Positions 1 through 64,000 of a DNA stretch of 64,000 nt are shown here, in pieces; positions within the stretch are counted from its first letter, which is position 1, and each line of letters opens with the position of its first letter. Position numbers and translations under genes: made by a program. Where the stretch lies: assembly GCA_947500005.1 (NCBI GenBank), contig CANMQJ010000001.1:1-64000 (forward strand), given 5' to 3'. This DNA comes from an uncultured Paracoccaceae bacterium. GTDB lineage: Bacteria; Pseudomonadota; Alphaproteobacteria; Rhodobacterales; Rhodobacteraceae. The notes under the pieces are model-generated. The model was given only the letters and a program-made list of their open reading frames with translations, made no database searches and was not told where the DNA came from.

Positions 1-87
1 ACCCGGCGCCCACATTCATCGCTTGACGGGAAAACCCCCGATCAGGCCTACTTCAACCAGCCGATGCCCGAAGCGGCCGCGGCGTAA
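1..87 (+). mobile_element. IS3-family type transposase OrfB, C-terminal end (5' part outside window)
   Basis: Frame 1 from base 1 reads TRRPHSSLDGKTPDQAYFNQPMPEAAAA*, the typical RRPHSSLDG-x-TPDQAYF tail of IS3-group transposases. It is missing from the ORF track because its start is off-window. The sequence to about 175 (ccacttagaaaacgcccggaacctgttcagacaaatcgatccacctct) resembles an IS right-end flank. Confidence 0.8.
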
Positions 88-303
88 CCGAGGCGGAAAA
101 CCACTTAGAAAACGCCCGGAACCTGTTCAGACAAATCGATCCACCTCTGGCAAAGCCCCTTGGCCCTCGAGGCTCAGGCCGAAAAAATGAGAACCTCAGC
201 CGGACGCAAGGGCCTGTGGGACACGCTGTGTGGCAGTTTTGTGGGGCAAGACCACCGAAAACCTGAGGAAAACCAGCATTTCTTGGATTTCCTGGCTTGA
301 CTA

Positions 304-380
304 TGGTGCCCCCACACGGACTCGAACCGCGGACCTACTGATTACAAATCAGTTGCTCTACCAGCTGAGCTATAGGGGCA
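304..380 (-). tRNA. tRNA-Thr (anticodon TGT)
   Basis: Reverse complement TGCCCCTATAGCTCAGCTGGTAGAGCAACTGATTTGTAATCAGTAGGTCCGCGGTTCGAGTCCGTGTGGGGGCACCA folds as a cloverleaf; anticodon loop TTTGTAA; encoded CCA. Confidence 0.95.
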
Positions 381-513
381 CCGTGGCGACCGATTATACG
401 CGCGAGGCTCCGCGTGCAAGCCATTTTGGCCGGAGAATGGTCTTGGATTTGACTGTCCCCAAGCCAGGGAGTAACCCATTGGTCAAAGGTAACAGACGCA
501 AGAAAGCCTCGGT

Positions 514-1389
514 ATGCAGTTGATCTTTCACACGGGCGCCCACGCAACCGACGAAGATCGCCTGCTGAAGACATTGCTGCGCAACGCGGAAGATCTGGAG
601 GGACGAGGCGTCATCATTCCGCGTCCCGTCCGTTATCGCGGTCTTATGAAGAAAACTTTCGCTGCGCTCGAGAACGGGGTTCCCAGTCCCGAGGGCCGTG
701 ACGTTCTGCTCGATGCGTTTCTCGGGGAACAGGCTGCCGATCGCGTCGTGCTGTCGCATTTCGACTTCTTCGGCACGAGCTGGTCGGCCATTCGCGACGG
801 CCTGTTCTACCCACTGGCGGGACCGCGCATGGCACAGTTGGCGCAGATCTTTGCCTTCGACCAGGTCGAAATGTTCATGGCGATACGCAATCCCGCCAGC
901 TTTGTTCCGGCCATACTATCCCGCCTCTCGCCCGAACATGCCGAGCAGGTGCTTCGCGAAACCGACATCGCCGCGCTGCGCTGGTCTGACATGGTTCAGC
1001 GCATCCGGGCCGCGGCGCCCTCCGTCCGCCTGACGCTCTGGTGCAACGAGGATACGCCGCTGATCTGGGCCGAGATCGTGCGGGAACTGGCGGCTCTGGA
1101 TCACGGAGAAAAGATCCAGGGCGGCTTTGCGCTTCTGTCCGAGATCATGTCACGTGAAGGCATGGCGCGGTTTCGCGCCTATCTGCACGAGCACCCCGAG
1201 ATGACCGAAGTGCAGAAAAAGCGCGTCATCGCCGCGTTCCTCGACAAGTTCGCGATAGACGAGGAACTCGAGGAAGAACTCGATCTTCCGGGATGGACCG
1301 AGGAACATGTCGACGTTCTGACCGAAATTTATGACGAGGATGTGCTCGAGATTCAACGCATCCCCGGGGTCACGATGATCGCTCCGTGA
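514..1389 (+). CDS. conserved hypothetical protein (291 aa)
   Basis: Long ORF with normal codon usage; no family recognised with certainty. Confidence 0.75.
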   Translation: MQLIFHTGAHATDEDRLLKTLLRNAEDLEGRGVIIPRPVRYRGLMKKTFAALENGVPSPEGRDVLLDAFLGEQAADRVVLSHFDFFGTSWSAIRDGLFYPLAGPRMAQLAQIFAFDQVEMFMAIRNPASFVPAILSRLSPEHAEQVLRETDIAALRWSDMVQRIRAAAPSVRLTLWCNEDTPLIWAEIVRELAALDHGEKIQGGFALLSEIMSREGMARFRAYLHEHPEMTEVQKKRVIAAFLDKFAIDEELEEELDLPGWTEEHVDVLTEIYDEDVLEIQRIPGVTMIAP

Positions 1390-1432
1390 CCCGGTTTGCC
1401 TTGCCTGCGTCGCGGCCCCGGCCCAGGCGCGC

Positions 1433-1705
1433 TCAGCTCATGCCGAGCGCTTCCTTGTACATCTCGAGCACCGCTTCCTCCTCGGCGATATCATCCTTGT
1501 CCCGTTTGCGCAGCGCGATCACCTTTCGCATGACCTTGGTGTCGTAACCCCGGGCTTTCGCCTCGGCCATGACTTCTTTCTGCTGTTCGGCGACCGCCTT
1601 CTTCTCTTCTTCAAGCCGTTCGAAACGCTCGATGAACTGACGCAGCTCGCCTGCGGTGACGCGATAATTGTCCGTGACCTGATTGTCGTCCTGCATGTCA
1701 TCCAT
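1433..1705 (-). CDS. DUF2312 domain-containing protein (GapR-like)
   Basis: MDDMQDDNQVTDNYRVTAGELRQFIERFERLEEEKKAVAEQQKEVMAEAKARGYDTKVMRKVIALRKRDKDD is typical DUF2312; start trimmed from 1777 to the ATG at 1705. Confidence 0.9.
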   Translation of the reverse strand: MDDMQDDNQVTDNYRVTAGELRQFIERFERLEEEKKAVAEQQKEVMAEAKARGYDTKVMRKVIALRKRDKDDIAEEEAVLEMYKEALGMS

Positions 1706-1851
1706 GGAACACTCTCCTGCTCGTTCTTGGGGCAGAGTGCGGAATACAACCCCCCTGCCCCTGTCGCAAGCCGCCATTTAGCGGGAGACTTGCACCCATG
1801 GCATCGATCCGCTAACGCGGGGCCGGATGCTCTGGAACGAGGCAGGCGCGG

Positions 1852-2070
1852 ATGTTCGAAGCGATGATCTGGATTGGCGCGGCCCTGTCGGTTGCGGGCC
1901 TTGTCGGCTTGGTTTGGAGCATCTGGAAGGTGGCCAAGGCCCGACGCGCCAAGTTGTCCGACGAGGAGTTGCGCGCCGCCGTTCAGGCGGTGCTCCCATT
2001 GAACCTCGGCGCGCTTTTTCTGTCGGTGATCGGCCTGATGCTGGTGATGGTCGGTATCTCTCTGGGTTGA
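1852..2070 (+). CDS. small two-TM membrane protein
   Basis: 72 aa with two hydrophobic helices. Confidence 0.65.
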   Translation: MFEAMIWIGAALSVAGLVGLVWSIWKVAKARRAKLSDEELRAAVQAVLPLNLGALFLSVIGLMLVMVGISLG

Positions 2071-2086
2071 TCCGAATGTAGCTCTT

Positions 2087-2302
2087 TCAGATGGGCATGT
2101 TGTCGAAACGGGCTTCGATGGCGTCGTCACAAAGCATCGCGTCAAGACGACGCAGGCGCGACGGAATCTTTGCGCCCTGGGCGCGCAATCCCTCGACAAG
2201 TTGACTGACTTTGGGCTGCATCTCCAGCCTGGTTTCAAGCGGTGCGCCGATCAGCCTCTTTTCAAGACGGTCAGCCTCGAGAATCAGGTCATGTGCAGTC
2301 AT
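2087..2302 (-). CDS. small conserved hypothetical protein
   Basis: 71 aa ORF divergent from the persulfide dioxygenase gene; RBS-like ggagg upstream. Confidence 0.6.
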   Translation of the reverse strand: MTAHDLILEADRLEKRLIGAPLETRLEMQPKVSQLVEGLRAQGAKIPSRLRRLDAMLCDDAIEARFDNMPI

Positions 2303-2563
2303 TGGTCATCCTCCCATGTCTCTTTCTGGCCCTATGCCACCCTAACGTAACAACGCCGCAACGACCCACAGCTTTCGCGTGTGTCAGGCGGGACTCTGCC
2401 GAACTGCCCCTCAGACGTGCGACCTCAAGTTGGCTTGATCAAAATCTTCGCATGATTTTCATGGAGACACTTTGTTGCATGTCAATTCGGGGCCAAGAGG
2501 CTTAGCCATTGCAACACATTCCTTAATTGCCATATGATATCCAAGAACCAAGCGGAGCGGAAC

Positions 2564-3427
2564 ATGAAACCCTTTGTCAAAGCCTTCTTCGACGAGGCGA
2601 CGAATACCGTGTCCTATGTCGTGCGCGAGCCCGAGGGCCGGGCCTGTGCGATCATTGACAGCGTACTCGACTTCGACCACGCGTCCGGACGGACGGATAC
2701 CCGCTCGGCGGATGCAATCATTGATTACGTCGAGTCCGAGGGCCTGACGGTCGAATGGATCCTGGAAAGCCATGTGCATGCGGATCACCTTTCTGCGGCG
2801 CCCTACATCCAGGAAAAGACCGGTGGAAAGATTGGCATCGGCCGCAACATCACCGTTGTTCAGGATACATTCGGCAAGGTCTTCAACGAGGGGACCGAGT
2901 TCCAGCGCGATGGCAGCCAGTTCGACCGTCTCTTCGAGGAGGGTGACAGCTTCCACGTGGGACAGATGCGCGGCGACGTCCTGCATACGCCCGGACACAC
3001 ACCCGCATGCCTGACATATGTCATCGGAGACGCGGCCTTTGTGGGCGACACGCTCTTCATGCCGGATTTCGGAACCGCGCGCTGCGACTTCCCGGGCGGC
3101 TCCTCCTCGACGCTCTACCAATCGATCCAGAAAATCCTGGCGCTTCCGGACGAGACACGGATATTCGTCGGCCACGACTACAAGGCGCCCGGCCGTGACG
3201 AGTATGCCTGGGAGACGACGGTGGGCGAGCAGAAGGCGCTCAACATCCATATCGGGCAGGGCAAGTCGATCGAGGACTTCGTTCAGATGCGCGATGCCCG
3301 TGACGCCACACTTGGAATGCCTCGGCTGATCCTGCCGTCGCTGCAGGTCAACATGCGGGCCGGCCAGATGCCGCCGCCGGACGACAAAGGTGACATCTTC
3401 CTGAAGCTTCCGGTCAACAAGTTATGA
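2564..3427 (+). CDS. MBL-fold persulfide dioxygenase (ETHE1/Blh-like)
   Basis: HVHADHLSAAPYI, HTPGHTPACLTYV, FVGDTLF and VGHDYK metal-binding motifs of ETHE1-type metallo-hydrolases. Confidence 0.9.
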   Translation: MKPFVKAFFDEATNTVSYVVREPEGRACAIIDSVLDFDHASGRTDTRSADAIIDYVESEGLTVEWILESHVHADHLSAAPYIQEKTGGKIGIGRNITVVQDTFGKVFNEGTEFQRDGSQFDRLFEEGDSFHVGQMRGDVLHTPGHTPACLTYVIGDAAFVGDTLFMPDFGTARCDFPGGSSSTLYQSIQKILALPDETRIFVGHDYKAPGRDEYAWETTVGEQKALNIHIGQGKSIEDFVQMRDARDATLGMPRLILPSLQVNMRAGQMPPPDDKGDIFLKLPVNKL

Positions 3428-3519
3428 CGAGAGGGACCGGCCCGATCCGGCCAGTCCAAATGCGATGCCCGGCCCGTTCGGGCGTCCCCTTTTCTGCGCA
3501 AAAATAGGAACGTGAAACG

Positions 3520-3948
3520 ATGGAAACGGACTGGATCTGGGGGCTGGTCGGCGGTCTCATGATCGGGCTTGGCGGGGCCGTCTATCTGCTGGGCAACGGG
3601 CGTATCATGGGAGCAAGCGGCATCCTTGGCGGGCTGGTTGATGGCTCGGGCTGGAGCACGGCCGGCGAACGGCTGTTGTTCATCCTTGGCGTAGTGGTGA
3701 CACCGCTGATCCTCTGGCCGCTCTACAATGCCGAGATCGACACCCATCTGACCAGCGACCTTTCTGTGGTAATCATCGCCGGGTTGCTGGTCGGGGTCGG
3801 CACGCGCATCGCCAATGGGTGCACTTCGGGCCACGGCGTCTGCGGGATGTCACGCTTTTCACTGCGCGGAATCGTCGCGACCGTCTTTTACATCCTCGCC
3901 GGTGGCCTGACCCTGGCGATCTTCCGTCACGTCCTGGGAGTAATCTGA
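3520..3948 (+). CDS. YeeE/YedE family sulfur transport protein (first half)
   Basis: GLVGGLMIGLGGAVYLLGNGRIMGASGILGG and NGCTSGHGVCGMSRFS motifs. Confidence 0.88.
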   Translation: METDWIWGLVGGLMIGLGGAVYLLGNGRIMGASGILGGLVDGSGWSTAGERLLFILGVVVTPLILWPLYNAEIDTHLTSDLSVVIIAGLLVGVGTRIANGCTSGHGVCGMSRFSLRGIVATVFYILAGGLTLAIFRHVLGVI

Positions 3949-4379
3949 TGCGGCTGCTTCTTTCCCTGATCGCAGGTGCCTTGTTTGGCGCGGGACTTTT
4001 CGTGTCAGGCATGACCGACACGACAAAGGTGCAGGGCTGGCTTGACGTGTTCGGAAACTGGGATCCCACACTTGCCTTCGTCATGGGCGGCGCGATGATC
4101 CCGATGTTCATCGCGTGGCGCCTGACCCGCGGACGACGTCCCGTGGCTGGTGGCGATTTCCCCGAACTCCCGCGCCCCGAACTGGATCATCGACTGATCA
4201 CAGGTTCCATTCTCTTCGGCATGGGCTGGGGACTTGCCGGACTTTGTCCCGGGCCGGCAATGGCCTCGATCACATATGGCGGTCTCGGCGGAATTGTCTT
4301 CATGCTCGCCATGCTGGCCGGCATGGGCCTTGCGCCCATGATCGCAACTCGGCTGGACAGGCTGGCCGCGGCAACCTAA
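3948..4379 (+). CDS. YeeE/YedE-like protein (DUF6691 type, second half)
   Basis: GALFGAGLFVSGMTDTTKVQGWLDVFG ... FGMGWGLAGLCPGPAM; ATG overlaps the stop of the preceding gene. Confidence 0.88.
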   Translation: MRLLLSLIAGALFGAGLFVSGMTDTTKVQGWLDVFGNWDPTLAFVMGGAMIPMFIAWRLTRGRRPVAGGDFPELPRPELDHRLITGSILFGMGWGLAGLCPGPAMASITYGGLGGIVFMLAMLAGMGLAPMIATRLDRLAAAT

Positions 4380-4383
4380 AGGA

Positions 4384-4812
4384 ATGGACATGGATATTCG
4401 CCCCATTACCCCCAATTACGCGGTGACACCGCAGATCGCCGTCGAGGATGTCCCTGCGATTGCAAAGGCCGGGTTCGTCCGTGTCATTTGCAATCGTCCG
4501 GATGCGGAAGTTCCGCCAAGCCATGATTCTGAAACGGTCGGGGCCGCGGTGCGTGCTGCAGGTCTCGATTATCAGGTCCTGGAACTGACCCACCAGACGA
4601 TGACACCCGAGAACACGGCCCGCCAGGTTGAACTGATTGCCGACGCTGGCGGCCCCGTTCTGGCCTATTGCGCCTCCGGGACGAGGAGCACTGTCGCATG
4701 GGCGCTCGGGTCGGCAACTACGCTGGAGGCTGACGACATCCTCGCCAAGGCGCGAGCCGCAGGTTATCAACTCGACCAGTTGCGTCCCGCCCTCCAGGGC
4801 CACTCAGGCTGA
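4384..4812 (+). CDS. TIGR01244-type sulfur transferase (DUF442)
   Basis: MDIRPITPNYAVTPQIAVEDVPAIAKAGFVRVICNRPD ... LAYCASGTRSTVAWAL (phosphatase/rhodanese-like CxSGxRS loop). Confidence 0.88.
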   Translation: MDMDIRPITPNYAVTPQIAVEDVPAIAKAGFVRVICNRPDAEVPPSHDSETVGAAVRAAGLDYQVLELTHQTMTPENTARQVELIADAGGPVLAYCASGTRSTVAWALGSATTLEADDILAKARAAGYQLDQLRPALQGHSG

Positions 4813-4935
4813 GCATCTCAGGTTCCTCGTAATTCACTTGTATAGGCACGAATCAAGGGGCGGCACTCCGTCCCCTTGATCATTCGAGCGCCCCCCACCA
4901 CACTCATCCTGCCGTCCAAGCGTCGCTGTGTCGGA

Positions 4936-6033
4936 TCAATCGTTTTCCGCGAGGCCGGCCAGTTCCGAAATCTCGGCAGCGGCTTTTTCGGGGCTCAGCA
5001 AGGCGAGTTGATCCTCGCCAAATTCGGCTGGATCCACCTCTGCGGGCATCTGCGTTTTCGGGATATCGCTGACCGGTTTCCGGGTCGGCCGTGACGGAGG
5101 GCCTAGTTCGGCTTCCAATTCCGTGAACTGCTCCTCAAGCGGCTCAACTTCCGAAGGCTCTGGCAAACGTTCGTTCAGCCGTAGAGCACGCATCCCACGA
5201 CATTGACCCAGCCTTCCCCGCGCGACTTTACGTCTATCAATCGCGATCAGATCCGTATTGACCAATTTGGCACCGGCAAGCGGCAGAAGGCTACCCACCT
5301 TCATCGTTGACAGGTCGGAAAGCGGAATACGGATCCGCCCAATCACCGCGTCAAGTTCAGCGCGGATCACTCCGGAGGCGTCGGCAAGCGCGGGACCGTC
5401 GTTCAGTTCCTTAGTCTGCTCCGCAAGTTGCTCCTGCCCGACCTCGGGCAGGATAAGGGTCGCGTGCCCCTGCCGCCGTCCCCCCGCAATTTCGAGGGTC
5501 AGGTCGAAGACCCGATAACGATCAGTATTCAGCGCGAGCACGAGCGCGCGCCGTTCAGGAATTCGCGTGCAGGATTTGTAACCATCTAAAGAGCGGCGAT
5601 CTTCAAGCGTCTCCGCCATTTCCCTGGCACGCGGAAACAGTTCGTCGACCAGCGGGGACACCATGGCCGCATCCGTCGCGGTGAAACCGCGCGATTCCGG
5701 CGGCCTTTCTGACAGTTCCCCCATCGTCTGTTGCTGAATGATCGACGCGACGGACCCCAAGTCGAGGCAAATGGCGCCAAACCGCTCTTCCGGTCCCGCC
5801 AACAACAGATAAAGGCACTCTTCGGGGATCGCCTTTGTCAACTCATCATGGCTGCGTCGCGCCTGAGTGGCCCCGATCACGGATATGGCAAGCGCCAACT
5901 TCTCTTCCGCCGCGCGGGCAAGACCCAAGCGAAGGGCACGAAGTATCGACCGGACAGGACCGCCAGCCACGTCTTGCCGTGCCAAGGCCAGCTTTCGCGC
6001 CAGCACCGTCTTTGAATCCAGTTCCCTCGCCAT
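4936..6033 (-). CDS. FliM/FliN (SpoA) C-terminal domain protein
   Basis: RAELDAVIGRIRIPLSDLSTMKVGSLLPLAGAKLVNTDLIAIDRRKVARGRLGQCRGMRALRLNE fits the SpoA/FliMN_C fold; N-terminal half FliM-like. No other flagellar genes in window. Confidence 0.7.
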   Translation of the reverse strand: MARELDSKTVLARKLALARQDVAGGPVRSILRALRLGLARAAEEKLALAISVIGATQARRSHDELTKAIPEECLYLLLAGPEERFGAICLDLGSVASIIQQQTMGELSERPPESRGFTATDAAMVSPLVDELFPRAREMAETLEDRRSLDGYKSCTRIPERRALVLALNTDRYRVFDLTLEIAGGRRQGHATLILPEVGQEQLAEQTKELNDGPALADASGVIRAELDAVIGRIRIPLSDLSTMKVGSLLPLAGAKLVNTDLIAIDRRKVARGRLGQCRGMRALRLNERLPEPSEVEPLEEQFTELEAELGPPSRPTRKPVSDIPKTQMPAEVDPAEFGEDQLALLSPEKAAAEISELAGLAEND

Positions 6034-6103
6034 GATCCCCGACCGCCGGATTTCCGTGTCCTTTGAGGTCTAGGTGAGCGAGATTACCAAGTCCTTACCG
6101 AAT

Positions 6104-8785
6104 TCACTCTGCGGCAATGTCACGGGCAACAGGAAGTATGACACGGAACGCGGCGCCATCCTGACCGGAAAGGTAGACGATCTCGCCCCCCAACCGGTGC
6201 ATGATCTCGCGACAGATGGCCAGCCCCAAGCCCGCGCCACCGGCTTTTTCGGAACTTACGCGCGCGAATTTCTCGAAGATCATGGATTGTGCATCGGCCG
6301 GAATCCCGCTGCCATTGTCGGCGAAGTCGACCACCACCTGCCCCCCTACGTCATGAACGGAAATGGTCAGTACCGGATCTGACGCATCGCAGTATTTCTG
6401 CGCGTTGGCGATGATGTTGATGAAGACCTGGGCGAGGCGATCCAGATCAGAGCTGATCCTGATCCGCTCGGCGGCACGGTGACGGCGCAACCGGATCGGC
6501 TGCTCGGTCCCTGTCAGCGCCGTCGAGACAGCCCGGTCGAGAACGCGGCCCAGCTCGCCCGTCGTGATATCCAGCGTGACCTGTCGATTTTCGAGAACAC
6601 TGAGGTCCAGGAGGTCATCCAGAAGCCGCGTCAGGCGCAAGGCCTCATCATGGATGATCGAGGCATACCGCTGCCGGTCCGCGGACGAGAGTTCACTTTC
6701 CTCGCGAAGGATCTCGGAGAAGGCCCGGATCGAGGTCATGGGCGTACGCAACTCGTGACTGATCTGGCTCAGGAAGGCGTCTTTCTGGAGCGATATCTGC
6801 GTGAGCTTCTCATTTGCTTCCCGCAACTGGAGCGCTGTGCGCGACAGTTCCGCCGATTTGGTCTCAAGCCGGCTCGAATATTCCATCAATTGCGCCGATT
6901 CGTCCGCCACAGCCAGAAGGTCTTCGACCGAAACGGATGAGCCGCCCACAATCTGTCCGATCATCGCATGTGCCGCCGCCGCACCGACCGAACTGCCGAG
7001 CCGGCGTTCAAGTGTCTCAAGAAAGCTGGGGGTTGGTTCGGGCAGATGGCCACGGGTTCCCTGCCTTTTGGCTTCCGCCAGAAAGAACTCCTGCGCTTCG
7101 CGCGCGCCCAGGATCCGCTGCGACATGATCATGAGATCCTCGCTTTGCGCAACCGACCCGGTCCAGCCGCGCGGACCTGCGGAATGATCGAACACGTTGA
7201 CGAACTGCGCGCCCTGCAGACGCTCCAGCGGGCTGGGAAAGGTCACCAGGGAAACAAGGCAGAAGGCTGCGGCATTGAGCGCCAGCGACCACATCACCGT
7301 ATGAACCATCGGGTCGAGGCCCTCGATCCCGAACAAAGCTTGCGGACGCAACCAGTCCAGACCGAAGGGACCCTCCACCAGCACCGTTTCAGTCATCAAG
7401 GCACCGCCCATCCCCGGAAGAAGCAGCGTATAGACCCACAACACGAAGCCCACCGAAAGACCGGCAAGCGCCCCGCTCCGCGTCGCCCCGCGCCAGAACA
7501 GGCCGCCAACCAGCGCCGGCAGGATCTGCGCGATACCGGCAAATGCGATAAGGCCAATCGCGGCCAATGCCGCACCACCGCCGGAAAGACGATAATAGAA
7601 ATATCCAAGCGCCATGATGACGGCGATCGCGATACGCCGTGCCAGCAAAACGATTTCGCGGACGTCGCCGGAAACGGATGCGCCGCCCCCCTGCGCGCGC
7701 AACCAGATCGGCATCACGATATGGTTCGAAACCATCGTAGACAGAGCCATCGCCGCAACGATCACCATGGATGTTGCCGAAGAGAAGCCGCCTATGAAGG
7801 ACAGCATCGCAAGCCCGTCATGCCCTTGCGACAAGGGAATTGTCAGAACGAACAGGTCCGGGTTTGTCCCCTCGGGCATCAGGTCCAGCCCCACCACCGC
7901 GATGGGCACCACGAAAAGACTCATCAGCAAGAGGTAAAGAGGAAATGCCCAAGCAGCGGTGCGCAGGTGGCGCTCGTCGTCGTTCTCGACCACCATCACC
8001 TGGAACATCCGGGGCAGACACACGAAAGCTGCAGCCGACAGGAAAGTGATCGCTGCCCACCGTCCCCGGTCCACCTGCCAGGTTCCGATCTCGGACGCAT
8101 CAATGCGCTCCAGGGTCTGCGCCACCCCGCCCGACAGGCCCCAGACGACGAATATTCCGACTGCAAGCAGGGCAACAAGCTTGACCACAGCCTCGACGGC
8201 CACGGCCGTCATCACGCCATGGTGGCGTTCGTTGGCGTCAAGGTTGCGGGTGCCAAACAGGATGGCGAAGACCGCCAGCCCTACCGCAACCCAAAAGACA
8301 CTACCCGCTTCGCGATAGATACCTGCCGTCGGATCCGCCTGAGCAAAGGTTTCGAACGATAGGGTGATGGACTGCAATTGCAGCGCAATATAGGGCGTCA
8401 CGCCAAGGACCGCGAGAATGGTGACGCAGATCGCGAGCGTATTGGACTTGCCATAGCGTGAGGAGATCAGGTCTGCGATCGACGTCACCCTCTGGCTGCG
8501 TCCCACGCGAACCAACTTGCGCAACCCCCACCACCAGCCGACGATGACAAGGGTCGGGCCAAGATAGATCGTGACGAATTCCAAGCCTGAACGCGCGGCG
8601 TAGCCAACCGCCCCGTAAAAGGTCCAGGCCGTGCAGTAAATCGACAGCGAGAGCGTGTAGACCAGAGGAGACCGCATCCAGGTGCTGCGGCCTCGTGCGG
8701 CCAGTCGATCCGCTGCGAAGGCGACACAGAACAGGAAGACCACATAGGCGAGGCAGACGAGAACCAGTGTGTTGAGCGTCGCCAT
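6104..8785 (-). CDS. sensor histidine kinase with N-terminal sodium/solute symporter (SSS) domain (CrbS-like)
   Basis: About 13 TM SSS-type N-terminus; C-terminal FLSQISHELRTPMTSIRAFSEIL H-box and ADNGSGIP / GAGLGLAICREIM ATPase motifs. Start placed at the ATG whose TGATG overlaps the upstream stop. Confidence 0.9.
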   Translation of the reverse strand: MATLNTLVLVCLAYVVFLFCVAFAADRLAARGRSTWMRSPLVYTLSLSIYCTAWTFYGAVGYAARSGLEFVTIYLGPTLVIVGWWWGLRKLVRVGRSQRVTSIADLISSRYGKSNTLAICVTILAVLGVTPYIALQLQSITLSFETFAQADPTAGIYREAGSVFWVAVGLAVFAILFGTRNLDANERHHGVMTAVAVEAVVKLVALLAVGIFVVWGLSGGVAQTLERIDASEIGTWQVDRGRWAAITFLSAAAFVCLPRMFQVMVVENDDERHLRTAAWAFPLYLLLMSLFVVPIAVVGLDLMPEGTNPDLFVLTIPLSQGHDGLAMLSFIGGFSSATSMVIVAAMALSTMVSNHIVMPIWLRAQGGGASVSGDVREIVLLARRIAIAVIMALGYFYYRLSGGGAALAAIGLIAFAGIAQILPALVGGLFWRGATRSGALAGLSVGFVLWVYTLLLPGMGGALMTETVLVEGPFGLDWLRPQALFGIEGLDPMVHTVMWSLALNAAAFCLVSLVTFPSPLERLQGAQFVNVFDHSAGPRGWTGSVAQSEDLMIMSQRILGAREAQEFFLAEAKRQGTRGHLPEPTPSFLETLERRLGSSVGAAAAHAMIGQIVGGSSVSVEDLLAVADESAQLMEYSSRLETKSAELSRTALQLREANEKLTQISLQKDAFLSQISHELRTPMTSIRAFSEILREESELSSADRQRYASIIHDEALRLTRLLDDLLDLSVLENRQVTLDITTGELGRVLDRAVSTALTGTEQPIRLRRHRAAERIRISSDLDRLAQVFINIIANAQKYCDASDPVLTISVHDVGGQVVVDFADNGSGIPADAQSMIFEKFARVSSEKAGGAGLGLAICREIMHRLGGEIVYLSGQDGAAFRVILPVARDIAAE

Positions 8786-9090
8786 CAGCGCGTCTCCGGC
8801 TCCTGTACCTCCCGGCCCGTCCAACGTCGCACGGCGATGCCAAAGAATACCGCCACCACGATCAACGCCGCCCAGACCGTGAACACGTAGAGGACAGCCG
8901 AGGACATCGGAACCGCATCGGCGCCTTCCCCTTCAAGCGGCCAGAGAAGGGGAACGGCAAACAGGCCCGCCGCCATCAACGGCAAAAGCCGAGCGGCATC
9001 GTTGAGCCTCCGGCGTCGATAGCTCTGCCGTTCAAGAAAGACCGGCGGCGGTGCCGGGCGTTCGGCATCGTCATCGGGTGGGTGCCTCAT
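8785..9090 (-). CDS. small two-TM protein coupled to SSS histidine kinase
   Basis: 101 aa, two hydrophobic segments; overlaps both neighbouring genes (ATGA and TGATG). Confidence 0.75.
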   Translation of the reverse strand: MRHPPDDDAERPAPPPVFLERQSYRRRRLNDAARLLPLMAAGLFAVPLLWPLEGEGADAVPMSSAVLYVFTVWAALIVVAVFFGIAVRRWTGREVQEPETR

Positions 9091-9467
9091 GTCCGCGAGG
9101 CCTGCGCGTGCAAGTCTCGTACCGCCGTCAGCACTTCGGTATTGGAAAACGGCTTGGTCATGAAACGGCTGACCCCTGCCTTTTCGGCCATGTCACGATC
9201 GCGACTTTGGCCGCGCGCGGTCAACATGAGGACAGGCAGCCGTTCCATGCCGTCCAGTTCCCGGACCTCGCGCAGAATCTCCATTCCGCTCTTTCCCGGA
9301 AGCATGAGGTCGAGGATGATGAGGTCCGGCCGACTTTCGGAAACCTTGCTCACCGCCGTCGTGCCATCCTCGTGGGTTTCGACCTGCCATCCATCCCGTG
9401 TCAGAAGGAAGCGGATCGCTTCGGTGATGTTCGGCTCGTCCTCGATCAGCAAGACCTTGCGGTTCAT
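9087..9467 (-). CDS. response regulator (receiver domain only)
   Basis: MNRKVLLIEDEPNITEAIRFLL ... PDLIILDLMLPGKSG ... VLMLTARG ... FMTKPFSNTEVL. Confidence 0.92.
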   Translation of the reverse strand: MNRKVLLIEDEPNITEAIRFLLTRDGWQVETHEDGTTAVSKVSESRPDLIILDLMLPGKSGMEILREVRELDGMERLPVLMLTARGQSRDRDMAEKAGVSRFMTKPFSNTEVLTAVRDLHAQASRT

Positions 9468-9556
9468 GCGCGCCCTTCCTCCCCCGATGGTCTTCTTGTC
9501 GGGTTTGAACCCGCCCGTCTCCCTGTAAACAGATTAGCGCCGCTGTCACGGAACTG

Positions 9557-10855
9557 TCAAAACCCTTCACTCAAAATGGATGGCTCCCGCCGGGCCGTGC
9601 AATCGGCACTGGGACACAGGCGACAGGTCGTGCCGACCGGATGCGCAGGTCGATCCCCGGCTTCGGCGGCAGGCACGGGCAGGATCAACATGATCGACCG
9701 ATAGACGGGATCCCTGTCGAACTCTGGCACGTCCTGCGGCCAGGCGATGGCGAGACAATCGAACGCCGCCTGCGTCCGGCCCAGCTGCGTCACCCGCCTG
9801 CGTAGTGGGACCAGGGGGCGGTTCAGGGCAGTAAAAAGAGGCCAGAGCGGGCAGGATTCGCCATGGCGTGGAAGCGCAAACCCCGTCAGCGACTTGCGAA
9901 ATAGAATACTGCCCGAGGCATCACAGATCACCAGCCCAACGGGGCGGGGCAAGACCCCCTCGGGGAGGGCAGCAAGCCTTCGGAATACTGTCGGCAGATC
10001 GACGCGAAAGCGCCGCGCCAGGGACAGCGGGTCCAGCGGTCCCTCTTCAAGGGCCGAGGTGACCTGATCTAGCGGCATCGCCAAAGCGTCGGCCGCATAG
10101 ATGGCAAGCACGGCGCGGCCAATGATCCGGGCGGCGCCCGATCCCAGTTCATTGAGCGACACCGAGTCGGGGTCGCCGCTCTCTTCGATCTCGGCAAAGT
10201 GATGGCCGTGGGCCGCAAAGAAACCCTCGACCTGTTCCTGCGGAATATCGCGCCGTTCTTCACTGGTATCGCTTTCGTCGAGATAAGCCACCAGGGCCTT
10301 GGAGCTGTCGGCCAATCGTTCGGCATCCTGATGCAGGTTGCGATGGAACCGGTTGCGCCATTCGGGCGCCAACTCACCCGGCTCCGCCAGAATCGCAGCC
10401 GTCGACCGGATGGCGGCCGCCGTGGACAGGACCTCGTGCAAGGACGCCGCTAGATGCGGGTCGTGGGTCAGGCGGTCCGACAGGGTCTGGACCATGCGCT
10501 CCAACGAGACGATGCGCCGATGCATCGCGCCAAGCAGTTCTGCCCAGCCGGGAAAGCGACCCGCCAGTTCGTCCACGCGATCAACCTCAGCAGGGATTCC
10601 CTCGGCATCGGCCGCAGCTTCGCGCAGCGTAGCGATCAAGGCCGCCCCCGCCCCTTCGGTCAGCATCGAGGGTTCCACCCCCAGCAGCGACGCGATGTCG
10701 AGCAGAAGCTTGCCGCCGATTCTGCGCCGGTTATGCTCGATGAGATTCAGGTAGGATGCGGAAATTCCGACCTCGCGCGCCAAATCCGCTTGCCGCAACC
10801 CTGCAATCAGCCGGCGCTCGCGGATCCGGCTGCCAGTCAGTGTATCGCGCGGCAT
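9557..10855 (-). CDS. XRE-family short-chain fatty acyl transcriptional regulator (ScfR/RamB-type, DUF2083)
   Basis: N-terminal HTH (GSRIRERRLIAGLRQADLAREVGISASYLNLIEHNRRRIGGKLL) and C-terminal cysteine motif CRLCPSADCTARREPSI. Confidence 0.88.
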   Translation of the reverse strand: MPRDTLTGSRIRERRLIAGLRQADLAREVGISASYLNLIEHNRRRIGGKLLLDIASLLGVEPSMLTEGAGAALIATLREAAADAEGIPAEVDRVDELAGRFPGWAELLGAMHRRIVSLERMVQTLSDRLTHDPHLAASLHEVLSTAAAIRSTAAILAEPGELAPEWRNRFHRNLHQDAERLADSSKALVAYLDESDTSEERRDIPQEQVEGFFAAHGHHFAEIEESGDPDSVSLNELGSGAARIIGRAVLAIYAADALAMPLDQVTSALEEGPLDPLSLARRFRVDLPTVFRRLAALPEGVLPRPVGLVICDASGSILFRKSLTGFALPRHGESCPLWPLFTALNRPLVPLRRRVTQLGRTQAAFDCLAIAWPQDVPEFDRDPVYRSIMLILPVPAAEAGDRPAHPVGTTCRLCPSADCTARREPSILSEGF

Positions 10856-11085
10856 CCTGCCACCTCCCGGTTTTCAGCGCGAATCCAAGGGCTTTCTGCG
10901 CTGCGACATAAGATAATTTACCAGATCAGACTAGAGTATGTACACTTATTGACAGAATAGTTTTGTATTTCAAGGTACTTATTGCCCAGTTTTACATGTC
11001 GCCCTCATACTTGATTTGCACATATTGTGCCTTGCGCCCCCGGGAGAGGAGACCCGGACGCAACTTGGGAATTTGGGAGGAATAC

Positions 11086-12432
11086 ATGTCCAAGAATTCT
11101 GTCACACGCCGCGGCGTGCTGAAGTCCGGTGCCGTAGCCGGAGCCGGCGTCGCGCTGCCCACGATTTTCACCGCTTCGTCGGCCGCGGCCTTTACCAATG
11201 AACCGACCGGAAGCAGCGTCACACTGGGCTTCAACGTGCCCCAGACCGGCCCCTATGCGGACGAAGGCGCCGACGAGCTGCGCGCCTATGAGCTTGCAGT
11301 CGAACACCTGAATGGCGGTGGCGATGGCGGCATGATGGGAACCTTCTCGTCGAAGGCGCTGCAGGGCAACGGCATCCTTGGGAAAAAGGTCGAATACGTC
11401 ACCGGCGACACGCAGACCAAGTCCGATGCGGCGCGTGCCTCTGCCCAGTCGATGATCCAGAAAGATGGCGCGATCATGATCACCGGCGGGTCGTCTTCGG
11501 GCGTTGCGGTGGCCGTGCAAGGCCTCTGTCAGGAAGCGGGCGTGATCTTCATGGCCGGCCTCACCCACTCCAACGACACGACCGGCAAGGACAAGAAGGC
11601 AAACGGCTTCCGTCACTTCTTCAACGCCTACATGTCGGGCGCGGCCCTGGCTCCGGTTCTGGCCGAGCTCTACGGCGACGACCGGAAGGCCTATCACCTG
11701 ACCGCCGACTACACCTGGGGCTGGACACAGCAGGAATCCATCGCTGCCGCTACCGAAGCGCTGGGATGGGAGACCGTCGAGAACGTACTGACCCCCCTCG
11801 CGGCGACTGACTTCTCGTCCTATATCGCGCCGGTGCTGAATTCGGGCGCCGACGTGCTGGTTCTGAACCACTATGGCGGCAACATGGTCAACTCGCTGAC
11901 CAATGCCGTGCAGTTCGGCCTGCGCGAAAAGCAGGTGAACGGCAAGAATTTCGAGATCGTGGTGCCGCTTTTCTCGCGCCTCATGGCACGCGGCGCCGGC
12001 GAGAACATCAAAGGCATTCTCGGGTCGACAAACTGGCACTGGTCGCTTCAGGACGAGGGCACCAAGGCCTTCGTGAAATCCTTTGGCACGAAGTACGGCT
12101 TCCCGCCGAGCCAGGCGGCGCATACCTGCTACGCGCAAACCCTGCTTTATGCGGATGCCGTGGAGCGCGCAGGGTCGTTCAACCCTTGCGCCGTGGTCGA
12201 GGCGCTCGAAGGTTTCGAGTTCGACGGCTTGGGCAATGGTCCGACCCTCTACCGCGCCGAGGATCACCAGTGCTTCAAGGACGTGCTCGTGGTGAAGGGC
12301 AAGGAGAACCCGACCTCGGAATTCGACCTTCTGGAAGTGGTCCAGATCACGCCGCGTGCACAGGTCGAATACGCGCCTGATCACCCGATGTTCGCAGGCG
12401 GCGCGCTGGGATCTTGCAACTCGGGCGCCTGA
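11086..12432 (+). CDS. HAAT-type ABC transporter substrate-binding protein (Tat signal)
   Basis: Twin-arginine leader SVTRRGVLKSGAVAGAGVALPTIF; periplasmic binding fold type 1 (GFNVPQTGPYADEGADELRAYELAVEHLNGGG). Confidence 0.9.
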   Translation: MSKNSVTRRGVLKSGAVAGAGVALPTIFTASSAAAFTNEPTGSSVTLGFNVPQTGPYADEGADELRAYELAVEHLNGGGDGGMMGTFSSKALQGNGILGKKVEYVTGDTQTKSDAARASAQSMIQKDGAIMITGGSSSGVAVAVQGLCQEAGVIFMAGLTHSNDTTGKDKKANGFRHFFNAYMSGAALAPVLAELYGDDRKAYHLTADYTWGWTQQESIAAATEALGWETVENVLTPLAATDFSSYIAPVLNSGADVLVLNHYGGNMVNSLTNAVQFGLREKQVNGKNFEIVVPLFSRLMARGAGENIKGILGSTNWHWSLQDEGTKAFVKSFGTKYGFPPSQAAHTCYAQTLLYADAVERAGSFNPCAVVEALEGFEFDGLGNGPTLYRAEDHQCFKDVLVVKGKENPTSEFDLLEVVQITPRAQVEYAPDHPMFAGGALGSCNSGA

Positions 12433-12540
12433 CGGCCGATCGCGGGACGGGTGGAGTTCGCCCGTCCCGTACCTTTCTCCGGCCGGCCGCATTTGGCCTG
12501 CTGCGTGACTTTCGCACTCCGACCGCAAAAGGGTGGGACA

Positions 12541-13548
12541 ATGGACGCCATCATCCTGCAAATCCTCAACGGGCTCGACAAAGGCTCGGCCTATGCGCTG
12601 ATCGCCCTGGGGCTCACGTTGATCTTCGGCACGCTCGGCGTGGTAAATTTCGCCCATGGGGCGCTTTTCATGATCGGCGCCTTCTGCGCCGTTACTGTGC
12701 AGCGCCTGCTGACACTCAGCTTTGAGACGGTAGACCCCGAAAAGACCGACTTTCTGGGCCAGCCGCTCAAGGTCAAGACGCCCTATATCGAATCCTGGTT
12801 CGGCCCTGAGGTGGGCACCGCGATCATCGACTGGGCCGTGCCGCTGGCGATCCTCTTGACCATCCCGGTCATGCTGGCCATCGGCTACGTTATGGAGCGC
12901 GGCCTCATCAAGCATTTCTACAAGCGTCCCCATGCCGACCAGATCCTCGTGACCTTCGGCCTGGCCATCGTGCTGCAGGAAATCGTCAAATACTATTTCG
13001 GCGCGAACCCGATCCAGACCCCCGCCCCCGACGCGCTGACCGGCGTGGCACAGCTCATGCCCGGTGTCGTCTACCCGATCTGGCGCATCGTCTACTTCTG
13101 CTTCGCTGTCCTCATCATAGGCGGGGTGTTCGCCTTCCTGCAGTTCACGACCTTCGGCATGGTCGTTCGTGCCGGGATGGCCGACCGCGAGACCGTGGGC
13201 CTGCTCGGCATAAACATCGACAAGCGATTTACCATCATGTTCGGCATCGCCGCAGCGGTGGCCGGGCTTGCAGGTGTGATGTACGGGCCCATCAACGCGC
13301 CCAACTACCACATGGGCATGGACTTTCTCGTGCTATCCTTCGTGGTGGTCGTGGTGGGCGGCATGGGCTCGCTTCCCGGGGCTGTCCTGGCCGGCTTCCT
13401 GCTGGGTATTCTCGAAAGTTTCGCCTCCACCACCTGGGCCACCACCACGATCCCCGGCATCAACCAGATCATCATCTACCTTGTCGCCATCATCATCCTT
13501 CTGACCCGCCCGCGCGGTCTGATGGGGCGCAAGGGCGTCATGGAGTAA
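12541..13548 (+). CDS. branched-chain amino-acid type ABC transporter permease (LivH-like)
   Basis: MDAIILQILNGLDKGSAYALIALGLTLIFGTLGVVNFAHGALFMIGAF; operon context. Confidence 0.92.
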   Translation: MDAIILQILNGLDKGSAYALIALGLTLIFGTLGVVNFAHGALFMIGAFCAVTVQRLLTLSFETVDPEKTDFLGQPLKVKTPYIESWFGPEVGTAIIDWAVPLAILLTIPVMLAIGYVMERGLIKHFYKRPHADQILVTFGLAIVLQEIVKYYFGANPIQTPAPDALTGVAQLMPGVVYPIWRIVYFCFAVLIIGGVFAFLQFTTFGMVVRAGMADRETVGLLGINIDKRFTIMFGIAAAVAGLAGVMYGPINAPNYHMGMDFLVLSFVVVVVGGMGSLPGAVLAGFLLGILESFASTTWATTTIPGINQIIIYLVAIIILLTRPRGLMGRKGVME

Positions 13549-13554
13549 TCGGCC

Positions 13555-14760
13555 ATGTTCGGACTGGACAGGAAAGACACCGCACTGCTGGCGATCGTGG
13601 CATTGCTCACCTTGCTCGCGCCCTTCATTCTCAACCCCTTCCCGGCCGGCAGCGCGATGGCGCAGTTCAACGCGGGTTATCCCGACCTGATGCAGCGCTT
13701 CGTGATCTTCGGGATCTTCGCCATCGGCTTCAACATCCTGTTTGGCCTCACGGGCTACCTGTCCTTCGGTCACGCCGCATTCCTCGGGGTCGGATCCTAC
13801 GCCGCGGTCTGGATGTTCAAACTCTTGTCGATGAACATCCTGCCGGCGATTTTTCTGGCGGTCGTCATTGCCGGTCTGTTCGCGCTGGTTATCGGCTACG
13901 TCTCCCTGCGCAGGTCTGGCATCTACTTTTCGATCCTCACGCTCGCCTTCGCCCAGATGTCCTATGCGCTTGCCTATTCGGTTCTGACCCCTGTCACGAA
14001 TGGCGAAACCGGCCTGCAACTGACGCTCGACGACCCCCGCATCCTCGGTTCCTCGGCCACCGCGGATGGATCGATCCCCGTTACCAGCCTGTTCGGATTC
14101 GAGATGCGCTCGGCCACCGAACTGGCGCTGGGTCCTTGGACCTTCACCTTCTCCGTCGGCTACTACGTCTGCGCCGTGGCGATGATCCTTGCCTTCTACA
14201 TGGCGATCCGCATCTTCCGGTCGCCCTTCGGGATGATGCTACGCGCGATCAAGTCGAACCAGACACGGATGAACTACACCGGTCTGAACGCACGCCCGTA
14301 TACGCTGGCAGCTTTCGTGATCTCGGGGATGTATGCCGGGCTTGCCGGTGGCCTTCTGGCCGCGATGGACCCGCTGGCCGGTGCCGAACGCATGCAGTGG
14401 ACCGCCTCGGGCGAGGTCGTCCTGATGACCATCCTCGGCGGCGCAGGCACGTTGATCGGTCCGGTCCTGGGCGCTGGTTTTATCAAGTATTTCGAGAATA
14501 TCTTCTCCAAGATCAACGACAACATCCTGCATGGCTGGTTCGCATTCATGCCCGACGGTTTGGAAGATGCGGTCGTGTTCCTGCTCCACCCCTTCATCGG
14601 CAAAGGCTGGCACCTGACTCTCGGAATTCTCTTCATGCTTGTCGTGATCTTCCTTCCCGGAGGCCTCGTGGAAGGCGGGCAACGCATCTGGGCCTGGGTC
14701 ACCGGCAAGAACCGGCGCAGCGCAAAAAAGCGCGCCACCACCACCGAACCCGCGGAATGA
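13555..14760 (+). CDS. branched-chain amino-acid type ABC transporter permease (LivM-like)
   Basis: [28 protein letters not shown] ... [42 protein letters not shown]. Confidence 0.92.
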
Positions 14761-14772
14761 GGAGACTGACCC

Positions 14773-15528
14773 ATGGGAATTCTTGAAATCAAGGATGTCA
14801 GCAAACGGTTCGGTGGCCTCAAGGCGCTGACGGATGTGAACCTGAGCGTCAAGGAGAATACCTGTCACGCGATCATCGGACCGAACGGTGCCGGCAAGTC
14901 CACCCTGCTCAACTGCCTCGTAGGCAAGCTGATCCCGGACACCGGTTCCGTCATGTTCGACGGACAGTCGGTGCTTGGGCGCGCACCCTTCGAGATCAAC
15001 CAGATGGGCATCAGCCGCGTGTTCCAGACCCCCGAGATCTTCGGTGAGCTCACCGTGATGGAGAACATGCTGATCCCCATCTTTGCCCAGCGCGACGGTG
15101 CATTCCGGCTGCACGCCATCGAAAGCGTCGGACGTGAAAGCGAGGTGATCCAGCGGGCCGAGGCGATGCTGGAAGAGATGAACATGGCGGACAAGAAGCA
15201 CATGAATTCCGCCTCCCTCTCGCGCGGCGACAAGCGTCGTCTGGAAATCGCCATGTGCCTCAGCCAGCGGCCTCGACTTCTGTTGCTGGATGAACCGACC
15301 GCGGGCATGGCACGGGCCGACACCAACAACACCATCGACCTGCTGCGCCAGATCAAGGAAGAGCGCGACATCACGATCGCCATCATCGAACATGACATGC
15401 ATGTGGTGTTCAGCCTCGCCGACCGGATCACCGTGCTGGCGCAGGGAACGCCTCTGGTCGAGGACGAACCACAGAACATCCGCGGCAACCCCAAGGTACG
15501 TGAAGCCTATCTGGGCGAGTCGGCATAA
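14773..15528 (+). CDS. ABC transporter ATP-binding protein (LivG-like)
   Basis: Walker A IGPNGAGKSTLLN, Walker B RLLLLDEPTAGM. Confidence 0.93.
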   Translation: MGILEIKDVSKRFGGLKALTDVNLSVKENTCHAIIGPNGAGKSTLLNCLVGKLIPDTGSVMFDGQSVLGRAPFEINQMGISRVFQTPEIFGELTVMENMLIPIFAQRDGAFRLHAIESVGRESEVIQRAEAMLEEMNMADKKHMNSASLSRGDKRRLEIAMCLSQRPRLLLLDEPTAGMARADTNNTIDLLRQIKEERDITIAIIEHDMHVVFSLADRITVLAQGTPLVEDEPQNIRGNPKVREAYLGESA

Positions 15529-15540
15529 GGAGCATTCACG

Positions 15541-16296
15541 ATGAACGTCAAACCCGATTTCTCAAAGAATGCCAACGCCGCCCAAACGGCCCCCGCGTTC
15601 CTCTCTGTATGGGATGTCCATGCGTATTACGGCGAAAGCTATATCGTGCAGGGCATCAGCTTCAACGTGCATGAGGGCGAGATTCTGGCACTTCTGGGCC
15701 GCAACGGAGCGGGCAAGACCTCGACCCTGCGCTCGATCGCACGAACGGATACCCCCGAGGTCCGCCATGGCGAGATCTGGCTCGATCATAAGCCTCTTCA
15801 CAAGATGACTAGCTACGAGGCTGCCATGGCCGGACTGGGCCTCGTGCCGGAAGATCGCCGTATCATCGCCGGCCTGACGGTGGAAGAGAACCTGCAACTG
15901 GCGCAGATCGCGCCCCCCATCGGCTGGTCGCTCGAGCGTCTCTACGAGCTTTTCCCCCGGCTCGGCGAACGTCGAAAGCAGGAGGGCGTCACGCTTTCGG
16001 GCGGCGAACAGCAGATGCTTGCCATCGCGCGGGCCCTGGCTCGCGACATCAAGGTGCTGCTGCTGGACGAACCCTATGAGGGGCTGGCCCCGGTGATCGT
16101 GGACGAGATCGAAAAGACGCTCATCCACATCAAGGAACAAGGCATGACGACTGTCATCGTCGAACAGAACGCGGTACGTGCTCTGGAACTCGCCGACCGC
16201 GCCGTGATCCTCGACACAGGCGGCATTGTGTTTGACGGTACCGCCTCCGAGGTTCTCCAGAACGAGGAACTGCGTTCGGAATACCTCGCCATCTGA
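15541..16296 (+). CDS. ABC transporter ATP-binding protein (LivF-like)
   Basis: LLGRNGAGKTSTLRSIART, LSGGEQQMLAIARALARDIKVLLLDEPYEGLAPVIVDEI. Confidence 0.93.
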   Translation: MNVKPDFSKNANAAQTAPAFLSVWDVHAYYGESYIVQGISFNVHEGEILALLGRNGAGKTSTLRSIARTDTPEVRHGEIWLDHKPLHKMTSYEAAMAGLGLVPEDRRIIAGLTVEENLQLAQIAPPIGWSLERLYELFPRLGERRKQEGVTLSGGEQQMLAIARALARDIKVLLLDEPYEGLAPVIVDEIEKTLIHIKEQGMTTVIVEQNAVRALELADRAVILDTGGIVFDGTASEVLQNEELRSEYLAI

Positions 16297-16421
16297 CGAA
16301 AGTAGTCACCGCAGCATGTATGCAATTGCCTTGCAACATGTTGCGGCCGCTTACGACACCATCCGAGAAACAGCTGGTCGGATGCCTTGCCCTGCGACTG
16401 AACAGCGGCATAAATGGCGTC

Positions 16422-17288
16422 ATGAAGATCTGTGCCCTCACAATGGTCTATCGCGATTACTGGGCCTTGGCGCAATGGTACCGGCATTACTCGCGTTATC
16501 TGGGCGCCGAAAACCTGTTCATAATCGCGCATGGCGCCGACCCCGAGGTCGCTCGCATCTGCCCTGCGGCCAGTGTCATCACCATCCCGCGTGACGACCT
16601 GGAACATTTCGACCGCCGACGCACCGAGATGCTGAACGGTTTCCAACTCGGGCTGGCAAGCATCTATGACTGGGTGATCAGAACCGACGCGGACGAACTG
16701 ATCTGCCTGGACCCGGGGCAACACCAAAGCTTCGAGGACCTATTCGCGAAACATCAGACCAGCGCACTCTTCGCTCTTGGTCTCAACGTGGCTGAAAGTG
16801 AAGAGGACCCGCCATGCGGGCCTGATGAGCCGGTTTTGCGAACCCGCCAGGCGGCAATCTTTACCCCGAACTACTCAAAGGCGTTTGCCGTGCGGGGGCG
16901 GGCCGGGCTGAAACTCCACGGCGTGCAGGTTAGGCCACGCCATGTGAAACGCTTTGCCCTCGTGATACCCCGCGGCGTTTACATGGCGCACCTGAAATAC
17001 GCCAACACCCAGGCTCTTTCCGACAGCTATGCACACCGGCGCGAAGTGGCCACGATCGAGGGCAAGGGGCTGCCAGGTCCTGCCTGGGCCAATCCGGGCA
17101 CCGACAGCCGCCGCTTCTTCCAGCAACTCGCAACGCTACCCGAACGTCCGTGGGAGGAGGCCGAGGCGGAAGCCTACGCGCTCTACCCCACCGATCCGAT
17201 CCGAGAGCCAGAGCGTGGCGTCGTGCGCATCCGCCGGGATCAGCCCAAGATCCGCACCCGCCTTCCCGCGTGGTTCCGATCCATCTGA
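16422..17288 (+). CDS. glycosyltransferase family 2-like protein
   Basis: MKICALTMVYRDYWALAQWYRHYSRYLGAENLFIIAHG ... DWVIRTDADELICLDP. Confidence 0.75.
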   Translation: MKICALTMVYRDYWALAQWYRHYSRYLGAENLFIIAHGADPEVARICPAASVITIPRDDLEHFDRRRTEMLNGFQLGLASIYDWVIRTDADELICLDPGQHQSFEDLFAKHQTSALFALGLNVAESEEDPPCGPDEPVLRTRQAAIFTPNYSKAFAVRGRAGLKLHGVQVRPRHVKRFALVIPRGVYMAHLKYANTQALSDSYAHRREVATIEGKGLPGPAWANPGTDSRRFFQQLATLPERPWEEAEAEAYALYPTDPIREPERGVVRIRRDQPKIRTRLPAWFRSI

Positions 17289-17289
17289 G

Positions 17290-18093
17290 TTATTGCGCGG
17301 TCCACCCGCCATCGACGGGGATTGCTGCGCCAGTGACGTTATGCGCGAGCGGCGCGCAGAGCCATACCGCCAGTGAACCGATCTCGGAGGGGTCCGACCC
17401 GCGCAAGGATGGCTGCTTCTCCTTCAGCATGTCGGCTATGGCGGCATCACGATCACCATCGAAGGCGGCCATGCGCTCCTGAATCTGTGGCTCGATGATC
17501 GCGGTGTTGGTCCAGCCGGGACAGATGCAGTTCACCGTGACCCCGCCCTTGGACCTGTCTCCGCGCGATGCATATTCCAGCGCTGCAACCTTGCTGAGGC
17601 CGATCAGCCCGTGCTTGGCAGCCACATAGGGCGCCTTCTGCTTCGACGCGACAAGCCCGTGGACCGAGGCGATGTTGATGACCCGCCCATAGCCGCGCTC
17701 GGCCATGACGGGCAGCGCGGCCTGCATGGTGTGGAAGGCCGCGCTGAGATTGATGGCAAGGATCGTGTCCCATGTCTCGGCCGGCATCTTCGACAGCCAT
17801 TCGGTATGCTGCACGCCGGCATTGTTGACGAGGATATCGGCGCCACCCCATGCGACCACAGCCTCCATCAGCGCAGCGATACGGTCGGGTTGCCGCAAAT
17901 CGCCCGGAAAGAACTCGGCCTGCGGGCTGCCCTTGTCACGCAGACGGGTACAGACCTCCTCGATCTGGGCGTCTCCTGCGATGCCGTGAACCGCGATCCG
18001 TGCCCCCGCCCCGGCCAGCGCCTCGGCAATCGAAAGCCCGATCCCCTGGACAGAGCCCGTGACCAGTGCCGTCTTTCCTGTCAGATCTGTCAT
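17290..18093 (-). CDS. bdhA: 3-hydroxybutyrate dehydrogenase (SDR)
   Basis: GKTALVTGSVQGIGLSIAEALAGAGA; ILVNNAGVQHTEWLSKMPAETWDTILAINLSAAFHTMQAALPVM; PYVAAKHGLIGLSK. Confidence 0.88.
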   Translation of the reverse strand: MTDLTGKTALVTGSVQGIGLSIAEALAGAGARIAVHGIAGDAQIEEVCTRLRDKGSPQAEFFPGDLRQPDRIAALMEAVVAWGGADILVNNAGVQHTEWLSKMPAETWDTILAINLSAAFHTMQAALPVMAERGYGRVINIASVHGLVASKQKAPYVAAKHGLIGLSKVAALEYASRGDRSKGGVTVNCICPGWTNTAIIEPQIQERMAAFDGDRDAAIADMLKEKQPSLRGSDPSEIGSLAVWLCAPLAHNVTGAAIPVDGGWTAQ

Positions 18094-19598
18094 TTTGTGT
18101 CCTCCAGCATTTTTCGAAGCTCGGTCTTCAGGACCTTGCCGTAATTGTTCTTGGGCAGGCTCTCGACCCGGATATAGGCCTTCGGGCGCTTGAAGCGGGC
18201 GATATTGTCCATGCACAGCCGGTCAAGTTCCTCGGGGCCTGCCGGTCCGACCACAAAGGCCACAACCTCTTCGCCCCAATCGGCGTGCTTGCGACCCACG
18301 ACCGAAACCTCCGATACGCCGGGATGGGTCAGCAGTATCTCCTCCACCTCGCGCGGATAGACGTTCGAGCCGCCCGTGATGATGAGGTCCTTGGAGCGGT
18401 CCTGCATCGTCAGGTAACCGTCAGCATCCATGAATCCCATGTCCCCTGTCATCAGCCACCCGTTGACCAGCGTCTTTTCCGTAGCCTGAACGTTCTGCCA
18501 GTACCCCGGCATCACCACGTCCCCGCGCACCATGATCTCGCCATGCGTGCCTGGCGGGACTGGAATACCGTGCGCATCTCCGATGGCGACCTCCACCGCC
18601 GATTGCGCCCGGCCAACGCTTGCCAGCCGCTCGCGCCAACGAGGGTGGCTGCGGTCGGTGACGTCATCGCGCGACAGCGCGGTGATCCCCATCGGGCACT
18701 CGCCCTGGCCGTAGATCTGCACGAAGATGGGACCGAAATGCGCGACCGCCTCGATGATATCGGCCAGGTACATCGGACCCCCGGCATAGACGACCGTGCG
18801 CAGCCCCTCCCCCGTCTCTCCGGTGGCCTTGGCGACATCGGTCATGCGACGGACCATGGTGGGCGCGGCGAACATCTGGACATTGCCGAAATGCCGCGCG
18901 AGCAAGAAGATCTCGGTCTCGTCGAACCCGCCCGAGACCGGGCAGACATGGCGCGCGCCGACCAGCACATGCAGCATGTTGTAGATGCCTGCGCCGTGAC
19001 TCATGGGGGCGGCGTAGATCACAGAATCCTCGGCCGTGGCCTGATCGACATCCGCGAGATAGGCCAGCGACATTGCGATCATCATGCGATGGGTGATCAT
19101 CACGCCCTTGGGCCGTCCGGTCGTGCCGGAAGTGTAGAAGAGCCAGCAGAGATTGTCCGCCGCACAGGTCGCAGGCGCAGCCACCGGCTCATACGCGCGC
19201 ACGGCTGAATATTCCGGGCTGGAAATGTCCACCTTCGCGCCTGGCGCATCGGCTTCTTCCAGCGCGTCGGTCAGCCCCGGCGAGGTGAAGGTCAGCGTGG
19301 CCCCCGAGTTTTCCAGGATGAAAGCCGCCTCGCGCCCATGCAGCTTGGCATTGATGGGTACGGCAACAGCCCCGGCATACCAGACGCCGTAAAGGACGAT
19401 CAGATAGTCCGGACAGTTCTTCATGAAGATGGCCACGCGGTCCCCCGGCCGGATCCCCCGGGCCAGCAGCCACCCAGCCAGACGGGCGGCCCCCTCGTGG
19501 AAGGCCGCGTAATCAGCCACCCGCTCCGTTCCCAGAAACAAAGCAGGCCGCTCACCATCGACCTGCGCGCGGCGCATCAGCCAGTTCGCAATGTTCAT
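18090..19598 (-). CDS. AMP-dependent acyl-CoA synthetase
   Basis: LFYTSGTTGRPKGVMITHRM, GWLMTGDMGFMDADGYLTMQDRSKDLIITGGSNVYPREVE, PKNNYGKVLKTELRK; ATGA overlap with bdhA. Confidence 0.92.
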   Translation of the reverse strand: MNIANWLMRRAQVDGERPALFLGTERVADYAAFHEGAARLAGWLLARGIRPGDRVAIFMKNCPDYLIVLYGVWYAGAVAVPINAKLHGREAAFILENSGATLTFTSPGLTDALEEADAPGAKVDISSPEYSAVRAYEPVAAPATCAADNLCWLFYTSGTTGRPKGVMITHRMMIAMSLAYLADVDQATAEDSVIYAAPMSHGAGIYNMLHVLVGARHVCPVSGGFDETEIFLLARHFGNVQMFAAPTMVRRMTDVAKATGETGEGLRTVVYAGGPMYLADIIEAVAHFGPIFVQIYGQGECPMGITALSRDDVTDRSHPRWRERLASVGRAQSAVEVAIGDAHGIPVPPGTHGEIMVRGDVVMPGYWQNVQATEKTLVNGWLMTGDMGFMDADGYLTMQDRSKDLIITGGSNVYPREVEEILLTHPGVSEVSVVGRKHADWGEEVVAFVVGPAGPEELDRLCMDNIARFKRPKAYIRVESLPKNNYGKVLKTELRKMLEDTK

Positions 19599-19687
19599 CG
19601 CCCCTCCTCCCCCTTGTCTTGCGGCGAGATTAGAGCCGCCGCATATCGGGCTTCAATTCCGTAATAATACGCGTCACGATACATCGC

Positions 19688-20224
19688 ATGAGCGATCCCG
19701 CCTTCGAATATGCCCCGATCGGACTGGTTGAGCTGGAGAACCGCATAATCCGGCGCTGCAATCACCATTTCGCGCTTATGTTCGGCGGTGCCGAGGGCGA
19801 CTATCATGGGCTGCCGCTTATGCAACTTTATCCGTCGCTTGCCGATTTCGAACGGATCGGAGCGCACTGGCTGGAAGTGATGCGCGAAACCGACACCTAT
19901 TCCGACGAACGCGTGATGCGCCGACGCGACGGCACCCTTTTCTGGTGTCGTGCGCGGGGCAGGTCGCTGACGCCCGAGGATCCTTTCCGGCATGGCATCT
20001 GGAGCTTTTCGGATATTTCCGAGGAACGCCCCCTCGTGGAATTGACGCCTCGCGAACGTGACGTCGCGATACTGTCCTGCCGGGGCCTCTCGGCCAAGGA
20101 GATAGGGGTTGAACTGGGCCTGTCCTATCGGACGATCGAGGCACATCGCGCCCGCCTGCTGGACAAGTTCGGAGCGCGCAAGTTGCCGGAACTGGTGGCA
20201 AAACTCTCGGGAATGCCACTCTGA
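19688..20224 (+). CDS. PAS domain-containing LuxR-type HTH regulator
   Basis: PAS-like N-terminus, then LTPRERDVAILSCRGLSAKEIGVELGLSYRTIEAHRARLLDKFGARKLPELV. Confidence 0.85.
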   Translation: MSDPAFEYAPIGLVELENRIIRRCNHHFALMFGGAEGDYHGLPLMQLYPSLADFERIGAHWLEVMRETDTYSDERVMRRRDGTLFWCRARGRSLTPEDPFRHGIWSFSDISEERPLVELTPRERDVAILSCRGLSAKEIGVELGLSYRTIEAHRARLLDKFGARKLPELVAKLSGMPL

Positions 20225-20372
20225 TCCGCGGCAAGGGTGGTATCTCTCGTAAACCCTCCCATTTGAGGATACGGAGAACGGCGCTTTTCATGGCCCGGGC
20301 GATGGCCTATAACGCCGCGTAATTTCGAGGCCCGGACAGCAACAGGGCCAGGGGAACCGTCGAGGACACTCA

Positions 20373-20858
20373 ATGACAGAAAGCAGACACGAAGCGGATG
20401 TCGCGTTCATCAAGGCGCTGGCGGAGCTTTTGCGGGAAAACGACCTGACGGAATTGCAGGTCAAGCGGGAATACGGCGAGGAAGACAGCCTGAACGTTCG
20501 CGTCAGCAGAACCGTCGCCCTCCCTCCTGCCCCGGCCCAGGTCGCGGCCCCCGCTCCGGCGCCTGCGCCCGCTCCGACCGCCGCGACAGCGCCCGCGGCA
20601 ACGCCCGAGGACCCGGCCAGTCATCCCGGAGCGGTCACTTCTCCCATGGTGGGCACGGTCTACATGCAGGCAGAACCGGGCGCAGCACCCTTCATCAGCG
20701 TCGGCGCACCTGTTTCCGAGGGCGATACGCTGCTGATCGTCGAGGCGATGAAGACAATGAACCACATTCACGCGCCAAAATCCGGAACGGTAAAGCGGAT
20801 CCTGGTCGAGGATGGTGCAGCCGTCGAATACGGCTCTCCCCTCGTCATAATCGAATAA
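20373..20858 (+). CDS. accB: acetyl-CoA carboxylase biotin carboxyl carrier protein
   Basis: C-terminal [39 protein letters not shown]; Ala/Pro linker; followed by accC. Confidence 0.95.
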
Positions 20859-20868
20859 GGCGGGGATA

Positions 20869-22218
20869 ATGTTCGACAAGATCCTGATTGCCAACCGGGG
20901 CGAGATCGCTCTGCGCGTCATCCGCGCCGCGCGCGAGATGGGTATCGCGACGGTCGCGGTGCATTCGACCGCGGATGCCGATGCGATGCATGTACGCATG
21001 GCCGACGAATCCGTGTGCATCGGACCGGCGCCCAGCACACAGAGTTATCTCTCGGTGCCCGCGATCATTTCCGCCTGCGAGGTCACGGGCGCGCAGGCGA
21101 TCCATCCGGGTTACGGCTTCCTCTCCGAGAATGCGGCCTTCGTGCAGATCGTCGAGGATCACGGCATCTCCTTCATCGGTCCGCGGGCCGAACATATCCG
21201 TGTCATGGGCGACAAGATCACCGCCAAGGACACGATGAAGGAGCTGGGCGTGCCTTGTGTCCCGGGATCCGATGGCGGCGTGCCGGATCTGGAAACCGCG
21301 AAGAAGATCGGGGACGAGATCGGCTATCCCGTCATCATCAAGGCCACTGCCGGGGGCGGCGGGCGCGGCATGAAGGTCGCGAAAACCGCCGCCGAGATTG
21401 AACGCGCCTTTTACACCGCCCGGTCCGAAGGCAAGGCCGCCTTCGGCAATGACGAGGTCTATATCGAGAAATACCTCACTACCCCGCGCCATATCGAGAT
21501 CCAGGTCTTTGGCGATGGCAAGGGCAGTGCAGTGCACCTGGGCGAGCGTGACTGCTCCCTCCAACGACGCCACCAGAAAGTCTTCGAGGAAGCGCCCGGC
21601 CCCTCTATCTCGGCCGAGGAACGCGCCGAGATCGGCCGTATCTGTGCCGAGGCCGTGGCCAAGATCCAGTATGCCGGCGCCGGTACAATCGAATTCCTGT
21701 ACGAAAACGGCGAGTTCTATTTCATCGAGATGAACACCCGTCTTCAGGTCGAGCACCCCGTGACCGAAGGCATCTTCGGCGTCGATCTCGTTCGCGAACA
21801 GATCCGGGTCGCGGCCGGTTTGCCGATGTCGTTCTCGCAGGACGACCTCAAGATCAACGGGCATGCAATCGAGGTCCGGATCAACGCCGAAAAACTTCCC
21901 AACTTCTCTCCCTGCCCCGGCCGCATCTCGGCCTTCCATGCCCCGGGCGGGCTGGGTGTGCGGATGGATTCGGCCCTGTATGACGGGTACACGATTCCTC
22001 CGTATTACGACTCTCTCATCGGGAAGCTGATCGTTCATGGTCGTGACCGCGCCGAGGCGCTGGCACGTCTGCAACGCGCCTTGGGAGAGTTGATCGTCGA
22101 CGGCGTGGACACGACCATTCCGCTTTTCCACGCATTGCTACAGGAACCTGACATCCTTCGCGGCACCTACAACATCCACTGGCTGGAGCGTTGGCTTGAG
22201 GAGAACATGGGTCAGTGA
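20869..22218 (+). CDS. accC: acetyl-CoA carboxylase biotin carboxylase subunit
   Basis: [42 protein letters not shown] ... [16 protein letters not shown]. Confidence 0.96.
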
Positions 22219-22874
22219 CGAAGGTCGGGGAGGCTGAGAGTTTGAGCCTCACCCCCGACCTTCTGCTGCGTGCTTACGCGGTGGGCATCTTTCCTATGGC
22301 AGAACACAGGGACGACCCCGAGATATTTTGGGTCGACCCGCAACGCAGGGGCGTCATGCCTCTTGACGGTTTCCACATATCGCGTTCCCTCGCGCGGCGG
22401 ATGCGACGTGGCGGTTTCGATGTCACGATCAACCGCGACTTCGCCAGCGTTCTGGATGGCTGCGCGGACCGCACCGAAACCTGGATAAATGAAGAGCTGC
22501 GTGCCCATTACCTGGCGCTGCACAACGCCGGACACGCACAGTCGCTGGAAGTCTGGGACAGTGACCGATTGATCGGAGGCGTCTATGGGGTCACTCTGGG
22601 CGCTGCTTTCTTTGGCGAAAGCATGTTCTCACGTCGCACCGACGCATCGAAGATCGCGCTCGCCTATCTGGTGGATCGCCTGCGCGAGACCGGTTTCACG
22701 CTGTTCGACACGCAGTTCCTGACACCGCATCTCGCTTCACTCGGTGCGGTCGAAATTTCCCGCGGAGAATATCATCGCGCCTTGGAAAAGGCACTCGCGC
22801 AGCCGGCAGAGTTCACACGCCCCCTCCACCAGAGGGCTCAGGACGTGATACAGCGGATCACCCAGACATCGTAG
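22215..22874 (+). CDS. aat: leucyl/phenylalanyl-tRNA-protein transferase
   Basis: [65 protein letters not shown] ... [20 protein letters not shown]. Confidence 0.95.
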
Positions 22875-23203
22875 CGGGAATGATCCAGCGCATTGAGCGC
22901 CGGGGACGAGGCAATCATCCAGCCATCGAACAGCGCCTGCCGCTCGTCCCGTTCCCAGATCGTCAGATAGGCAAAGGCATCGCCGGTCGGGTTGTCGACC
23001 GGGTAACGACAATCTCCCAGCGCCACGTCAAGGCCGAACACCTCGGCCGTTTCGCCGTTGAGAATGCGAAGATCGACGGAACGCCCATTCACCTTATCAA
23101 GGCCGCGCAAAACCGCGCCCGGCGCCGAGGTGACCGGTTCATCTTGCTGCGCCGTGGCGATGCCGGCGGTCAACCCGAGAAGAAGTGCAAGGGCCCGGAT
23201 CAT
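22838..23203 (-). CDS. DUF2155 domain-containing protein
   Basis: Signal peptide then [56 protein letters not shown] ... [16 protein letters not shown]. Confidence 0.88.
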
Positions 23204-23655
23204 CCGTCTCCCCCATCTCCTGCAACGAATTTAACCAGAAGCGAAATAAGGCTGACCGCGCCCTGCGTATCGGCAACCTGATCGCCTGGTTCGAAGTAGA
23301 AAGGCGAACCGCCGGGCATGACCTCGACGAAGTTTCCGCCGAGGAGCCCTTCGGAGGACACGATTACAGCGCTGTCATCGGGGATCAGCACTCCCTCGGC
23401 GACCGAAAATCGCGTGTCGGCGCGATAGGTCTCGGGGTTCAGGGTCACACCTGTCACCGACCCGATCTTGACCCCCGCTAGGCGCACATCGGTGCCTACA
23501 TTAACCCCTTCAAGGGAACGGAAGGATGCGCCAAGCTCGTAGCCCGACGCGGCACGGGAGAAGCCTGTAGACTGTCCGGCGTAGACCCCAAAGGCTATCG
23601 CGGCCGCAAGGACCGCACCGCCCACCAGGATCTCGGTGGTGGAATGCGTGCTCAT
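23200..23655 (-). CDS. mlaD: MlaD-family outer membrane lipid asymmetry maintenance protein
   Basis: Single N-terminal TM, YELGASFRSLEGVNVGTDVRLAGVKIGSVTGVTLNPETYRADTRFSV, VIVSSEGLLGGNFVEVMPGG. Confidence 0.88.
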   Translation of the reverse strand: MSTHSTTEILVGGAVLAAAIAFGVYAGQSTGFSRAASGYELGASFRSLEGVNVGTDVRLAGVKIGSVTGVTLNPETYRADTRFSVAEGVLIPDDSAVIVSSEGLLGGNFVEVMPGGSPFYFEPGDQVADTQGAVSLISLLVKFVAGDGGDG

Positions 23656-23661
23656 CTGTTC

Positions 23662-24045
23662 CTACTCGGGGCTCCAGGCCTCGTAATCGCGGCGCTCGAC
23701 CGGTTCGGGGCGACGTAGCGAACCTGCGGGGGCATAGGCCAGTGTTGTGCCTGTCAGGTTCTCGACATGCGGCTTTTCCCAGGTCTTGCGCGGCAACGGC
23801 TTTTCCGATGGCGGCTCGTCCCAGGTGCGGTGCAGCCAGCCGTGCCATGAAGGATCGACGCGGCTTGCCTCTGCCTCTCCGTTGAAGATGACCCAGCGCT
23901 TGCTGTCATCGGCGGTCCTGTAAAAGACGTTGCCCTGATCGTCCTCGCCCACCTTGATCCCCTTGCGCGAGGTATAGATGCGCGTGTTGAGGGTCGACCC
24001 GTTCCACCAGGTGACGGCTTGCAGCAAAGTGTTCAGGATGCCCAT
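23662..24045 (-). CDS. NDUFA12-family NADH:ubiquinone oxidoreductase accessory subunit
   Basis: [81 protein letters not shown]; start trimmed to 24045. Confidence 0.9.
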
Positions 24046-24134
24046 CAGGTTCCTCCGGCCATTCGTTGGATGCAGGTATGGCGCAAAGACCCGCCAAGGT
24101 CCAGTGGCCGCGCAAGGGACATCGGCGCGCAGGC

Positions 24135-24494
24135 TCATTCCCGCGCGAGCGCGGTGACCTCGATCTCGATGCGGTATCTGGGATCGATCAGACCGCATTC
24201 GATCATGGTCGCGGCGGGTGGGTTCCCGGCGAACGTCTCGGCGAGGATCGGCCAGCACGGTTCGAACTCTGCCCGGTCCGGGAGCATGTAGGTCACGCGA
24301 ACGACATCCGCGAACGACGCTCCGGCCTCTTCCAGGGCGGACCCGATGATGGCCAGGGCAGAACGGCATTGCTCCACGACAGTCTCACCCTGCCCGACCG
24401 TTCCGGCGACATGCACGAAACCGCCCGCCACCACGGCACGGCAATAGCCGACCTGGGGCTCGAATTCCCCGCCCGAAGAAATGCGCTTCATCAC
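24135..24494 (-). CDS. RidA family protein
   Basis: [19 protein letters not shown] ... [22 protein letters not shown] ... [24 protein letters not shown]. Confidence 0.88.
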
Positions 24495-24510
24495 AACCTC
24501 CTTGAAACGT

Positions 24511-24539
24511 GAAACGGCGCGGGTTTGCCGCGCCGTTTC
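24511..24539 (-). terminator. hairpin (12-bp stem) downstream of clpX
   Basis: GAAACGGCGCGG-GTTTG-CCGCGCCGTTTC perfect inverted repeat between the clpX stop and the ridA start. Confidence 0.75.
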
Positions 24540-24560
24540 GAATTCCGGATATGCCTGTGC

Positions 24561-25829
24561 TCACCCTGCTGTTGCAGGTTCCTTTTCAGCATCGGCATAG
24601 ATGATCAGCGGCTGCGCGTCCGAGGTCACCGCCTCTTCGTTCACCACCACCTTGGTAACGTTCTTCAGCCCTGGCAATTCGAACATCGTGTCGAGCAGGA
24701 TGTCCTCCATGATCGACCGCAGGCCGCGCGCACCCGTCTTGCGCTCGATCGCCCGCTTGGCGATCGCTTTCAACGCGTCCTCGGTGAAATCAAGCTCGGC
24801 ATCCTCCAGTTCGAAGAGCCGCTGATACTGCTTGACCAGTGCGTTCTTGGGCAAGGTCAGGATGGTGACCAACGCCTCCTCGTCCAGATCCTCGAGCGTC
24901 GCCAGAACCGGCAGACGACCGACGAATTCCGGGATGAGCCCGAATTTCAGCAGATCCTCGGGCTCCAGCTCGCGGAACAATTCGCCCACGTTGCGCTCGT
25001 CCTTGTCGCGCACATCGGCACCGAAACCCATGGCCGAGCCCTTGCCGCGCTGCGCGATGATACGGTCCAGCCCGGCAAATGCGCCACCGCAGATGAACAG
25101 GATATTCGTGGTATCCACCTGCAGGAACTCCTGCTGCGGATGCTTGCGCCCGCCCTGCGGGGGAACGCTGGCCACCGTTCCCTCCATCAGCTTCAACAGA
25201 GCCTGCTGCACGCCTTCGCCCGACACGTCGCGGGTGATCGAGGGGTTCTCCGACTTGCGGGTGATCTTGTCGACCTCGTCGATGTAGACGATGCCGCGCT
25301 GCGCCTTTTCGACGTTGTATTCGCTGGACTGAAGCAGCTTGAGGATGATGTTCTCGACATCCTCGCCAACATAACCTGCTTCGGTCAGGGTCGTGGCGTC
25401 GGCCATCGTGAACGGAACGTCCAGAATCCGCGCCAAGGTCTGCGCCAGCAGCGTCTTGCCGCAGCCGGTGGGGCCAATCAGCAGGATGTTCGACTTGGCC
25501 AGTTCGATATCCCCGCCAGCCTTCTGCGCATGGTTCAGGCGCTTGTAGTGGTTGTGCACAGCGACCGAAAGAACGCGCTTGGCCGTGGACTGGCCAATCA
25601 CGTAATCGTCCAGCACGTCGCAGATATCCTTGGGGGTCGGGACACCGTCGGTGGCCTTCAGCCCGCTCGCCTTGGTCTCTTCGCGGATGATGTCCATGCA
25701 GAGTTCGACGCACTCGTCACAGATGAACACCGTCGGGCCCGCAATGAGCTTGCGCACCTCGTGCTGACTCTTCCCGCAAAAGCTGCAGTAGAGGGTGTTC
25801 TTGCTGTCTCCGCCTGAATTCGTTGCCAT
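24561..25829 (-). CDS. clpX: ATP-dependent Clp protease ATP-binding subunit ClpX
   Basis: [31 protein letters not shown] zinc finger; [25 protein letters not shown]. Confidence 0.98.
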
Positions 25830-25983
25830 GATCTACCTTTCCGGCTCCGTCCGGTCCGGGCCCGCGGTCGGGCCACGCTTTCTTGCCGCCTGTTCCGGGC
25901 AGCTTAGGCCAGCTATCCGACCTCTACAATCGCAAATTCCGGAGCGGCGTGAAAGGGCCGCAGCCCAGTCCGCCGTGCCGAGA

Positions 25984-26616
25984 TCACGCCTCGGCATCGT
26001 CTCCCTTGCCCCGGTTCTCGACGATCTCGTCGATATGGCCCCACTCCTTGGCCTCTTCGGGACTCATGAAATAATCACGCTCCAGCGCTTTTTCGATGGC
26101 CTTCTTGGTCTGGCCGGTATGCTTCACGTAAATGTCATACAGCCGGTCGCGCAGTTTCTGAACCTCGTTGGCATGGATCATGATGTCACTGGTCTGGCCC
26201 TGGAAGCCGCCCGAGGGCTGGTGGACCATAATCCGGCTGTTGGGAAGCGAAAAGCGCATGCCCGGCTCGCCCCCGACCAGTAGAAGGGAGCCCATCGACG
26301 CCGCTTGTCCGATCACCAGGGTCGAGCATTTCGGCTTGATATACTGCATCGTGTCGTAGATCGACAGCCCGCTGGTGACGACGCCGCCGGGGCTGTTGAT
26401 GTAGATCGAGATTTCCTTCTTGGGGTTTTCCGCCTCGAGATGCAGCAGCTGGGCGACGATCAGGTGACTCATCCCGTCGTGGATCGGACCGTTGATGAAC
26501 ACGATCCGCTCCTTGAGAAGGCGTGAAAAGATGTCGTAGGCCCGTTCCCCGCGGCTGGTCTGCTCGACGACCATGGGGACAAGGGTGTTCATGTAGGTGT
26601 CAACTGGATCGAACAT
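25984..26616 (-). CDS. clpP: ATP-dependent Clp protease proteolytic subunit
   Basis: [34 protein letters not shown] ... [39 protein letters not shown]. Confidence 0.98.
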
Positions 26617-26745
26617 ATAGGCTGCCTGCTCTTCTGGATGGATCGGGAGGATACCCGGAAATGGATTACCAGAGTCTTAGTGTTGCCTCGGGGGGGCTGC
26701 AAGGGCAGGCAGGTTCGGCCGGGTACCAATTTTTATGAAACAAAT

Positions 26746-26769
26746 ACCCCCGGCGCCCTGGCCGGGGGT
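26746..26769 (-). terminator. hairpin downstream of soxF (end of sox operon)
   Basis: ACCCCCGGC-GCCCTG-GCCGGGGGT, followed on the minus strand by ATTTGTTTCATAAAAATTGG. Confidence 0.75.
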
Positions 26770-26794
26770 CGAAGAGACTGAATCGTCGGGTCGT

Positions 26795-28057
26795 TCAGCC
26801 GAACATGTCCTGCGTGATGCCCGCATACCAGCCAATGCTTTCCTCGTAGGTGCGCGCACGCAGCTCGGCATCCTCGCCCGTCTGGCTGATGAACCCGTCC
26901 ACCTTGGCGATCTTTTCGGGCGTTGCCTCGTAGGTGGCCCCTACCTTCACTCCATCCTCGGTGGCGATCAGCGACCAGCAGGTGTTCGAGAACTTGGCCG
27001 GGAACATCTTGGAGCCGGTCAGCGCCGAGCGCACCGCCATCGCGGCGACCTTGGCCTGGCTGTTGGCCGAGAAGCCCGATTTCGGCATGTCCCCCTGCGA
27101 GGTGGCGTCGCCCAGAACATGCACATTCTCGTCGATCCGGCTTTGCATGCTGTTCCCATGCACCGGTGCCCAGTTATCCTCGGTCAAACCCGCCTCGTGG
27201 CAGATGTGCCCCGCTTTCATCGCCGGGATCACGTTGCAGACATCGACCTTGGTTTCTTCGCCGTCGATGCTCACGGTCATCGCTTGCGGGTCGACCTCGA
27301 CATTTCCGCCGCCGAAATCGGGCCCGATCCACTCGACCATCCCGTTGTAATGTTTGCCCCATCCTTCCTGGAACAGCGCCATTTTCGAAAAGGTGGATTT
27401 GGGGTCGGCCACGAGGATCTTGGCGGTCGGGTTCTTCTCTTTCAGGACATGAGCAACCATCGAGATCCGTTCATAGGGACCCGGCGGGCAGCGAAAGGGG
27501 TTGGGCGGCGCAATCATTGCGAAAACGCCGCCTTCGGGCATCGACTCGATCTGCGCCTTAAGCAGTTCGGATTGCGATCCCGCCTTGTAGGCATGGGGCA
27601 TCGCGTTCTGCGCGGTCACGTCCCAGCCGGGAACAGCCCCTTCGACAAAGTCGATTCCGGGTGACAGGACCAAGCGGTCATAACTCAAGGTATCGCCGCC
27701 GGCCAGACGCACGGTTCGCGCGTCACGGTCAATGCCCACCGCCCAATCGTGAACCACGTTGATCCCGTACTTGCTGGCCAGCGTGCCATAGCTGTGCGCG
27801 ATGCTCTCCAGCGTCCGGAACCCGCCAATGTAAAGGTTAGAGAAGAAGCACGTGTAATAGGTCCGTGTCGGCTCCACCAGCGTCACGTCAATGGCCCCGT
27901 CCGAGTCCTTGGCGATGTAGCGCGCGGCCGTGGCCCCGCCTGCGCCGCCACCAATGACCACGACACGCGGTCTGCCCTGCCCCAAAACCATCGGGGCGCT
28001 CAATGCGGCCGCGACGCCGACCCCGGCGCCAATGAAATTGCGTCTGTTCAGTGTCAT
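26795..28057 (-). CDS. soxF: SoxF, flavocytochrome c sulfide dehydrogenase-type flavoprotein
   Basis: Tat leader NRRNFIGAGVGVAAALSAPMV; PRVVVIGGGAGGATAARYI; TYYTCFFSNLYIGG; sox operon context. Confidence 0.92.
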   Translation of the reverse strand: MTLNRRNFIGAGVGVAAALSAPMVLGQGRPRVVVIGGGAGGATAARYIAKDSDGAIDVTLVEPTRTYYTCFFSNLYIGGFRTLESIAHSYGTLASKYGINVVHDWAVGIDRDARTVRLAGGDTLSYDRLVLSPGIDFVEGAVPGWDVTAQNAMPHAYKAGSQSELLKAQIESMPEGGVFAMIAPPNPFRCPPGPYERISMVAHVLKEKNPTAKILVADPKSTFSKMALFQEGWGKHYNGMVEWIGPDFGGGNVEVDPQAMTVSIDGEETKVDVCNVIPAMKAGHICHEAGLTEDNWAPVHGNSMQSRIDENVHVLGDATSQGDMPKSGFSANSQAKVAAMAVRSALTGSKMFPAKFSNTCWSLIATEDGVKVGATYEATPEKIAKVDGFISQTGEDAELRARTYEESIGWYAGITQDMFG

Positions 28058-28093
28058 TGTTGTCCTCCTGCCAAAGAAAAACGCGCCGGAGGG

Positions 28094-28801
28094 TCACTCC
28101 AGCGCGCCGAAATAAGCGGCCAAAGCGGCGATCTCTTCATCCGAAAGTCGCCCGGCCATCATCTGCATGACCGGGTGGGGCCTTATCTTCTGCTTATACG
28201 CATGCATCGCCAGCACGAAATCCTCCTCGTACCAACCAGTGATAACCGGGATCCCGTCATATTCGCCATCTGTCCGATGGCACGTGGTACATTCGGCCGC
28301 CAAATATTCACCGTAATCCGGATCGCCGACGATTGCCAAGACATCCGGCGCCAAACTCACTTCCTGAGGTAATGCCGTGGGCGCCGCTTCCGGAATGTCC
28401 CGAGGACTGGCCGAGAACTGCCGCAGATAGGCCAGGACGTCGCCGCGATCTTGCGCTTCGGCGAGTCCCGCAAACTCCATGTTGGTTCCGGAAACCAGGA
28501 GCTTGGGATTCGTGAGATAGGCATCGAGGTGCTCCAGATCCCACACCATGCCGTCGCGGCGCGCCCGTTCGATACCTTCGGAATAGTCGAAATCGTCAAA
28601 TTGCGCGACCTTGCGGTCGAAAATGTTGTTTAGATGCGGACCGATGCCGTGTTCGGCCCCTTCCCCAACCTGGTGGCACGCGGCGCAGACCTGAAAGAGT
28701 TCCTCGCCCCGCGCCGGGTCACCGATCCGAGCGGCGGTCTCTTCGGCCTGGGCCGCCGCCGCAACGGCAGCCCAAGCGATCAGTATGGCCCCCACCCCCC
28801 G
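28094..28801 (-). CDS. soxE: SoxE, diheme c-type cytochrome
   Basis: Two CxxCH motifs (CAACH, CTTCH), signal peptide, between soxD and soxF; start trimmed from 28834. Confidence 0.88.
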   Translation of the reverse strand, partial: RGVGAILIAWAAVAAAAQAEETAARIGDPARGEELFQVCAACHQVGEGAEHGIGPHLNNIFDRKVAQFDDFDYSEGIERARRDGMVWDLEHLDAYLTNPKLLVSGTNMEFAGLAEAQDRGDVLAYLRQFSASPRDIPEAAPTALPQEVSLAPDVLAIVGDPDYGEYLAAECTTCHRTDGEYDGIPVITGWYEEDFVLAMHAYKQKIRPHPVMQMMAGRLSDEEIAALAAYFGALE

Positions 28802-28805
28802 CATC

Positions 28806-30014
28806 TTACTGCGAGAAGCTCTGGAGGTAGGCAACGACGGCGTCGAGGTCCTCCTCCTTCTTCAATCCGGCAAAGGACATCTTGGTCCCTTTCATGTAGC
28901 CGCGCGGATCGGCCAGGAAGGCATGAAGTTCTTCCGGGGTCCAGACCAGCCCGCCTTCGGCCGCTTCTTCAAGCGCCTTGGAATACCGAAAATCATCGAT
29001 ATGCCCGGCGGGCGCACCGACCACGTTGTTCAGAACCGGCCCGGTGCGATTCTTGGCATCTTCGCCGACCTGATGACAGGCCTTGCACTTGCGGAAAACC
29101 TTTTCGCCCTCAGCGACGAGTTCCGGGTCGGGCGCAGCCGTCGCGGCAGCCGGGGTCGCCTCGACGCTGGCCTCTTCGATCTCTCCCTTCTGCGAGCCTG
29201 ACGCCACGGCGGCAGCTTCCTGCTGCTCTTCGGTTTCGGCCGATGCCTCCACCTCGGCGGTCTCGTCCTCGGGGGTCACGTCCAGAACGGCGGCTCGCAT
29301 CGTGATCTCGACGCTTTCCTTGCAGTTTTCCATGCAGGGCTCATCGGTCCAGAAATGCTTCTCGGCCGTTTCCCGGTCGTCCACGATGAAGCCTTCGGCG
29401 TTCGGCATCTCCACATCGAGGAAGTTCTCGTTGCTCAGGACGAAATCGTCATCCACCAGATCGTTGGAGTAAAGGATATAGGCCACGATGGCATAGGTTT
29501 CGTCGGCACTCAGGGACTGGGCATTGCCGAAAGGCATCGACCGATGGACATAGTCCCACGCCGTCGACAGATACGGCCAGTAAGACCCCACTGTCTTGAG
29601 CGGATCCTTCCGGTCAAGCGTGCCCTGACCACCGGCGAGCTTGGGCCAGTTGTCCCGCCCTTCGGCAAAATCGCCGTGACAGACGGCGCAATGCTCCGCA
29701 AAAAGCTCGTCACCGGTCCAGACATCGCCCGACCCCTCGGGCAGACCCGTGCCATCCGGGCTCACGTCGAGATCCCAGGCAGCGATTTCCTCGGGCAGCG
29801 CCGCACGACCCAGGCCGAACTTTGCGCCACCGGCTGCTTCTGCCTGCGCGTTGGCGGCCGCCACGAACAGGCTGTTCTCGGGTGCGACCCAGATGCTTGG
29901 ATTATCCGGGATCGGCTGTACGAAGTGATCGGCGAAATTCGCCGCCAGGGTCAGCACGGCGGCCACGCCAACCCCGGTTCCGACATAGAGCATGGAATTA
30001 GGAGACTTCGACAT
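28806..30014 (-). CDS. soxD: SoxD, sulfur dehydrogenase cytochrome subunit
   Basis: Two c-heme motifs (CAVCH, CKACH) joined by an acidic/Ala-rich linker; N-terminal anchor; next to soxC. Confidence 0.92.
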   Translation of the reverse strand: MSKSPNSMLYVGTGVGVAAVLTLAANFADHFVQPIPDNPSIWVAPENSLFVAAANAQAEAAGGAKFGLGRAALPEEIAAWDLDVSPDGTGLPEGSGDVWTGDELFAEHCAVCHGDFAEGRDNWPKLAGGQGTLDRKDPLKTVGSYWPYLSTAWDYVHRSMPFGNAQSLSADETYAIVAYILYSNDLVDDDFVLSNENFLDVEMPNAEGFIVDDRETAEKHFWTDEPCMENCKESVEITMRAAVLDVTPEDETAEVEASAETEEQQEAAAVASGSQKGEIEEASVEATPAAATAAPDPELVAEGEKVFRKCKACHQVGEDAKNRTGPVLNNVVGAPAGHIDDFRYSKALEEAAEGGLVWTPEELHAFLADPRGYMKGTKMSFAGLKKEEDLDAVVAYLQSFSQ

Positions 30015-31281
30015 TTTCCGCCTCTCCGGTTTCGCGCACCCACCAGGTCTGGATGCAGTTGTTGTGATAGATCGAATTTTCCCCGCGCACCTCGCGCAGC
30101 TGCGCCTTGGTCGGTTGGACATATCCGGTCTCGTCCCGCGCACGGCTTTGCAGCAGCATCTCGGAGCCATCCCAGCTGTGATCCAGATAGAACCGCGTCA
30201 GAGCCTTGTCAGTGCCGGGCGCGGCCAGGCGGGCGGGCGTCCAGGTCTTGCCCCCGTCCAGCGAGACATCGACACCGGTTATGGCACCGCGGCCGGACCA
30301 GGCGAGGCCGGTGATGACAAGCGGGCCAGGCCCGTGGGTGATCGGCGCCTGCGGGCTCGGCGAAGTGACGACCGATTTGGCGTCCATCACCCAGGTCCAT
30401 TTCCGGCTGATGCCGTCGGCAAGCGTGTCGGTGTATTTCGAGGTTTCCTCACGGCTTTCCACGGGGCCGTCCATGACCTCGATACGGCGCAGCCACTTGA
30501 CCCACATGTTGCCTTCCCAGCCGGGAACGACGAGGCGAACGGGGTAGCCGTGCTCCTTGCGCAGCGCCTCACCATTGGCCTTGAACGCCACCAGAACGTC
30601 GTCCAGCGCCTTTTCCATCGGAATCGAACGGCCGTTAGACGACGCGTCCGCCCCCTCGACATAGATCCACTTGTCGGACAGGTCGCCGGCTGCTTCCAGC
30701 CCCGCCTCTTCGAGCAAGGTCCGCAAAGGCACGCCGGTATATTCCATGTTGTGGATCATGCCGTGGGTGAACTGCGCGCCGTTGAGCTGCGCGCCGGCCC
30801 ATTCCATGCCGGTATTCGCGGCGCATTCGCAGAAATAGACATGCTGTTCGCGCGGAAAGCGTTCGAGATCGGCATAGGTGAACACCAGCGGCGTATCGAC
30901 AAGGCCGTTGATCATCAGGCGGTAATCTTGCTTGGCCAGTTCGATCGCACCGGAATGATGCCGCTCGAAGGCGCAGCCCGCGGGGGTGATCGTACCGTCA
31001 AGCGCATGGATCGGCGTGAAGTTGATCGAACTGATCGTGTCAGCGGTCAGCCATTCGACATTGCGGCGGATGACGTCATCTTCGAACTTGATGGGCAAGC
31101 CATAGGGTGTGGCGTCCACGCCTTCGCCCAAACTGGCGGCCCAGTCCTGAACCTCCGTGATCAGCGGATCGGGTTCGGCCGCTCGCCCTGATCCCGCTGC
31201 GACAGCCCCTGCCGCAGCCGCCGCCGTGCCGGTCAGGAACTGACGGCGCGAAGGCTTCTTGTCCTTGAAACCAAACGTCAT
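29998..31281 (-). CDS. soxC: SoxC, sulfane dehydrogenase molybdopterin subunit
   Basis: Tat leader KKPSRRQFLTGTAAAAAGAVAAGSGRA; sulfite-oxidase-like Mo domain; overlaps soxD start. Confidence 0.94.
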   Translation of the reverse strand: MTFGFKDKKPSRRQFLTGTAAAAAGAVAAGSGRAAEPDPLITEVQDWAASLGEGVDATPYGLPIKFEDDVIRRNVEWLTADTISSINFTPIHALDGTITPAGCAFERHHSGAIELAKQDYRLMINGLVDTPLVFTYADLERFPREQHVYFCECAANTGMEWAGAQLNGAQFTHGMIHNMEYTGVPLRTLLEEAGLEAAGDLSDKWIYVEGADASSNGRSIPMEKALDDVLVAFKANGEALRKEHGYPVRLVVPGWEGNMWVKWLRRIEVMDGPVESREETSKYTDTLADGISRKWTWVMDAKSVVTSPSPQAPITHGPGPLVITGLAWSGRGAITGVDVSLDGGKTWTPARLAAPGTDKALTRFYLDHSWDGSEMLLQSRARDETGYVQPTKAQLREVRGENSIYHNNCIQTWWVRETGEAENVEVS

Positions 31282-31319
31282 GCGTTTTGCCTCCTGTGAA
31301 TTACTGAAGTCGGCGGGCC

Positions 31320-33017
31320 TCAGATGCCCGTGACTTCGACGGTGTTGTTCGTGGTGACGGAAACTGTGCCGAGCTTCTTGATGTGGCTTTCCACCACATC
31401 CCAGATCGGTGGCCCCTCGGTGCCCTCGTTCACGCTGGCCCAGCCGGCCACGACGTAATTCTTGGCCGGGTCGATGGATTCTCCATTCTTCAGGAGGACC
31501 ATGTTCGAGATGCGCTCGCCTTGCGGCTTGGAGATGTCGATCTTGTAGCCCATGCCGCCGATGCGGACCATGTCGCCACCCTGCTGGTAATAGGGGTCGG
31601 GATTGAAGATGTTGTCTGCCACATCCTCGAGGATCACCTTGATGAACTCGCCCGTCATCTCGGTCCGGTAGGCGTTGGGATAGGTCATCGAAGTGACGTT
31701 CCACACGTCTTCGCGGGTGATGTCGTCCCCGGGGATCAGCGACGGTCCCCAGCGAACGCCCGGCGACATGGCGATGTCGGCCTCGCGTTCGGACAGAAGC
31801 GCGTCGCAGATCAAATCGTCCCAGGTGCCGTTGAAGTTTCCGCGGCGGTACAGAAGCGAATCGGTCTGGCCGAGCACCTCTTTCAGCTCGGCCTCATAGG
31901 GCGCGCGCTGCTCGTTTATCAGCTTCGTCATCGCCGGGTCGGGCATGATCACGTCCGAGAAGATCGGGATCAGCTTGTGCCGGATACCCATCATCTGGCC
32001 CTCCTGCACATCCAGATCGACGCGGCTGACGAACTTGCCGTTCGATCCCGAGGCGATGATATGCGTCTTGCCGACCAGCACCGGTTCCGGAAGCGCATCA
32101 TGCGTGTGGCCCGACAGGATAACGTCAATCCCTTCGACGACACCGGCCATCTTCTTGTCCACGTCAAAGCCGTTATGGCTGAGGACGACGACCAGATCGG
32201 CCCCCTCGGCGCGGACCTCGTTGACCAGTTCTTGCATCCGTTCATCCCGGATGCCGAAGGAGTATTCGGGGAACATCCAGCCCGGGTTGGCGATGGGCAT
32301 GTAGGGGAAGGCCTGGCCGATCACGGCGATCTTGGCCCCGCCCCGCTCGAACCACTCGTAAGGCTTGAAGAGTTCTGCCGGCTCATCCCATTCCGCATCG
32401 AAGATGTTCTGCCCCAGCGCGGCGAAGGGAAGCCCCTCGACCAGTTCGGTGACGCGGTCGGAACCAAGGGTGAATTCCCAGTGGAAAGTCATCGCGTCGG
32501 GTTTCAACGCATTCATCACGTTGACCATGTCCTGGCCCTCGGTGTGGTAGCAGGTATAGGACCCATGCCAGGTATCCCCGCCATCCAGCAGTAGCGCCTC
32601 GGGGCGGTCGGCACGGATCGCGTTGACAACGGTCGAAACACGGTCAAGCCCGCCGACACGGCCATAGGATTGAGCGAGCGAAGAGAAATCGTTGTATGTC
32701 AGCGCGTAGTGGCGCGGCGTCCCGTCCTTGATCCCATAGAATTCCCGGAACTGTTCGCCGGTAATATGCGGCACCTCGCCCTTGTTCGGACCGACGCCGA
32801 GATTGACCGACGGTTCGCGGAAATAGATTGGTTTCAACTGGGCATGAATGTCGGTGACATGGATCAGCGTTACGTTGCCGAACGTGTCGAATTCCAGCAA
32901 CTGATCCTGTGTCAGTGCCTGTTGCGCGGCCAGTCGCGCCCAGTTGCCGAAGCCCGAAGCCCCCACGAGGGCCGAGGCTGCCATGGAGACCTGAAGAAAG
33001 TCACGACGCGAGATCAT
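31320..33017 (-). CDS. soxB: SoxB, thiosulfohydrolase
   Basis: MISRRDFLQVSMAASALVGASGFGNWARLAAQQ; LIHVTDIHAQLKPIYFREPSVNLG; LLDGGDTWHGS; ILSGHTHDALP. Start trimmed from 33059. Confidence 0.96.
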   Translation of the reverse strand: MISRRDFLQVSMAASALVGASGFGNWARLAAQQALTQDQLLEFDTFGNVTLIHVTDIHAQLKPIYFREPSVNLGVGPNKGEVPHITGEQFREFYGIKDGTPRHYALTYNDFSSLAQSYGRVGGLDRVSTVVNAIRADRPEALLLDGGDTWHGSYTCYHTEGQDMVNVMNALKPDAMTFHWEFTLGSDRVTELVEGLPFAALGQNIFDAEWDEPAELFKPYEWFERGGAKIAVIGQAFPYMPIANPGWMFPEYSFGIRDERMQELVNEVRAEGADLVVVLSHNGFDVDKKMAGVVEGIDVILSGHTHDALPEPVLVGKTHIIASGSNGKFVSRVDLDVQEGQMMGIRHKLIPIFSDVIMPDPAMTKLINEQRAPYEAELKEVLGQTDSLLYRRGNFNGTWDDLICDALLSEREADIAMSPGVRWGPSLIPGDDITREDVWNVTSMTYPNAYRTEMTGEFIKVILEDVADNIFNPDPYYQQGGDMVRIGGMGYKIDISKPQGERISNMVLLKNGESIDPAKNYVVAGWASVNEGTEGPPIWDVVESHIKKLGTVSVTTNNTVEVTGI

Positions 33018-33050
33018 CTGGTTCAGCTTTCCGATCTGAAACATGCGACA

Positions 33051-33068
33051 CATTCGCATGTATGAATT
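33051..33068. promoter_or_regulatory. SoxR-like motif in the soxA-soxB intergenic region
   Basis: CATTCGCATGTATGAATT; CGCATGTATGAAT matches CGCATGTGTGAAT at 42632 at 12 of 13 positions. Confidence 0.5.
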
Positions 33069-33082
33069 TTATTAATGCGAAA

Positions 33083-33112
33083 CACCCCGCATCCCTTTCG
33101 GGACACGGGGTG
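33083..33112. terminator. strong interrupted hairpin between soxA and soxB (terminator/attenuator or processing site)
   Basis: CACCCCG-ca-TCCC-tttc-GGGA-ca-CGGGGTG. Confidence 0.6.
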
Positions 33113-33123
33113 CATTCAATTCT

Positions 33124-33975
33124 CTAGTTGCGGACGGACGGCCCTTCGACCGACAGACCGTTGCCGCGCGTGGCGACGTAAAGCTCCAGTGCCACGAATT
33201 CTGGGCTACCGGGCGCAAAGGTTTCGGCGCGGGTGTCACGGATACAGCCCTTGAAACGGCCATGGACGGTATTCAGCTTGGCGTTCTTCAGGCGATAGGT
33301 CGGGAACCCGTTGATCTGCCCCTGGCTCAGGTGGTCGGCGCGGATCATGTTGCCATAGTTCAGTTCATGGCAGGACGCGCAGCTCAGTTCGAGCTGGCCG
33401 AACCGGGTGTAATAGATCTCCTTGCCCTGTTCCCAGGTCTCAGCTGCGGGTCCGTCCATCGCGACGTTGACCGGCATGCCGCGAGACTGAACCGAGATCA
33501 GCGATTCCATCGCGGCCATCTGCGCGCTGTCGTACTTGAACGGATCGGCGCCCATGTTGTCCTCGCGGCAGGCGTTGATCTGCATCGAGAGAGTGCGAAC
33601 CTCGCCCGCAGCCTCGTTCCACTTCGGATAGACGGCGCGCACGCCCTTCATGCTCTCGGCCACGTCCTCGTGGCAGGACGCGCAGGACTTGCCCTCGGAG
33701 CCTTCGACCGTGTCCCACATCTCCTGAGCCTGATCGACGAACACCATTGCAGGGTTCTCGAAGTCGTCCATCTGAAGCGCCTGTGTCTCGTCCGATCGGA
33801 AGTGCCAGCCGGAATAGATCGTGTCGAACGTGTCCTGCAGATGCGCGGGCGCATCCGTGGTGGTGACCATCTCGATCTCGCCGTTGACAACAAGGTTGTC
33901 CTCGTCGGGGCCAGCCACCGCTGTCAGGGGTGCGGCCACCAAAGCGGCAATCGCGGTCATTGCCTTGAATTTCAT
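33124..33975 (-). CDS. soxA: SoxA, diheme c-type cytochrome
   Basis: Two CASCH motifs (CASCHEDVAESMKGV, CASCHELNYGNM) and the FKGCIRDTRAETFAPGSPEFVALELY C-terminus. Confidence 0.95.
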   Translation of the reverse strand: MKFKAMTAIAALVAAPLTAVAGPDEDNLVVNGEIEMVTTTDAPAHLQDTFDTIYSGWHFRSDETQALQMDDFENPAMVFVDQAQEMWDTVEGSEGKSCASCHEDVAESMKGVRAVYPKWNEAAGEVRTLSMQINACREDNMGADPFKYDSAQMAAMESLISVQSRGMPVNVAMDGPAAETWEQGKEIYYTRFGQLELSCASCHELNYGNMIRADHLSQGQINGFPTYRLKNAKLNTVHGRFKGCIRDTRAETFAPGSPEFVALELYVATRGNGLSVEGPSVRN

Positions 33976-34056
33976 CCATTATCCTCCCTTGGGTGGTTGG
34001 CCCGGCCCGAAGCGTGCTCCGCGCGGGGCTTTCTTGTTCTGCCTCGGGGTCGCGGA

Positions 34057-34386
34057 TCAGGCGACGGAGATCTCCTTGCTGTCCTCGTAGACCGACCCGT
34101 CATCGTCGTACCAGGTGAAGGCGAAGGTGCCGGTTTCGGGCACGGTCGCTTCGAACTGGAAATAAGGGTTGGTCGAGATCGCCGGCAGCATTTCGATGTC
34201 GATCACCATCTCGCCGTTGAACTCGCAGGTGAAGCGGTTGATGATCGAGCGTGGAATGGTGTTGCCGTCGCTGTCCTTGCGCTGGCCGCTTTCCATTTGG
34301 TGGCTGATCAGGGTCTTGATCTCCACCGCTTCGCCGGCGGAGGCGCTCTTCGGGACCTTGACGCGGGGTTTTACACCAGATGCCAT
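34057..34386 (-). CDS. soxZ: SoxZ, sulfur carrier complex subunit
   Basis: PRVKVPKSASAGEAVEIKTLISHQMESGQRKDSDGNTIPRSIINRFTCEFNGE. Confidence 0.96.
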   Translation of the reverse strand: MASGVKPRVKVPKSASAGEAVEIKTLISHQMESGQRKDSDGNTIPRSIINRFTCEFNGEMVIDIEMLPAISTNPYFQFEATVPETGTFAFTWYDDDGSVYEDSKEISVA

Positions 34387-34422
34387 GTCTATAACTCCTG
34401 TTACGTTCGGGAGCGGTCGGCC

Positions 34423-34839
34423 TTAGCCGCCGCAGCCTCCGATGGTTACCTTGACGGTCGAACTGGCCTTGGCGAAGGAGCCGTCTTCCAGCTTCGCGAT
34501 GGCGACGACATCCTGTGTGCCAGCCAGGCGAATGCGGGTCGACGCAGCCTGCGACGCGGCAAGCGGGCCGAAATTGAAGGTGGCCACGCCCGGGGTCGGG
34601 TTGCCAAGCGCCAGCACCATGATCGCGGATGCACCGGGTGCGCTGACCTCGATCGGGACCGTGTTGCCGTTCTCGGCAATCTCAGGGGCGGTCAGCTGAA
34701 CGCCCCCTTCCTTGAGCTCTGCTCCGCCGGTGAAGGCCTGTATCGCCTCTTCGCCCGCCGCGTGAACACGGTAGGGAAGGACGGTCAGGGCCGCTGCACC
34801 GAGGGCCAGGCCCAGGGTATCACGACGTGTGAATTCCAT
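34423..34839 (-). CDS. soxY: SoxY, sulfur carrier protein
   Basis: Tat leader TRRDTLGLALGAAALTVL; C-terminal sulfur-carrying GGCGG motif. Confidence 0.96.
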   Translation of the reverse strand: MEFTRRDTLGLALGAAALTVLPYRVHAAGEEAIQAFTGGAELKEGGVQLTAPEIAENGNTVPIEVSAPGASAIMVLALGNPTPGVATFNFGPLAASQAASTRIRLAGTQDVVAIAKLEDGSFAKASSTVKVTIGGCGG

Positions 34840-34882
34840 CGGTTCTCTCCTTTGTTTCAGTCGAGCCGCGGCAGCGCGCGTC

Positions 34883-35359
34883 TCACTCTTCCTTCAGGGT
34901 CACCAGGAAGGCGACCACATCCTCGATCTGCGCGGCACTCAGCAGCGGCGGCAGATCCTCGCCCGCGGCCTTTCCGGTGTACCCGTCGCCCGGCCGGACG
35001 AATCCTTCCGTCTTGTAGAAGGCCGGCATCACCGTCCCGTCGAAGGTTTTCTTGGCGTTGACCATCAGCCCACGCAACTCTGCCTCGGACCAGCGGTCGC
35101 CCGCACCATCCAGCGTCGGACCGACCTCACCTTGGAACGGAACATCCGAAAGCGCCGAGATCTGATGACACGCAACGCAGTTGCCCGCCGATTTCGAGCC
35201 CACCACGATCGCGCCCGCCGCCGGATCCCCTGGCTTGCCGGTGAGCGAGGTTTCGACCGCACCGTAATCGTCGAACGAGACCTCGGTGGGCGCGACTTCC
35301 GCGGCATGTGCAACGCCACCGATGAGCGCGGCGGCCAGTGTCAGAGATTTCAGTTTCAT
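34883..35359 (-). CDS. soxX: SoxX, c-type cytochrome
   Basis: Signal peptide; NCVACHQISALSDVPFQGEVGPTLDG; start trimmed to the ATG at 35359. Confidence 0.93.
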   Translation of the reverse strand: MKLKSLTLAAALIGGVAHAAEVAPTEVSFDDYGAVETSLTGKPGDPAAGAIVVGSKSAGNCVACHQISALSDVPFQGEVGPTLDGAGDRWSEAELRGLMVNAKKTFDGTVMPAFYKTEGFVRPGDGYTGKAAGEDLPPLLSAAQIEDVVAFLVTLKEE

Positions 35360-35456
35360 GTTTCCTCCCTTGGCTGCCGCACAGTCCGACGAATCCGGCT
35401 GGCGGCGACTTTGCTTGGTATACCGTAGGCTACAGACCCTACCTAACGCAACATCA

Positions 35457-35474
35457 AATTCACGAATGTGAATT
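35457..35474. promoter_or_regulatory. SoxR-like operator, soxW-soxX intergenic
   Basis: AATTCAC-GAAT-GTGAATT perfect 7-bp inverted repeat, in the intergenic region reported to bind SoxR in Paracoccus. Confidence 0.6.
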
Positions 35475-35547
35475 GTTATATAAATCTGCCGTAGGGCAGT
35501 AACCATTTCCATATTTCTCCTGCCGAACAGGTGCCGGGCATCGATTG

Positions 35548-36126
35548 CTACCGGGTGTTCCCATCGTCACGCTCCCGAATCATGCGGGCATGATAACGCT
35601 GGAAATCTTCCTCGGACTGGTCGAGATACCGTTCTTCCGCGACCCAGGTCAGCAGGTCCAGAGTCGTACCGGGCGAAAACGCGCCCGGCATGATCGCGAC
35701 GGCCTGCTCTCCGGCCCCCATCGAATCGTCAAGCTCGGTAGGGAAGAAGATCATCGTCGGCGTGAACAGAACGCGCCATTTGCGTGTGGCCTCCTTCTCC
35801 GACAACGTCTCGCCATCGGCATCCACAATCTCGATATCGCCGTGAAGGTTTATCTGGATAGGGAAGAACTCCTCCTCCAGCATGGCCTTGACACGCGGGT
35901 CGGGGAAGGTGTTCTCGTGCATATCCCTGCAGTAGAGGCAGCCACGCTGCTCGACGATCACCAGCAGACGTTTCCCCTCCGCCTGGGCATCGGCGAAATC
36001 CTCCTGCAGATCCTTGAAGGTCTCGCGCATCCATTCGGGCTTGTGCAGGCCATCATCGCCCAACGGCGCAGCGTGGAGCGGGGCCGCCAGAACCAGCGCC
36101 GCGATCAAGATCAGTACTCTCTTCAT
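35548..36126 (-). CDS. soxW: SoxW, periplasmic thioredoxin
   Basis: Signal peptide; LLVIVEQRGCLYCRDMHENTF CxxC motif; sox context. Confidence 0.92.
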   Translation of the reverse strand: MKRVLILIAALVLAAPLHAAPLGDDGLHKPEWMRETFKDLQEDFADAQAEGKRLLVIVEQRGCLYCRDMHENTFPDPRVKAMLEEEFFPIQINLHGDIEIVDADGETLSEKEATRKWRVLFTPTMIFFPTELDDSMGAGEQAVAIMPGAFSPGTTLDLLTWVAEERYLDQSEEDFQRYHARMIRERDDGNTR

Positions 36127-36159
36127 GTCAACTCCTCCCCATGACCACCGGGCCGAAGA

Positions 36160-36897
36160 TCAGCCCAGGCTCGAAAAGCCGGGAACCCACCGGATCATCG
36201 CGTCAGCGATGAGATTCACGCCACCCGTCGCGATCAGGATAGCAAAGACGATCAGCATTGCCCCCATCCCCTTTTCGACCCATGCGAAAGCGGCGCGATG
36301 GCGCTGCACCCAGGAAAGGAACGGTTTGGCAAAAAACGCAGCGATGACAAAGGGCGCGGTCATCCCTACCCCATAGACGAAAAGCAGGAGCGCCCCGCGC
36401 CAGATATCGCCCATCCCGCTAGCGATCATCAGGATCGAGGCCAGAGCGGGACCCACGCAGGGCGTCCAGCCAAAGCCGAACGCCAAGCCCATCAGATATG
36501 CACCAAGCAGTGTGGACGCTTCGGCGCTGCTCTCCATCCGCGCCTCGCGATACAGCAAAGGGATCCTCACCAACCCGAGGAAATGCAGTCCAAAGACCAC
36601 CAGGATGGCTGCCGCGACATACGAAAGAGTGTCGAGATACTGACCAAAGAGCTGCCCCAGCGCCGTGGCCCCCATGCCCAGCAGCATGAAGACCGTGGTA
36701 ACACCCAGCGCGAACATCACCGCCGAGACGATCAATCGCTTTTGCGCCCCCGGCGCGATCTTTCCGTCTCCGCGCAGTTCCGCCATGCTCAGCCCGCCCA
36801 TATAGGACAGGTAAAACGGGACCATGGGCAGGATGCAGGGCGTAAAAAAGCTCAAAATCCCGGCAGCAAGGGCACCGAACAGCGAAATTTCCAGCAT
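36160..36897 (-). CDS. soxV: SoxV, CcdA/DsbD-family thiol-electron transporter
   Basis: GILSFFTPCILPMVPFYLSYMGGLSMAEL; GFGWTPCVGPALASIL. Confidence 0.94.
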   Translation of the reverse strand: MLEISLFGALAAGILSFFTPCILPMVPFYLSYMGGLSMAELRGDGKIAPGAQKRLIVSAVMFALGVTTVFMLLGMGATALGQLFGQYLDTLSYVAAAILVVFGLHFLGLVRIPLLYREARMESSAEASTLLGAYLMGLAFGFGWTPCVGPALASILMIASGMGDIWRGALLLFVYGVGMTAPFVIAAFFAKPFLSWVQRHRAAFAWVEKGMGAMLIVFAILIATGGVNLIADAMIRWVPGFSSLG

Positions 36898-36961
36898 GAG
36901 CCCTCGATTGACGCGATATGACGCGGGGTCCGGCCCGTTTCATCCGTCGTGCAGGTTGATC

Positions 36962-36979
36962 AATTCACACATTCAAATT
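36962..36979. promoter_or_regulatory. SoxR-like operator, soxV-soxS intergenic
   Basis: AATTCACACATTCAAATT between the divergent soxV and soxS; shares ATGTGTGAATT (minus strand) with the other sites. Confidence 0.55.
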
Positions 36980-37014
36980 ACATTGAGGATCAACAGATGG
37001 TCAATGGGCACGTC

Positions 37015-37389
37015 ATGAAACTTCGCACGTTCTTTCTAGCTTCCGCCTTGGGCCTGACCGCCCTCGCCGCCTCTGCGGCCGAACTGGTCATGGTCGAGCA
37101 GCGCGGATGCGCCTGGTGCGCGCGCTGGAACGAAGAGATCGCACCGGCCTATCCCAACACGCGCGAGGGGCATTTCGCCCCCCTGCGGCGGGTAGACCTG
37201 CGCGAGATGCCCGAGGACCTGACGCTGGATCGCCGCGTAACCTACACACCGACCTTTCTGGTTGTCGAGGACGGGCAAGAGCTTGCGCGGCTCGAGGGCT
37301 ACCCTGGCCCCGACTTCTTCTGGCCGGTGCTGGAACGCCTCCTCGAAGAGCATACAGAATTCGAAAGCTACGCCGGTCCCGGAAGTTGA
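37015..37389 (+). CDS. soxS: SoxS, periplasmic thioredoxin-like protein
   Basis: Signal peptide; LVMVEQRGCAWCARWNEEIAPAYPNT CxxC motif; next to soxR. Confidence 0.92.
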   Translation: MKLRTFFLASALGLTALAASAAELVMVEQRGCAWCARWNEEIAPAYPNTREGHFAPLRRVDLREMPEDLTLDRRVTYTPTFLVVEDGQELARLEGYPGPDFFWPVLERLLEEHTEFESYAGPGS

Positions 37390-37528
37390 TCGAAAGGCCA
37401 CAAGCCCCGCCGGGCAACGCACCGGCACTGGATATGAATATGAGTATCGTGTAACCGGCGATCCGACGTCGCGACGCGTTCACGGTTGATGACGACCCCG
37501 GCGGACCGGGCAACAGGGAAGAACGACG

Positions 37529-37876
37529 ATGGCATTGCCGCAGTTTTCGACCGACATGGCCGAGGAAGAGATCGACAAGATGGTGGACAATGCCACCCGC
37601 GCCTCGAACTTCCTGAAGGCAATCAGCCACGAAGGGCGACTGATGATCCTCTGCCACCTGGTGACCGGCGAAAAATCGGTGACCGAGCTCGAGGAACTGC
37701 TCTCGGCAAGACAGGCGGCGGTGTCCCAGCAGCTCTCCCGTCTGCGGCTCGAAGGCCTTGTCGTTCCCCGTCGCGAGGGCAAGGCGATCTACTATCGCCT
37801 TGCCGACGACCGCCCGCGACGGATGCTGGAAACCGTCTACGAGCTGTTCTGCAACGACGACGGCGCTGCGGCCTGA
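37529..37876 (+). CDS. soxR: SoxR, ArsR-family repressor
   Basis: ArsR winged helix (ASNFLKAISHEGRLMILCHLVTGEKSVTELEELLSARQAAVSQQLSRLRLEGLVVPRREGKAIYYRL); Cys42 and Cys108. Confidence 0.93.
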   Translation: MALPQFSTDMAEEEIDKMVDNATRASNFLKAISHEGRLMILCHLVTGEKSVTELEELLSARQAAVSQQLSRLRLEGLVVPRREGKAIYYRLADDRPRRMLETVYELFCNDDGAAA

Positions 37877-37954
37877 CATCCCGACCGTCGCCCCCCTCCT
37901 CATCTTGCCTGAGCTCACCTCTTCAGGCATGCTCGGACCGGGAGGTTCCCCTGC

Positions 37955-39013
37955 ATGAACCAGTACCTGAGCGACCATCAGATCGTCGCCGCAGTCGGCC
38001 TGTTCGGCGGCCTGCTGCTGGGCCTCGCGGCCCGGCTGGGACGGTTCTGTACCCTCGGCGCGATCGAGGATCTGCTCTATGGCGGCTCCAATCTGAGGAT
38101 GCGTATGTGGGCGCTGGCGATCGGCGCCGCGATCCTGGGCAGTTTCGGCCTCATGGCCCTTGGTCTGCTCGACCCCGGGCAAAGCTTCTACCTTTCGATC
38201 CGCTGGATGCCGCTGGCCTCGATCATCGGCGGGCTCCTGTTCGGCTATGGCATGGCGCTGTCGGGCAATTGCGGATACGGCGCCATCGCGCGGCTGGGAG
38301 GCGGCGACCTGCGCGCCTTCGTCATCGTGCTGGTCATGGGCGTCTTCACCTATGTCACGCTCAGCGGGCCTTTGGCGCCCATCCGGAACTTCTTCTTCAC
38401 GCAGGTCGAGGTCACGGGCGACGTCCCCCCCGGCCTGGCCCATCACGCTGCGGCGGTCAGCGGCCTGCCCGTACATGTCATCGGCCTCGCCATCGGTACG
38501 GTGATCTGTATCGGCGCGCTGGCCGGATCCACCCTTCGCCGGGATCGCAAGGCGATCTTCTGGTCCGTGGTCGTGGGCGCCGCCATCGTCTCCGGCTGGG
38601 CCGGTACGCAATGGGTGGCCCGCACAAGTTTCGAGGCGCTGCCCGTGGTGTCCCACAGCTTCTCGGCCCCGCTTGGCGAGACGATCCTGTGGACCATGAC
38701 CGGCAGCCTCCGACCGCTTTCCTTTGCCGTCGGATCGGTCGCCGGGGTCTGGGCTGGGGCCTTCATCGGCTCCTCGATCAAGGGTCATTTCCGATGGGAG
38801 GCCTGCGAGGATCCGCGCGAGCTGCGCCGCCAGATCCTCGGCGCTGCCATCATGGGCGTCGGGGCGGTTCTGGCGACGGGATGCACCGTAGGCCAAGGGC
38901 TTACGGCGTTCAGCCTTCTGTCGATCAGCGCGCCGGTAACCTTCCTCGCGATCTTCGCCGGCGCAGCCTTGGGGCTGCGCCAGTTGATCGAGGGGTTCAG
39001 CGCTGCTGAATAG
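37955..39013 (+). CDS. YeeE/YedE family transporter (SoxT-like)
   Basis: GLLLGLAARLGRFCTLGAIED ... GMALSGNCGYGAIARLGGGDLR ... GAVLATGCTVGQGLTAFS. Confidence 0.88.
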   Translation: MNQYLSDHQIVAAVGLFGGLLLGLAARLGRFCTLGAIEDLLYGGSNLRMRMWALAIGAAILGSFGLMALGLLDPGQSFYLSIRWMPLASIIGGLLFGYGMALSGNCGYGAIARLGGGDLRAFVIVLVMGVFTYVTLSGPLAPIRNFFFTQVEVTGDVPPGLAHHAAAVSGLPVHVIGLAIGTVICIGALAGSTLRRDRKAIFWSVVVGAAIVSGWAGTQWVARTSFEALPVVSHSFSAPLGETILWTMTGSLRPLSFAVGSVAGVWAGAFIGSSIKGHFRWEACEDPRELRRQILGAAIMGVGAVLATGCTVGQGLTAFSLLSISAPVTFLAIFAGAALGLRQLIEGFSAAE

Positions 39014-40010
39014 AGGCCGCGCAGGCCGCAAAGCTCTCGGCCATGTCCGCCAGGACTTGACCATAAAGGGCCGGCCCCGGCTCCCGTCCCGTGCCCAGCG
39101 GATCCAACGTAAAGACCCGCGTGTCACCACCTTCGATCGCCGTTTCGATCAGGGACGGGTTGAACTGCGGCTCCGTGAATGCACAGGCGACATTCGCCTC
39201 GGACACGCGTTCGCGCAAATCCGCCAGCTGCGCCGGGCTGGGATCGCCGGCGTCGCTTAAGGATACGGTTCCCGCGAGCGTCAGGCCAAAGCGCGTCTCG
39301 AAGTACTGATAGGCATCGTGAAAGGCGATGAAGGGGACGTCCCGCATCGGCTCGAGGCGTTCGGCAATCTCCTCTGCCTGTGCGTCCAGTGCGGCGCGGG
39401 CCGATTGTGCATTGGCGCGGTAGCGCTCCGCATTCTCCGGATCCAGGCGAGCCAGTTCCCCGGCCACTGCATCAAGCCAGCGCGCCGCATTGCGCGGGTC
39501 GAGCCATGCATGCGGATCAACGCCCTCGTGATCGTGCCCATCGCCCACGTGGTGCGCCTCGTCGTGACCATGATCGTCGTGCTCGTGGTCCCCGTGCCCG
39601 TGCTCATCATCGGCATGCTCTTCATGCTCGTGCTCGGCCTCATCATGCCCCTCGTGATCGACGCCTGCATGGCTGTCGCGATACATGAGCAGGACAGTGC
39701 CCTCGACCTTCAGGAGTTCCAGATGGCTCGCTTCGCCCGCGAGGTTCTCCAACGGTTTCTCCAACCAGGGCGTCAGCCCCTCGCCCATCCAGACAACCAG
39801 ATCGGCCTCCTGCAAGGCTCTCGCCTCGGAGGGCCGCATCGCGTAGCCATGAGGCGACGCGCCGGGCCGGACGATCAGATCGGGAGTTCCAACCCCTTCC
39901 ATCACCAGGGAAACAAGGGATTGAACCGGCGCGATGTCGGTGGCGACGCGAGGCGCCTCAGCCAGTGCGGGGGTGGCCAGCAGGCTGAAGAGAAGGCAGG
40001 TACGAAGCAT
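38997..40010 (-). CDS. znuA: zinc ABC transporter substrate-binding protein ZnuA
   Basis: SPHGYAMRPSEARALQEADLVVWMG; His/Asp/Glu-rich loop; VDPHAWLDPRNAARW; FIAFHDAYQYFETRFGL. Confidence 0.95.
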   Translation of the reverse strand: MLRTCLLFSLLATPALAEAPRVATDIAPVQSLVSLVMEGVGTPDLIVRPGASPHGYAMRPSEARALQEADLVVWMGEGLTPWLEKPLENLAGEASHLELLKVEGTVLLMYRDSHAGVDHEGHDEAEHEHEEHADDEHGHGDHEHDDHGHDEAHHVGDGHDHEGVDPHAWLDPRNAARWLDAVAGELARLDPENAERYRANAQSARAALDAQAEEIAERLEPMRDVPFIAFHDAYQYFETRFGLTLAGTVSLSDAGDPSPAQLADLRERVSEANVACAFTEPQFNPSLIETAIEGGDTRVFTLDPLGTGREPGPALYGQVLADMAESFAACAASIQQR

Positions 40011-40021
40011 GAGATCATCCT

Positions 40022-40036
40022 TGTTATAATATAACA
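40022..40036. promoter_or_regulatory. Zur box 1 (znuA side)
   Basis: TGTTATA-A-TATAACA perfect palindrome 12 bp from the znuA start. Confidence 0.7.
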
Positions 40037-40055
40037 TTCTATCGACTTGCTATCC

Positions 40056-40073
40056 GAGATGTTATTACATATC
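40056..40073. promoter_or_regulatory. Zur box 2 (zur/znuCB side)
   Basis: GAGATGTTATTACATATC, near-palindromic (GAxATGTxAT-xACATxTC). Confidence 0.65.
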
Positions 40074-40105
40074 AAGGCCCGATCGCGCCCAAACCCGAGT
40101 GTTTC

Positions 40106-40585
40106 ATGTCCACCATCGGTTTCGACCCGCATGACCACAGCAGTTGCATTGCCGAGGCCATCTCCGAGGCCGAGGCACGATGTGCCGCGCAGAAACTGCA
40201 CTTCACGCCGGTGCGCCGCCGCGTGCTCGAGATCCTGCTCGACCGCCACCGCGCGATGGGCGCCTATGAAATCCTCGAACAGCTTGCCGCCGAAGGGTTG
40301 GGCTCCCAGCCTCCGGTGGCCTACCGGGCGCTGGATTTCCTCGTACAGAACGGGTTCGCCCACCGGGTCGAACGGCTGAACGCTTATACCGCTTGCGCCC
40401 ATCCGACCGAGGATCACATCCCCGCCTTCCTCATATGCCGGTCCTGCAAGGCCGTCGCCGAGACCGAAACCGAACTGAGTCAGGGCCGTCTTGGCCAGGC
40501 GGCAAGCGCCGCAGGGTTTCAGATAGAGCGGGTCGTGGTCGAAGCCGAAGGGCTATGCCCCACCTGCGCCGGAGACGGCGCATGA
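40106..40585 (+). CDS. zur: Fur-family zinc uptake regulator Zur
   Basis: LHFTPVRRRVLEILLDRHRAMGAYEILEQLAAEGLGSQPPVAYRALDFLVQNGFAHRVERLNAYTAC; CRSCK and CPTCAG zinc ligands; next to znuCB. Confidence 0.92.
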   Translation: MSTIGFDPHDHSSCIAEAISEAEARCAAQKLHFTPVRRRVLEILLDRHRAMGAYEILEQLAAEGLGSQPPVAYRALDFLVQNGFAHRVERLNAYTACAHPTEDHIPAFLICRSCKAVAETETELSQGRLGQAASAAGFQIERVVVEAEGLCPTCAGDGA

Positions 40586-41328
40586 CCCCTGTCATCTCCG
40601 CCCGTGACCTAAGCGTGCATTTGGATGGCCGCCGGGTATTGCACGACGTGAATGTCGAGATTGCGCCCGGTGAAATCGTGACCATCGTGGGCCCGAACGG
40701 ATCGGGCAAATCCACCTTCCTGCGGGCGCTGATCGGCGCGGTACCGCTGACCTCGGGTCGCGTCGACCGCGCACCGGACCTGCGGATCGGATATGTACCG
40801 CAAAAACTCGCACTGGACGCGACTTTGCCGATCACGGTGCAGCGGTTCCTCTCGCTGCCGCACCGGATCGGCAAGGTCGAGGCCGCCGAGGCGCTGGCCC
40901 GCGCGGGCGCGCCAGATCTTGCAACGCGGCAATTGATGGACCTTTCCGGCGGCCAGTTCCAGCGTGTCCTGCTGGCGCGGGCCCTTTTGGAAAAGCCGCA
41001 ACTGCTGCTGCTTGACGAAGCCACGCAAGGCCTCGACCAGCCAGGCTCGGCCGCTTTTTATCAAAGAATAGAACAGGTCCGGCAGGAAATGGGTTGCGCG
41101 GTGGTGATGGTCAGCCACGACTTGCACGTGGTGATGGCGGCGTCGGACCGGGTACTGTGCCTCAACGGGCATATCTGCTGCCAGGGCACGCCCGAAGTCG
41201 TGGCGGATGCGCCGGAATACCGCGCACTGTTCGGCACCGGCACGCGTGGCGCCCTGGCGCTCTACCGTCACAAGCACAGCCATTCGCACGATCACCCCCA
41301 TGACCACAGCCACGCCGGAACCGAATGA
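40582..41328 (+). CDS. znuC: zinc ABC transporter ATP-binding protein ZnuC
   Basis: VGPNGSGKSTFLRALIGA; LSGGQFQRVLLARALLEKPQLLLLDEATQGLDQPG; His-rich tail HKHSHSHDHPHDHSH. Confidence 0.94.
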   Translation: MTPVISARDLSVHLDGRRVLHDVNVEIAPGEIVTIVGPNGSGKSTFLRALIGAVPLTSGRVDRAPDLRIGYVPQKLALDATLPITVQRFLSLPHRIGKVEAAEALARAGAPDLATRQLMDLSGGQFQRVLLARALLEKPQLLLLDEATQGLDQPGSAAFYQRIEQVRQEMGCAVVMVSHDLHVVMAASDRVLCLNGHICCQGTPEVVADAPEYRALFGTGTRGALALYRHKHSHSHDHPHDHSHAGTE

Positions 41329-42122
41329 TGCTGGACGATTTCATGATCCGCGCCGCGCTGGCAGGGCTGGGCGTGGCCATTGCGGCCGCCCCGTTGGGCT
41401 GTTTCGTTGTCTGGCGGCGCATGGCCTATTTCGGCGAGGCCACAGCCCACGCGGCGGTGCTGGGCGTGGCGCTGGCATTGGCGCTGTCGCTCCCCATTCT
41501 GCCCGCCGTGATTCTTGCCGCGCTGACAATGGCCTGGGCCGTGACGCTGCTGCGCGGACGCGGCTATGGGATGGACACGCTTCTGGGCGTGATGGCCCAT
41601 ACCGCGCTCGCGGCCGGGCTGGTCGCGGTCTCGCTGCTTTCGGATGTTCGGCTCGACCTGATGGGGTTCCTGTTCGGAGACATCCTGGCCGTGTCGAAAC
41701 AGGACCTTGGCGTGATCTGGGGCGGGGCCGCAGCGGTGGTCGCCCTGATGGCTTGGCGCTGGTCACCGCTGCTGCTCGCCACGCTCAACCCCGACCTTGC
41801 CCGTGCGGCCGGGATCGACCCCAGGCGCGAGGAATTGTGGTTGACGCTGTCACTGGCCCTGGTGGTTGCGGTCGCGATAAAGGTGGTGGGCGTGTTGCTG
41901 ATCGCCGCCTTGCTGGTGATCCCGGCGGCGGGGGCGCGCGGGCTGGTCAGAACGCCCGAGGCGATGGCGATGGGGGCCGGTGCGATCGGAGGGCTGGCGG
42001 CGCTTTCGGGGTTGTGGGCGGCTTACCTGTTCGACACGCCGGCGGGGCCGTCGATCGTCTGCGCGGCCTCTGCGCTATGCCTTGCGGGGATGCTCGCCGG
42101 GGCCCTGCGCGGACCCCGGTAG
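41325..42122 (+). CDS. znuB: zinc ABC transporter permease ZnuB
   Basis: ABC-3 permease: PLGCFVVWRRMAYFGEATAHAAVLGVAL; ATGA overlap with znuC. Confidence 0.94.
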   Translation: MMLDDFMIRAALAGLGVAIAAAPLGCFVVWRRMAYFGEATAHAAVLGVALALALSLPILPAVILAALTMAWAVTLLRGRGYGMDTLLGVMAHTALAAGLVAVSLLSDVRLDLMGFLFGDILAVSKQDLGVIWGGAAAVVALMAWRWSPLLLATLNPDLARAAGIDPRREELWLTLSLALVVAVAIKVVGVLLIAALLVIPAAGARGLVRTPEAMAMGAGAIGGLAALSGLWAAYLFDTPAGPSIVCAASALCLAGMLAGALRGPR

Positions 42123-42131
42123 CCTTTTGAA

Positions 42132-42566
42132 TCAAGGCCTTACATAGGCAAACCCCTGTTCCTGCAACTCGACCAGGCGGACGATGCCGGAGGGGACGAC
42201 GGTTGCCTCGTCCATCAGCTCGATCTCGTGCCCGGCCTTGGCGCTCATACCCTGGAGCGTGTTGCCGCAGGCGGCGAAGGAAAGCCCCTCGATCTCCATG
42301 CTCATCGCCACGATCCGGCTGGCCACAGGGCTGGTATCGGGGCGGAACATATGCAGGCCGGGGCCATAGGCCACCAGCTCGATCACGACGCTATCCCCTT
42401 GGGAATCATAGTAATTCTTGAGGTTCTGGACATTGTTCAGGGCCATGTTCATGACCTGCGGATCGTTCTGGTCGACATGGATGGCGACGTGGTGGCTTTG
42501 GCCTTCGGCAAGCGCCGTCGTGGCGGCGGACACCGCCAGAAAGGCGGCGGTCAGGATGGGTTTCAT
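42132..42566 (-). CDS. periplasmic DsrE-family protein
   Basis: Signal peptide MKPILTAAFLAVSAATTALA; DsrE-like VAIHVDQNDPQVMNMALNNVQNLKNYYDSQGDSVVIELVAYGPGLHM; conserved Cys in SFAACGNTLQGM. Confidence 0.85.
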   Translation of the reverse strand: MKPILTAAFLAVSAATTALAEGQSHHVAIHVDQNDPQVMNMALNNVQNLKNYYDSQGDSVVIELVAYGPGLHMFRPDTSPVASRIVAMSMEIEGLSFAACGNTLQGMSAKAGHEIELMDEATVVPSGIVRLVELQEQGFAYVRP

Positions 42567-42631
42567 GCGTGGTATCCTCCCTTTGGATAAAGGGAGGCTA
42601 AGGCATTTCCCGGGCTTCGTATAGAGGCGCG

Positions 42632-42650
42632 CGCATGTGTGAATGTGAGG
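42632..42650. promoter_or_regulatory. SoxR-like motif upstream of the dsrE-like gene
   Basis: CGCATGTGTGAATGTGAGG, 66 bp upstream of the ATG at 42566; matches the soxB-upstream motif at 12 of 13 positions. Confidence 0.45.
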
Positions 42651-42677
42651 GGCAGCGTACGCCGCATAGGGAAGAAA

Positions 42678-42725
42678 TTGACCGTTTTGTACGCAGGTTT
42701 CGGGGGTGATTGACCGTTTTGTACA
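42678..42725. repeat. two direct copies of ATTGACCGTTTTGTAC (42678-42693 and 42710-42725), 32 bp apart
   Basis: Identical 16-mers directly upstream of the Phd/YefM-like gene; second copy extends to TTTTGTACAAGG, which contains TGTACA. Confidence 0.85.
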
Positions 42726-42739
42726 AGGGGGTACCGCAG

Positions 42740-43141
42740 ATGCGATGCTCGGTTTCCGAGGCCCGGACCATGCTGGGCCAACTCGTCACCCGCGCCCAGG
42801 ACCCGCGCGAGGTGATCGTCCTGACCCGCCATGGAGAGCCGCTGGCCGCCATCGTCTCGATCGCCGAGGCGGAGCGGATCTGGGACCTGTCGGATGATGG
42901 CGCGGTGGGGTGGCGGCACCCGCTGAGCGGGCTGCGCGGATGGTGGCGCAGGCGGTCGCCGGTGCCGGGGATGGAGCCGGGGCCGAACGGCAGCTATGTG
43001 ACCGCGCGGGAGGCGGCGATCCAGGTCCGCAAGATCCAGATGACCCGCGCCGAGGAACGCCGGATCCTGCAGGCGGGCGGGCTGGAGCCGGTGGAAGGCG
43101 GAGAGCTTGCGGCGAAGCGGCGGCGGTGGTGGCTGTGGTGA
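42740..43141 (+). CDS. Phd/YefM-family antitoxin-like protein with a basic C-terminal extension (no toxin found)
   Basis: MRCSVSEARTMLGQLVTRAQDPREVIVLTRHGEPLAAIVSIAEAERIWDL is Phd/YefM-like; start trimmed from 42710; AAGGGGG upstream. Confidence 0.75.
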   Translation: MRCSVSEARTMLGQLVTRAQDPREVIVLTRHGEPLAAIVSIAEAERIWDLSDDGAVGWRHPLSGLRGWWRRRSPVPGMEPGPNGSYVTAREAAIQVRKIQMTRAEERRILQAGGLEPVEGGELAAKRRRWWLW

Positions 43142-43147
43142 GGGGGG

Positions 43148-43168
43148 CGGTGGGTTGGAAACCCACCG
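43148..43168. terminator. hairpin CGGTGGGTT-GGA-AACCCACCG
   Basis: Perfect 9-bp inverted repeat between two convergent genes. Confidence 0.65.
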
Positions 43169-43178
43169 TGGCGCGCGG

Positions 43179-43196
43179 GGGGCGGGGTGCCGCCCC
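43179..43196. terminator. hairpin GGGGCGG-GGTG-CCGCCCC
   Basis: Perfect 7-bp stem in tandem with the preceding hairpin. Confidence 0.5.
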
Positions 43197-43209
43197 TACG
43201 CATTTAAAT

Positions 43210-43803
43210 TTAATTTGGTCCGGGCGGCGTCCCCCCACTACCAGATTTCCCGCCGATTCTATTTGCTACGTTGACTAAAGCAGAAATCAACGCACCACCC
43301 TTATACTCAAACTCTTGACCAGATAGACTTTTCATATGCTCTCTTAGCAACTGCATCTTCAAGGCCGTTTCTTTTTCAAATATTTCCTCTTCGGTAAGTT
43401 CAGTTCCGTGGGCAGAAGCGGCCGAAACATCTTTGGCTATGATGCTGAGCTTCGAAAATTCGAGCCGCTGCCTGTTTATTCGCACAATTTCTGATATCAA
43501 TCGGCCAATTATATAACCACAAGTTTCGACAAGAGCCGCAGCTACCACCACAAACGGAAGCCGGGTTAGAAAAACTGTCCAAACGTTGACATCAGCATCA
43601 CGCCTCCATAGCTGAGTCAAATCAATCGCATTAGAGAATAATGCCGATAAAACGACAAACAAAATTACAACAAAAGGCATCGAAATACCAATATACCAGT
43701 AAATACTGCGATTTCCCTCCTTGACAAACCCCATTATTTCGCTTGGGAAAAGCCTAACCTCTCTGGTGAGTTCCTCTAGTTCGGTGCGCGCTTGTCGCTT
43801 CAC
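43210..43803 (-). CDS. two-TM membrane protein; probable 3' half of a split coiled-coil membrane gene
   Basis: TM segments IYWYIGISMPFVVILFVVLSALFSN and WTVFLTRLPFVVVAAALVETCGYIIGRLI; GTG start at 43803 lies right after an in-frame TGA and overlaps the upstream ORF by 50 nt. Confidence 0.65.
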   Translation of the reverse strand: MKRQARTELEELTREVRLFPSEIMGFVKEGNRSIYWYIGISMPFVVILFVVLSALFSNAIDLTQLWRRDADVNVWTVFLTRLPFVVVAAALVETCGYIIGRLISEIVRINRQRLEFSKLSIIAKDVSAASAHGTELTEEEIFEKETALKMQLLREHMKSLSGQEFEYKGGALISALVNVANRIGGKSGSGGTPPGPN

Positions 43804-44470
43804 CCCTCACGGATCTCAGCTCGTTTTGCCTGTTTTCTATTTCTTGATCTACGTCTTTGATCTTTTCCCTTGAGGCCGAAAGCTCCGCTCTTGCTTTCAG
43901 TAGCATTTCTTCGATTTCGGCGCGCTGCGCTTGTAGCTTCCCGACCTCGGACTGAATTGATTTTTCTTCTTCCTTCAACTCGGAGAAAGAGGCTTCACTT
44001 TCTGCCATTTTCCTTTCACGCTCCGACACCTTAGCCTCACGAGCGTCAAGTTGAATAATTTCACTTTCAAAATCCCGCAGCTCTTCAAGAGTAAGCCCCA
44101 CAACGCGAACAGAAATAATCTTAGTCTCGCTCAGGAACTTGCTTGGAGGACGAAACCGAAAACCTTTCGCCACTCTCCCGACCCCTGCAAAAGAATTTCC
44201 ATCGGTCACTCTCACCAGGTCCCGATGCCGCGAACCATCCAAACAAAACAACTCGACCTCAATTTCATTGAAGTTAGAGTACCCGCTTGTCTTGATCAAA
44301 ATATCCTGAATAAAAACAGGAACTTCAAAATTGAATTCATACCATCGGTGCTGGCCTGTCACATGCGCCAGATCATTAGCACTGTTAATTAGCTTTGTGG
44401 TCTTATTTCCTCGTTTTGAAAATAGGCTCACGTCCAGAGGATGAGGTGTTGGCAGAGCGTTCTCAGACAT
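43754..44470 (-). CDS. hypothetical protein: N-terminal beta-rich (discoidin-like?) domain plus C-terminal coiled coil
   Basis: HRWYEFNFEVPVFIQDILIKTSGYSNFNEIEVELFCLDG then a long Glu/Lys/Arg heptad region; low-GC locus; start at MSENALPTPH (44470). Confidence 0.65.
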   Translation of the reverse strand: MSENALPTPHPLDVSLFSKRGNKTTKLINSANDLAHVTGQHRWYEFNFEVPVFIQDILIKTSGYSNFNEIEVELFCLDGSRHRDLVRVTDGNSFAGVGRVAKGFRFRPPSKFLSETKIISVRVVGLTLEELRDFESEIIQLDAREAKVSERERKMAESEASFSELKEEEKSIQSEVGKLQAQRAEIEEMLLKARAELSASREKIKDVDQEIENRQNELRSVRGEATSAHRTRGTHQRG

Positions 44471-44599
44471 AAAAGTCGCACCTATGCTAAACAGTGCGCA
44501 CAACTCTACCTAAATATGGCCATTAAGCAATCGGTTACTCGTTCATCTAACAGCCGGGGCTGAAAGCACGGCGAGGACGGAAGATCAAACCTCCATCTA

Positions 44600-46402
44600 T
44601 CAACTATCCATCTTCAACGCCGAGATGAACGCCTCCTGCGGGATCTCGACCTTCCCGAACTGGCGCATCTTCTTCTTGCCGGCCTTCTGCTTTTCGAGCA
44701 GTTTGCGTTTCCGCGTGGCGTCGCCGCCATAGCATTTGGCGGTCACGTCCTTGCGCAGCGCCGAGAGGGTTTCGCGGGCGATGACCTTGCCTCCGATCGC
44801 GGCCTGGATCGGGATCTTGAACATGTGGCGGGGGATGAGGTCCTTGAGTTTCTCGCACATGGCGCGGCCGCGCATCTCGGCCCGGTCGCGGTGGACCATC
44901 ATCGACAGCGCGTCCACAGGCTCGTCATTGACCAGCACGGACATCTTGACGAGGTTGTCCTGCCGGTAGCCGATCATCTGGTAGTCGAAGCTGGCATAGC
45001 CCTTGGTGACCGATTTGAGCCGGTCGTAGAAGTCGAACACCACCTCGTTGAGCGGCAGGTCGTAGACGACGAGCGGGCGGGAGCCGGCATAGGTCAGCTC
45101 CATCTGGATGCCGCGGCGGTCCTGGCAGAGTTTGAGCACGTCGCCGAGATAGTCGTCGGGCACGAGGATGGTGGCCTTGATGCGCGGCTCCTCGACATGT
45201 TCGACCTTGGAGAGGTCGGGCATGTCCGCGGGGTTGTGCAGCTCGCGCATCTCGCCGTCCTTCATGAAGACATGGTAGACGACGGAGGGGGCGGTGGTGA
45301 TCAGCTCGATATCGTATTCGCGTTCGATCCGGTCGCGGATGACCTCGAGATGCAAAAGCCCGAGAAAGCCGCAGCGGAAGCCGAAGCCCAGCGCGGCGGA
45401 GCTTTCCATCTCGTAGGAGAAGCTGGCATCGTTGAGGGCCAGTTTCTCGATCGCGTCGCGCAGATCCTCGAACTCGGCCGAGTCGACGGGGAAGAGGCCG
45501 CAGAAGACGACCGGCACGGAGGGTTTGAAGCCCGGCAGCGCCTTGGTGCAGGGTTTCTTGTCATGGGTGATGGTGTCGCCAACCTTGGTGTCGCGGACCT
45601 GCTTGATCGAGGCGGTGATGAAGCCGATCTCGCCCGGGCCGAGCTCGTCCACCACGGTCATGGCGGGGCGGAAGACGCCGATGCGGTCGACGCCGTAGCG
45701 CGCGTCGGTCTGCATCATGCGGATCTGGTCGCCCTTCTTCATCACGCCGTCCATGATGCGCACGAGGACGACGACGCCGAGATAGGGGTCGTACCAGCTG
45801 TCGACCAGCATGGCCTTGAGCGGCGCGCTGCGGTCGCCTTTGGGCGCGGGCAGGCGGTGCACGATCGCCTCGAGCGTTTCGGTGATGCCCTGCCCGGTCT
45901 TGGCCGAGACGCGGATGGCGCCGGAAGCGTCGATGCCGATCACGTCCTCGATCTGTTCGGCCACGCGGTCGCAATCGGAGGCGGGCAGGTCGATCTTGTT
46001 GAGCACCGGCACGATCTCGTGGTCGGCGTCGATGGCCTGGTAGACATTGGCCAGCGTCTGCGCCTCGACCCCCTGGGTGCTATCGACGACCAGCAGCGAG
46101 CCCTCGACCGCGCGCATGGAGCGGGAGACCTCGTAGGCGAAATCGACATGGCCGGGCGTGTCGATGAGGTTGAGCACGTAGTTCTCGCCGCTCTGCGCGG
46201 TGTAGTCGATGCGCACGGTGTTGGCCTTGATGGTGATGCCGCGCTCGCGCTCGATATCCATCGCGTCGAGCATCTGCTCCTTCATGTCCCGCTCGGCGAC
46301 CGTGTTGGTCATCTGGATAAGCCGGTCGGCAAGCGTGGATTTCCCGTGGTCGATATGGGCCACGATGGAGAAATTGCGGATGTGGGACAGGGCTGTGCTC
46401 AT
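44600..46402 (-). CDS. lepA: elongation factor 4 (LepA)
   Basis: [35 protein letters not shown] ... VLNKIDLP ... [29 protein letters not shown]; start trimmed from 46684. Confidence 0.97.
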
Positions 46403-46497
46403 GGCTGGCGATATGCGCTGGTTTGGGGGTCTGGTCAAGGTGGGTTGATGGGGCGCGGGGCTGCGGTAGGGTGGTGTGGCGCAAGGGTGAGGGTGTG

Positions 46498-47952
46498 GTG
46501 GAGTTCGGGTCGGAAGGCGAGTTCGAGCAATGGCTGGAAAAGCAGAGCCAAGAAGTCTGCGTGGCCATAGCAACGCGCGCGGCGGTGCGGTTATGGCCTT
46601 TGCTTCTTGGCCATCAGTCTTGGAAAGACACGGAGGAAGCAAAAAAGGCACAGGAGAAGCTCGTACTTTTAATCGGATGGGCAATGGTCATCTCATCGGT
46701 CGCTGTCGCCGTACCGATCGACGAACTCCAAGGGGCAGCCTATATCGCGCGCGCTGCATATAGCGCCCGCGCAGTCCGGATCGCGTCTACTGTTTATGCC
46801 GACCGTGCCATCTATGGCGACAATGCATCGAGCGCTGCCAACTCTGCTGCATATTCTGCGGTTTATGCTGCCCGCGCCAGTTCGGAAACGGACGGAGCAG
46901 CTACATGCGCTGGCTACGCTGCCCACACCACCGGCTACGCCGCTTTTGCTGCCTATGCTGACGCCGAGAATCCGGAAAGGCTTCTGCGCCGAACCCTATG
47001 GAAAGAAAAAGGCCCGCCTGAGGGTCTGCGCCCAGAGGATATCGGCCCGACGCTGCTCGATACCGACCCACGCTTCGAGTTCTTTCGTCGCTGGTATGAG
47101 GGGATCGTGAGGGGCGAGCCGCTGCCGTTGGAGCTGTGCCGCCGCGTCGCCACACAGATCTCCCGCGAGACATGGGAAAGCGGCGCGGACCAGGTGGCCG
47201 AGGCGATTGCGCGGATCGAGGCGGAGTGGCTGGCGGAGCAATTGCCGCAAGCAGAAGAAATCAGGCAAGACCCAAGCGACGGGCGGTACACCGTTTCGCC
47301 GATCGTCTTCGATCCCGATGACATGATCGACCGCCTTTTCAAGCAACTCAGGTTCGCCTTGGACATGGCGTTGCGCGGACACAATCAAAGCGGCTTCAAC
47401 GAGATGTGCGTCGCCTTCAGATACTTGGAGCACACGCTTGAGGAGTGTCGAGACGACCCAAACGCAGTCCACATGCATCTGCGGCTAGCACGTGAGATCA
47501 TCGAAGCGAATCTGAAGTCAGGGGTGTATCGGCAGGAAGACGGGTTGACTGCACTTGTTTTTTCGATGGCGCGGCACGAAGTCCAGTTGCGCGCTGACCA
47601 TCCTGTTGTGCGAGTTGCACATGACCGTTTCGTTGCCCAAAAGGTAACGGACCTCGACGATGAGCGGCGACTGAAGATCGCCGAAGAATTCCGGAAGATG
47701 CAAACCCCAACGAAGGAACGGTTGGCGCAGGAGTATGGGCTGGATGCAGACACGTTGGAGAGCGATAGCGGTGCCGAAGCGCAAGCCGATGCCATCAAGC
47801 GATCCGGGGGCCGTAGCGCGAAAATTGCCGCCGATTTGATGGAGCGTTCGGGAGAGGCGGTGAAAGCGGTAGATGGCTCGGCTGCCAACAAGGGCCTTGG
47901 GCGGATAATGCGCCTGCAGAAGCTGATTGACCTGATTTCTCCCCTTCTTTGA
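46498..47952 (+). CDS. hypothetical protein with Ala/Tyr-rich repeat segment (484 aa)
   Basis: GTG start after a [42 protein letters not shown]; repeat block [13 protein letters not shown]...AAYADAE. Confidence 0.75.
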
Positions 47953-48193
47953 ACTGCACCGACAGGCGAATGACCCACGTCAGGCAACCCGTCCGCAATT
48001 CAGCCACAATCGGAGTGTAGGATGCGGGCATCGCAGAGCCCGCGGAGGCGGCCGGGGCGTCGGATCGGCAGAGTCCTGCCGGTGCGGGCACGGGCGTCGG
48101 TGCGAGTTGATCGGGCGGGCCCGCTGCGACATAGTACCGAGGCAGTGAAGGCCGGGGCGCCAAAGACCCCGCTTGATGAGAACGAGGCAAGAC

Positions 48194-48517
48194 ATGACAC
48201 GATTTCTGACGATGCCCCTTGCCGCGGGGATCTGCGCGGCGATGCTGGCGGGCGGTGTCCCGGCAACCGCGGAGGCGGGCAAGATCGCGCGGGCCTGCAT
48301 GGGTTCGGATCGCCCGGCGGCGACGCGGGCGCGCTGCGCCTGCATCCAGAAGGTTGCCGATGACGCGCTGAGCCGCTCGGAGCAGCGCAAGGTCGCCAAG
48401 TGGTTCGCCGATCCGCACCAGGCGCAGGAGGTTCGCATGTCGAGCCGGGCGAGCGACGAGGCGCTGTGGGAGCGCTACAAGGCGTTCGGGCAGCTGGCAC
48501 AGGCGGTCTGCCGGTAA
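48194..48517 (+). CDS. secreted conserved hypothetical protein
   Basis: Signal peptide then ACMGSDRPAATRARCACIQKVADDALSRSEQRKVAKWFADPHQAQEVRMSSRASDEALWERYKAFGQLAQAVC. Confidence 0.75.
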   Translation: MTRFLTMPLAAGICAAMLAGGVPATAEAGKIARACMGSDRPAATRARCACIQKVADDALSRSEQRKVAKWFADPHQAQEVRMSSRASDEALWERYKAFGQLAQAVCR

Positions 48518-48664
48518 ACAGTCCGGGCCAGGCAACAGGAGCGCGCGGGCCGCGCGCGCTCGATTCGCGCCCGTTCCGGGCGCAGGGCGAGGCTCTGCCT
48601 CGCGCTCTGGGATATTTTCCGCAAGAGGAAGGGGCGGGCCGCGTGCCGGGCCCCCGGCGTCCCG

Positions 48665-49966
48665 TCAGCCCGTCCGGGTGAGTTTCAGGGGCGCGCCGAT
48701 GCGCTCGAGGCGGATATCGGCGGTGCGGGCGTGCCCCTCCATCCCTTCGGCGCGGGAAATGGCGGCGGTGGCGCGGGCGAGGTCGGGCAGCGCCTGGTCG
48801 GTGACGCGCTGCCATGTCACGGTTTTTAGGAACTTGTGTACCGAGAGCCCGCCCGTGTAGCGCGCGGCGCCGCTGGTGGGCAGCACGTGGTTGGGCCCGC
48901 TGGCCTTGTCGCCGAAGGCCACGGTGGTCTCGGCCCCGAGAAAGAGCGAGCCATAGGCAGTGAGGCGGGATTTCCACCAGTCGAGATCGGCGGCCTGGAC
49001 ATGGAGATGTTCGGGGGCGTAGCGGTCGGCGGTTTCGGCCATCTCCTCGCGGGTCGGGCAGAGCAGGACCTCGCCCAGCGCGTCCCAGGAGGATTGCGCG
49101 CTGGCGCGGTTGGGCTCGGGCAGTTGCGCGATGCAGGTCGGGATGGCGTCGAGCACCGCCTCGGCCAGCGGTTGACTGTCGGTGGCGAGCCACACGGGGG
49201 AGTTCCAGCCATGCTCGGCCTGGCCAACGAGATCCCAGGCGACGGTCAGCGGATCGGCGGTGGCGTCGGCGAGGATCATCGAATCGGTGGGGCCGGCGAA
49301 CATGTCGATGCCCACCGGGCCGAAGAGCTGGCGCTTGGCCTCGGCCACGAACTGGTTGCCGGGGCCCACGAGGATGTCGGCGGGCGGTGCGCCGAAGAGG
49401 CCGAAGGCCATCGCGGCCACGCCCTGCACCCCGCCCAGCGCGAGCACGCGCGTGGCACCCGCCAGCGACATGGCGTAGAGGATCGCGGGGTGGATGCCGC
49501 GGCCCGGCGCGGCGGGCGAGCAGGCGGTGATGTCGGGCACGCCGGCGGCGCGGGCGGTGGTGATGGTCATCAGCGCCGAGGCGATATGGGCATAGCGCCC
49601 GCCCGGCACATAGGCGCCGGCGGCGGCGAGCGGGATCTGTTTCTGGCCGGCGAAGAGGCCGGGGCGCAGTTCGGTCTCGAAATCGGTGGCGGAGGCGCGC
49701 TGCGCCTCGGCGAAGCGGCGGATATTGTCATGGGCGTAGCGGATATGCGCCTTGAGATCCTCGGGCACCTGCTGTGCGGCGGCCTCGATCGTGGCTTGCG
49801 GCACCTCGATCTCGCCCTCCCAGCCGTCGAGCCGGGCGGCGTAGTCGCGCGCGGCCTCCTCGCGGGTTTCGCGGAGGCGTGCGAGCATGATCTGGACGGT
49901 GTCGGCGGCGTCGCCCTGGGGCTGGGGCGGCAGGCCGGGGGCTGTCTTGAGATGGGTGACGGGCAT
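48665..49966 (-). CDS. histidinol dehydrogenase family protein (HisD/HpsN-like)
   Basis: PLAAAGAYVPGGRYAHIASALMTITTARAAGVPDI; GPGNQFVAEAKRQLFGPVGIDMFAGPTDSMILAD; ASGPNHVLPTSGAARYTGGLSVHKFLK. Confidence 0.9.
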   Translation of the reverse strand: MPVTHLKTAPGLPPQPQGDAADTVQIMLARLRETREEAARDYAARLDGWEGEIEVPQATIEAAAQQVPEDLKAHIRYAHDNIRRFAEAQRASATDFETELRPGLFAGQKQIPLAAAGAYVPGGRYAHIASALMTITTARAAGVPDITACSPAAPGRGIHPAILYAMSLAGATRVLALGGVQGVAAMAFGLFGAPPADILVGPGNQFVAEAKRQLFGPVGIDMFAGPTDSMILADATADPLTVAWDLVGQAEHGWNSPVWLATDSQPLAEAVLDAIPTCIAQLPEPNRASAQSSWDALGEVLLCPTREEMAETADRYAPEHLHVQAADLDWWKSRLTAYGSLFLGAETTVAFGDKASGPNHVLPTSGAARYTGGLSVHKFLKTVTWQRVTDQALPDLARATAAISRAEGMEGHARTADIRLERIGAPLKLTRTG

Positions 49967-50038
49967 TTGCGGAACCTCTTGAAAGCTTGACCGGAGGGGT
50001 GCGGAGTTTCAGAAAAGGCGAAACTGCCGGAGGGGGGC

Positions 50039-51004
50039 GTGTCGATGATGAAGGGGGTGACGCTGCGCGGGCTGGAAGTGTTCGAGGCGCTGGCGCGCTC
50101 GGGCTCGGTCGCGCAGGCGGCGGAACTGACGGGGCTGAGCCAGCCGGCGGTGAGCCAGCAGCTGCGCAACCTGGAGGCGGCGCTGGGGGCCGATCTGGTC
50201 GATCACGGGCGCCGGCCGATGCGGCTGACACAGGCGGGGCGCAGTTTCCTGGCGCGGACCGAGGCGGCGCTGGGCGAGTTGCGGCTGGCGCAGAGCGAGC
50301 TGATGGTGATGGACCTGAGCGAGCTGAGCCGGCTGAGCGTGGGGCTGATCGACGATTTCGACAATGACCTGACGCCGCGGCTGGCGACCTTGCTGGCGGA
50401 CAGCATGACGCGCGCGCGGTTCAAGCTGATCACCGCCTCGAGCCTCGAGATCAGCGAGGCGATGCGGAGCCAGAAGCTTCAGATCGCGGTCTCGGCCAGC
50501 ACGGGCGAGGTGATCGAGGGGGTTCTGGAATATCCGTTGGTGCGCGACCCCTTCATCCTGGTAGCGCCGAAGGGGGCATTCGATGCGGGCGACCTGCGGG
50601 CGGGTCTCTCGCAACTGCCCTTTCTGCGCTATGCGCGCGAACAGCTGATCAGCCGGCAGATCGAGGCGCATCTGGCGCGGCAGAAGCTGGAATTCGAGGA
50701 GCGGTTCGAGATCGGCTCGCACCTGGCGCTGATGGCGATGGTGGCGCGGCGTCTGGGCTGGGCGATCACCACGCCGCTGGGCTACATGCGGGCGGTGCGG
50801 TTTCACGGCGAGATGGAGGTCTTTCCCCTGCCCTTCGCCGGGTTCTCGCGGACCATCTCTCTTTATGCCGGGGCGGATCTGGCCGACAGGGTGCCGGGCG
50901 AGGTGGCCGAGATGATGCGGCGGCTGATGCAGAGCCAGGTGATCGACCCCGCCATAGGGCAGCTGCCCTGGCTGAGCGGCGGGTTCCGGGTTCTGGAGAG
51001 CTGA
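50039..51004 (+). CDS. LysR-family transcriptional regulator
   Basis: LRGLEVFEALARSGSVAQAAELTGLSQPAVSQQLRNLEAALGADLVDHGRRPMRLTQAG; divergent from the hisD-like gene. Confidence 0.92.
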   Translation: MSMMKGVTLRGLEVFEALARSGSVAQAAELTGLSQPAVSQQLRNLEAALGADLVDHGRRPMRLTQAGRSFLARTEAALGELRLAQSELMVMDLSELSRLSVGLIDDFDNDLTPRLATLLADSMTRARFKLITASSLEISEAMRSQKLQIAVSASTGEVIEGVLEYPLVRDPFILVAPKGAFDAGDLRAGLSQLPFLRYAREQLISRQIEAHLARQKLEFEERFEIGSHLALMAMVARRLGWAITTPLGYMRAVRFHGEMEVFPLPFAGFSRTISLYAGADLADRVPGEVAEMMRRLMQSQVIDPAIGQLPWLSGGFRVLES

Positions 51005-51180
51005 TCCGTGTGGCATGGCATCCGTGGCGTCATGGGATGGGGCGGGCGTCCCTTCTGTTGAGCCTTCGGCGCGTCCTTCACGCAAGGGGGCGGTGCGGAG
51101 TTTCGCCAAGAGGGATGCGCCGATTTCAGGCTGCTTAAGTTACGCCTCGGGTGGGGCAGGGAAACGCAAGGGAGATGGGC

Positions 51181-51879
51181 ATGGAGAAGATCGTCATTCT
51201 GACCGGGGCCGGGATTTCGGCCGAGAGCGGGCTGGGCACCTTCCGCGACGAGGGCGGGCTGTGGTCGCAGCACCGGATCGAGGATGTGGCGACGCCCGAG
51301 GGCTTCGCCCGCGATCCCGCGTTGGTCCAGGGTTTCTACAACGCGCGTCGCGCGCAGGCGGCCGGAGCCCGGCCCAATGCCGCGCATGAGGCGCTGGCGC
51401 GGCTGCAACGGGACTGGCCCGGCGAGGTGGTGATCGTGACGCAGAACGTGGATGCGCTGCACGAGGCGGGCGGCGCCGATGGGGTGCTGCACATGCATGG
51501 CACGCTGTCGGGCGCGCTCTGCGGCGCGTGCGGGCATCGCTGGGTGGCGCCCGAGGAAATGGCGGTGGGAGAGCCCTGCCCCGCCTGCGCGCGTCCAGCG
51601 GCACGGCCCGATGTCGTGTGGTTCGGCGAGATGCCCTATTACATGGACGAGATCTTTGCCCACCTGTCGGGGGCAGGGATCTTTGCCGCGATCGGGACTT
51701 CGGGGCAGGTCTACCCGGCTGCGGGCTTCGTCGAGGAGGCGCGGCAGGCGGGCGCGCATTGCGTCGAGATGAGCCTGGAGCCTTCGGCCGTGGTCACGCG
51801 GTTCCACGAGACGCGGCAGGGGCGCGCGACCGAGACGGTGCCGGCCTGGGTGGCGGAGCTGCTGGAGCGCGCGGGCTGA
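51181..51879 (+). CDS. cobB: NAD-dependent protein deacylase (Sir2/CobB)
   Basis: MEKIVILTGAGISAESGLGTFRDEGGLWSQ; TQNVDALHEAGGADGVLHMHG; CGACGHRW...CPAC zinc site. Confidence 0.93.
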   Translation: MEKIVILTGAGISAESGLGTFRDEGGLWSQHRIEDVATPEGFARDPALVQGFYNARRAQAAGARPNAAHEALARLQRDWPGEVVIVTQNVDALHEAGGADGVLHMHGTLSGALCGACGHRWVAPEEMAVGEPCPACARPAARPDVVWFGEMPYYMDEIFAHLSGAGIFAAIGTSGQVYPAAGFVEEARQAGAHCVEMSLEPSAVVTRFHETRQGRATETVPAWVAELLERAG

Positions 51880-51976
51880 GGGAGGCGGAGGCCGGGGCGC
51901 AGCCCGGCCTCGCGCCCGAGCGAGGGCCGCAGCGCGGCGCGAGGGAGGGCGCCGCGCCCCGCCCCGCCCGGCGGGC

Positions 51977-52453
51977 TCAGTTCTTCTTCATCTGGCCGTG
52001 ATTCATGCCGGGGCCGTCCTGGCGTTCGAGATCGACGGGGATCTCGACGGCGATTTCGCCCGCCTGTTCGAAGACCAGCGTGACGGGAACCGTCGCGCCC
52101 TGTTCGAAGGGCCTGGTGATGCCCATGAACATGACGTGATCGCCGCCGCGGGCCAGCGCGTGATCGGAGCCTGCGGGGATGGCGAAACCTTCCTCGACCT
52201 CCATCATGCGGGCGACGCCCTGGTCGTCGATCTTGTGGGTGTGAAGCTCCACCCGCGCGGCCGCATCGGATTGCGCGCCGATCAGGCGATCGTCGGCCGT
52301 GCCGGTGTTGCGGATCACCATGAAGGCGGCGCCGGCCTTTGCATTCATGCCCGAGGAGCGCGCATAGGCATCCTCGATCACGATCTCCGCGAGGGCGGCG
52401 GTGGACAGGGTCAGGGTTGCGGCTGCGCCGAGCAGCAGGGTCTTGATGGACAT
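51977..52453 (-). CDS. PCu(A)C-type copper chaperone
   Basis: VIEDAYARSSGMNAKAGAAFMVIRNTG ... VELHTHKIDDQGVARMMEVEEGFAIPAGSDHALARGGDHVMFMGI. Confidence 0.92.
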   Translation of the reverse strand: MSIKTLLLGAAATLTLSTAALAEIVIEDAYARSSGMNAKAGAAFMVIRNTGTADDRLIGAQSDAAARVELHTHKIDDQGVARMMEVEEGFAIPAGSDHALARGGDHVMFMGITRPFEQGATVPVTLVFEQAGEIAVEIPVDLERQDGPGMNHGQMKKN

Positions 52454-52489
52454 GTCATGTCTCCTTGCGTGTGTCTGATGGAAGGGGGA

Positions 52490-52840
52490 TCAGACGGGCA
52501 AGGGAGGGCCGCGCGCCTGTTGCAGGGCGCGGGGCGCGGGGATTTCAGACCGTTCTCCCGCGAGGCCGCCGAGGCCGTCCTGCTCGGGCGGCGGGGGCGC
52601 GGTCGCGAGATCGGGCAGCAGCGCCGCGAGGAGGCTGAACGCGAAATCCGGGCAGTAATGCGGCGGCCTGGTCGGCTGGCCCTGCTCGTCGACATAGACC
52701 ACGGCCGGACCCGTCCCGGTGCACAGCGTCATCTGCCCCACCGCGGCCGAGACGCCGCGCGATTGCGCGACGCCCTGCGCGGTCAGCGCGAGCAGCAGCC
52801 CGAGGCAGAGGGCGGAATATGGGGGCAGCCAGCGGATCAT
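52490..52840 (-). CDS. secreted hypothetical protein (DUF2946-like)
   Basis: Hydrophobic N-terminus, MTLCTGTGPAVVYVDEQGQPT...HYCPDF; next to the PCu(A)C gene. Confidence 0.65.
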   Translation of the reverse strand: MIRWLPPYSALCLGLLLALTAQGVAQSRGVSAAVGQMTLCTGTGPAVVYVDEQGQPTRPPHYCPDFAFSLLAALLPDLATAPPPPEQDGLGGLAGERSEIPAPRALQQARGPPLPV

Positions 52841-53000
52841 TGCATTCGCGGTCTAGGCGCGATCCGGGGCGGGATGCAATGGGACATTGCGCCCCTGCCG
52901 CCAGGCGTCGGGAAAGCAGGACTCACGGGACGTGCAGGATTCGGGCTATCCTGCGCACGGCGGCGGGGCACGGTGCACACGCCGGGGGAGGATCAGGACG

Positions 53001-53414
53001 ATGTCGATCAAACAGAAGGCGCGGGATTTCTTCGAGGCCTGCGAGACGGGCCAGGGCTCGGACGTGTGCAAGCAATGGTGCCACCCGGGAGCGACCTTTT
53101 CGGCTCAGGCCGACGCGCTGGCGGATGTGACCACAGTGGAAGGCTATGCCGAATGGATGAAGGGCCTGCTGGTGCCGATGCCCGACGGGCATTACGAATT
53201 GAAGAGTTTCGCGGTGGATGACGACCGCAATACCGTCACGGCGGCGGCGGTCTTCCACGGCACCCATACGGCCGATGCCGGCAACGGCGCGCCCACCGGC
53301 AAGGCGGTTGCGGCGGATTACGCCTATGTGATGGAATTCGACGGCGACAAGATCCGGCACATGACCAAGATCTGGAACGACGGCCATTCCCTGAAACAGC
53401 TGGGATGGGCGTGA
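53001..53414 (+). CDS. SnoaL-like/NTF2-fold protein
   Basis: MSIKQKARDFFEACETGQGSDVCKQWCHPGATFSAQADALADVTTVEGYAEWMKGLLVPMPDGHYELKSFAVDDD. Confidence 0.75.
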   Translation: MSIKQKARDFFEACETGQGSDVCKQWCHPGATFSAQADALADVTTVEGYAEWMKGLLVPMPDGHYELKSFAVDDDRNTVTAAAVFHGTHTADAGNGAPTGKAVAADYAYVMEFDGDKIRHMTKIWNDGHSLKQLGWA

Positions 53415-53436
53415 TGGGCCGGTCCATCAACGCAAG

Positions 53437-53462
53437 AAGCCCCGCGCGGTTGCGTGGGGCTT
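53437..53462. terminator. strong bidirectional hairpin between the SnoaL-like gene and rpmB
   Basis: AAGCCCCGCGC-GGTT-GCGTGGGGCTT, 11-bp stem with one G-T pair. Confidence 0.75.
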
Positions 53463-53486
53463 GCTGCAAAATACGGATCGCGGGGA

Positions 53487-53777
53487 TCAGGCCGAGGCGG
53501 CCTTGGCCTTTGCGATGTCCTTCTTGATCTTCAGCGCGTTGGGCGACAGGGTCTCGTCCTTGGCTTTCGCGAGGTAGAGATCCAGCCCGCCGCGGTGATC
53601 GACCGAGCGCAGCGCGGAGGCGGAGATGCGCAGCTTGACACCGCGGCCCAGCACCTCGGATTGCAGGGTCACGTCATTCAGGTTGGGCAGGAAACGACGC
53701 TTGGTCTTGTTGTTGGCGTGGCTGACATTGTTGCCAGTCATCGGGCCTTTTCCGGTCAGTTCGCAGACGCGCGACAT
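53487..53777 (-). CDS. rpmB: 50S ribosomal protein L28
   Basis: [69 protein letters not shown]. Confidence 0.98.
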
Positions 53778-54047
53778 GGGTTTCTTCCTTCGTCTCTGTG
53801 GACCCGGGGCCAGGGCCTTGGGTCAAATACAAGGGGCGCAACCCGAGGGCGCGCCCGAAAACTGGTGCGCTGGCTTTAGTGGGAATCGGTGGCGGGGTCA
53901 AGCCGGAGGGGACGAAATCTTGCACCGGGCCGTTCCGCGCGGTCATGGCCCCTTGCGGGCGCGCCATTCCCCCGGCGGCACGGCCCCTTGCCCGGCGGGG
54001 GATCGAATATTTTGGAAGAGATGAAGCAGGGGCGGCGCGCCTTCCTG

Positions 54048-55025
54048 TCAGGCCGGGTCGAGGCTGGCCAGCATTTCCTGCGCGGCCGCGGTGGGGGTGG
54101 CCCTGCCATCCGCCACCGCCTCGGCGAGCCGGTTCATCTCGGCGCGGGCCTGCGGCGTCTCGAGCCGGGCCAGCAGGGCCTGGCGGACCTCTTCGGCGAA
54201 CCAGAAGCGGGCCTGGGCGGCGCGGTTGCGGTCCCAGTGACCGTTTTCGCGGCGCCAGTCGGCGAGGCCCTGCATCTCGTCCCAGGCGGCTTCGAGCCCG
54301 TCCTGTTGCAGGGCCGAGACGGTCATCGCCTTGGGGAACCCTTCGGGATCCTGCGGGCGCTTGCGCAGCAGGCGCAGCGCGCCCGCGTAATCGGCGCAGG
54401 TGCGGGTGGCGGTGGCCTTCAGGTCGCCATCGGCCTTGTTGATGAGGATCATGTCGGCGATTTCCATGATGCCGCGTTTCACGCCCTGCAACTCGTCGCC
54501 GCCGGCGGGCGCGAGGAGCAACAGGAAGAGGTCGGAGATCTCGGAGACGACGGTTTCGGACTGGCCGACGCCCACCGTCTCGATCAGAACCACGTCGAAT
54601 CCGGCCGCCTCGCAGAGCGCCACCGCCTCGCGGGTGCGGCGGGCGACGCCGCCCAGGTGCGTCTGGCTGGGCGAGGGGCGGATGAAGGCGCCCGGTTCGC
54701 GGGACAGGCGCTCCATCCGGGTCTTGTCGCCCAGGATCGAGCCGCCGGAGCGGGCGGAGGACGGATCGACGGCGAGGACGGCGACCCGCAGGCCACGGGC
54801 CAGCAGCATCATGCCGAAGGCCTCGATGAAGGTGGACTTGCCCACGCCGGGCGTGCCCGAGAGGCCGATGCGCAGCGCCTGCCGGGCCTCCGGGCGCAGG
54901 CTTTCGAGAAGGGCTGCCGCCTGTTCGCGGTGATCGACGCGGCGGCTTTCCACCAGCGTGATCGCACGGGCGAGAGATCGCCGGTCGCCGGTCAGGATCT
55001 TGTCACGCAACTCGTCTATGTCCAT
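54048..55025 (-). CDS. meaB: methylmalonyl-CoA mutase-associated GTPase MeaB
   Basis: IGLSGTPGVGKSTFIEAFG; VLAVDPSSARSGGSILGDKTRM; VIETVGVGQSET; DMILINKADGD. Confidence 0.95.
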   Translation of the reverse strand: MDIDELRDKILTGDRRSLARAITLVESRRVDHREQAAALLESLRPEARQALRIGLSGTPGVGKSTFIEAFGMMLLARGLRVAVLAVDPSSARSGGSILGDKTRMERLSREPGAFIRPSPSQTHLGGVARRTREAVALCEAAGFDVVLIETVGVGQSETVVSEISDLFLLLLAPAGGDELQGVKRGIMEIADMILINKADGDLKATATRTCADYAGALRLLRKRPQDPEGFPKAMTVSALQQDGLEAAWDEMQGLADWRRENGHWDRNRAAQARFWFAEEVRQALLARLETPQARAEMNRLAEAVADGRATPTAAAQEMLASLDPA

Positions 55026-55106
55026 CCTTGTCCCCTCTGGCCTCGCCGGCCCTGTTTGCCGTCATGGGCCGCGCCTTGTCCACCCGGTGCGAAAGGAAAT
55101 CCCACC

Positions 55107-55811
55107 ATGCGCTCTCTTGCCCTTGCCATTGGCCTCTGCCTTCTTCCGGCATCGCTGGCCGCACGGGATACCGTCGGCACCTACGCGGTGCGGGCGCTGG
55201 GTGTCACGGTGGGGCAGTTGCAGGTGTCGGGCCGCGTGACCGACAGCGCCTTTGCCGTGACCGCGCAGTTCACCACTTCGGGCCTGGTGGGCGCGGTGAA
55301 GGGCATCCGCTTCGTCATGGAATCGCGCGGCGCGCGGCGGGGCGACCGGTTCATCCCGTCCCGCTACAGCGAGGACATGGATACCGGCAGCCGCGAATCG
55401 CGGGTGCAGCTGGTCTGGAAGGGCGGCGTGGCGCGCGCCAGCGGCAGCGAGGTGGGCGAGCCGGGGCCCTACGCGGTCACCGACGCGCAGCAGCGCGGCG
55501 CGGTCGATCCGCTGACCGCGATGTTCATGGTGCTGCGCGACCAGCCGCGCGACGGGCTGTGCCGGATGAGCCAGCGGATCTATGACGGCGAACGGTTGAC
55601 CGAGATCGCGCTGACGGGACGCAGCGAGGACGGGGACACCGTGACCTGCACCGGGCTTTACCGCCGGGTCGCGGGTTATTCGCCGCAAAAACTGGCGGAG
55701 AAGGCGCGTTTTCCGCTGACCGTGACCTATGCGCCGGAGGGCGATCTGATGCAGATGGTCTCGGTCCGGGCCGACACGACCTATGGGCCCGCCACCATCG
55801 TGCGGCGCTGA
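55107..55811 (+). CDS. DUF3108 domain-containing periplasmic protein
   Basis: Signal peptide; TYAVRALGVTVGQLQVSGRVTDSAFAVTAQFTTSGLVGAVKGIRFVMESRGARRGDRFIPSRYSEDMD. Confidence 0.8.
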   Translation: MRSLALAIGLCLLPASLAARDTVGTYAVRALGVTVGQLQVSGRVTDSAFAVTAQFTTSGLVGAVKGIRFVMESRGARRGDRFIPSRYSEDMDTGSRESRVQLVWKGGVARASGSEVGEPGPYAVTDAQQRGAVDPLTAMFMVLRDQPRDGLCRMSQRIYDGERLTEIALTGRSEDGDTVTCTGLYRRVAGYSPQKLAEKARFPLTVTYAPEGDLMQMVSVRADTTYGPATIVRR

Positions 55812-55946
55812 GAGGGGGCGCTTGCGCCGGGCGGCCCCGCGAGGGGCCGGCCGGCCCGGCCCAACGGATCGGCGGCGCATCTGCGATGCGTCCCGATCGG
55901 GCGGGAGCCCTTGCCTGCCGGTGGCCATTATGCCGATAAGGCGGGG

Positions 55947-58409
55947 ATGAGCGACCGCCTTCCCATCGACGATGCCCTGCCCGAGCTTGTGGACGCCTTG
56001 CGCGCACGGGGGCGGGCCGTGTTGCAGGCGCCGCCCGGCGCGGGCAAGACGACGCGGGTGCCGCTTGCGATGCTGGAGGCGGGGCTGGTGCAGGGCCGCA
56101 TCCTGATGCTGGAGCCGCGCCGGCTGGCCGCGCGGGCGGCGGCCGAGCGCATGGCCGAGACGCTGGGAGAGCGCGCGGGCGAGACGGTGGGCTATCGCGT
56201 GCGGGGCGAGGCGAAGGTCTCGAAGGCCACCCGGATCGAGGTGGTGACCGAGGGGATCCTGACGCGGATGCTGCAATCCGCGCCCGACCTTCCGGGCGTG
56301 GGTGCGGTGATCTTCGACGAGTTCCACGAGCGCTCTCTCAATGCCGATCTGGGGCTGGCGCTGTGCCTTGAGGTGGCGGGTGCGCTGCGCGAGGACATGG
56401 TCCTGCTGGCGATGTCGGCGACGCTGGATGCGGGGCCGGTTGCGGCGCTGATGGAGGCGCCGCTGGTCAGCTCCGAAGGGCGCGCCTATCCGGTGGAGAT
56501 CCGCTGGCTGGACCAGCCGCTGTCGCCGCAGGCGCGCGGACCGGGGCCGCGACGGGTGGAGGCGCTGGCCGACCTGGTGGCGCGGGCCGAGGCCGACACG
56601 CGCGGCATGGGGGGCGCGATCCTGGTGTTTCTGCCCGGCGAGGGAGAGATCCGGCGGGCCGAGGGGCTGCTGTCGGCACGCTTGCCCGCAGGCTGCGAGA
56701 TCCGGCCGCTTTATGGTGCGATGCCGTTTGCCGCCCAGCGCGCGGCGCTGGCGCCGCTGGAGGGCGGACGCAAGGTGGTGCTGGCGACCTCCATCGCCGA
56801 GACCTCGCTGACCATCCCGGATGTGCGGGTGGTGGTCGATGCGGGGCTGTCGCGACGGGCGCGGTTCGATCCGGGCGCGGGCATGTCGCGGCTGGTGACC
56901 GAGCGGGTGAGCCGGGCCGAGGCCACACAGCGCGCAGGCCGCGCGGGGCGCGTGGCCGAGGGGGTCTGCTACCGGCTCTGGACCAAGGGAGAGGAAGGCG
57001 CCCTGCCCGCGTTCCCGCCCGCCGAGATCGAGGCGGCGGACCTGACCGGGCTGGCGCTGGAACTGGCGCTTTGGGGTGCCTCGGAGGGCGATCTGGCCTT
57101 TCTCACGCCGCCGCCCGAGGGGGCGCTGGCCGAGGCGCGGGCGCTGTTGCGGATGCTTGGGGCGCTGGATGCCAAGGGCCTGATCACCGCGCATGGCCGG
57201 GCGCTTGCGGCGCTGCCGGTGCATCCGCGTCTGGGGCATATGCTGGTGGTGGCGGGTCAGGGCGCGGCGCCTTTGGCGGCGCTGATGGAAGAGCGCGATC
57301 CACTGCGCGGCGCGCCGGTGGACCTGACCCTGCGGCTGGACGCGCTGCGTGATCTCAAGGGGTTCACGGCGCGGCGGCCTTATGAGGTGAACCGGGGCGC
57401 ACTGGAGCGGATCCGGGCGGAGGCGGCGCGGCTCCGCAAGGGCGCGGGCGCGGATGCGGGGAGGAGCCCGGCGGCGATGGCCGCACTTGCCTATCCAGAT
57501 CGCGTGGGGCAGCGGCGCAAAGGGGATGCCCCGCGTTTCGTCCTGTCGGGCGGCAAGGGCGCGGTGCTGGACGAGGGCGATCCGCTGGCGGGCGCACCCT
57601 ACATCGTCGCGGTCGATACCGACGGCAACCCGCGCGAGGCGCGGGTGCGGATGGCGGCCCAGATCGGCGAGCGGGAGTTGCGGGAGCTGTTTGCGGATCA
57701 GATCGATTGGGTCGAGCTGTGCGAATGGTCGAAGCGGGACCGCCGCGTGGTAGCCCGGCGACAAGAGCGGTTCGGGGCGATCACGCTGGATGACCGGATC
57801 TGGCGCGAGGTGCCCGAGGATCTGGTGGCCCGCGCGATGCTGGAGGGTGTGCGCGACCTTGGCCTGCGGCTGCAGGGCGCGGCGGCGCGGCTGGCGTCGC
57901 GGGTGGAGCTGGTGCGGGCAGAGGGCGGCGACTGGCCGGATTTTTCTGAGTCGGGGTTGCTGGATGCGCTGGACGAGTGGCTTTTGCCCTTCCTGTCGGG
58001 TGTGCGCAGCGCGGAGGAGTGGAAACGCTTCGATCCCCTGCCCGCCTTGCAGGCCTATTTGGGCTGGGACCGGATGCAGGCGCTGGACCGGGCGGCGCCG
58101 GGATCGTTCGTGACGCCGCTGGGGCGGAAGATCCCGATAGATTACAGCGGCGAGCTGCCGGAAATCTCGGTCCGGTTGCAGGAGATGTTCGGGGTGACCA
58201 CGCATCCGGCGGTGGCGGGCGTCGCGCTGAAGGTCACGCTGCTGTCGCCCGCGCAACGGCCGATCCAGATCACCCGCGATCTGCCGGGGTTCTGGGCGGG
58301 CTCTTATGCGGATGTGCGCAAGGACATGCGCGCGCAATATCCCCGCCATCCCTGGCCCGAAGACCCGACCCAGGCCGACCCGACGCTGCGGGCCAAGCGG
58401 CGGGGGTGA
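55947..58409 (+). CDS. hrpB: ATP-dependent helicase HrpB
   Basis: QAPPGAGKTTRVPLAML; IFDEFHERSLNADLGLAL; ATSIAETSLTIPDVRVVVDAGLSR; TQRAGRAGRVAEGVCYRLW. Confidence 0.95.
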   Translation: MSDRLPIDDALPELVDALRARGRAVLQAPPGAGKTTRVPLAMLEAGLVQGRILMLEPRRLAARAAAERMAETLGERAGETVGYRVRGEAKVSKATRIEVVTEGILTRMLQSAPDLPGVGAVIFDEFHERSLNADLGLALCLEVAGALREDMVLLAMSATLDAGPVAALMEAPLVSSEGRAYPVEIRWLDQPLSPQARGPGPRRVEALADLVARAEADTRGMGGAILVFLPGEGEIRRAEGLLSARLPAGCEIRPLYGAMPFAAQRAALAPLEGGRKVVLATSIAETSLTIPDVRVVVDAGLSRRARFDPGAGMSRLVTERVSRAEATQRAGRAGRVAEGVCYRLWTKGEEGALPAFPPAEIEAADLTGLALELALWGASEGDLAFLTPPPEGALAEARALLRMLGALDAKGLITAHGRALAALPVHPRLGHMLVVAGQGAAPLAALMEERDPLRGAPVDLTLRLDALRDLKGFTARRPYEVNRGALERIRAEAARLRKGAGADAGRSPAAMAALAYPDRVGQRRKGDAPRFVLSGGKGAVLDEGDPLAGAPYIVAVDTDGNPREARVRMAAQIGERELRELFADQIDWVELCEWSKRDRRVVARRQERFGAITLDDRIWREVPEDLVARAMLEGVRDLGLRLQGAAARLASRVELVRAEGGDWPDFSESGLLDALDEWLLPFLSGVRSAEEWKRFDPLPALQAYLGWDRMQALDRAAPGSFVTPLGRKIPIDYSGELPEISVRLQEMFGVTTHPAVAGVALKVTLLSPAQRPIQITRDLPGFWAGSYADVRKDMRAQYPRHPWPEDPTQADPTLRAKRRG

Positions 58410-58518
58410 TCGGCGCTTGCCTGCGGGACGGCCATACGCGACGATCCGAGGCAGGCGCGCAAAGGCCCGCCGCGACGGGGCGGCGAGCGAAGATGAGGTG
58501 AAGCGAGGGACCCGGATT

Positions 58519-59643
58519 ATGGATACCGTTTGGAGGTCGCGCGCGGTCTGTGGGGCGCTGATCGCCGCGCTGGCGGCCTGCACCCCCCACGCCGATCTGG
58601 TGCCCGACCGCGGCGCGGGGGAGGCGGGAAAGACCGTGACCATTCATGTCGGCACCACGCGGGCGCGCGACCCCCGCGAGGTGTTCTCGGACTCGCGCCC
58701 CGGCCCGCTAACCTATGCCTCGGTCGATGTCAGCGTTCCCCCCGACCGGAAGCCCGGTGTCGTCACGCTGCCCGACAGGACCCCCGATGCGCGGACCGAT
58801 TTCCTGACGCGCGAGGTCTCGCTCTTTGCCGACCGCGCCGGCTTCAGGGCGGCGGCGCGGCGCGCGTTTGCCGCACCGGGGGGACGGGGCAAAGAGGTCG
58901 TGGTGACGGTCCACGGTTTCAACAGCACCGCGGCGGACGGAATTTTCCGAACCGCGCAGATGGCCGAGGATTTCGGCGTGACCGGGCCGCTCTTTCACTA
59001 CGCCTGGCCCTCGCGCGGGGAGCCGCTGGCCTATGCCGCCGACCGCGATGCCGTTCTGGTCGCACGCAACGGGTTCGAGGAGATGCTGCATGATCTGAGC
59101 GCCGCGGGGGCGCGCGATATCCTGCTGGTCGCGCATTCGATGGGGGCGCAACTGACGATGGAGGTGCTGCGCCAGATCGCGTTGCAGGGCGACAGGGCGA
59201 CCCTGTCGCGGGTGGGCGGCGTGGTTCTGATAGCGCCGGATATCGACCCGGTGCTGTTCCGCAAGCAGGCGGAGGATATCGGGGAATTGCCGCAACCCTT
59301 CGTCATTTTCTCGTCGCGCCGGGACCCGGCGCTGCGCCTGTCGGCGCGGTTGACGGGGCATGACGACAGGCTGGGCAATCTCGCCTCCGTCGAGGATCTT
59401 GCGGGGCTGGATGTCACGGTGATCGACATCTCGGACACGCGCGATGCGGTCTCGCCTCACCTGGCGGCGGTCACCTCGCCCACGCTGATCGCCTTCAGCA
59501 AGCGACTGGGGTCGCTGCGCGAATGGCTGAAGACGGATTCGGCGGGGCGGACAGGTCTCCTGCCCGGCACCGTGCTGCTCGCGCAGGAGGCGACGACCAC
59601 CGTGCTTGCGCCCATTGCCGCCGTGGGCGAGGAACTGAACTAG
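58519..59643 (+). CDS. alpha/beta hydrolase (DUF900-type esterase lipoprotein)
   Basis: Lipobox-like LAAC; VVVTVHGFNSTAADGIFRTAQMAEDFG; ILLVAHSMGAQLTMEVLRQ. Confidence 0.88.
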   Translation: MDTVWRSRAVCGALIAALAACTPHADLVPDRGAGEAGKTVTIHVGTTRARDPREVFSDSRPGPLTYASVDVSVPPDRKPGVVTLPDRTPDARTDFLTREVSLFADRAGFRAAARRAFAAPGGRGKEVVVTVHGFNSTAADGIFRTAQMAEDFGVTGPLFHYAWPSRGEPLAYAADRDAVLVARNGFEEMLHDLSAAGARDILLVAHSMGAQLTMEVLRQIALQGDRATLSRVGGVVLIAPDIDPVLFRKQAEDIGELPQPFVIFSSRRDPALRLSARLTGHDDRLGNLASVEDLAGLDVTVIDISDTRDAVSPHLAAVTSPTLIAFSKRLGSLREWLKTDSAGRTGLLPGTVLLAQEATTTVLAPIAAVGEELN

Positions 59644-61241
59644 GACGCGCGGATCATCTCGACCGCCTTTTCCGCGATCATGATGACGGGCGAGGCGGTG
59701 TTGCCGCTGACGATTTTCGGCATGATCGAGGCGTCGGCGATGCGCAGGCCGGTCAGCCCATGGACGCGCAATTGCGGGTCGGTGACCGCCATGCGGTCGG
59801 AGCCCATCTTGCAGGTGCCCACGGGGTGGAAGATCGTGGTGGCGATGTCGCCCGCCGCGCGGACGAGGTCGGCCTCGCTGTCCACCTGCGGGCCGGGCAG
59901 GCGTTCGCGCGGGGCGAAGGGGGCGAGCGCACGTGCGGTCATCAACTGGCGGGCCTGCTTGATCGAGGTCACGGCCACCTGCCGGTCGCGCGGGGCGGAG
60001 AGGTAGTTGAGCCGGATCTCGGGCTGCGGGTCGGGATCGGGCGTGGTGATGTGGCAATGGCCCAGGCTCTCGGGACGCAGGTTGCAGACCGAGACGGTGA
60101 TGGCGGGATAGTCATGCAGCGGATCGCCCAGCTTGTCGCAGGAGAGTGGCTGGACGTGGAATTCGAGATCGGGGGTTTCCAGCGACGGGTCAGATTTGGT
60201 GAAGATGCCGAACTGGCTGGGCGCCATGGCGAGCGGGCCGGAGCGGGTGGTCGCATAGCGCAGCGCCATCGAGAGGCGGCCCGCGAGGGAGTTCGACATC
60301 TCGTTGAGCGTGCGCGTGTTCGAGACCTCGAAAACGGTGCGGATCTGGAGGTGGTCCTGCAGGTTCTCACCCACGCCGGGCAGGTCGTGGACGGGCGTGA
60401 TGCCCAGCGCCGAGAGGCGGTCGGGCTGGCCGATGCCCGAAAGCTCCAGCAGCTTGGGGGAGTTGATGCTGCCGGCGGCGAGGATGACCTCGCGCGTGGC
60501 GGTGACGGTGGCGGGTTGCCCGTTATGGCGGAAGGCAACGCCGGTCACGCGCTTGCCGTCGAGGATCAGCCGATCGGTCATGGCGCCGGTCAACACGCGC
60601 AGGTTGGGCCGCTTCATCGCCGGGCGCAGGAAGGCCTTGGTGGTGTTCCAGCGGATGCCGCCCTTCTGGTTGACCTCGAAGAAGCCCGAGCCCTCGTTGC
60701 TGCCCGTATTGAAATCGGGCGTGGGGGGCCAGCCCATCTCGGCCGCGCCCTTTTGCACGGCATCGAGGATGTCCCATTTCAGGCGCTGGGTGGTGACCTT
60801 CCACTCGCCCTCTGCCCCGTGCAGCTCGGTCGCGCCCCCATGGTGATCCTCGGACCGCTTGAACAAGGGCAGCACGTCGTCCCAGCCCCAGCCGGGATTG
60901 CCCATCTGGCGCCAGCCATCGTAATCGGCCGCCTGCCCGCGCATGTAGATCATGCCGTTGATCGAGCTGCAGCCGCCCAGCAGCTTGCCACGCGGGTAGA
61001 CGAGGGAGCGGCCGTTGAGCCCCGGCTCCTCGGCCGTCTTCATCATCCAGTCGGTGCGCGGATTGCCGATGCAGAAGAGGTAGCCCACGGGGACATGGAC
61101 CCAGTGATAGCGGTCGGTTCCGCCCGCCTCGAGCAGCAGGACGCGGGCCCTGGGATCGGCACTGAGCCGGTTGGCCAGCACGCAGCCCGCCGTGCCGCCG
61201 CCGATGATGATGTAGTCGTAGTCGCCGTCGAGTTCTTTCAT
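59640..61241 (-). CDS. GMC-family oxidoreductase (choline dehydrogenase-like)
   Basis: DYIIIGGGTAGCVLANRLSADPRARVLLLEAGG; GGCSSINGMIYMRGQAADYDGW; ASIMPKIVSGNTASPVIMIAEKAVEMI. Confidence 0.93.
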   Translation of the reverse strand: MKELDGDYDYIIIGGGTAGCVLANRLSADPRARVLLLEAGGTDRYHWVHVPVGYLFCIGNPRTDWMMKTAEEPGLNGRSLVYPRGKLLGGCSSINGMIYMRGQAADYDGWRQMGNPGWGWDDVLPLFKRSEDHHGGATELHGAEGEWKVTTQRLKWDILDAVQKGAAEMGWPPTPDFNTGSNEGSGFFEVNQKGGIRWNTTKAFLRPAMKRPNLRVLTGAMTDRLILDGKRVTGVAFRHNGQPATVTATREVILAAGSINSPKLLELSGIGQPDRLSALGITPVHDLPGVGENLQDHLQIRTVFEVSNTRTLNEMSNSLAGRLSMALRYATTRSGPLAMAPSQFGIFTKSDPSLETPDLEFHVQPLSCDKLGDPLHDYPAITVSVCNLRPESLGHCHITTPDPDPQPEIRLNYLSAPRDRQVAVTSIKQARQLMTARALAPFAPRERLPGPQVDSEADLVRAAGDIATTIFHPVGTCKMGSDRMAVTDPQLRVHGLTGLRIADASIMPKIVSGNTASPVIMIAEKAVEMIRAS

Positions 61242-61296
61242 TCCGCGCCTCCCCGGCGGGCAGGGTTGTTCATCGGCGGGCGGGATGCAAGCCCGC

Positions 61297-61854
61297 TTAG
61301 CGCAGGGCGCGGAGGGTGCGGAGCGGTTCGGACTCGACCGCTTGTCGCTGGACGTATCTCAGGTGGCCGAGAGCGGCGCGGAAGGCCTCGTGCGCGGGTT
61401 TGCGTTCGAGGTGATCGGCGATCTTGAGCAGGTTGACGGGGTGGCGGATCACCAGTTCCTCGATGCGCTCCACCGCCGTGTCGGCGGGACAGGCGTCGAT
61501 GACCTGGCAGGCGGCCTGCGTCGGCGTGAGGATGTACCAGTCACCCGGTCGCCGCGCGGTGTAGCGGGCGATGTCGAAGGGCGAGGCGCCCAGCGCGTGC
61601 CATTTGGGCATGATCGCGCGTGCACCCGTTCCGGCCTGTTCCAGCACGGTGCCGGAGGTCTGGCGGAAGCCGAAGGGCGCCAGCTGTGCGGCGGCATGGC
61701 GGCGCATGGGGCCCGAGAGCATGTCGGCGTCGGCACGGTCATAGCGCAGGTCGTCGAAGACCGAGAGCAGGCGCAATTCGCGATCGGCCATGTAGAGATA
61801 GCGACCGAGATCGCGCGAGGCGGTGTCCTCGGACAGGGGGTCGGGCCGGGTCAT
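61297..61854 (-). CDS. conserved hypothetical protein (185 aa)
   Basis: Well-formed ORF with repeated DLGRYLYMADRELRLLSVFDDLRYD-type content; no family assigned. Confidence 0.75.
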   Translation of the reverse strand: MTRPDPLSEDTASRDLGRYLYMADRELRLLSVFDDLRYDRADADMLSGPMRRHAAAQLAPFGFRQTSGTVLEQAGTGARAIMPKWHALGASPFDIARYTARRPGDWYILTPTQAACQVIDACPADTAVERIEELVIRHPVNLLKIADHLERKPAHEAFRAALGHLRYVQRQAVESEPLRTLRALR

Positions 61855-61895
61855 GCCGGGGAAGATGGGCCCGGCGCCGGGTCTGTCCAGCCGGA

Positions 61896-63293
61896 TCAGC
61901 CCCAGTCGCCATGGGTGAGGCCCGCGCGGTCGGTGCGCTCGAACCCGTGGCGGCCAAAGGCGTCGCGCTGCGCCTGGATGAGGTTGGCGGTGCCCTGTCC
62001 GCGGCGGATGCTGTCATACCACGCCAGCGCCCCCGAAAGAGCCGGAACCGGCAGGCCGGTGAGCGCGGCGGCGGCCACGGTTTCGCGCAGCGCGGGCAGC
62101 GCGGGGCCGATCAGCCCCGCGATGGCGGGGGCGAGCCAGGGCGGGCGCTGTGGCGTCTCGGCGAGGATCGCGACAAGCTCGTTCATGAGGGACGACCGGA
62201 TGATGCAGCCCGCACGCCAGATCGCGGCCACGCGCGAGAGGTCGAGGGTCCAGCCATGGGCGGTCGAGGCGGCGCGCAGGATCTCGAACCCTTGCAGATG
62301 GGCGATGACGCGCCCGGCATAGAGCGCGCGGGCCAGCGCTTCGGGCTCTGGCAACGGGGCGAGCGCGGTCTGGGCGGGCAGTTGCGTTTCGGCGGCAAGG
62401 CGTTGGGGCTTGAGCGCGGACCAGGCGCGCGCGCCGACGGCGGCCTCGATCGCGGAGGCGGACTGCCCGAGCTTGAGCGCCTCGATCAGGGTCCAGCGGC
62501 CGGTGCCCTTCTGCCCGGCCTGGTCGCGGATCATGTCCACCATCGGCCGGCCCGAGAGCGGGTCCGGCACGGACAGCACGCGGGCGGTGGTCTCGACCAG
62601 GAAGGAGGCGAGCGGGCCGGTGGACCAGCGGACGAAGAGCGCACCGATCTCGGGCGCGTCCCAACCCGCGCCGTCGCGCAGCAGGCCATAGGTCTCGGCG
62701 ATCATCTGCATGTCGGCATATTCGATGCCGTTATGCACGGTCTTGACGAAATGGCCCGCGCCGCCGGGGCCGAGATGGGCGACGCAGGGGGCCTCGCCGA
62801 ACCGCGCGGCAATCGGTTCGAGCAGCGGTTTCAGGGTGGTCCAGCCCTGCTCGGCGCCGCCCAGCATCAGCGAGGGGCCGTGGCGTGCCCCGGTCTCTCC
62901 GCCCGAGACGCCGAGGCCCATGAAGTGCAGCCCCTCTCCAGCGAGCGCGGCGGCGCGGCGGGCCGTGTCGTTGTGATCGGAATTTCCGCCATCGACAAGG
63001 ATGTCGCCAGGCTCCATCAGCGGGCGGAGGCGCGCGATGCTCTCCTCGACCGGCGCGCCGGCGGGGATCATCATCATCACCACGCGGGGCCGCGACAGCC
63101 GCGCCAGCAGCGCCCGCAGGCCATCGGCGGCGACCAGCCTGTCGGCCAGCGGGCCGGCGCGGTCGAGAAAGGGCGCGATCCATTCCGCCTCGCGGTTCGC
63201 GACGGCGGTGGCGATGCCCCTTTCGGCGAAGTTCAGCGCCAGCGCGCTGCCCATCGTGCCCAGCCCGTAGATGCCGATCCGTGCCTCTGCCAT
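61896..63293 (-). CDS. gnd: 6-phosphogluconate dehydrogenase, decarboxylating
   Basis: ARIGIYGLGTMGSALALNFAERG; ILVDGGNSDHNDTARRAAAL; FMGLGVSGGETGARHGPSLMLGG; FVKTVHNGIEYADMQMIAETY. Confidence 0.94.
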   Translation of the reverse strand: MAEARIGIYGLGTMGSALALNFAERGIATAVANREAEWIAPFLDRAGPLADRLVAADGLRALLARLSRPRVVMMMIPAGAPVEESIARLRPLMEPGDILVDGGNSDHNDTARRAAALAGEGLHFMGLGVSGGETGARHGPSLMLGGAEQGWTTLKPLLEPIAARFGEAPCVAHLGPGGAGHFVKTVHNGIEYADMQMIAETYGLLRDGAGWDAPEIGALFVRWSTGPLASFLVETTARVLSVPDPLSGRPMVDMIRDQAGQKGTGRWTLIEALKLGQSASAIEAAVGARAWSALKPQRLAAETQLPAQTALAPLPEPEALARALYAGRVIAHLQGFEILRAASTAHGWTLDLSRVAAIWRAGCIIRSSLMNELVAILAETPQRPPWLAPAIAGLIGPALPALRETVAAAALTGLPVPALSGALAWYDSIRRGQGTANLIQAQRDAFGRHGFERTDRAGLTHGDWG

Positions 63294-63487
63294 GTTCCTC
63301 GCGCGTCCCAACCTGCCATCCGCAGGCCAGAATGACGCGCGGCCGCGCCGGGCGCAACCGGTGCGGCGGGATTGCATCCCCGCGCGGATTTTTCGGCGGA
63401 ACGGATTGAAATCAAGCGGGTTGGACGTATGTCTTCACGCAGTTCCCGCCGGCAGCACGACGCACGGAGGGAGGGGGGCAGAGCAGC

Positions 63488-63946
63488 ATGGCATCATTTC
63501 TCGGCAGGTTCTGGCAGGAAGTCCTGCGTCCCCTGGTCCTCCGGCCAAAGCGGGTGCAGGTGGCCGCGCTCTGCCTGCGCCAGGGAGATGACGGGACGGA
63601 GGTACTGATGATCACCAGCCGCGGCACCGGGCGCTGGATCGTCCCCAAGGGCTGGCCCATCGAGGGGCTGGACGGCGCCGAGACCGCCGCGCGAGAGGCC
63701 TGGGAAGAGGCAGGCGTCCTGGTGCGGCGCATCTGGCGGCGGCCGGTCGGCTCCTACTCCTACGACAAGATCCAAGACAGCGGGGTGCCCGAGCCGGTGC
63801 AGACCAACCTCTATCGCATCGACGTCGCGGGGCTTGCCGACCGCTTTCCCGAGCAGGGCCAGCGCGAGCGCCGCTGGATGCGCCCCCGGGAGGCGGCAAA
63901 GTTGGTGGACGAAGAGGAGTTGCGCGCGATCCTGCAACGCTATTGA
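63488..63946 (+). CDS. NUDIX hydrolase (DIPP-like)
   Basis: WIVPKGWPIEGLDGAETAAREAWEEAGVLV NUDIX box. Confidence 0.92.
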   Translation: MASFLGRFWQEVLRPLVLRPKRVQVAALCLRQGDDGTEVLMITSRGTGRWIVPKGWPIEGLDGAETAAREAWEEAGVLVRRIWRRPVGSYSYDKIQDSGVPEPVQTNLYRIDVAGLADRFPEQGQRERRWMRPREAAKLVDEEELRAILQRY

Positions 63947-64000
63947 GGCTCCGGGGGGCCGGTTTCGGCAGCGCTCCGAATGGACGTCCGAACAGGCGAA

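Follow-up and report, generated by a model that had tools for sequence, protein, structure and literature searches.

A predicted exported DsrE-fold protein as a candidate helper of the Sox system, with SoxR-type operators upstream of its gene in relatives

A gene of the DsrE family, orf2, was described between soxB and soxC of Sulfitobacter noctilucicola and S. undariae in a 2024 study, which also recorded DUF302 genes in sox clusters and left the function unassigned (PMC11034169). The dsrE-like gene analysed here belongs to the same family, and S. undariae was recovered in our comparison (locus L254) with the same placement, soxB-dsrE-soxC. However, the Sulfitobacter study gave the open reading frame only, without a regulatory site, stand-alone copies or co-occurrence, and in the window (the whole stretch of 64,000 nucleotides that was analysed) dsrE lies outside the sox cluster. 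The second relevant system is the SoxR/SqrR/BigR group of sulfane-sulfur repressors. SoxR of Hyphomicrobium denitrificans has two conserved cysteines, releases DNA upon formation of a sulfur bridge, and has targets outside sox (PMC10451225), and its relative SqrR recognizes ATTC-N8-GAAT (PMC9774250). The window likewise has an in-cluster SoxR with two conserved cysteines (Cys42 and Cys107, at places that, from the sequence, correspond to those of H. denitrificans SoxR) and three such operators at sox promoters. On the other hand, the dsrE site in the window keeps one half only, and an exported DsrE target is not described in PMC10451225 or PMC9774250. A search of the available literature found no paper that deals with exported DsrE proteins of Sox or with how they are regulated.

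With respect to the protein, MTH1491 (1l1s) and ST0148 (2pd2) have the same fold, and MTH1491 also shares an aligned ACxNT cysteine motif and a C-terminal RP with the dsrE-like protein. Both are archaeal and their solved chains have no N-terminal extension, whereas the dsrE-like protein has a predicted signal peptide and a link to sox. To our knowledge, no activity has been demonstrated for DsrE-fold proteins of the MTH1491 branch. The DsrEFH/TusBCD and DsrE3C sulfurtransferases resemble the dsrE-like protein in fold and in a single reactive-type cysteine (2hy5 gave a weak structural match, E = 0.015), but these are cytoplasmic proteins of the Dsr or sHdr pathways, whereas the family considered here is predicted to be exported, occurs with Sox, and is only weakly related in sequence (Pfam DsrE below cut-off). 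New in the present analysis are the stand-alone dsrE genes and their operators, together with the footprint and the co-occurrence at genus level, whereas the placement between soxB and soxC was already known for the two Sulfitobacter species.

The sox cluster of the window has the order fccBA-soxDCBAZYXWV / soxS-soxR-soxT, in which soxR adjoins soxS/soxV. The dsrE-like gene sits behind znuABC-zur, and its distance from soxR was measured as 4.7 kb, in agreement with the initial annotation, which had placed it behind a zinc uptake locus at 5 kb from soxR. The genes and coding features concerned are:

37529..37876, plus strand: soxR, an ArsR/SqrR/BigR-type repressor (Pfam HTH_5; NCBIfam BigR 1.4e-27, under that model's equivalog cut-off)
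37955..39013, plus strand: soxT-like YeeE/YedE transporter (Pfam Sulf_transp 1.2e-60)
42132..42566, minus strand: dsrE-like gene (open reading frame) for a DsrE-fold (MTH1491-type) protein of 144 aa, predicted exported
42267..42269, minus strand: codon of the invariant Cys100 (SFAACGNT), from the alignment of 97 orthologues
42507..42566, minus strand: codons of the predicted signal peptide (residues 1-20, MKPILTAAFLAVSAATTALA), from the sequence and the low pLDDT of residues 1-20

Elsewhere in the window, positions 2534-3948 appear to form a second sulfur locus, in which a Blh-type persulfide dioxygenase-like gene (its match covers the C-terminal part of the Blh model) precedes a YeeE-type transporter-like gene; the window PWM scan found no strong SoxR-type operator there.

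The nearest solved structures by sequence were MTH1491 and ST0148, and PDB entry 1l1s matched the dsrE-like protein at E = 1.8e-12 by sequence and 1.3e-14 with a profile. The AlphaFold model (pLDDT 91) matched 1l1s in Foldseek at E = 2e-9 with a target-normalised TM of 0.90. The window protein scored 18.0 bits against the Pfam DsrE/DsrF-like family (PF02635), below the gathering score of 22.7 bits, and 17 of the 19 aligned members matched Pfam DsrE at E<=0.1 (best 1.4e-6). Cys100, which aligns with the Cys of MTH1491, was identical in all 97 aligned orthologues, as were T103 and also N48, G70, G127, L134 and P144, and N102 was identical in 96. The N-terminus has typical n/h/c regions (MKPILTAAFLAVSAATTALA/EG, TALA/EG), and aligned orthologues are similar in N-terminal character, judged by eye. 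The dsrE-like protein is thus modelled as a DsrE fold of the MTH1491 branch with a conserved Cys motif. Because of the fold match, the invariant Cys100 and the signal-peptide-like start, the family is a single-cysteine branch of the DsrE fold that is predicted to be exported, which is in line with the earlier description of an exported DsrE-fold protein with a conserved cysteine in SFAACGNT.

Orthologues were searched in one genome per genus of the family (397 genera, E<=1e-20; the source genus holds only the one genome) and were found in 98 genera. soxB was present in 252 of the 397 genera, namely in 95 of the 98 with dsrE vs. 157 of the 299 without (Fisher p = 1.5e-18, phylogeny uncorrected). 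The three dsrE genera that lack soxB (G071, G155 and G393) have orthologues among the more divergent (identity 48, 54 and 35%, respectively), and no operator was found upstream of dsrE in these three (scores -1.9, -4.2 and -5.0). In 17 of the 98 genera, dsrE is located within 200 bp after a sox gene of the same strand. The commonest arrangement is soxB-dsrE-soxC, and one subclade has dsrE behind soxCD together with a DUF302 gene; named strains with dsrE directly downstream of sox genes include Sulfitobacter undariae, Loktanella salsilacus and Pseudaestuariivita atlantica. The dsrE tree was poorly resolved, with 10 changes into or out of the operon, only 2 of which were forced by starred branches. 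DUF302 proteins recur beside dsrE, both in sox clusters (L085, L086 and L087) and in Aurantimonas (L284:4209-4817, minus strand), which suggests, at the level of gene neighborhood, that DsrE and DUF302 proteins form a pair in Sox. One genus retains soxB but has a dsrE orthologue broken by stops (G092:C35:80706-81145).

The co-occurrence with soxB and the placement in sox operons of 17 of the 98 genera support a Sox link of the dsrE family and its status as a Sox partner. The initial annotation had proposed a periplasmic sulfur-handling partner of Sox that synteny alone would miss. The partnership is backed by these data, while the sulfur handling would follow from fold and cysteine. The statement on synteny holds for this genome only, since the gene order of relatives shows the link directly and was published for two Sulfitobacter species (PMC11034169).

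An operator model was built by an expectation-maximisation search of the soxV-S, soxW-X and soxA-B gaps from 40 further genomes and eight other loci, from which the window was excluded. The 81 sites yielded the palindrome AAATTCACATATGTGAATTT, i.e., ATTC-N8-GAAT, so that the model learned from sox gaps equals the published SqrR site. The top three PWM sites in the window were all located at sox promoters (next best, 14.2 bits), and the one upstream of soxX (35458) was missing from the earlier list of sites:

33052..33067, unstranded: full SoxR-type operator in the soxA-soxB gap, ATTCGCATGTATGAAT, 25.7 bits
35458..35473, unstranded: full SoxR-type operator upstream of soxX, ATTCACGAATGTGAAT, 25.7 bits
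36963..36978, unstranded: near-complete SoxR-type operator in the soxV-soxS gap, ATTCACACATTCAAAT, 23.7 bits

The same model was applied to 79 stand-alone dsrE genes with enough upstream sequence, of which 36, 23 and 15 reached 8, 12 and 14 bits, respectively. Permuted-column models, which retain composition and sequence relatedness, gave means of 8.6, 2.6 and 1.2 and reached the observed counts in 0 of 1000 cases, and dinucleotide shuffles gave means of 7.3, 1.9 and 0.9. For a comparison with all upstream regions the Mann-Whitney p was 2e-10, but its controls included GC-rich operon interiors; it was therefore not relied on by itself, and the permuted-column and dinucleotide-shuffle controls were substituted. 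The matches cluster at -68 to -90 from the dsrE start codon, and roughly half of the stand-alone orthologues lack a clear operator. Antarcticimicrobium luteum and A. sediminis have the same lepA-dsrE-znu-soxT-soxR order as the window and carry better operator sites than the window does (ATATTCAAATATTCGTAACA at -80 and ATATTCAAATATTCATAAAA at -78; L222 and L251). Aurantimonas, which belongs to another taxonomic order, has a full operator of 26.5 bits between dsrE and a divergently oriented gene pair for an exported hydrolase and a DUF302 protein. The motif enrichment upstream of orthologous dsrE genes that had been proposed as a check was therefore found (23 of 79 at >=12 bits vs. 1.9-2.6 expected, position aligned) with a model that came from sox gaps of other genomes only, and this check does not refute the earlier interpretation. 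These results suggest that the family is very probably a Sox-linked gene under SoxR-type regulation.

In the window, CGCATGTGTGAAT was located at 42632-42644 (plus strand), and the distance from CGCATGTGTGAATGTG to the ATG of the minus-strand dsrE-like gene is 66 bp, as previously noted. The exact sequence CGCATGTRTGAAT has two copies in the 64-kb window, at 33055 in the soxA-soxB gap and at 42632, where shuffles predict 0.01, and ATGTGTGAAT is common to the dsrE site and the soxV-soxS gap (36963-36978). The reported near-identity to the former gap and shared sequence with the latter were thus reproduced. The motif is present as claimed for a SoxR-type operator, but the stretch that had been compared is one half of the longer palindrome ATTC-N8-GAAT. 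The features upstream of dsrE are:

42627..42646, minus strand: putative SoxR-type operator with one half intact, ACATTCACACATGCGCGCGC (ATTC-N8-GCGC), a 20-mer starting at -80
42618..42623, minus strand: TATACG block resembling a -10 element, conserved as TCTATNCGA among 14 aligned upstream regions and lying immediately downstream of where the operator falls

No sigma-70 consensus promoter was found by a scan upstream of dsrE. A chance match of 13 bases upstream of an unrelated gene would agree with the observation that the motif is no commoner than in shuffles when mismatches are allowed (3 found vs. 2.5 expected in the window with 2 mismatches, not significant); similarly, ATTC-N8-GAAT with 1 mismatch showed no excess in the window (18 found vs. 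18.8 expected). Counts with mismatches allowed were in general uninformative. A chance match is very improbable and already disfavoured, however, given the two exact copies vs. 0.01 expected, the conserved position of the site in relatives and the sox linkage of the orthologues. Furthermore, ATTCACACATGCGCAT with <=2 mismatches has only three matches in the 5.6 Mb genome (soxA-B, dsrE and C8:146153), and the dsrE site, with 2 mismatches, is one of them.

On the minus strand the dsrE site reads ATTC-ACACATGC-GCGC, i.e., a good half ATTCACACATGC and GCGC as the other half. With the symmetric sox PWM it scored 4.1 bits (rank 30 in the window), which falls within ordinary upstream regions (control 75th percentile 1.4, 90th 5.0), compared with 23.7-25.7 bits at sox; the dsrE promoter of this genome has no full ATTC-N8-GAAT operator. 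When the sequences are aligned directly, the site coincides exactly with the CATTCACATATTCATAANNNTCTATNCGA of relatives, and the window keeps the first half and the TCTATACGA block, with GCGCGC in place of the second half (relatives ATTCACATATTCATAA, window ATTCACACATGCGCGC). The difference at this aligned position, together with the low score under the full operator model and a genome-specific repeated element only about 30 bp from the operator, would be accounted for if an ancestral full operator had its second half replaced by GCGCGC, so that dsrE escaped SoxR control here and is now constitutive or otherwise controlled. Such an escape is rather unlikely, although not negligible; the half that remains is unusually intact, with a centre, ACATGCGC, that agrees with the soxA-B operator subtype (majority sequence ACATTCAAACATGCGCATGT) at 14 of 16 positions. 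With a PWM of this subtype the dsrE site reached 14.6 bits and was the best non-sox site in the window, whereas the VS- and X-type models ranked it 176 and 222; the comparison was chosen after the dsrE site was known and only the AB subtype picks the site, so it is partly post hoc and supportive rather than decisive.

As the window site is a half-operator, SoxR control of dsrE in this genome is no more than plausible, and slightly favoured over its absence. With one operator half lost, SoxR would be expected to repress dsrE less than it does sox, or not at all. The earlier designation of dsrE as an outlying member of the sox regulon is accordingly upheld by the operators of its relatives and weakened by the half-operator of 4.1 bits in the window.

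The repeated element consists of TTGACCGTTTTGTAC, present twice beside the dsrE operator (42678-42694 and 42710-42726, plus strand, 32 bp apart), with the second copy overlapping the start of a Phd/YefM-like ORF (42710-43141). The 17-mer TTGACCGTTTTGTACAA with 2 mismatches has 98 copies in this genome vs. 0 for a reversed-pattern control, most of them as 32-bp pairs in a variety of contexts, and 2.7 Mb of relatives' loci contain no copy of the core CCGTTTTGTAC. Sequences of this type are a genome-specific dispersed paired repeat.

Strong sites were also found elsewhere in the genome. A SoxR-type operator of 22.2 bits (G000:C8:146153-146168, L051) precedes a soxH-like gene of the metallo-beta-lactamase fold that is distant from the sox cluster; this gene is 58% identical to one inside a relative's sox cluster, and it is likely another outlying sox-regulon member. 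Another site, ATATTCAAGTAGGCGAATAT (20.5 bits; G000:C2:67836-67851, L041), precedes a YgaP-like membrane gene, and a thioredoxin gene is close by. SoxR or an SqrR-like paralogue may act at this site; the 32-bp paired repeat is present there too. A second SoxR/SqrR-like ArsR repressor, 56% identical to SoxR, is encoded at G000:C1:400231-400536. It could read the same motif, which SqrR also recognizes (PMC9774250) and which a whole repressor subfamily reads, and the site before the YgaP-like gene is a further point for regulation of dsrE by an SqrR/BigR-like paralogue in response to sulfide or persulfide. Such a regulator in place of SoxR is nevertheless quite improbable, because dsrE tracks soxB (95 of 98 genera) and the operonic dsrE forms are under sox promoters.

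Taken together, a DsrE-fold family that serves Sox, co-transcribed with sox or under its own SoxR-type operator, is probably the right explanation. Predicted exported single-cysteine DsrE-fold proteins would serve periplasmic Sox thiosulfate oxidation in Roseobacter-type bacteria, and in many relatives dsrE would be expressed together with sox, as part of the operon (soxB-dsrE-soxC) or from a promoter of its own, whose region a SoxR-type operator overlaps. Without sulfane sulfur, a SoxR dimer would occupy ATTC-N8-GAAT and repress transcription; sulfane sulfur would bridge the two cysteines of SoxR, SoxR would leave, and dsrE would be made along with sox. The operator data and the biochemistry of SoxR from Hyphomicrobium denitrificans make it most likely that dsrE is induced with sox in the presence of sulfane sulfur, and a response to thiosulfate would be expected.

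The exported protein may hold periplasmic sulfane sulfur, as the fold and the invariant cysteine suggest, and would carry or relay it on Cys100; the order soxB-dsrE-soxC points to the SoxYZ-bound intermediate between SoxB and SoxCD as the most likely stage. This sulfur-carrier role is put forward tentatively, at somewhat less than even probability. The placement of dsrE exactly between soxB and soxC would suit, for example, a protein that assists the folding or stability of SoxB/SoxCD, or a SoxSVW-type redox helper, and the single cysteine and the nearest solved relatives without known activity also fit a Sox-linked role other than sulfur carriage. A role of that kind is rather doubtful, since the invariant cysteine of the AACxNT loop, by the MTH1491 alignment, takes the position of the reactive cysteine in DsrE-fold carriers.

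These findings bear on the periplasmic handling of SoxYZ sulfane sulfur and on how the SoxR signal gets to the cytoplasm, which sulfane sulfur reaches by unknown means (PMC11582611). It is conceivable, though doubtful, that the exported DsrE-fold protein is an unrecognised working part of the Sox cycle, one that takes or passes on the sulfane sulfur of SoxYZ or offers it to SoxT for signalling to SoxR, and that its gene moves into and out of the sox operon yet stays under SoxR-type control. The dsrE-like gene is a candidate for an uncharacterised Sox helper, tied to Sox by neighborhood, co-occurrence and the conserved promoter sites of relatives. Genera that have this predicted exported DsrE-fold protein almost always have soxB too; its gene often stands between soxB and soxC, and elsewhere a SoxR-type operator often precedes it. 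The protein is a concrete candidate, testable by deletion and assay in culturable marine strains.
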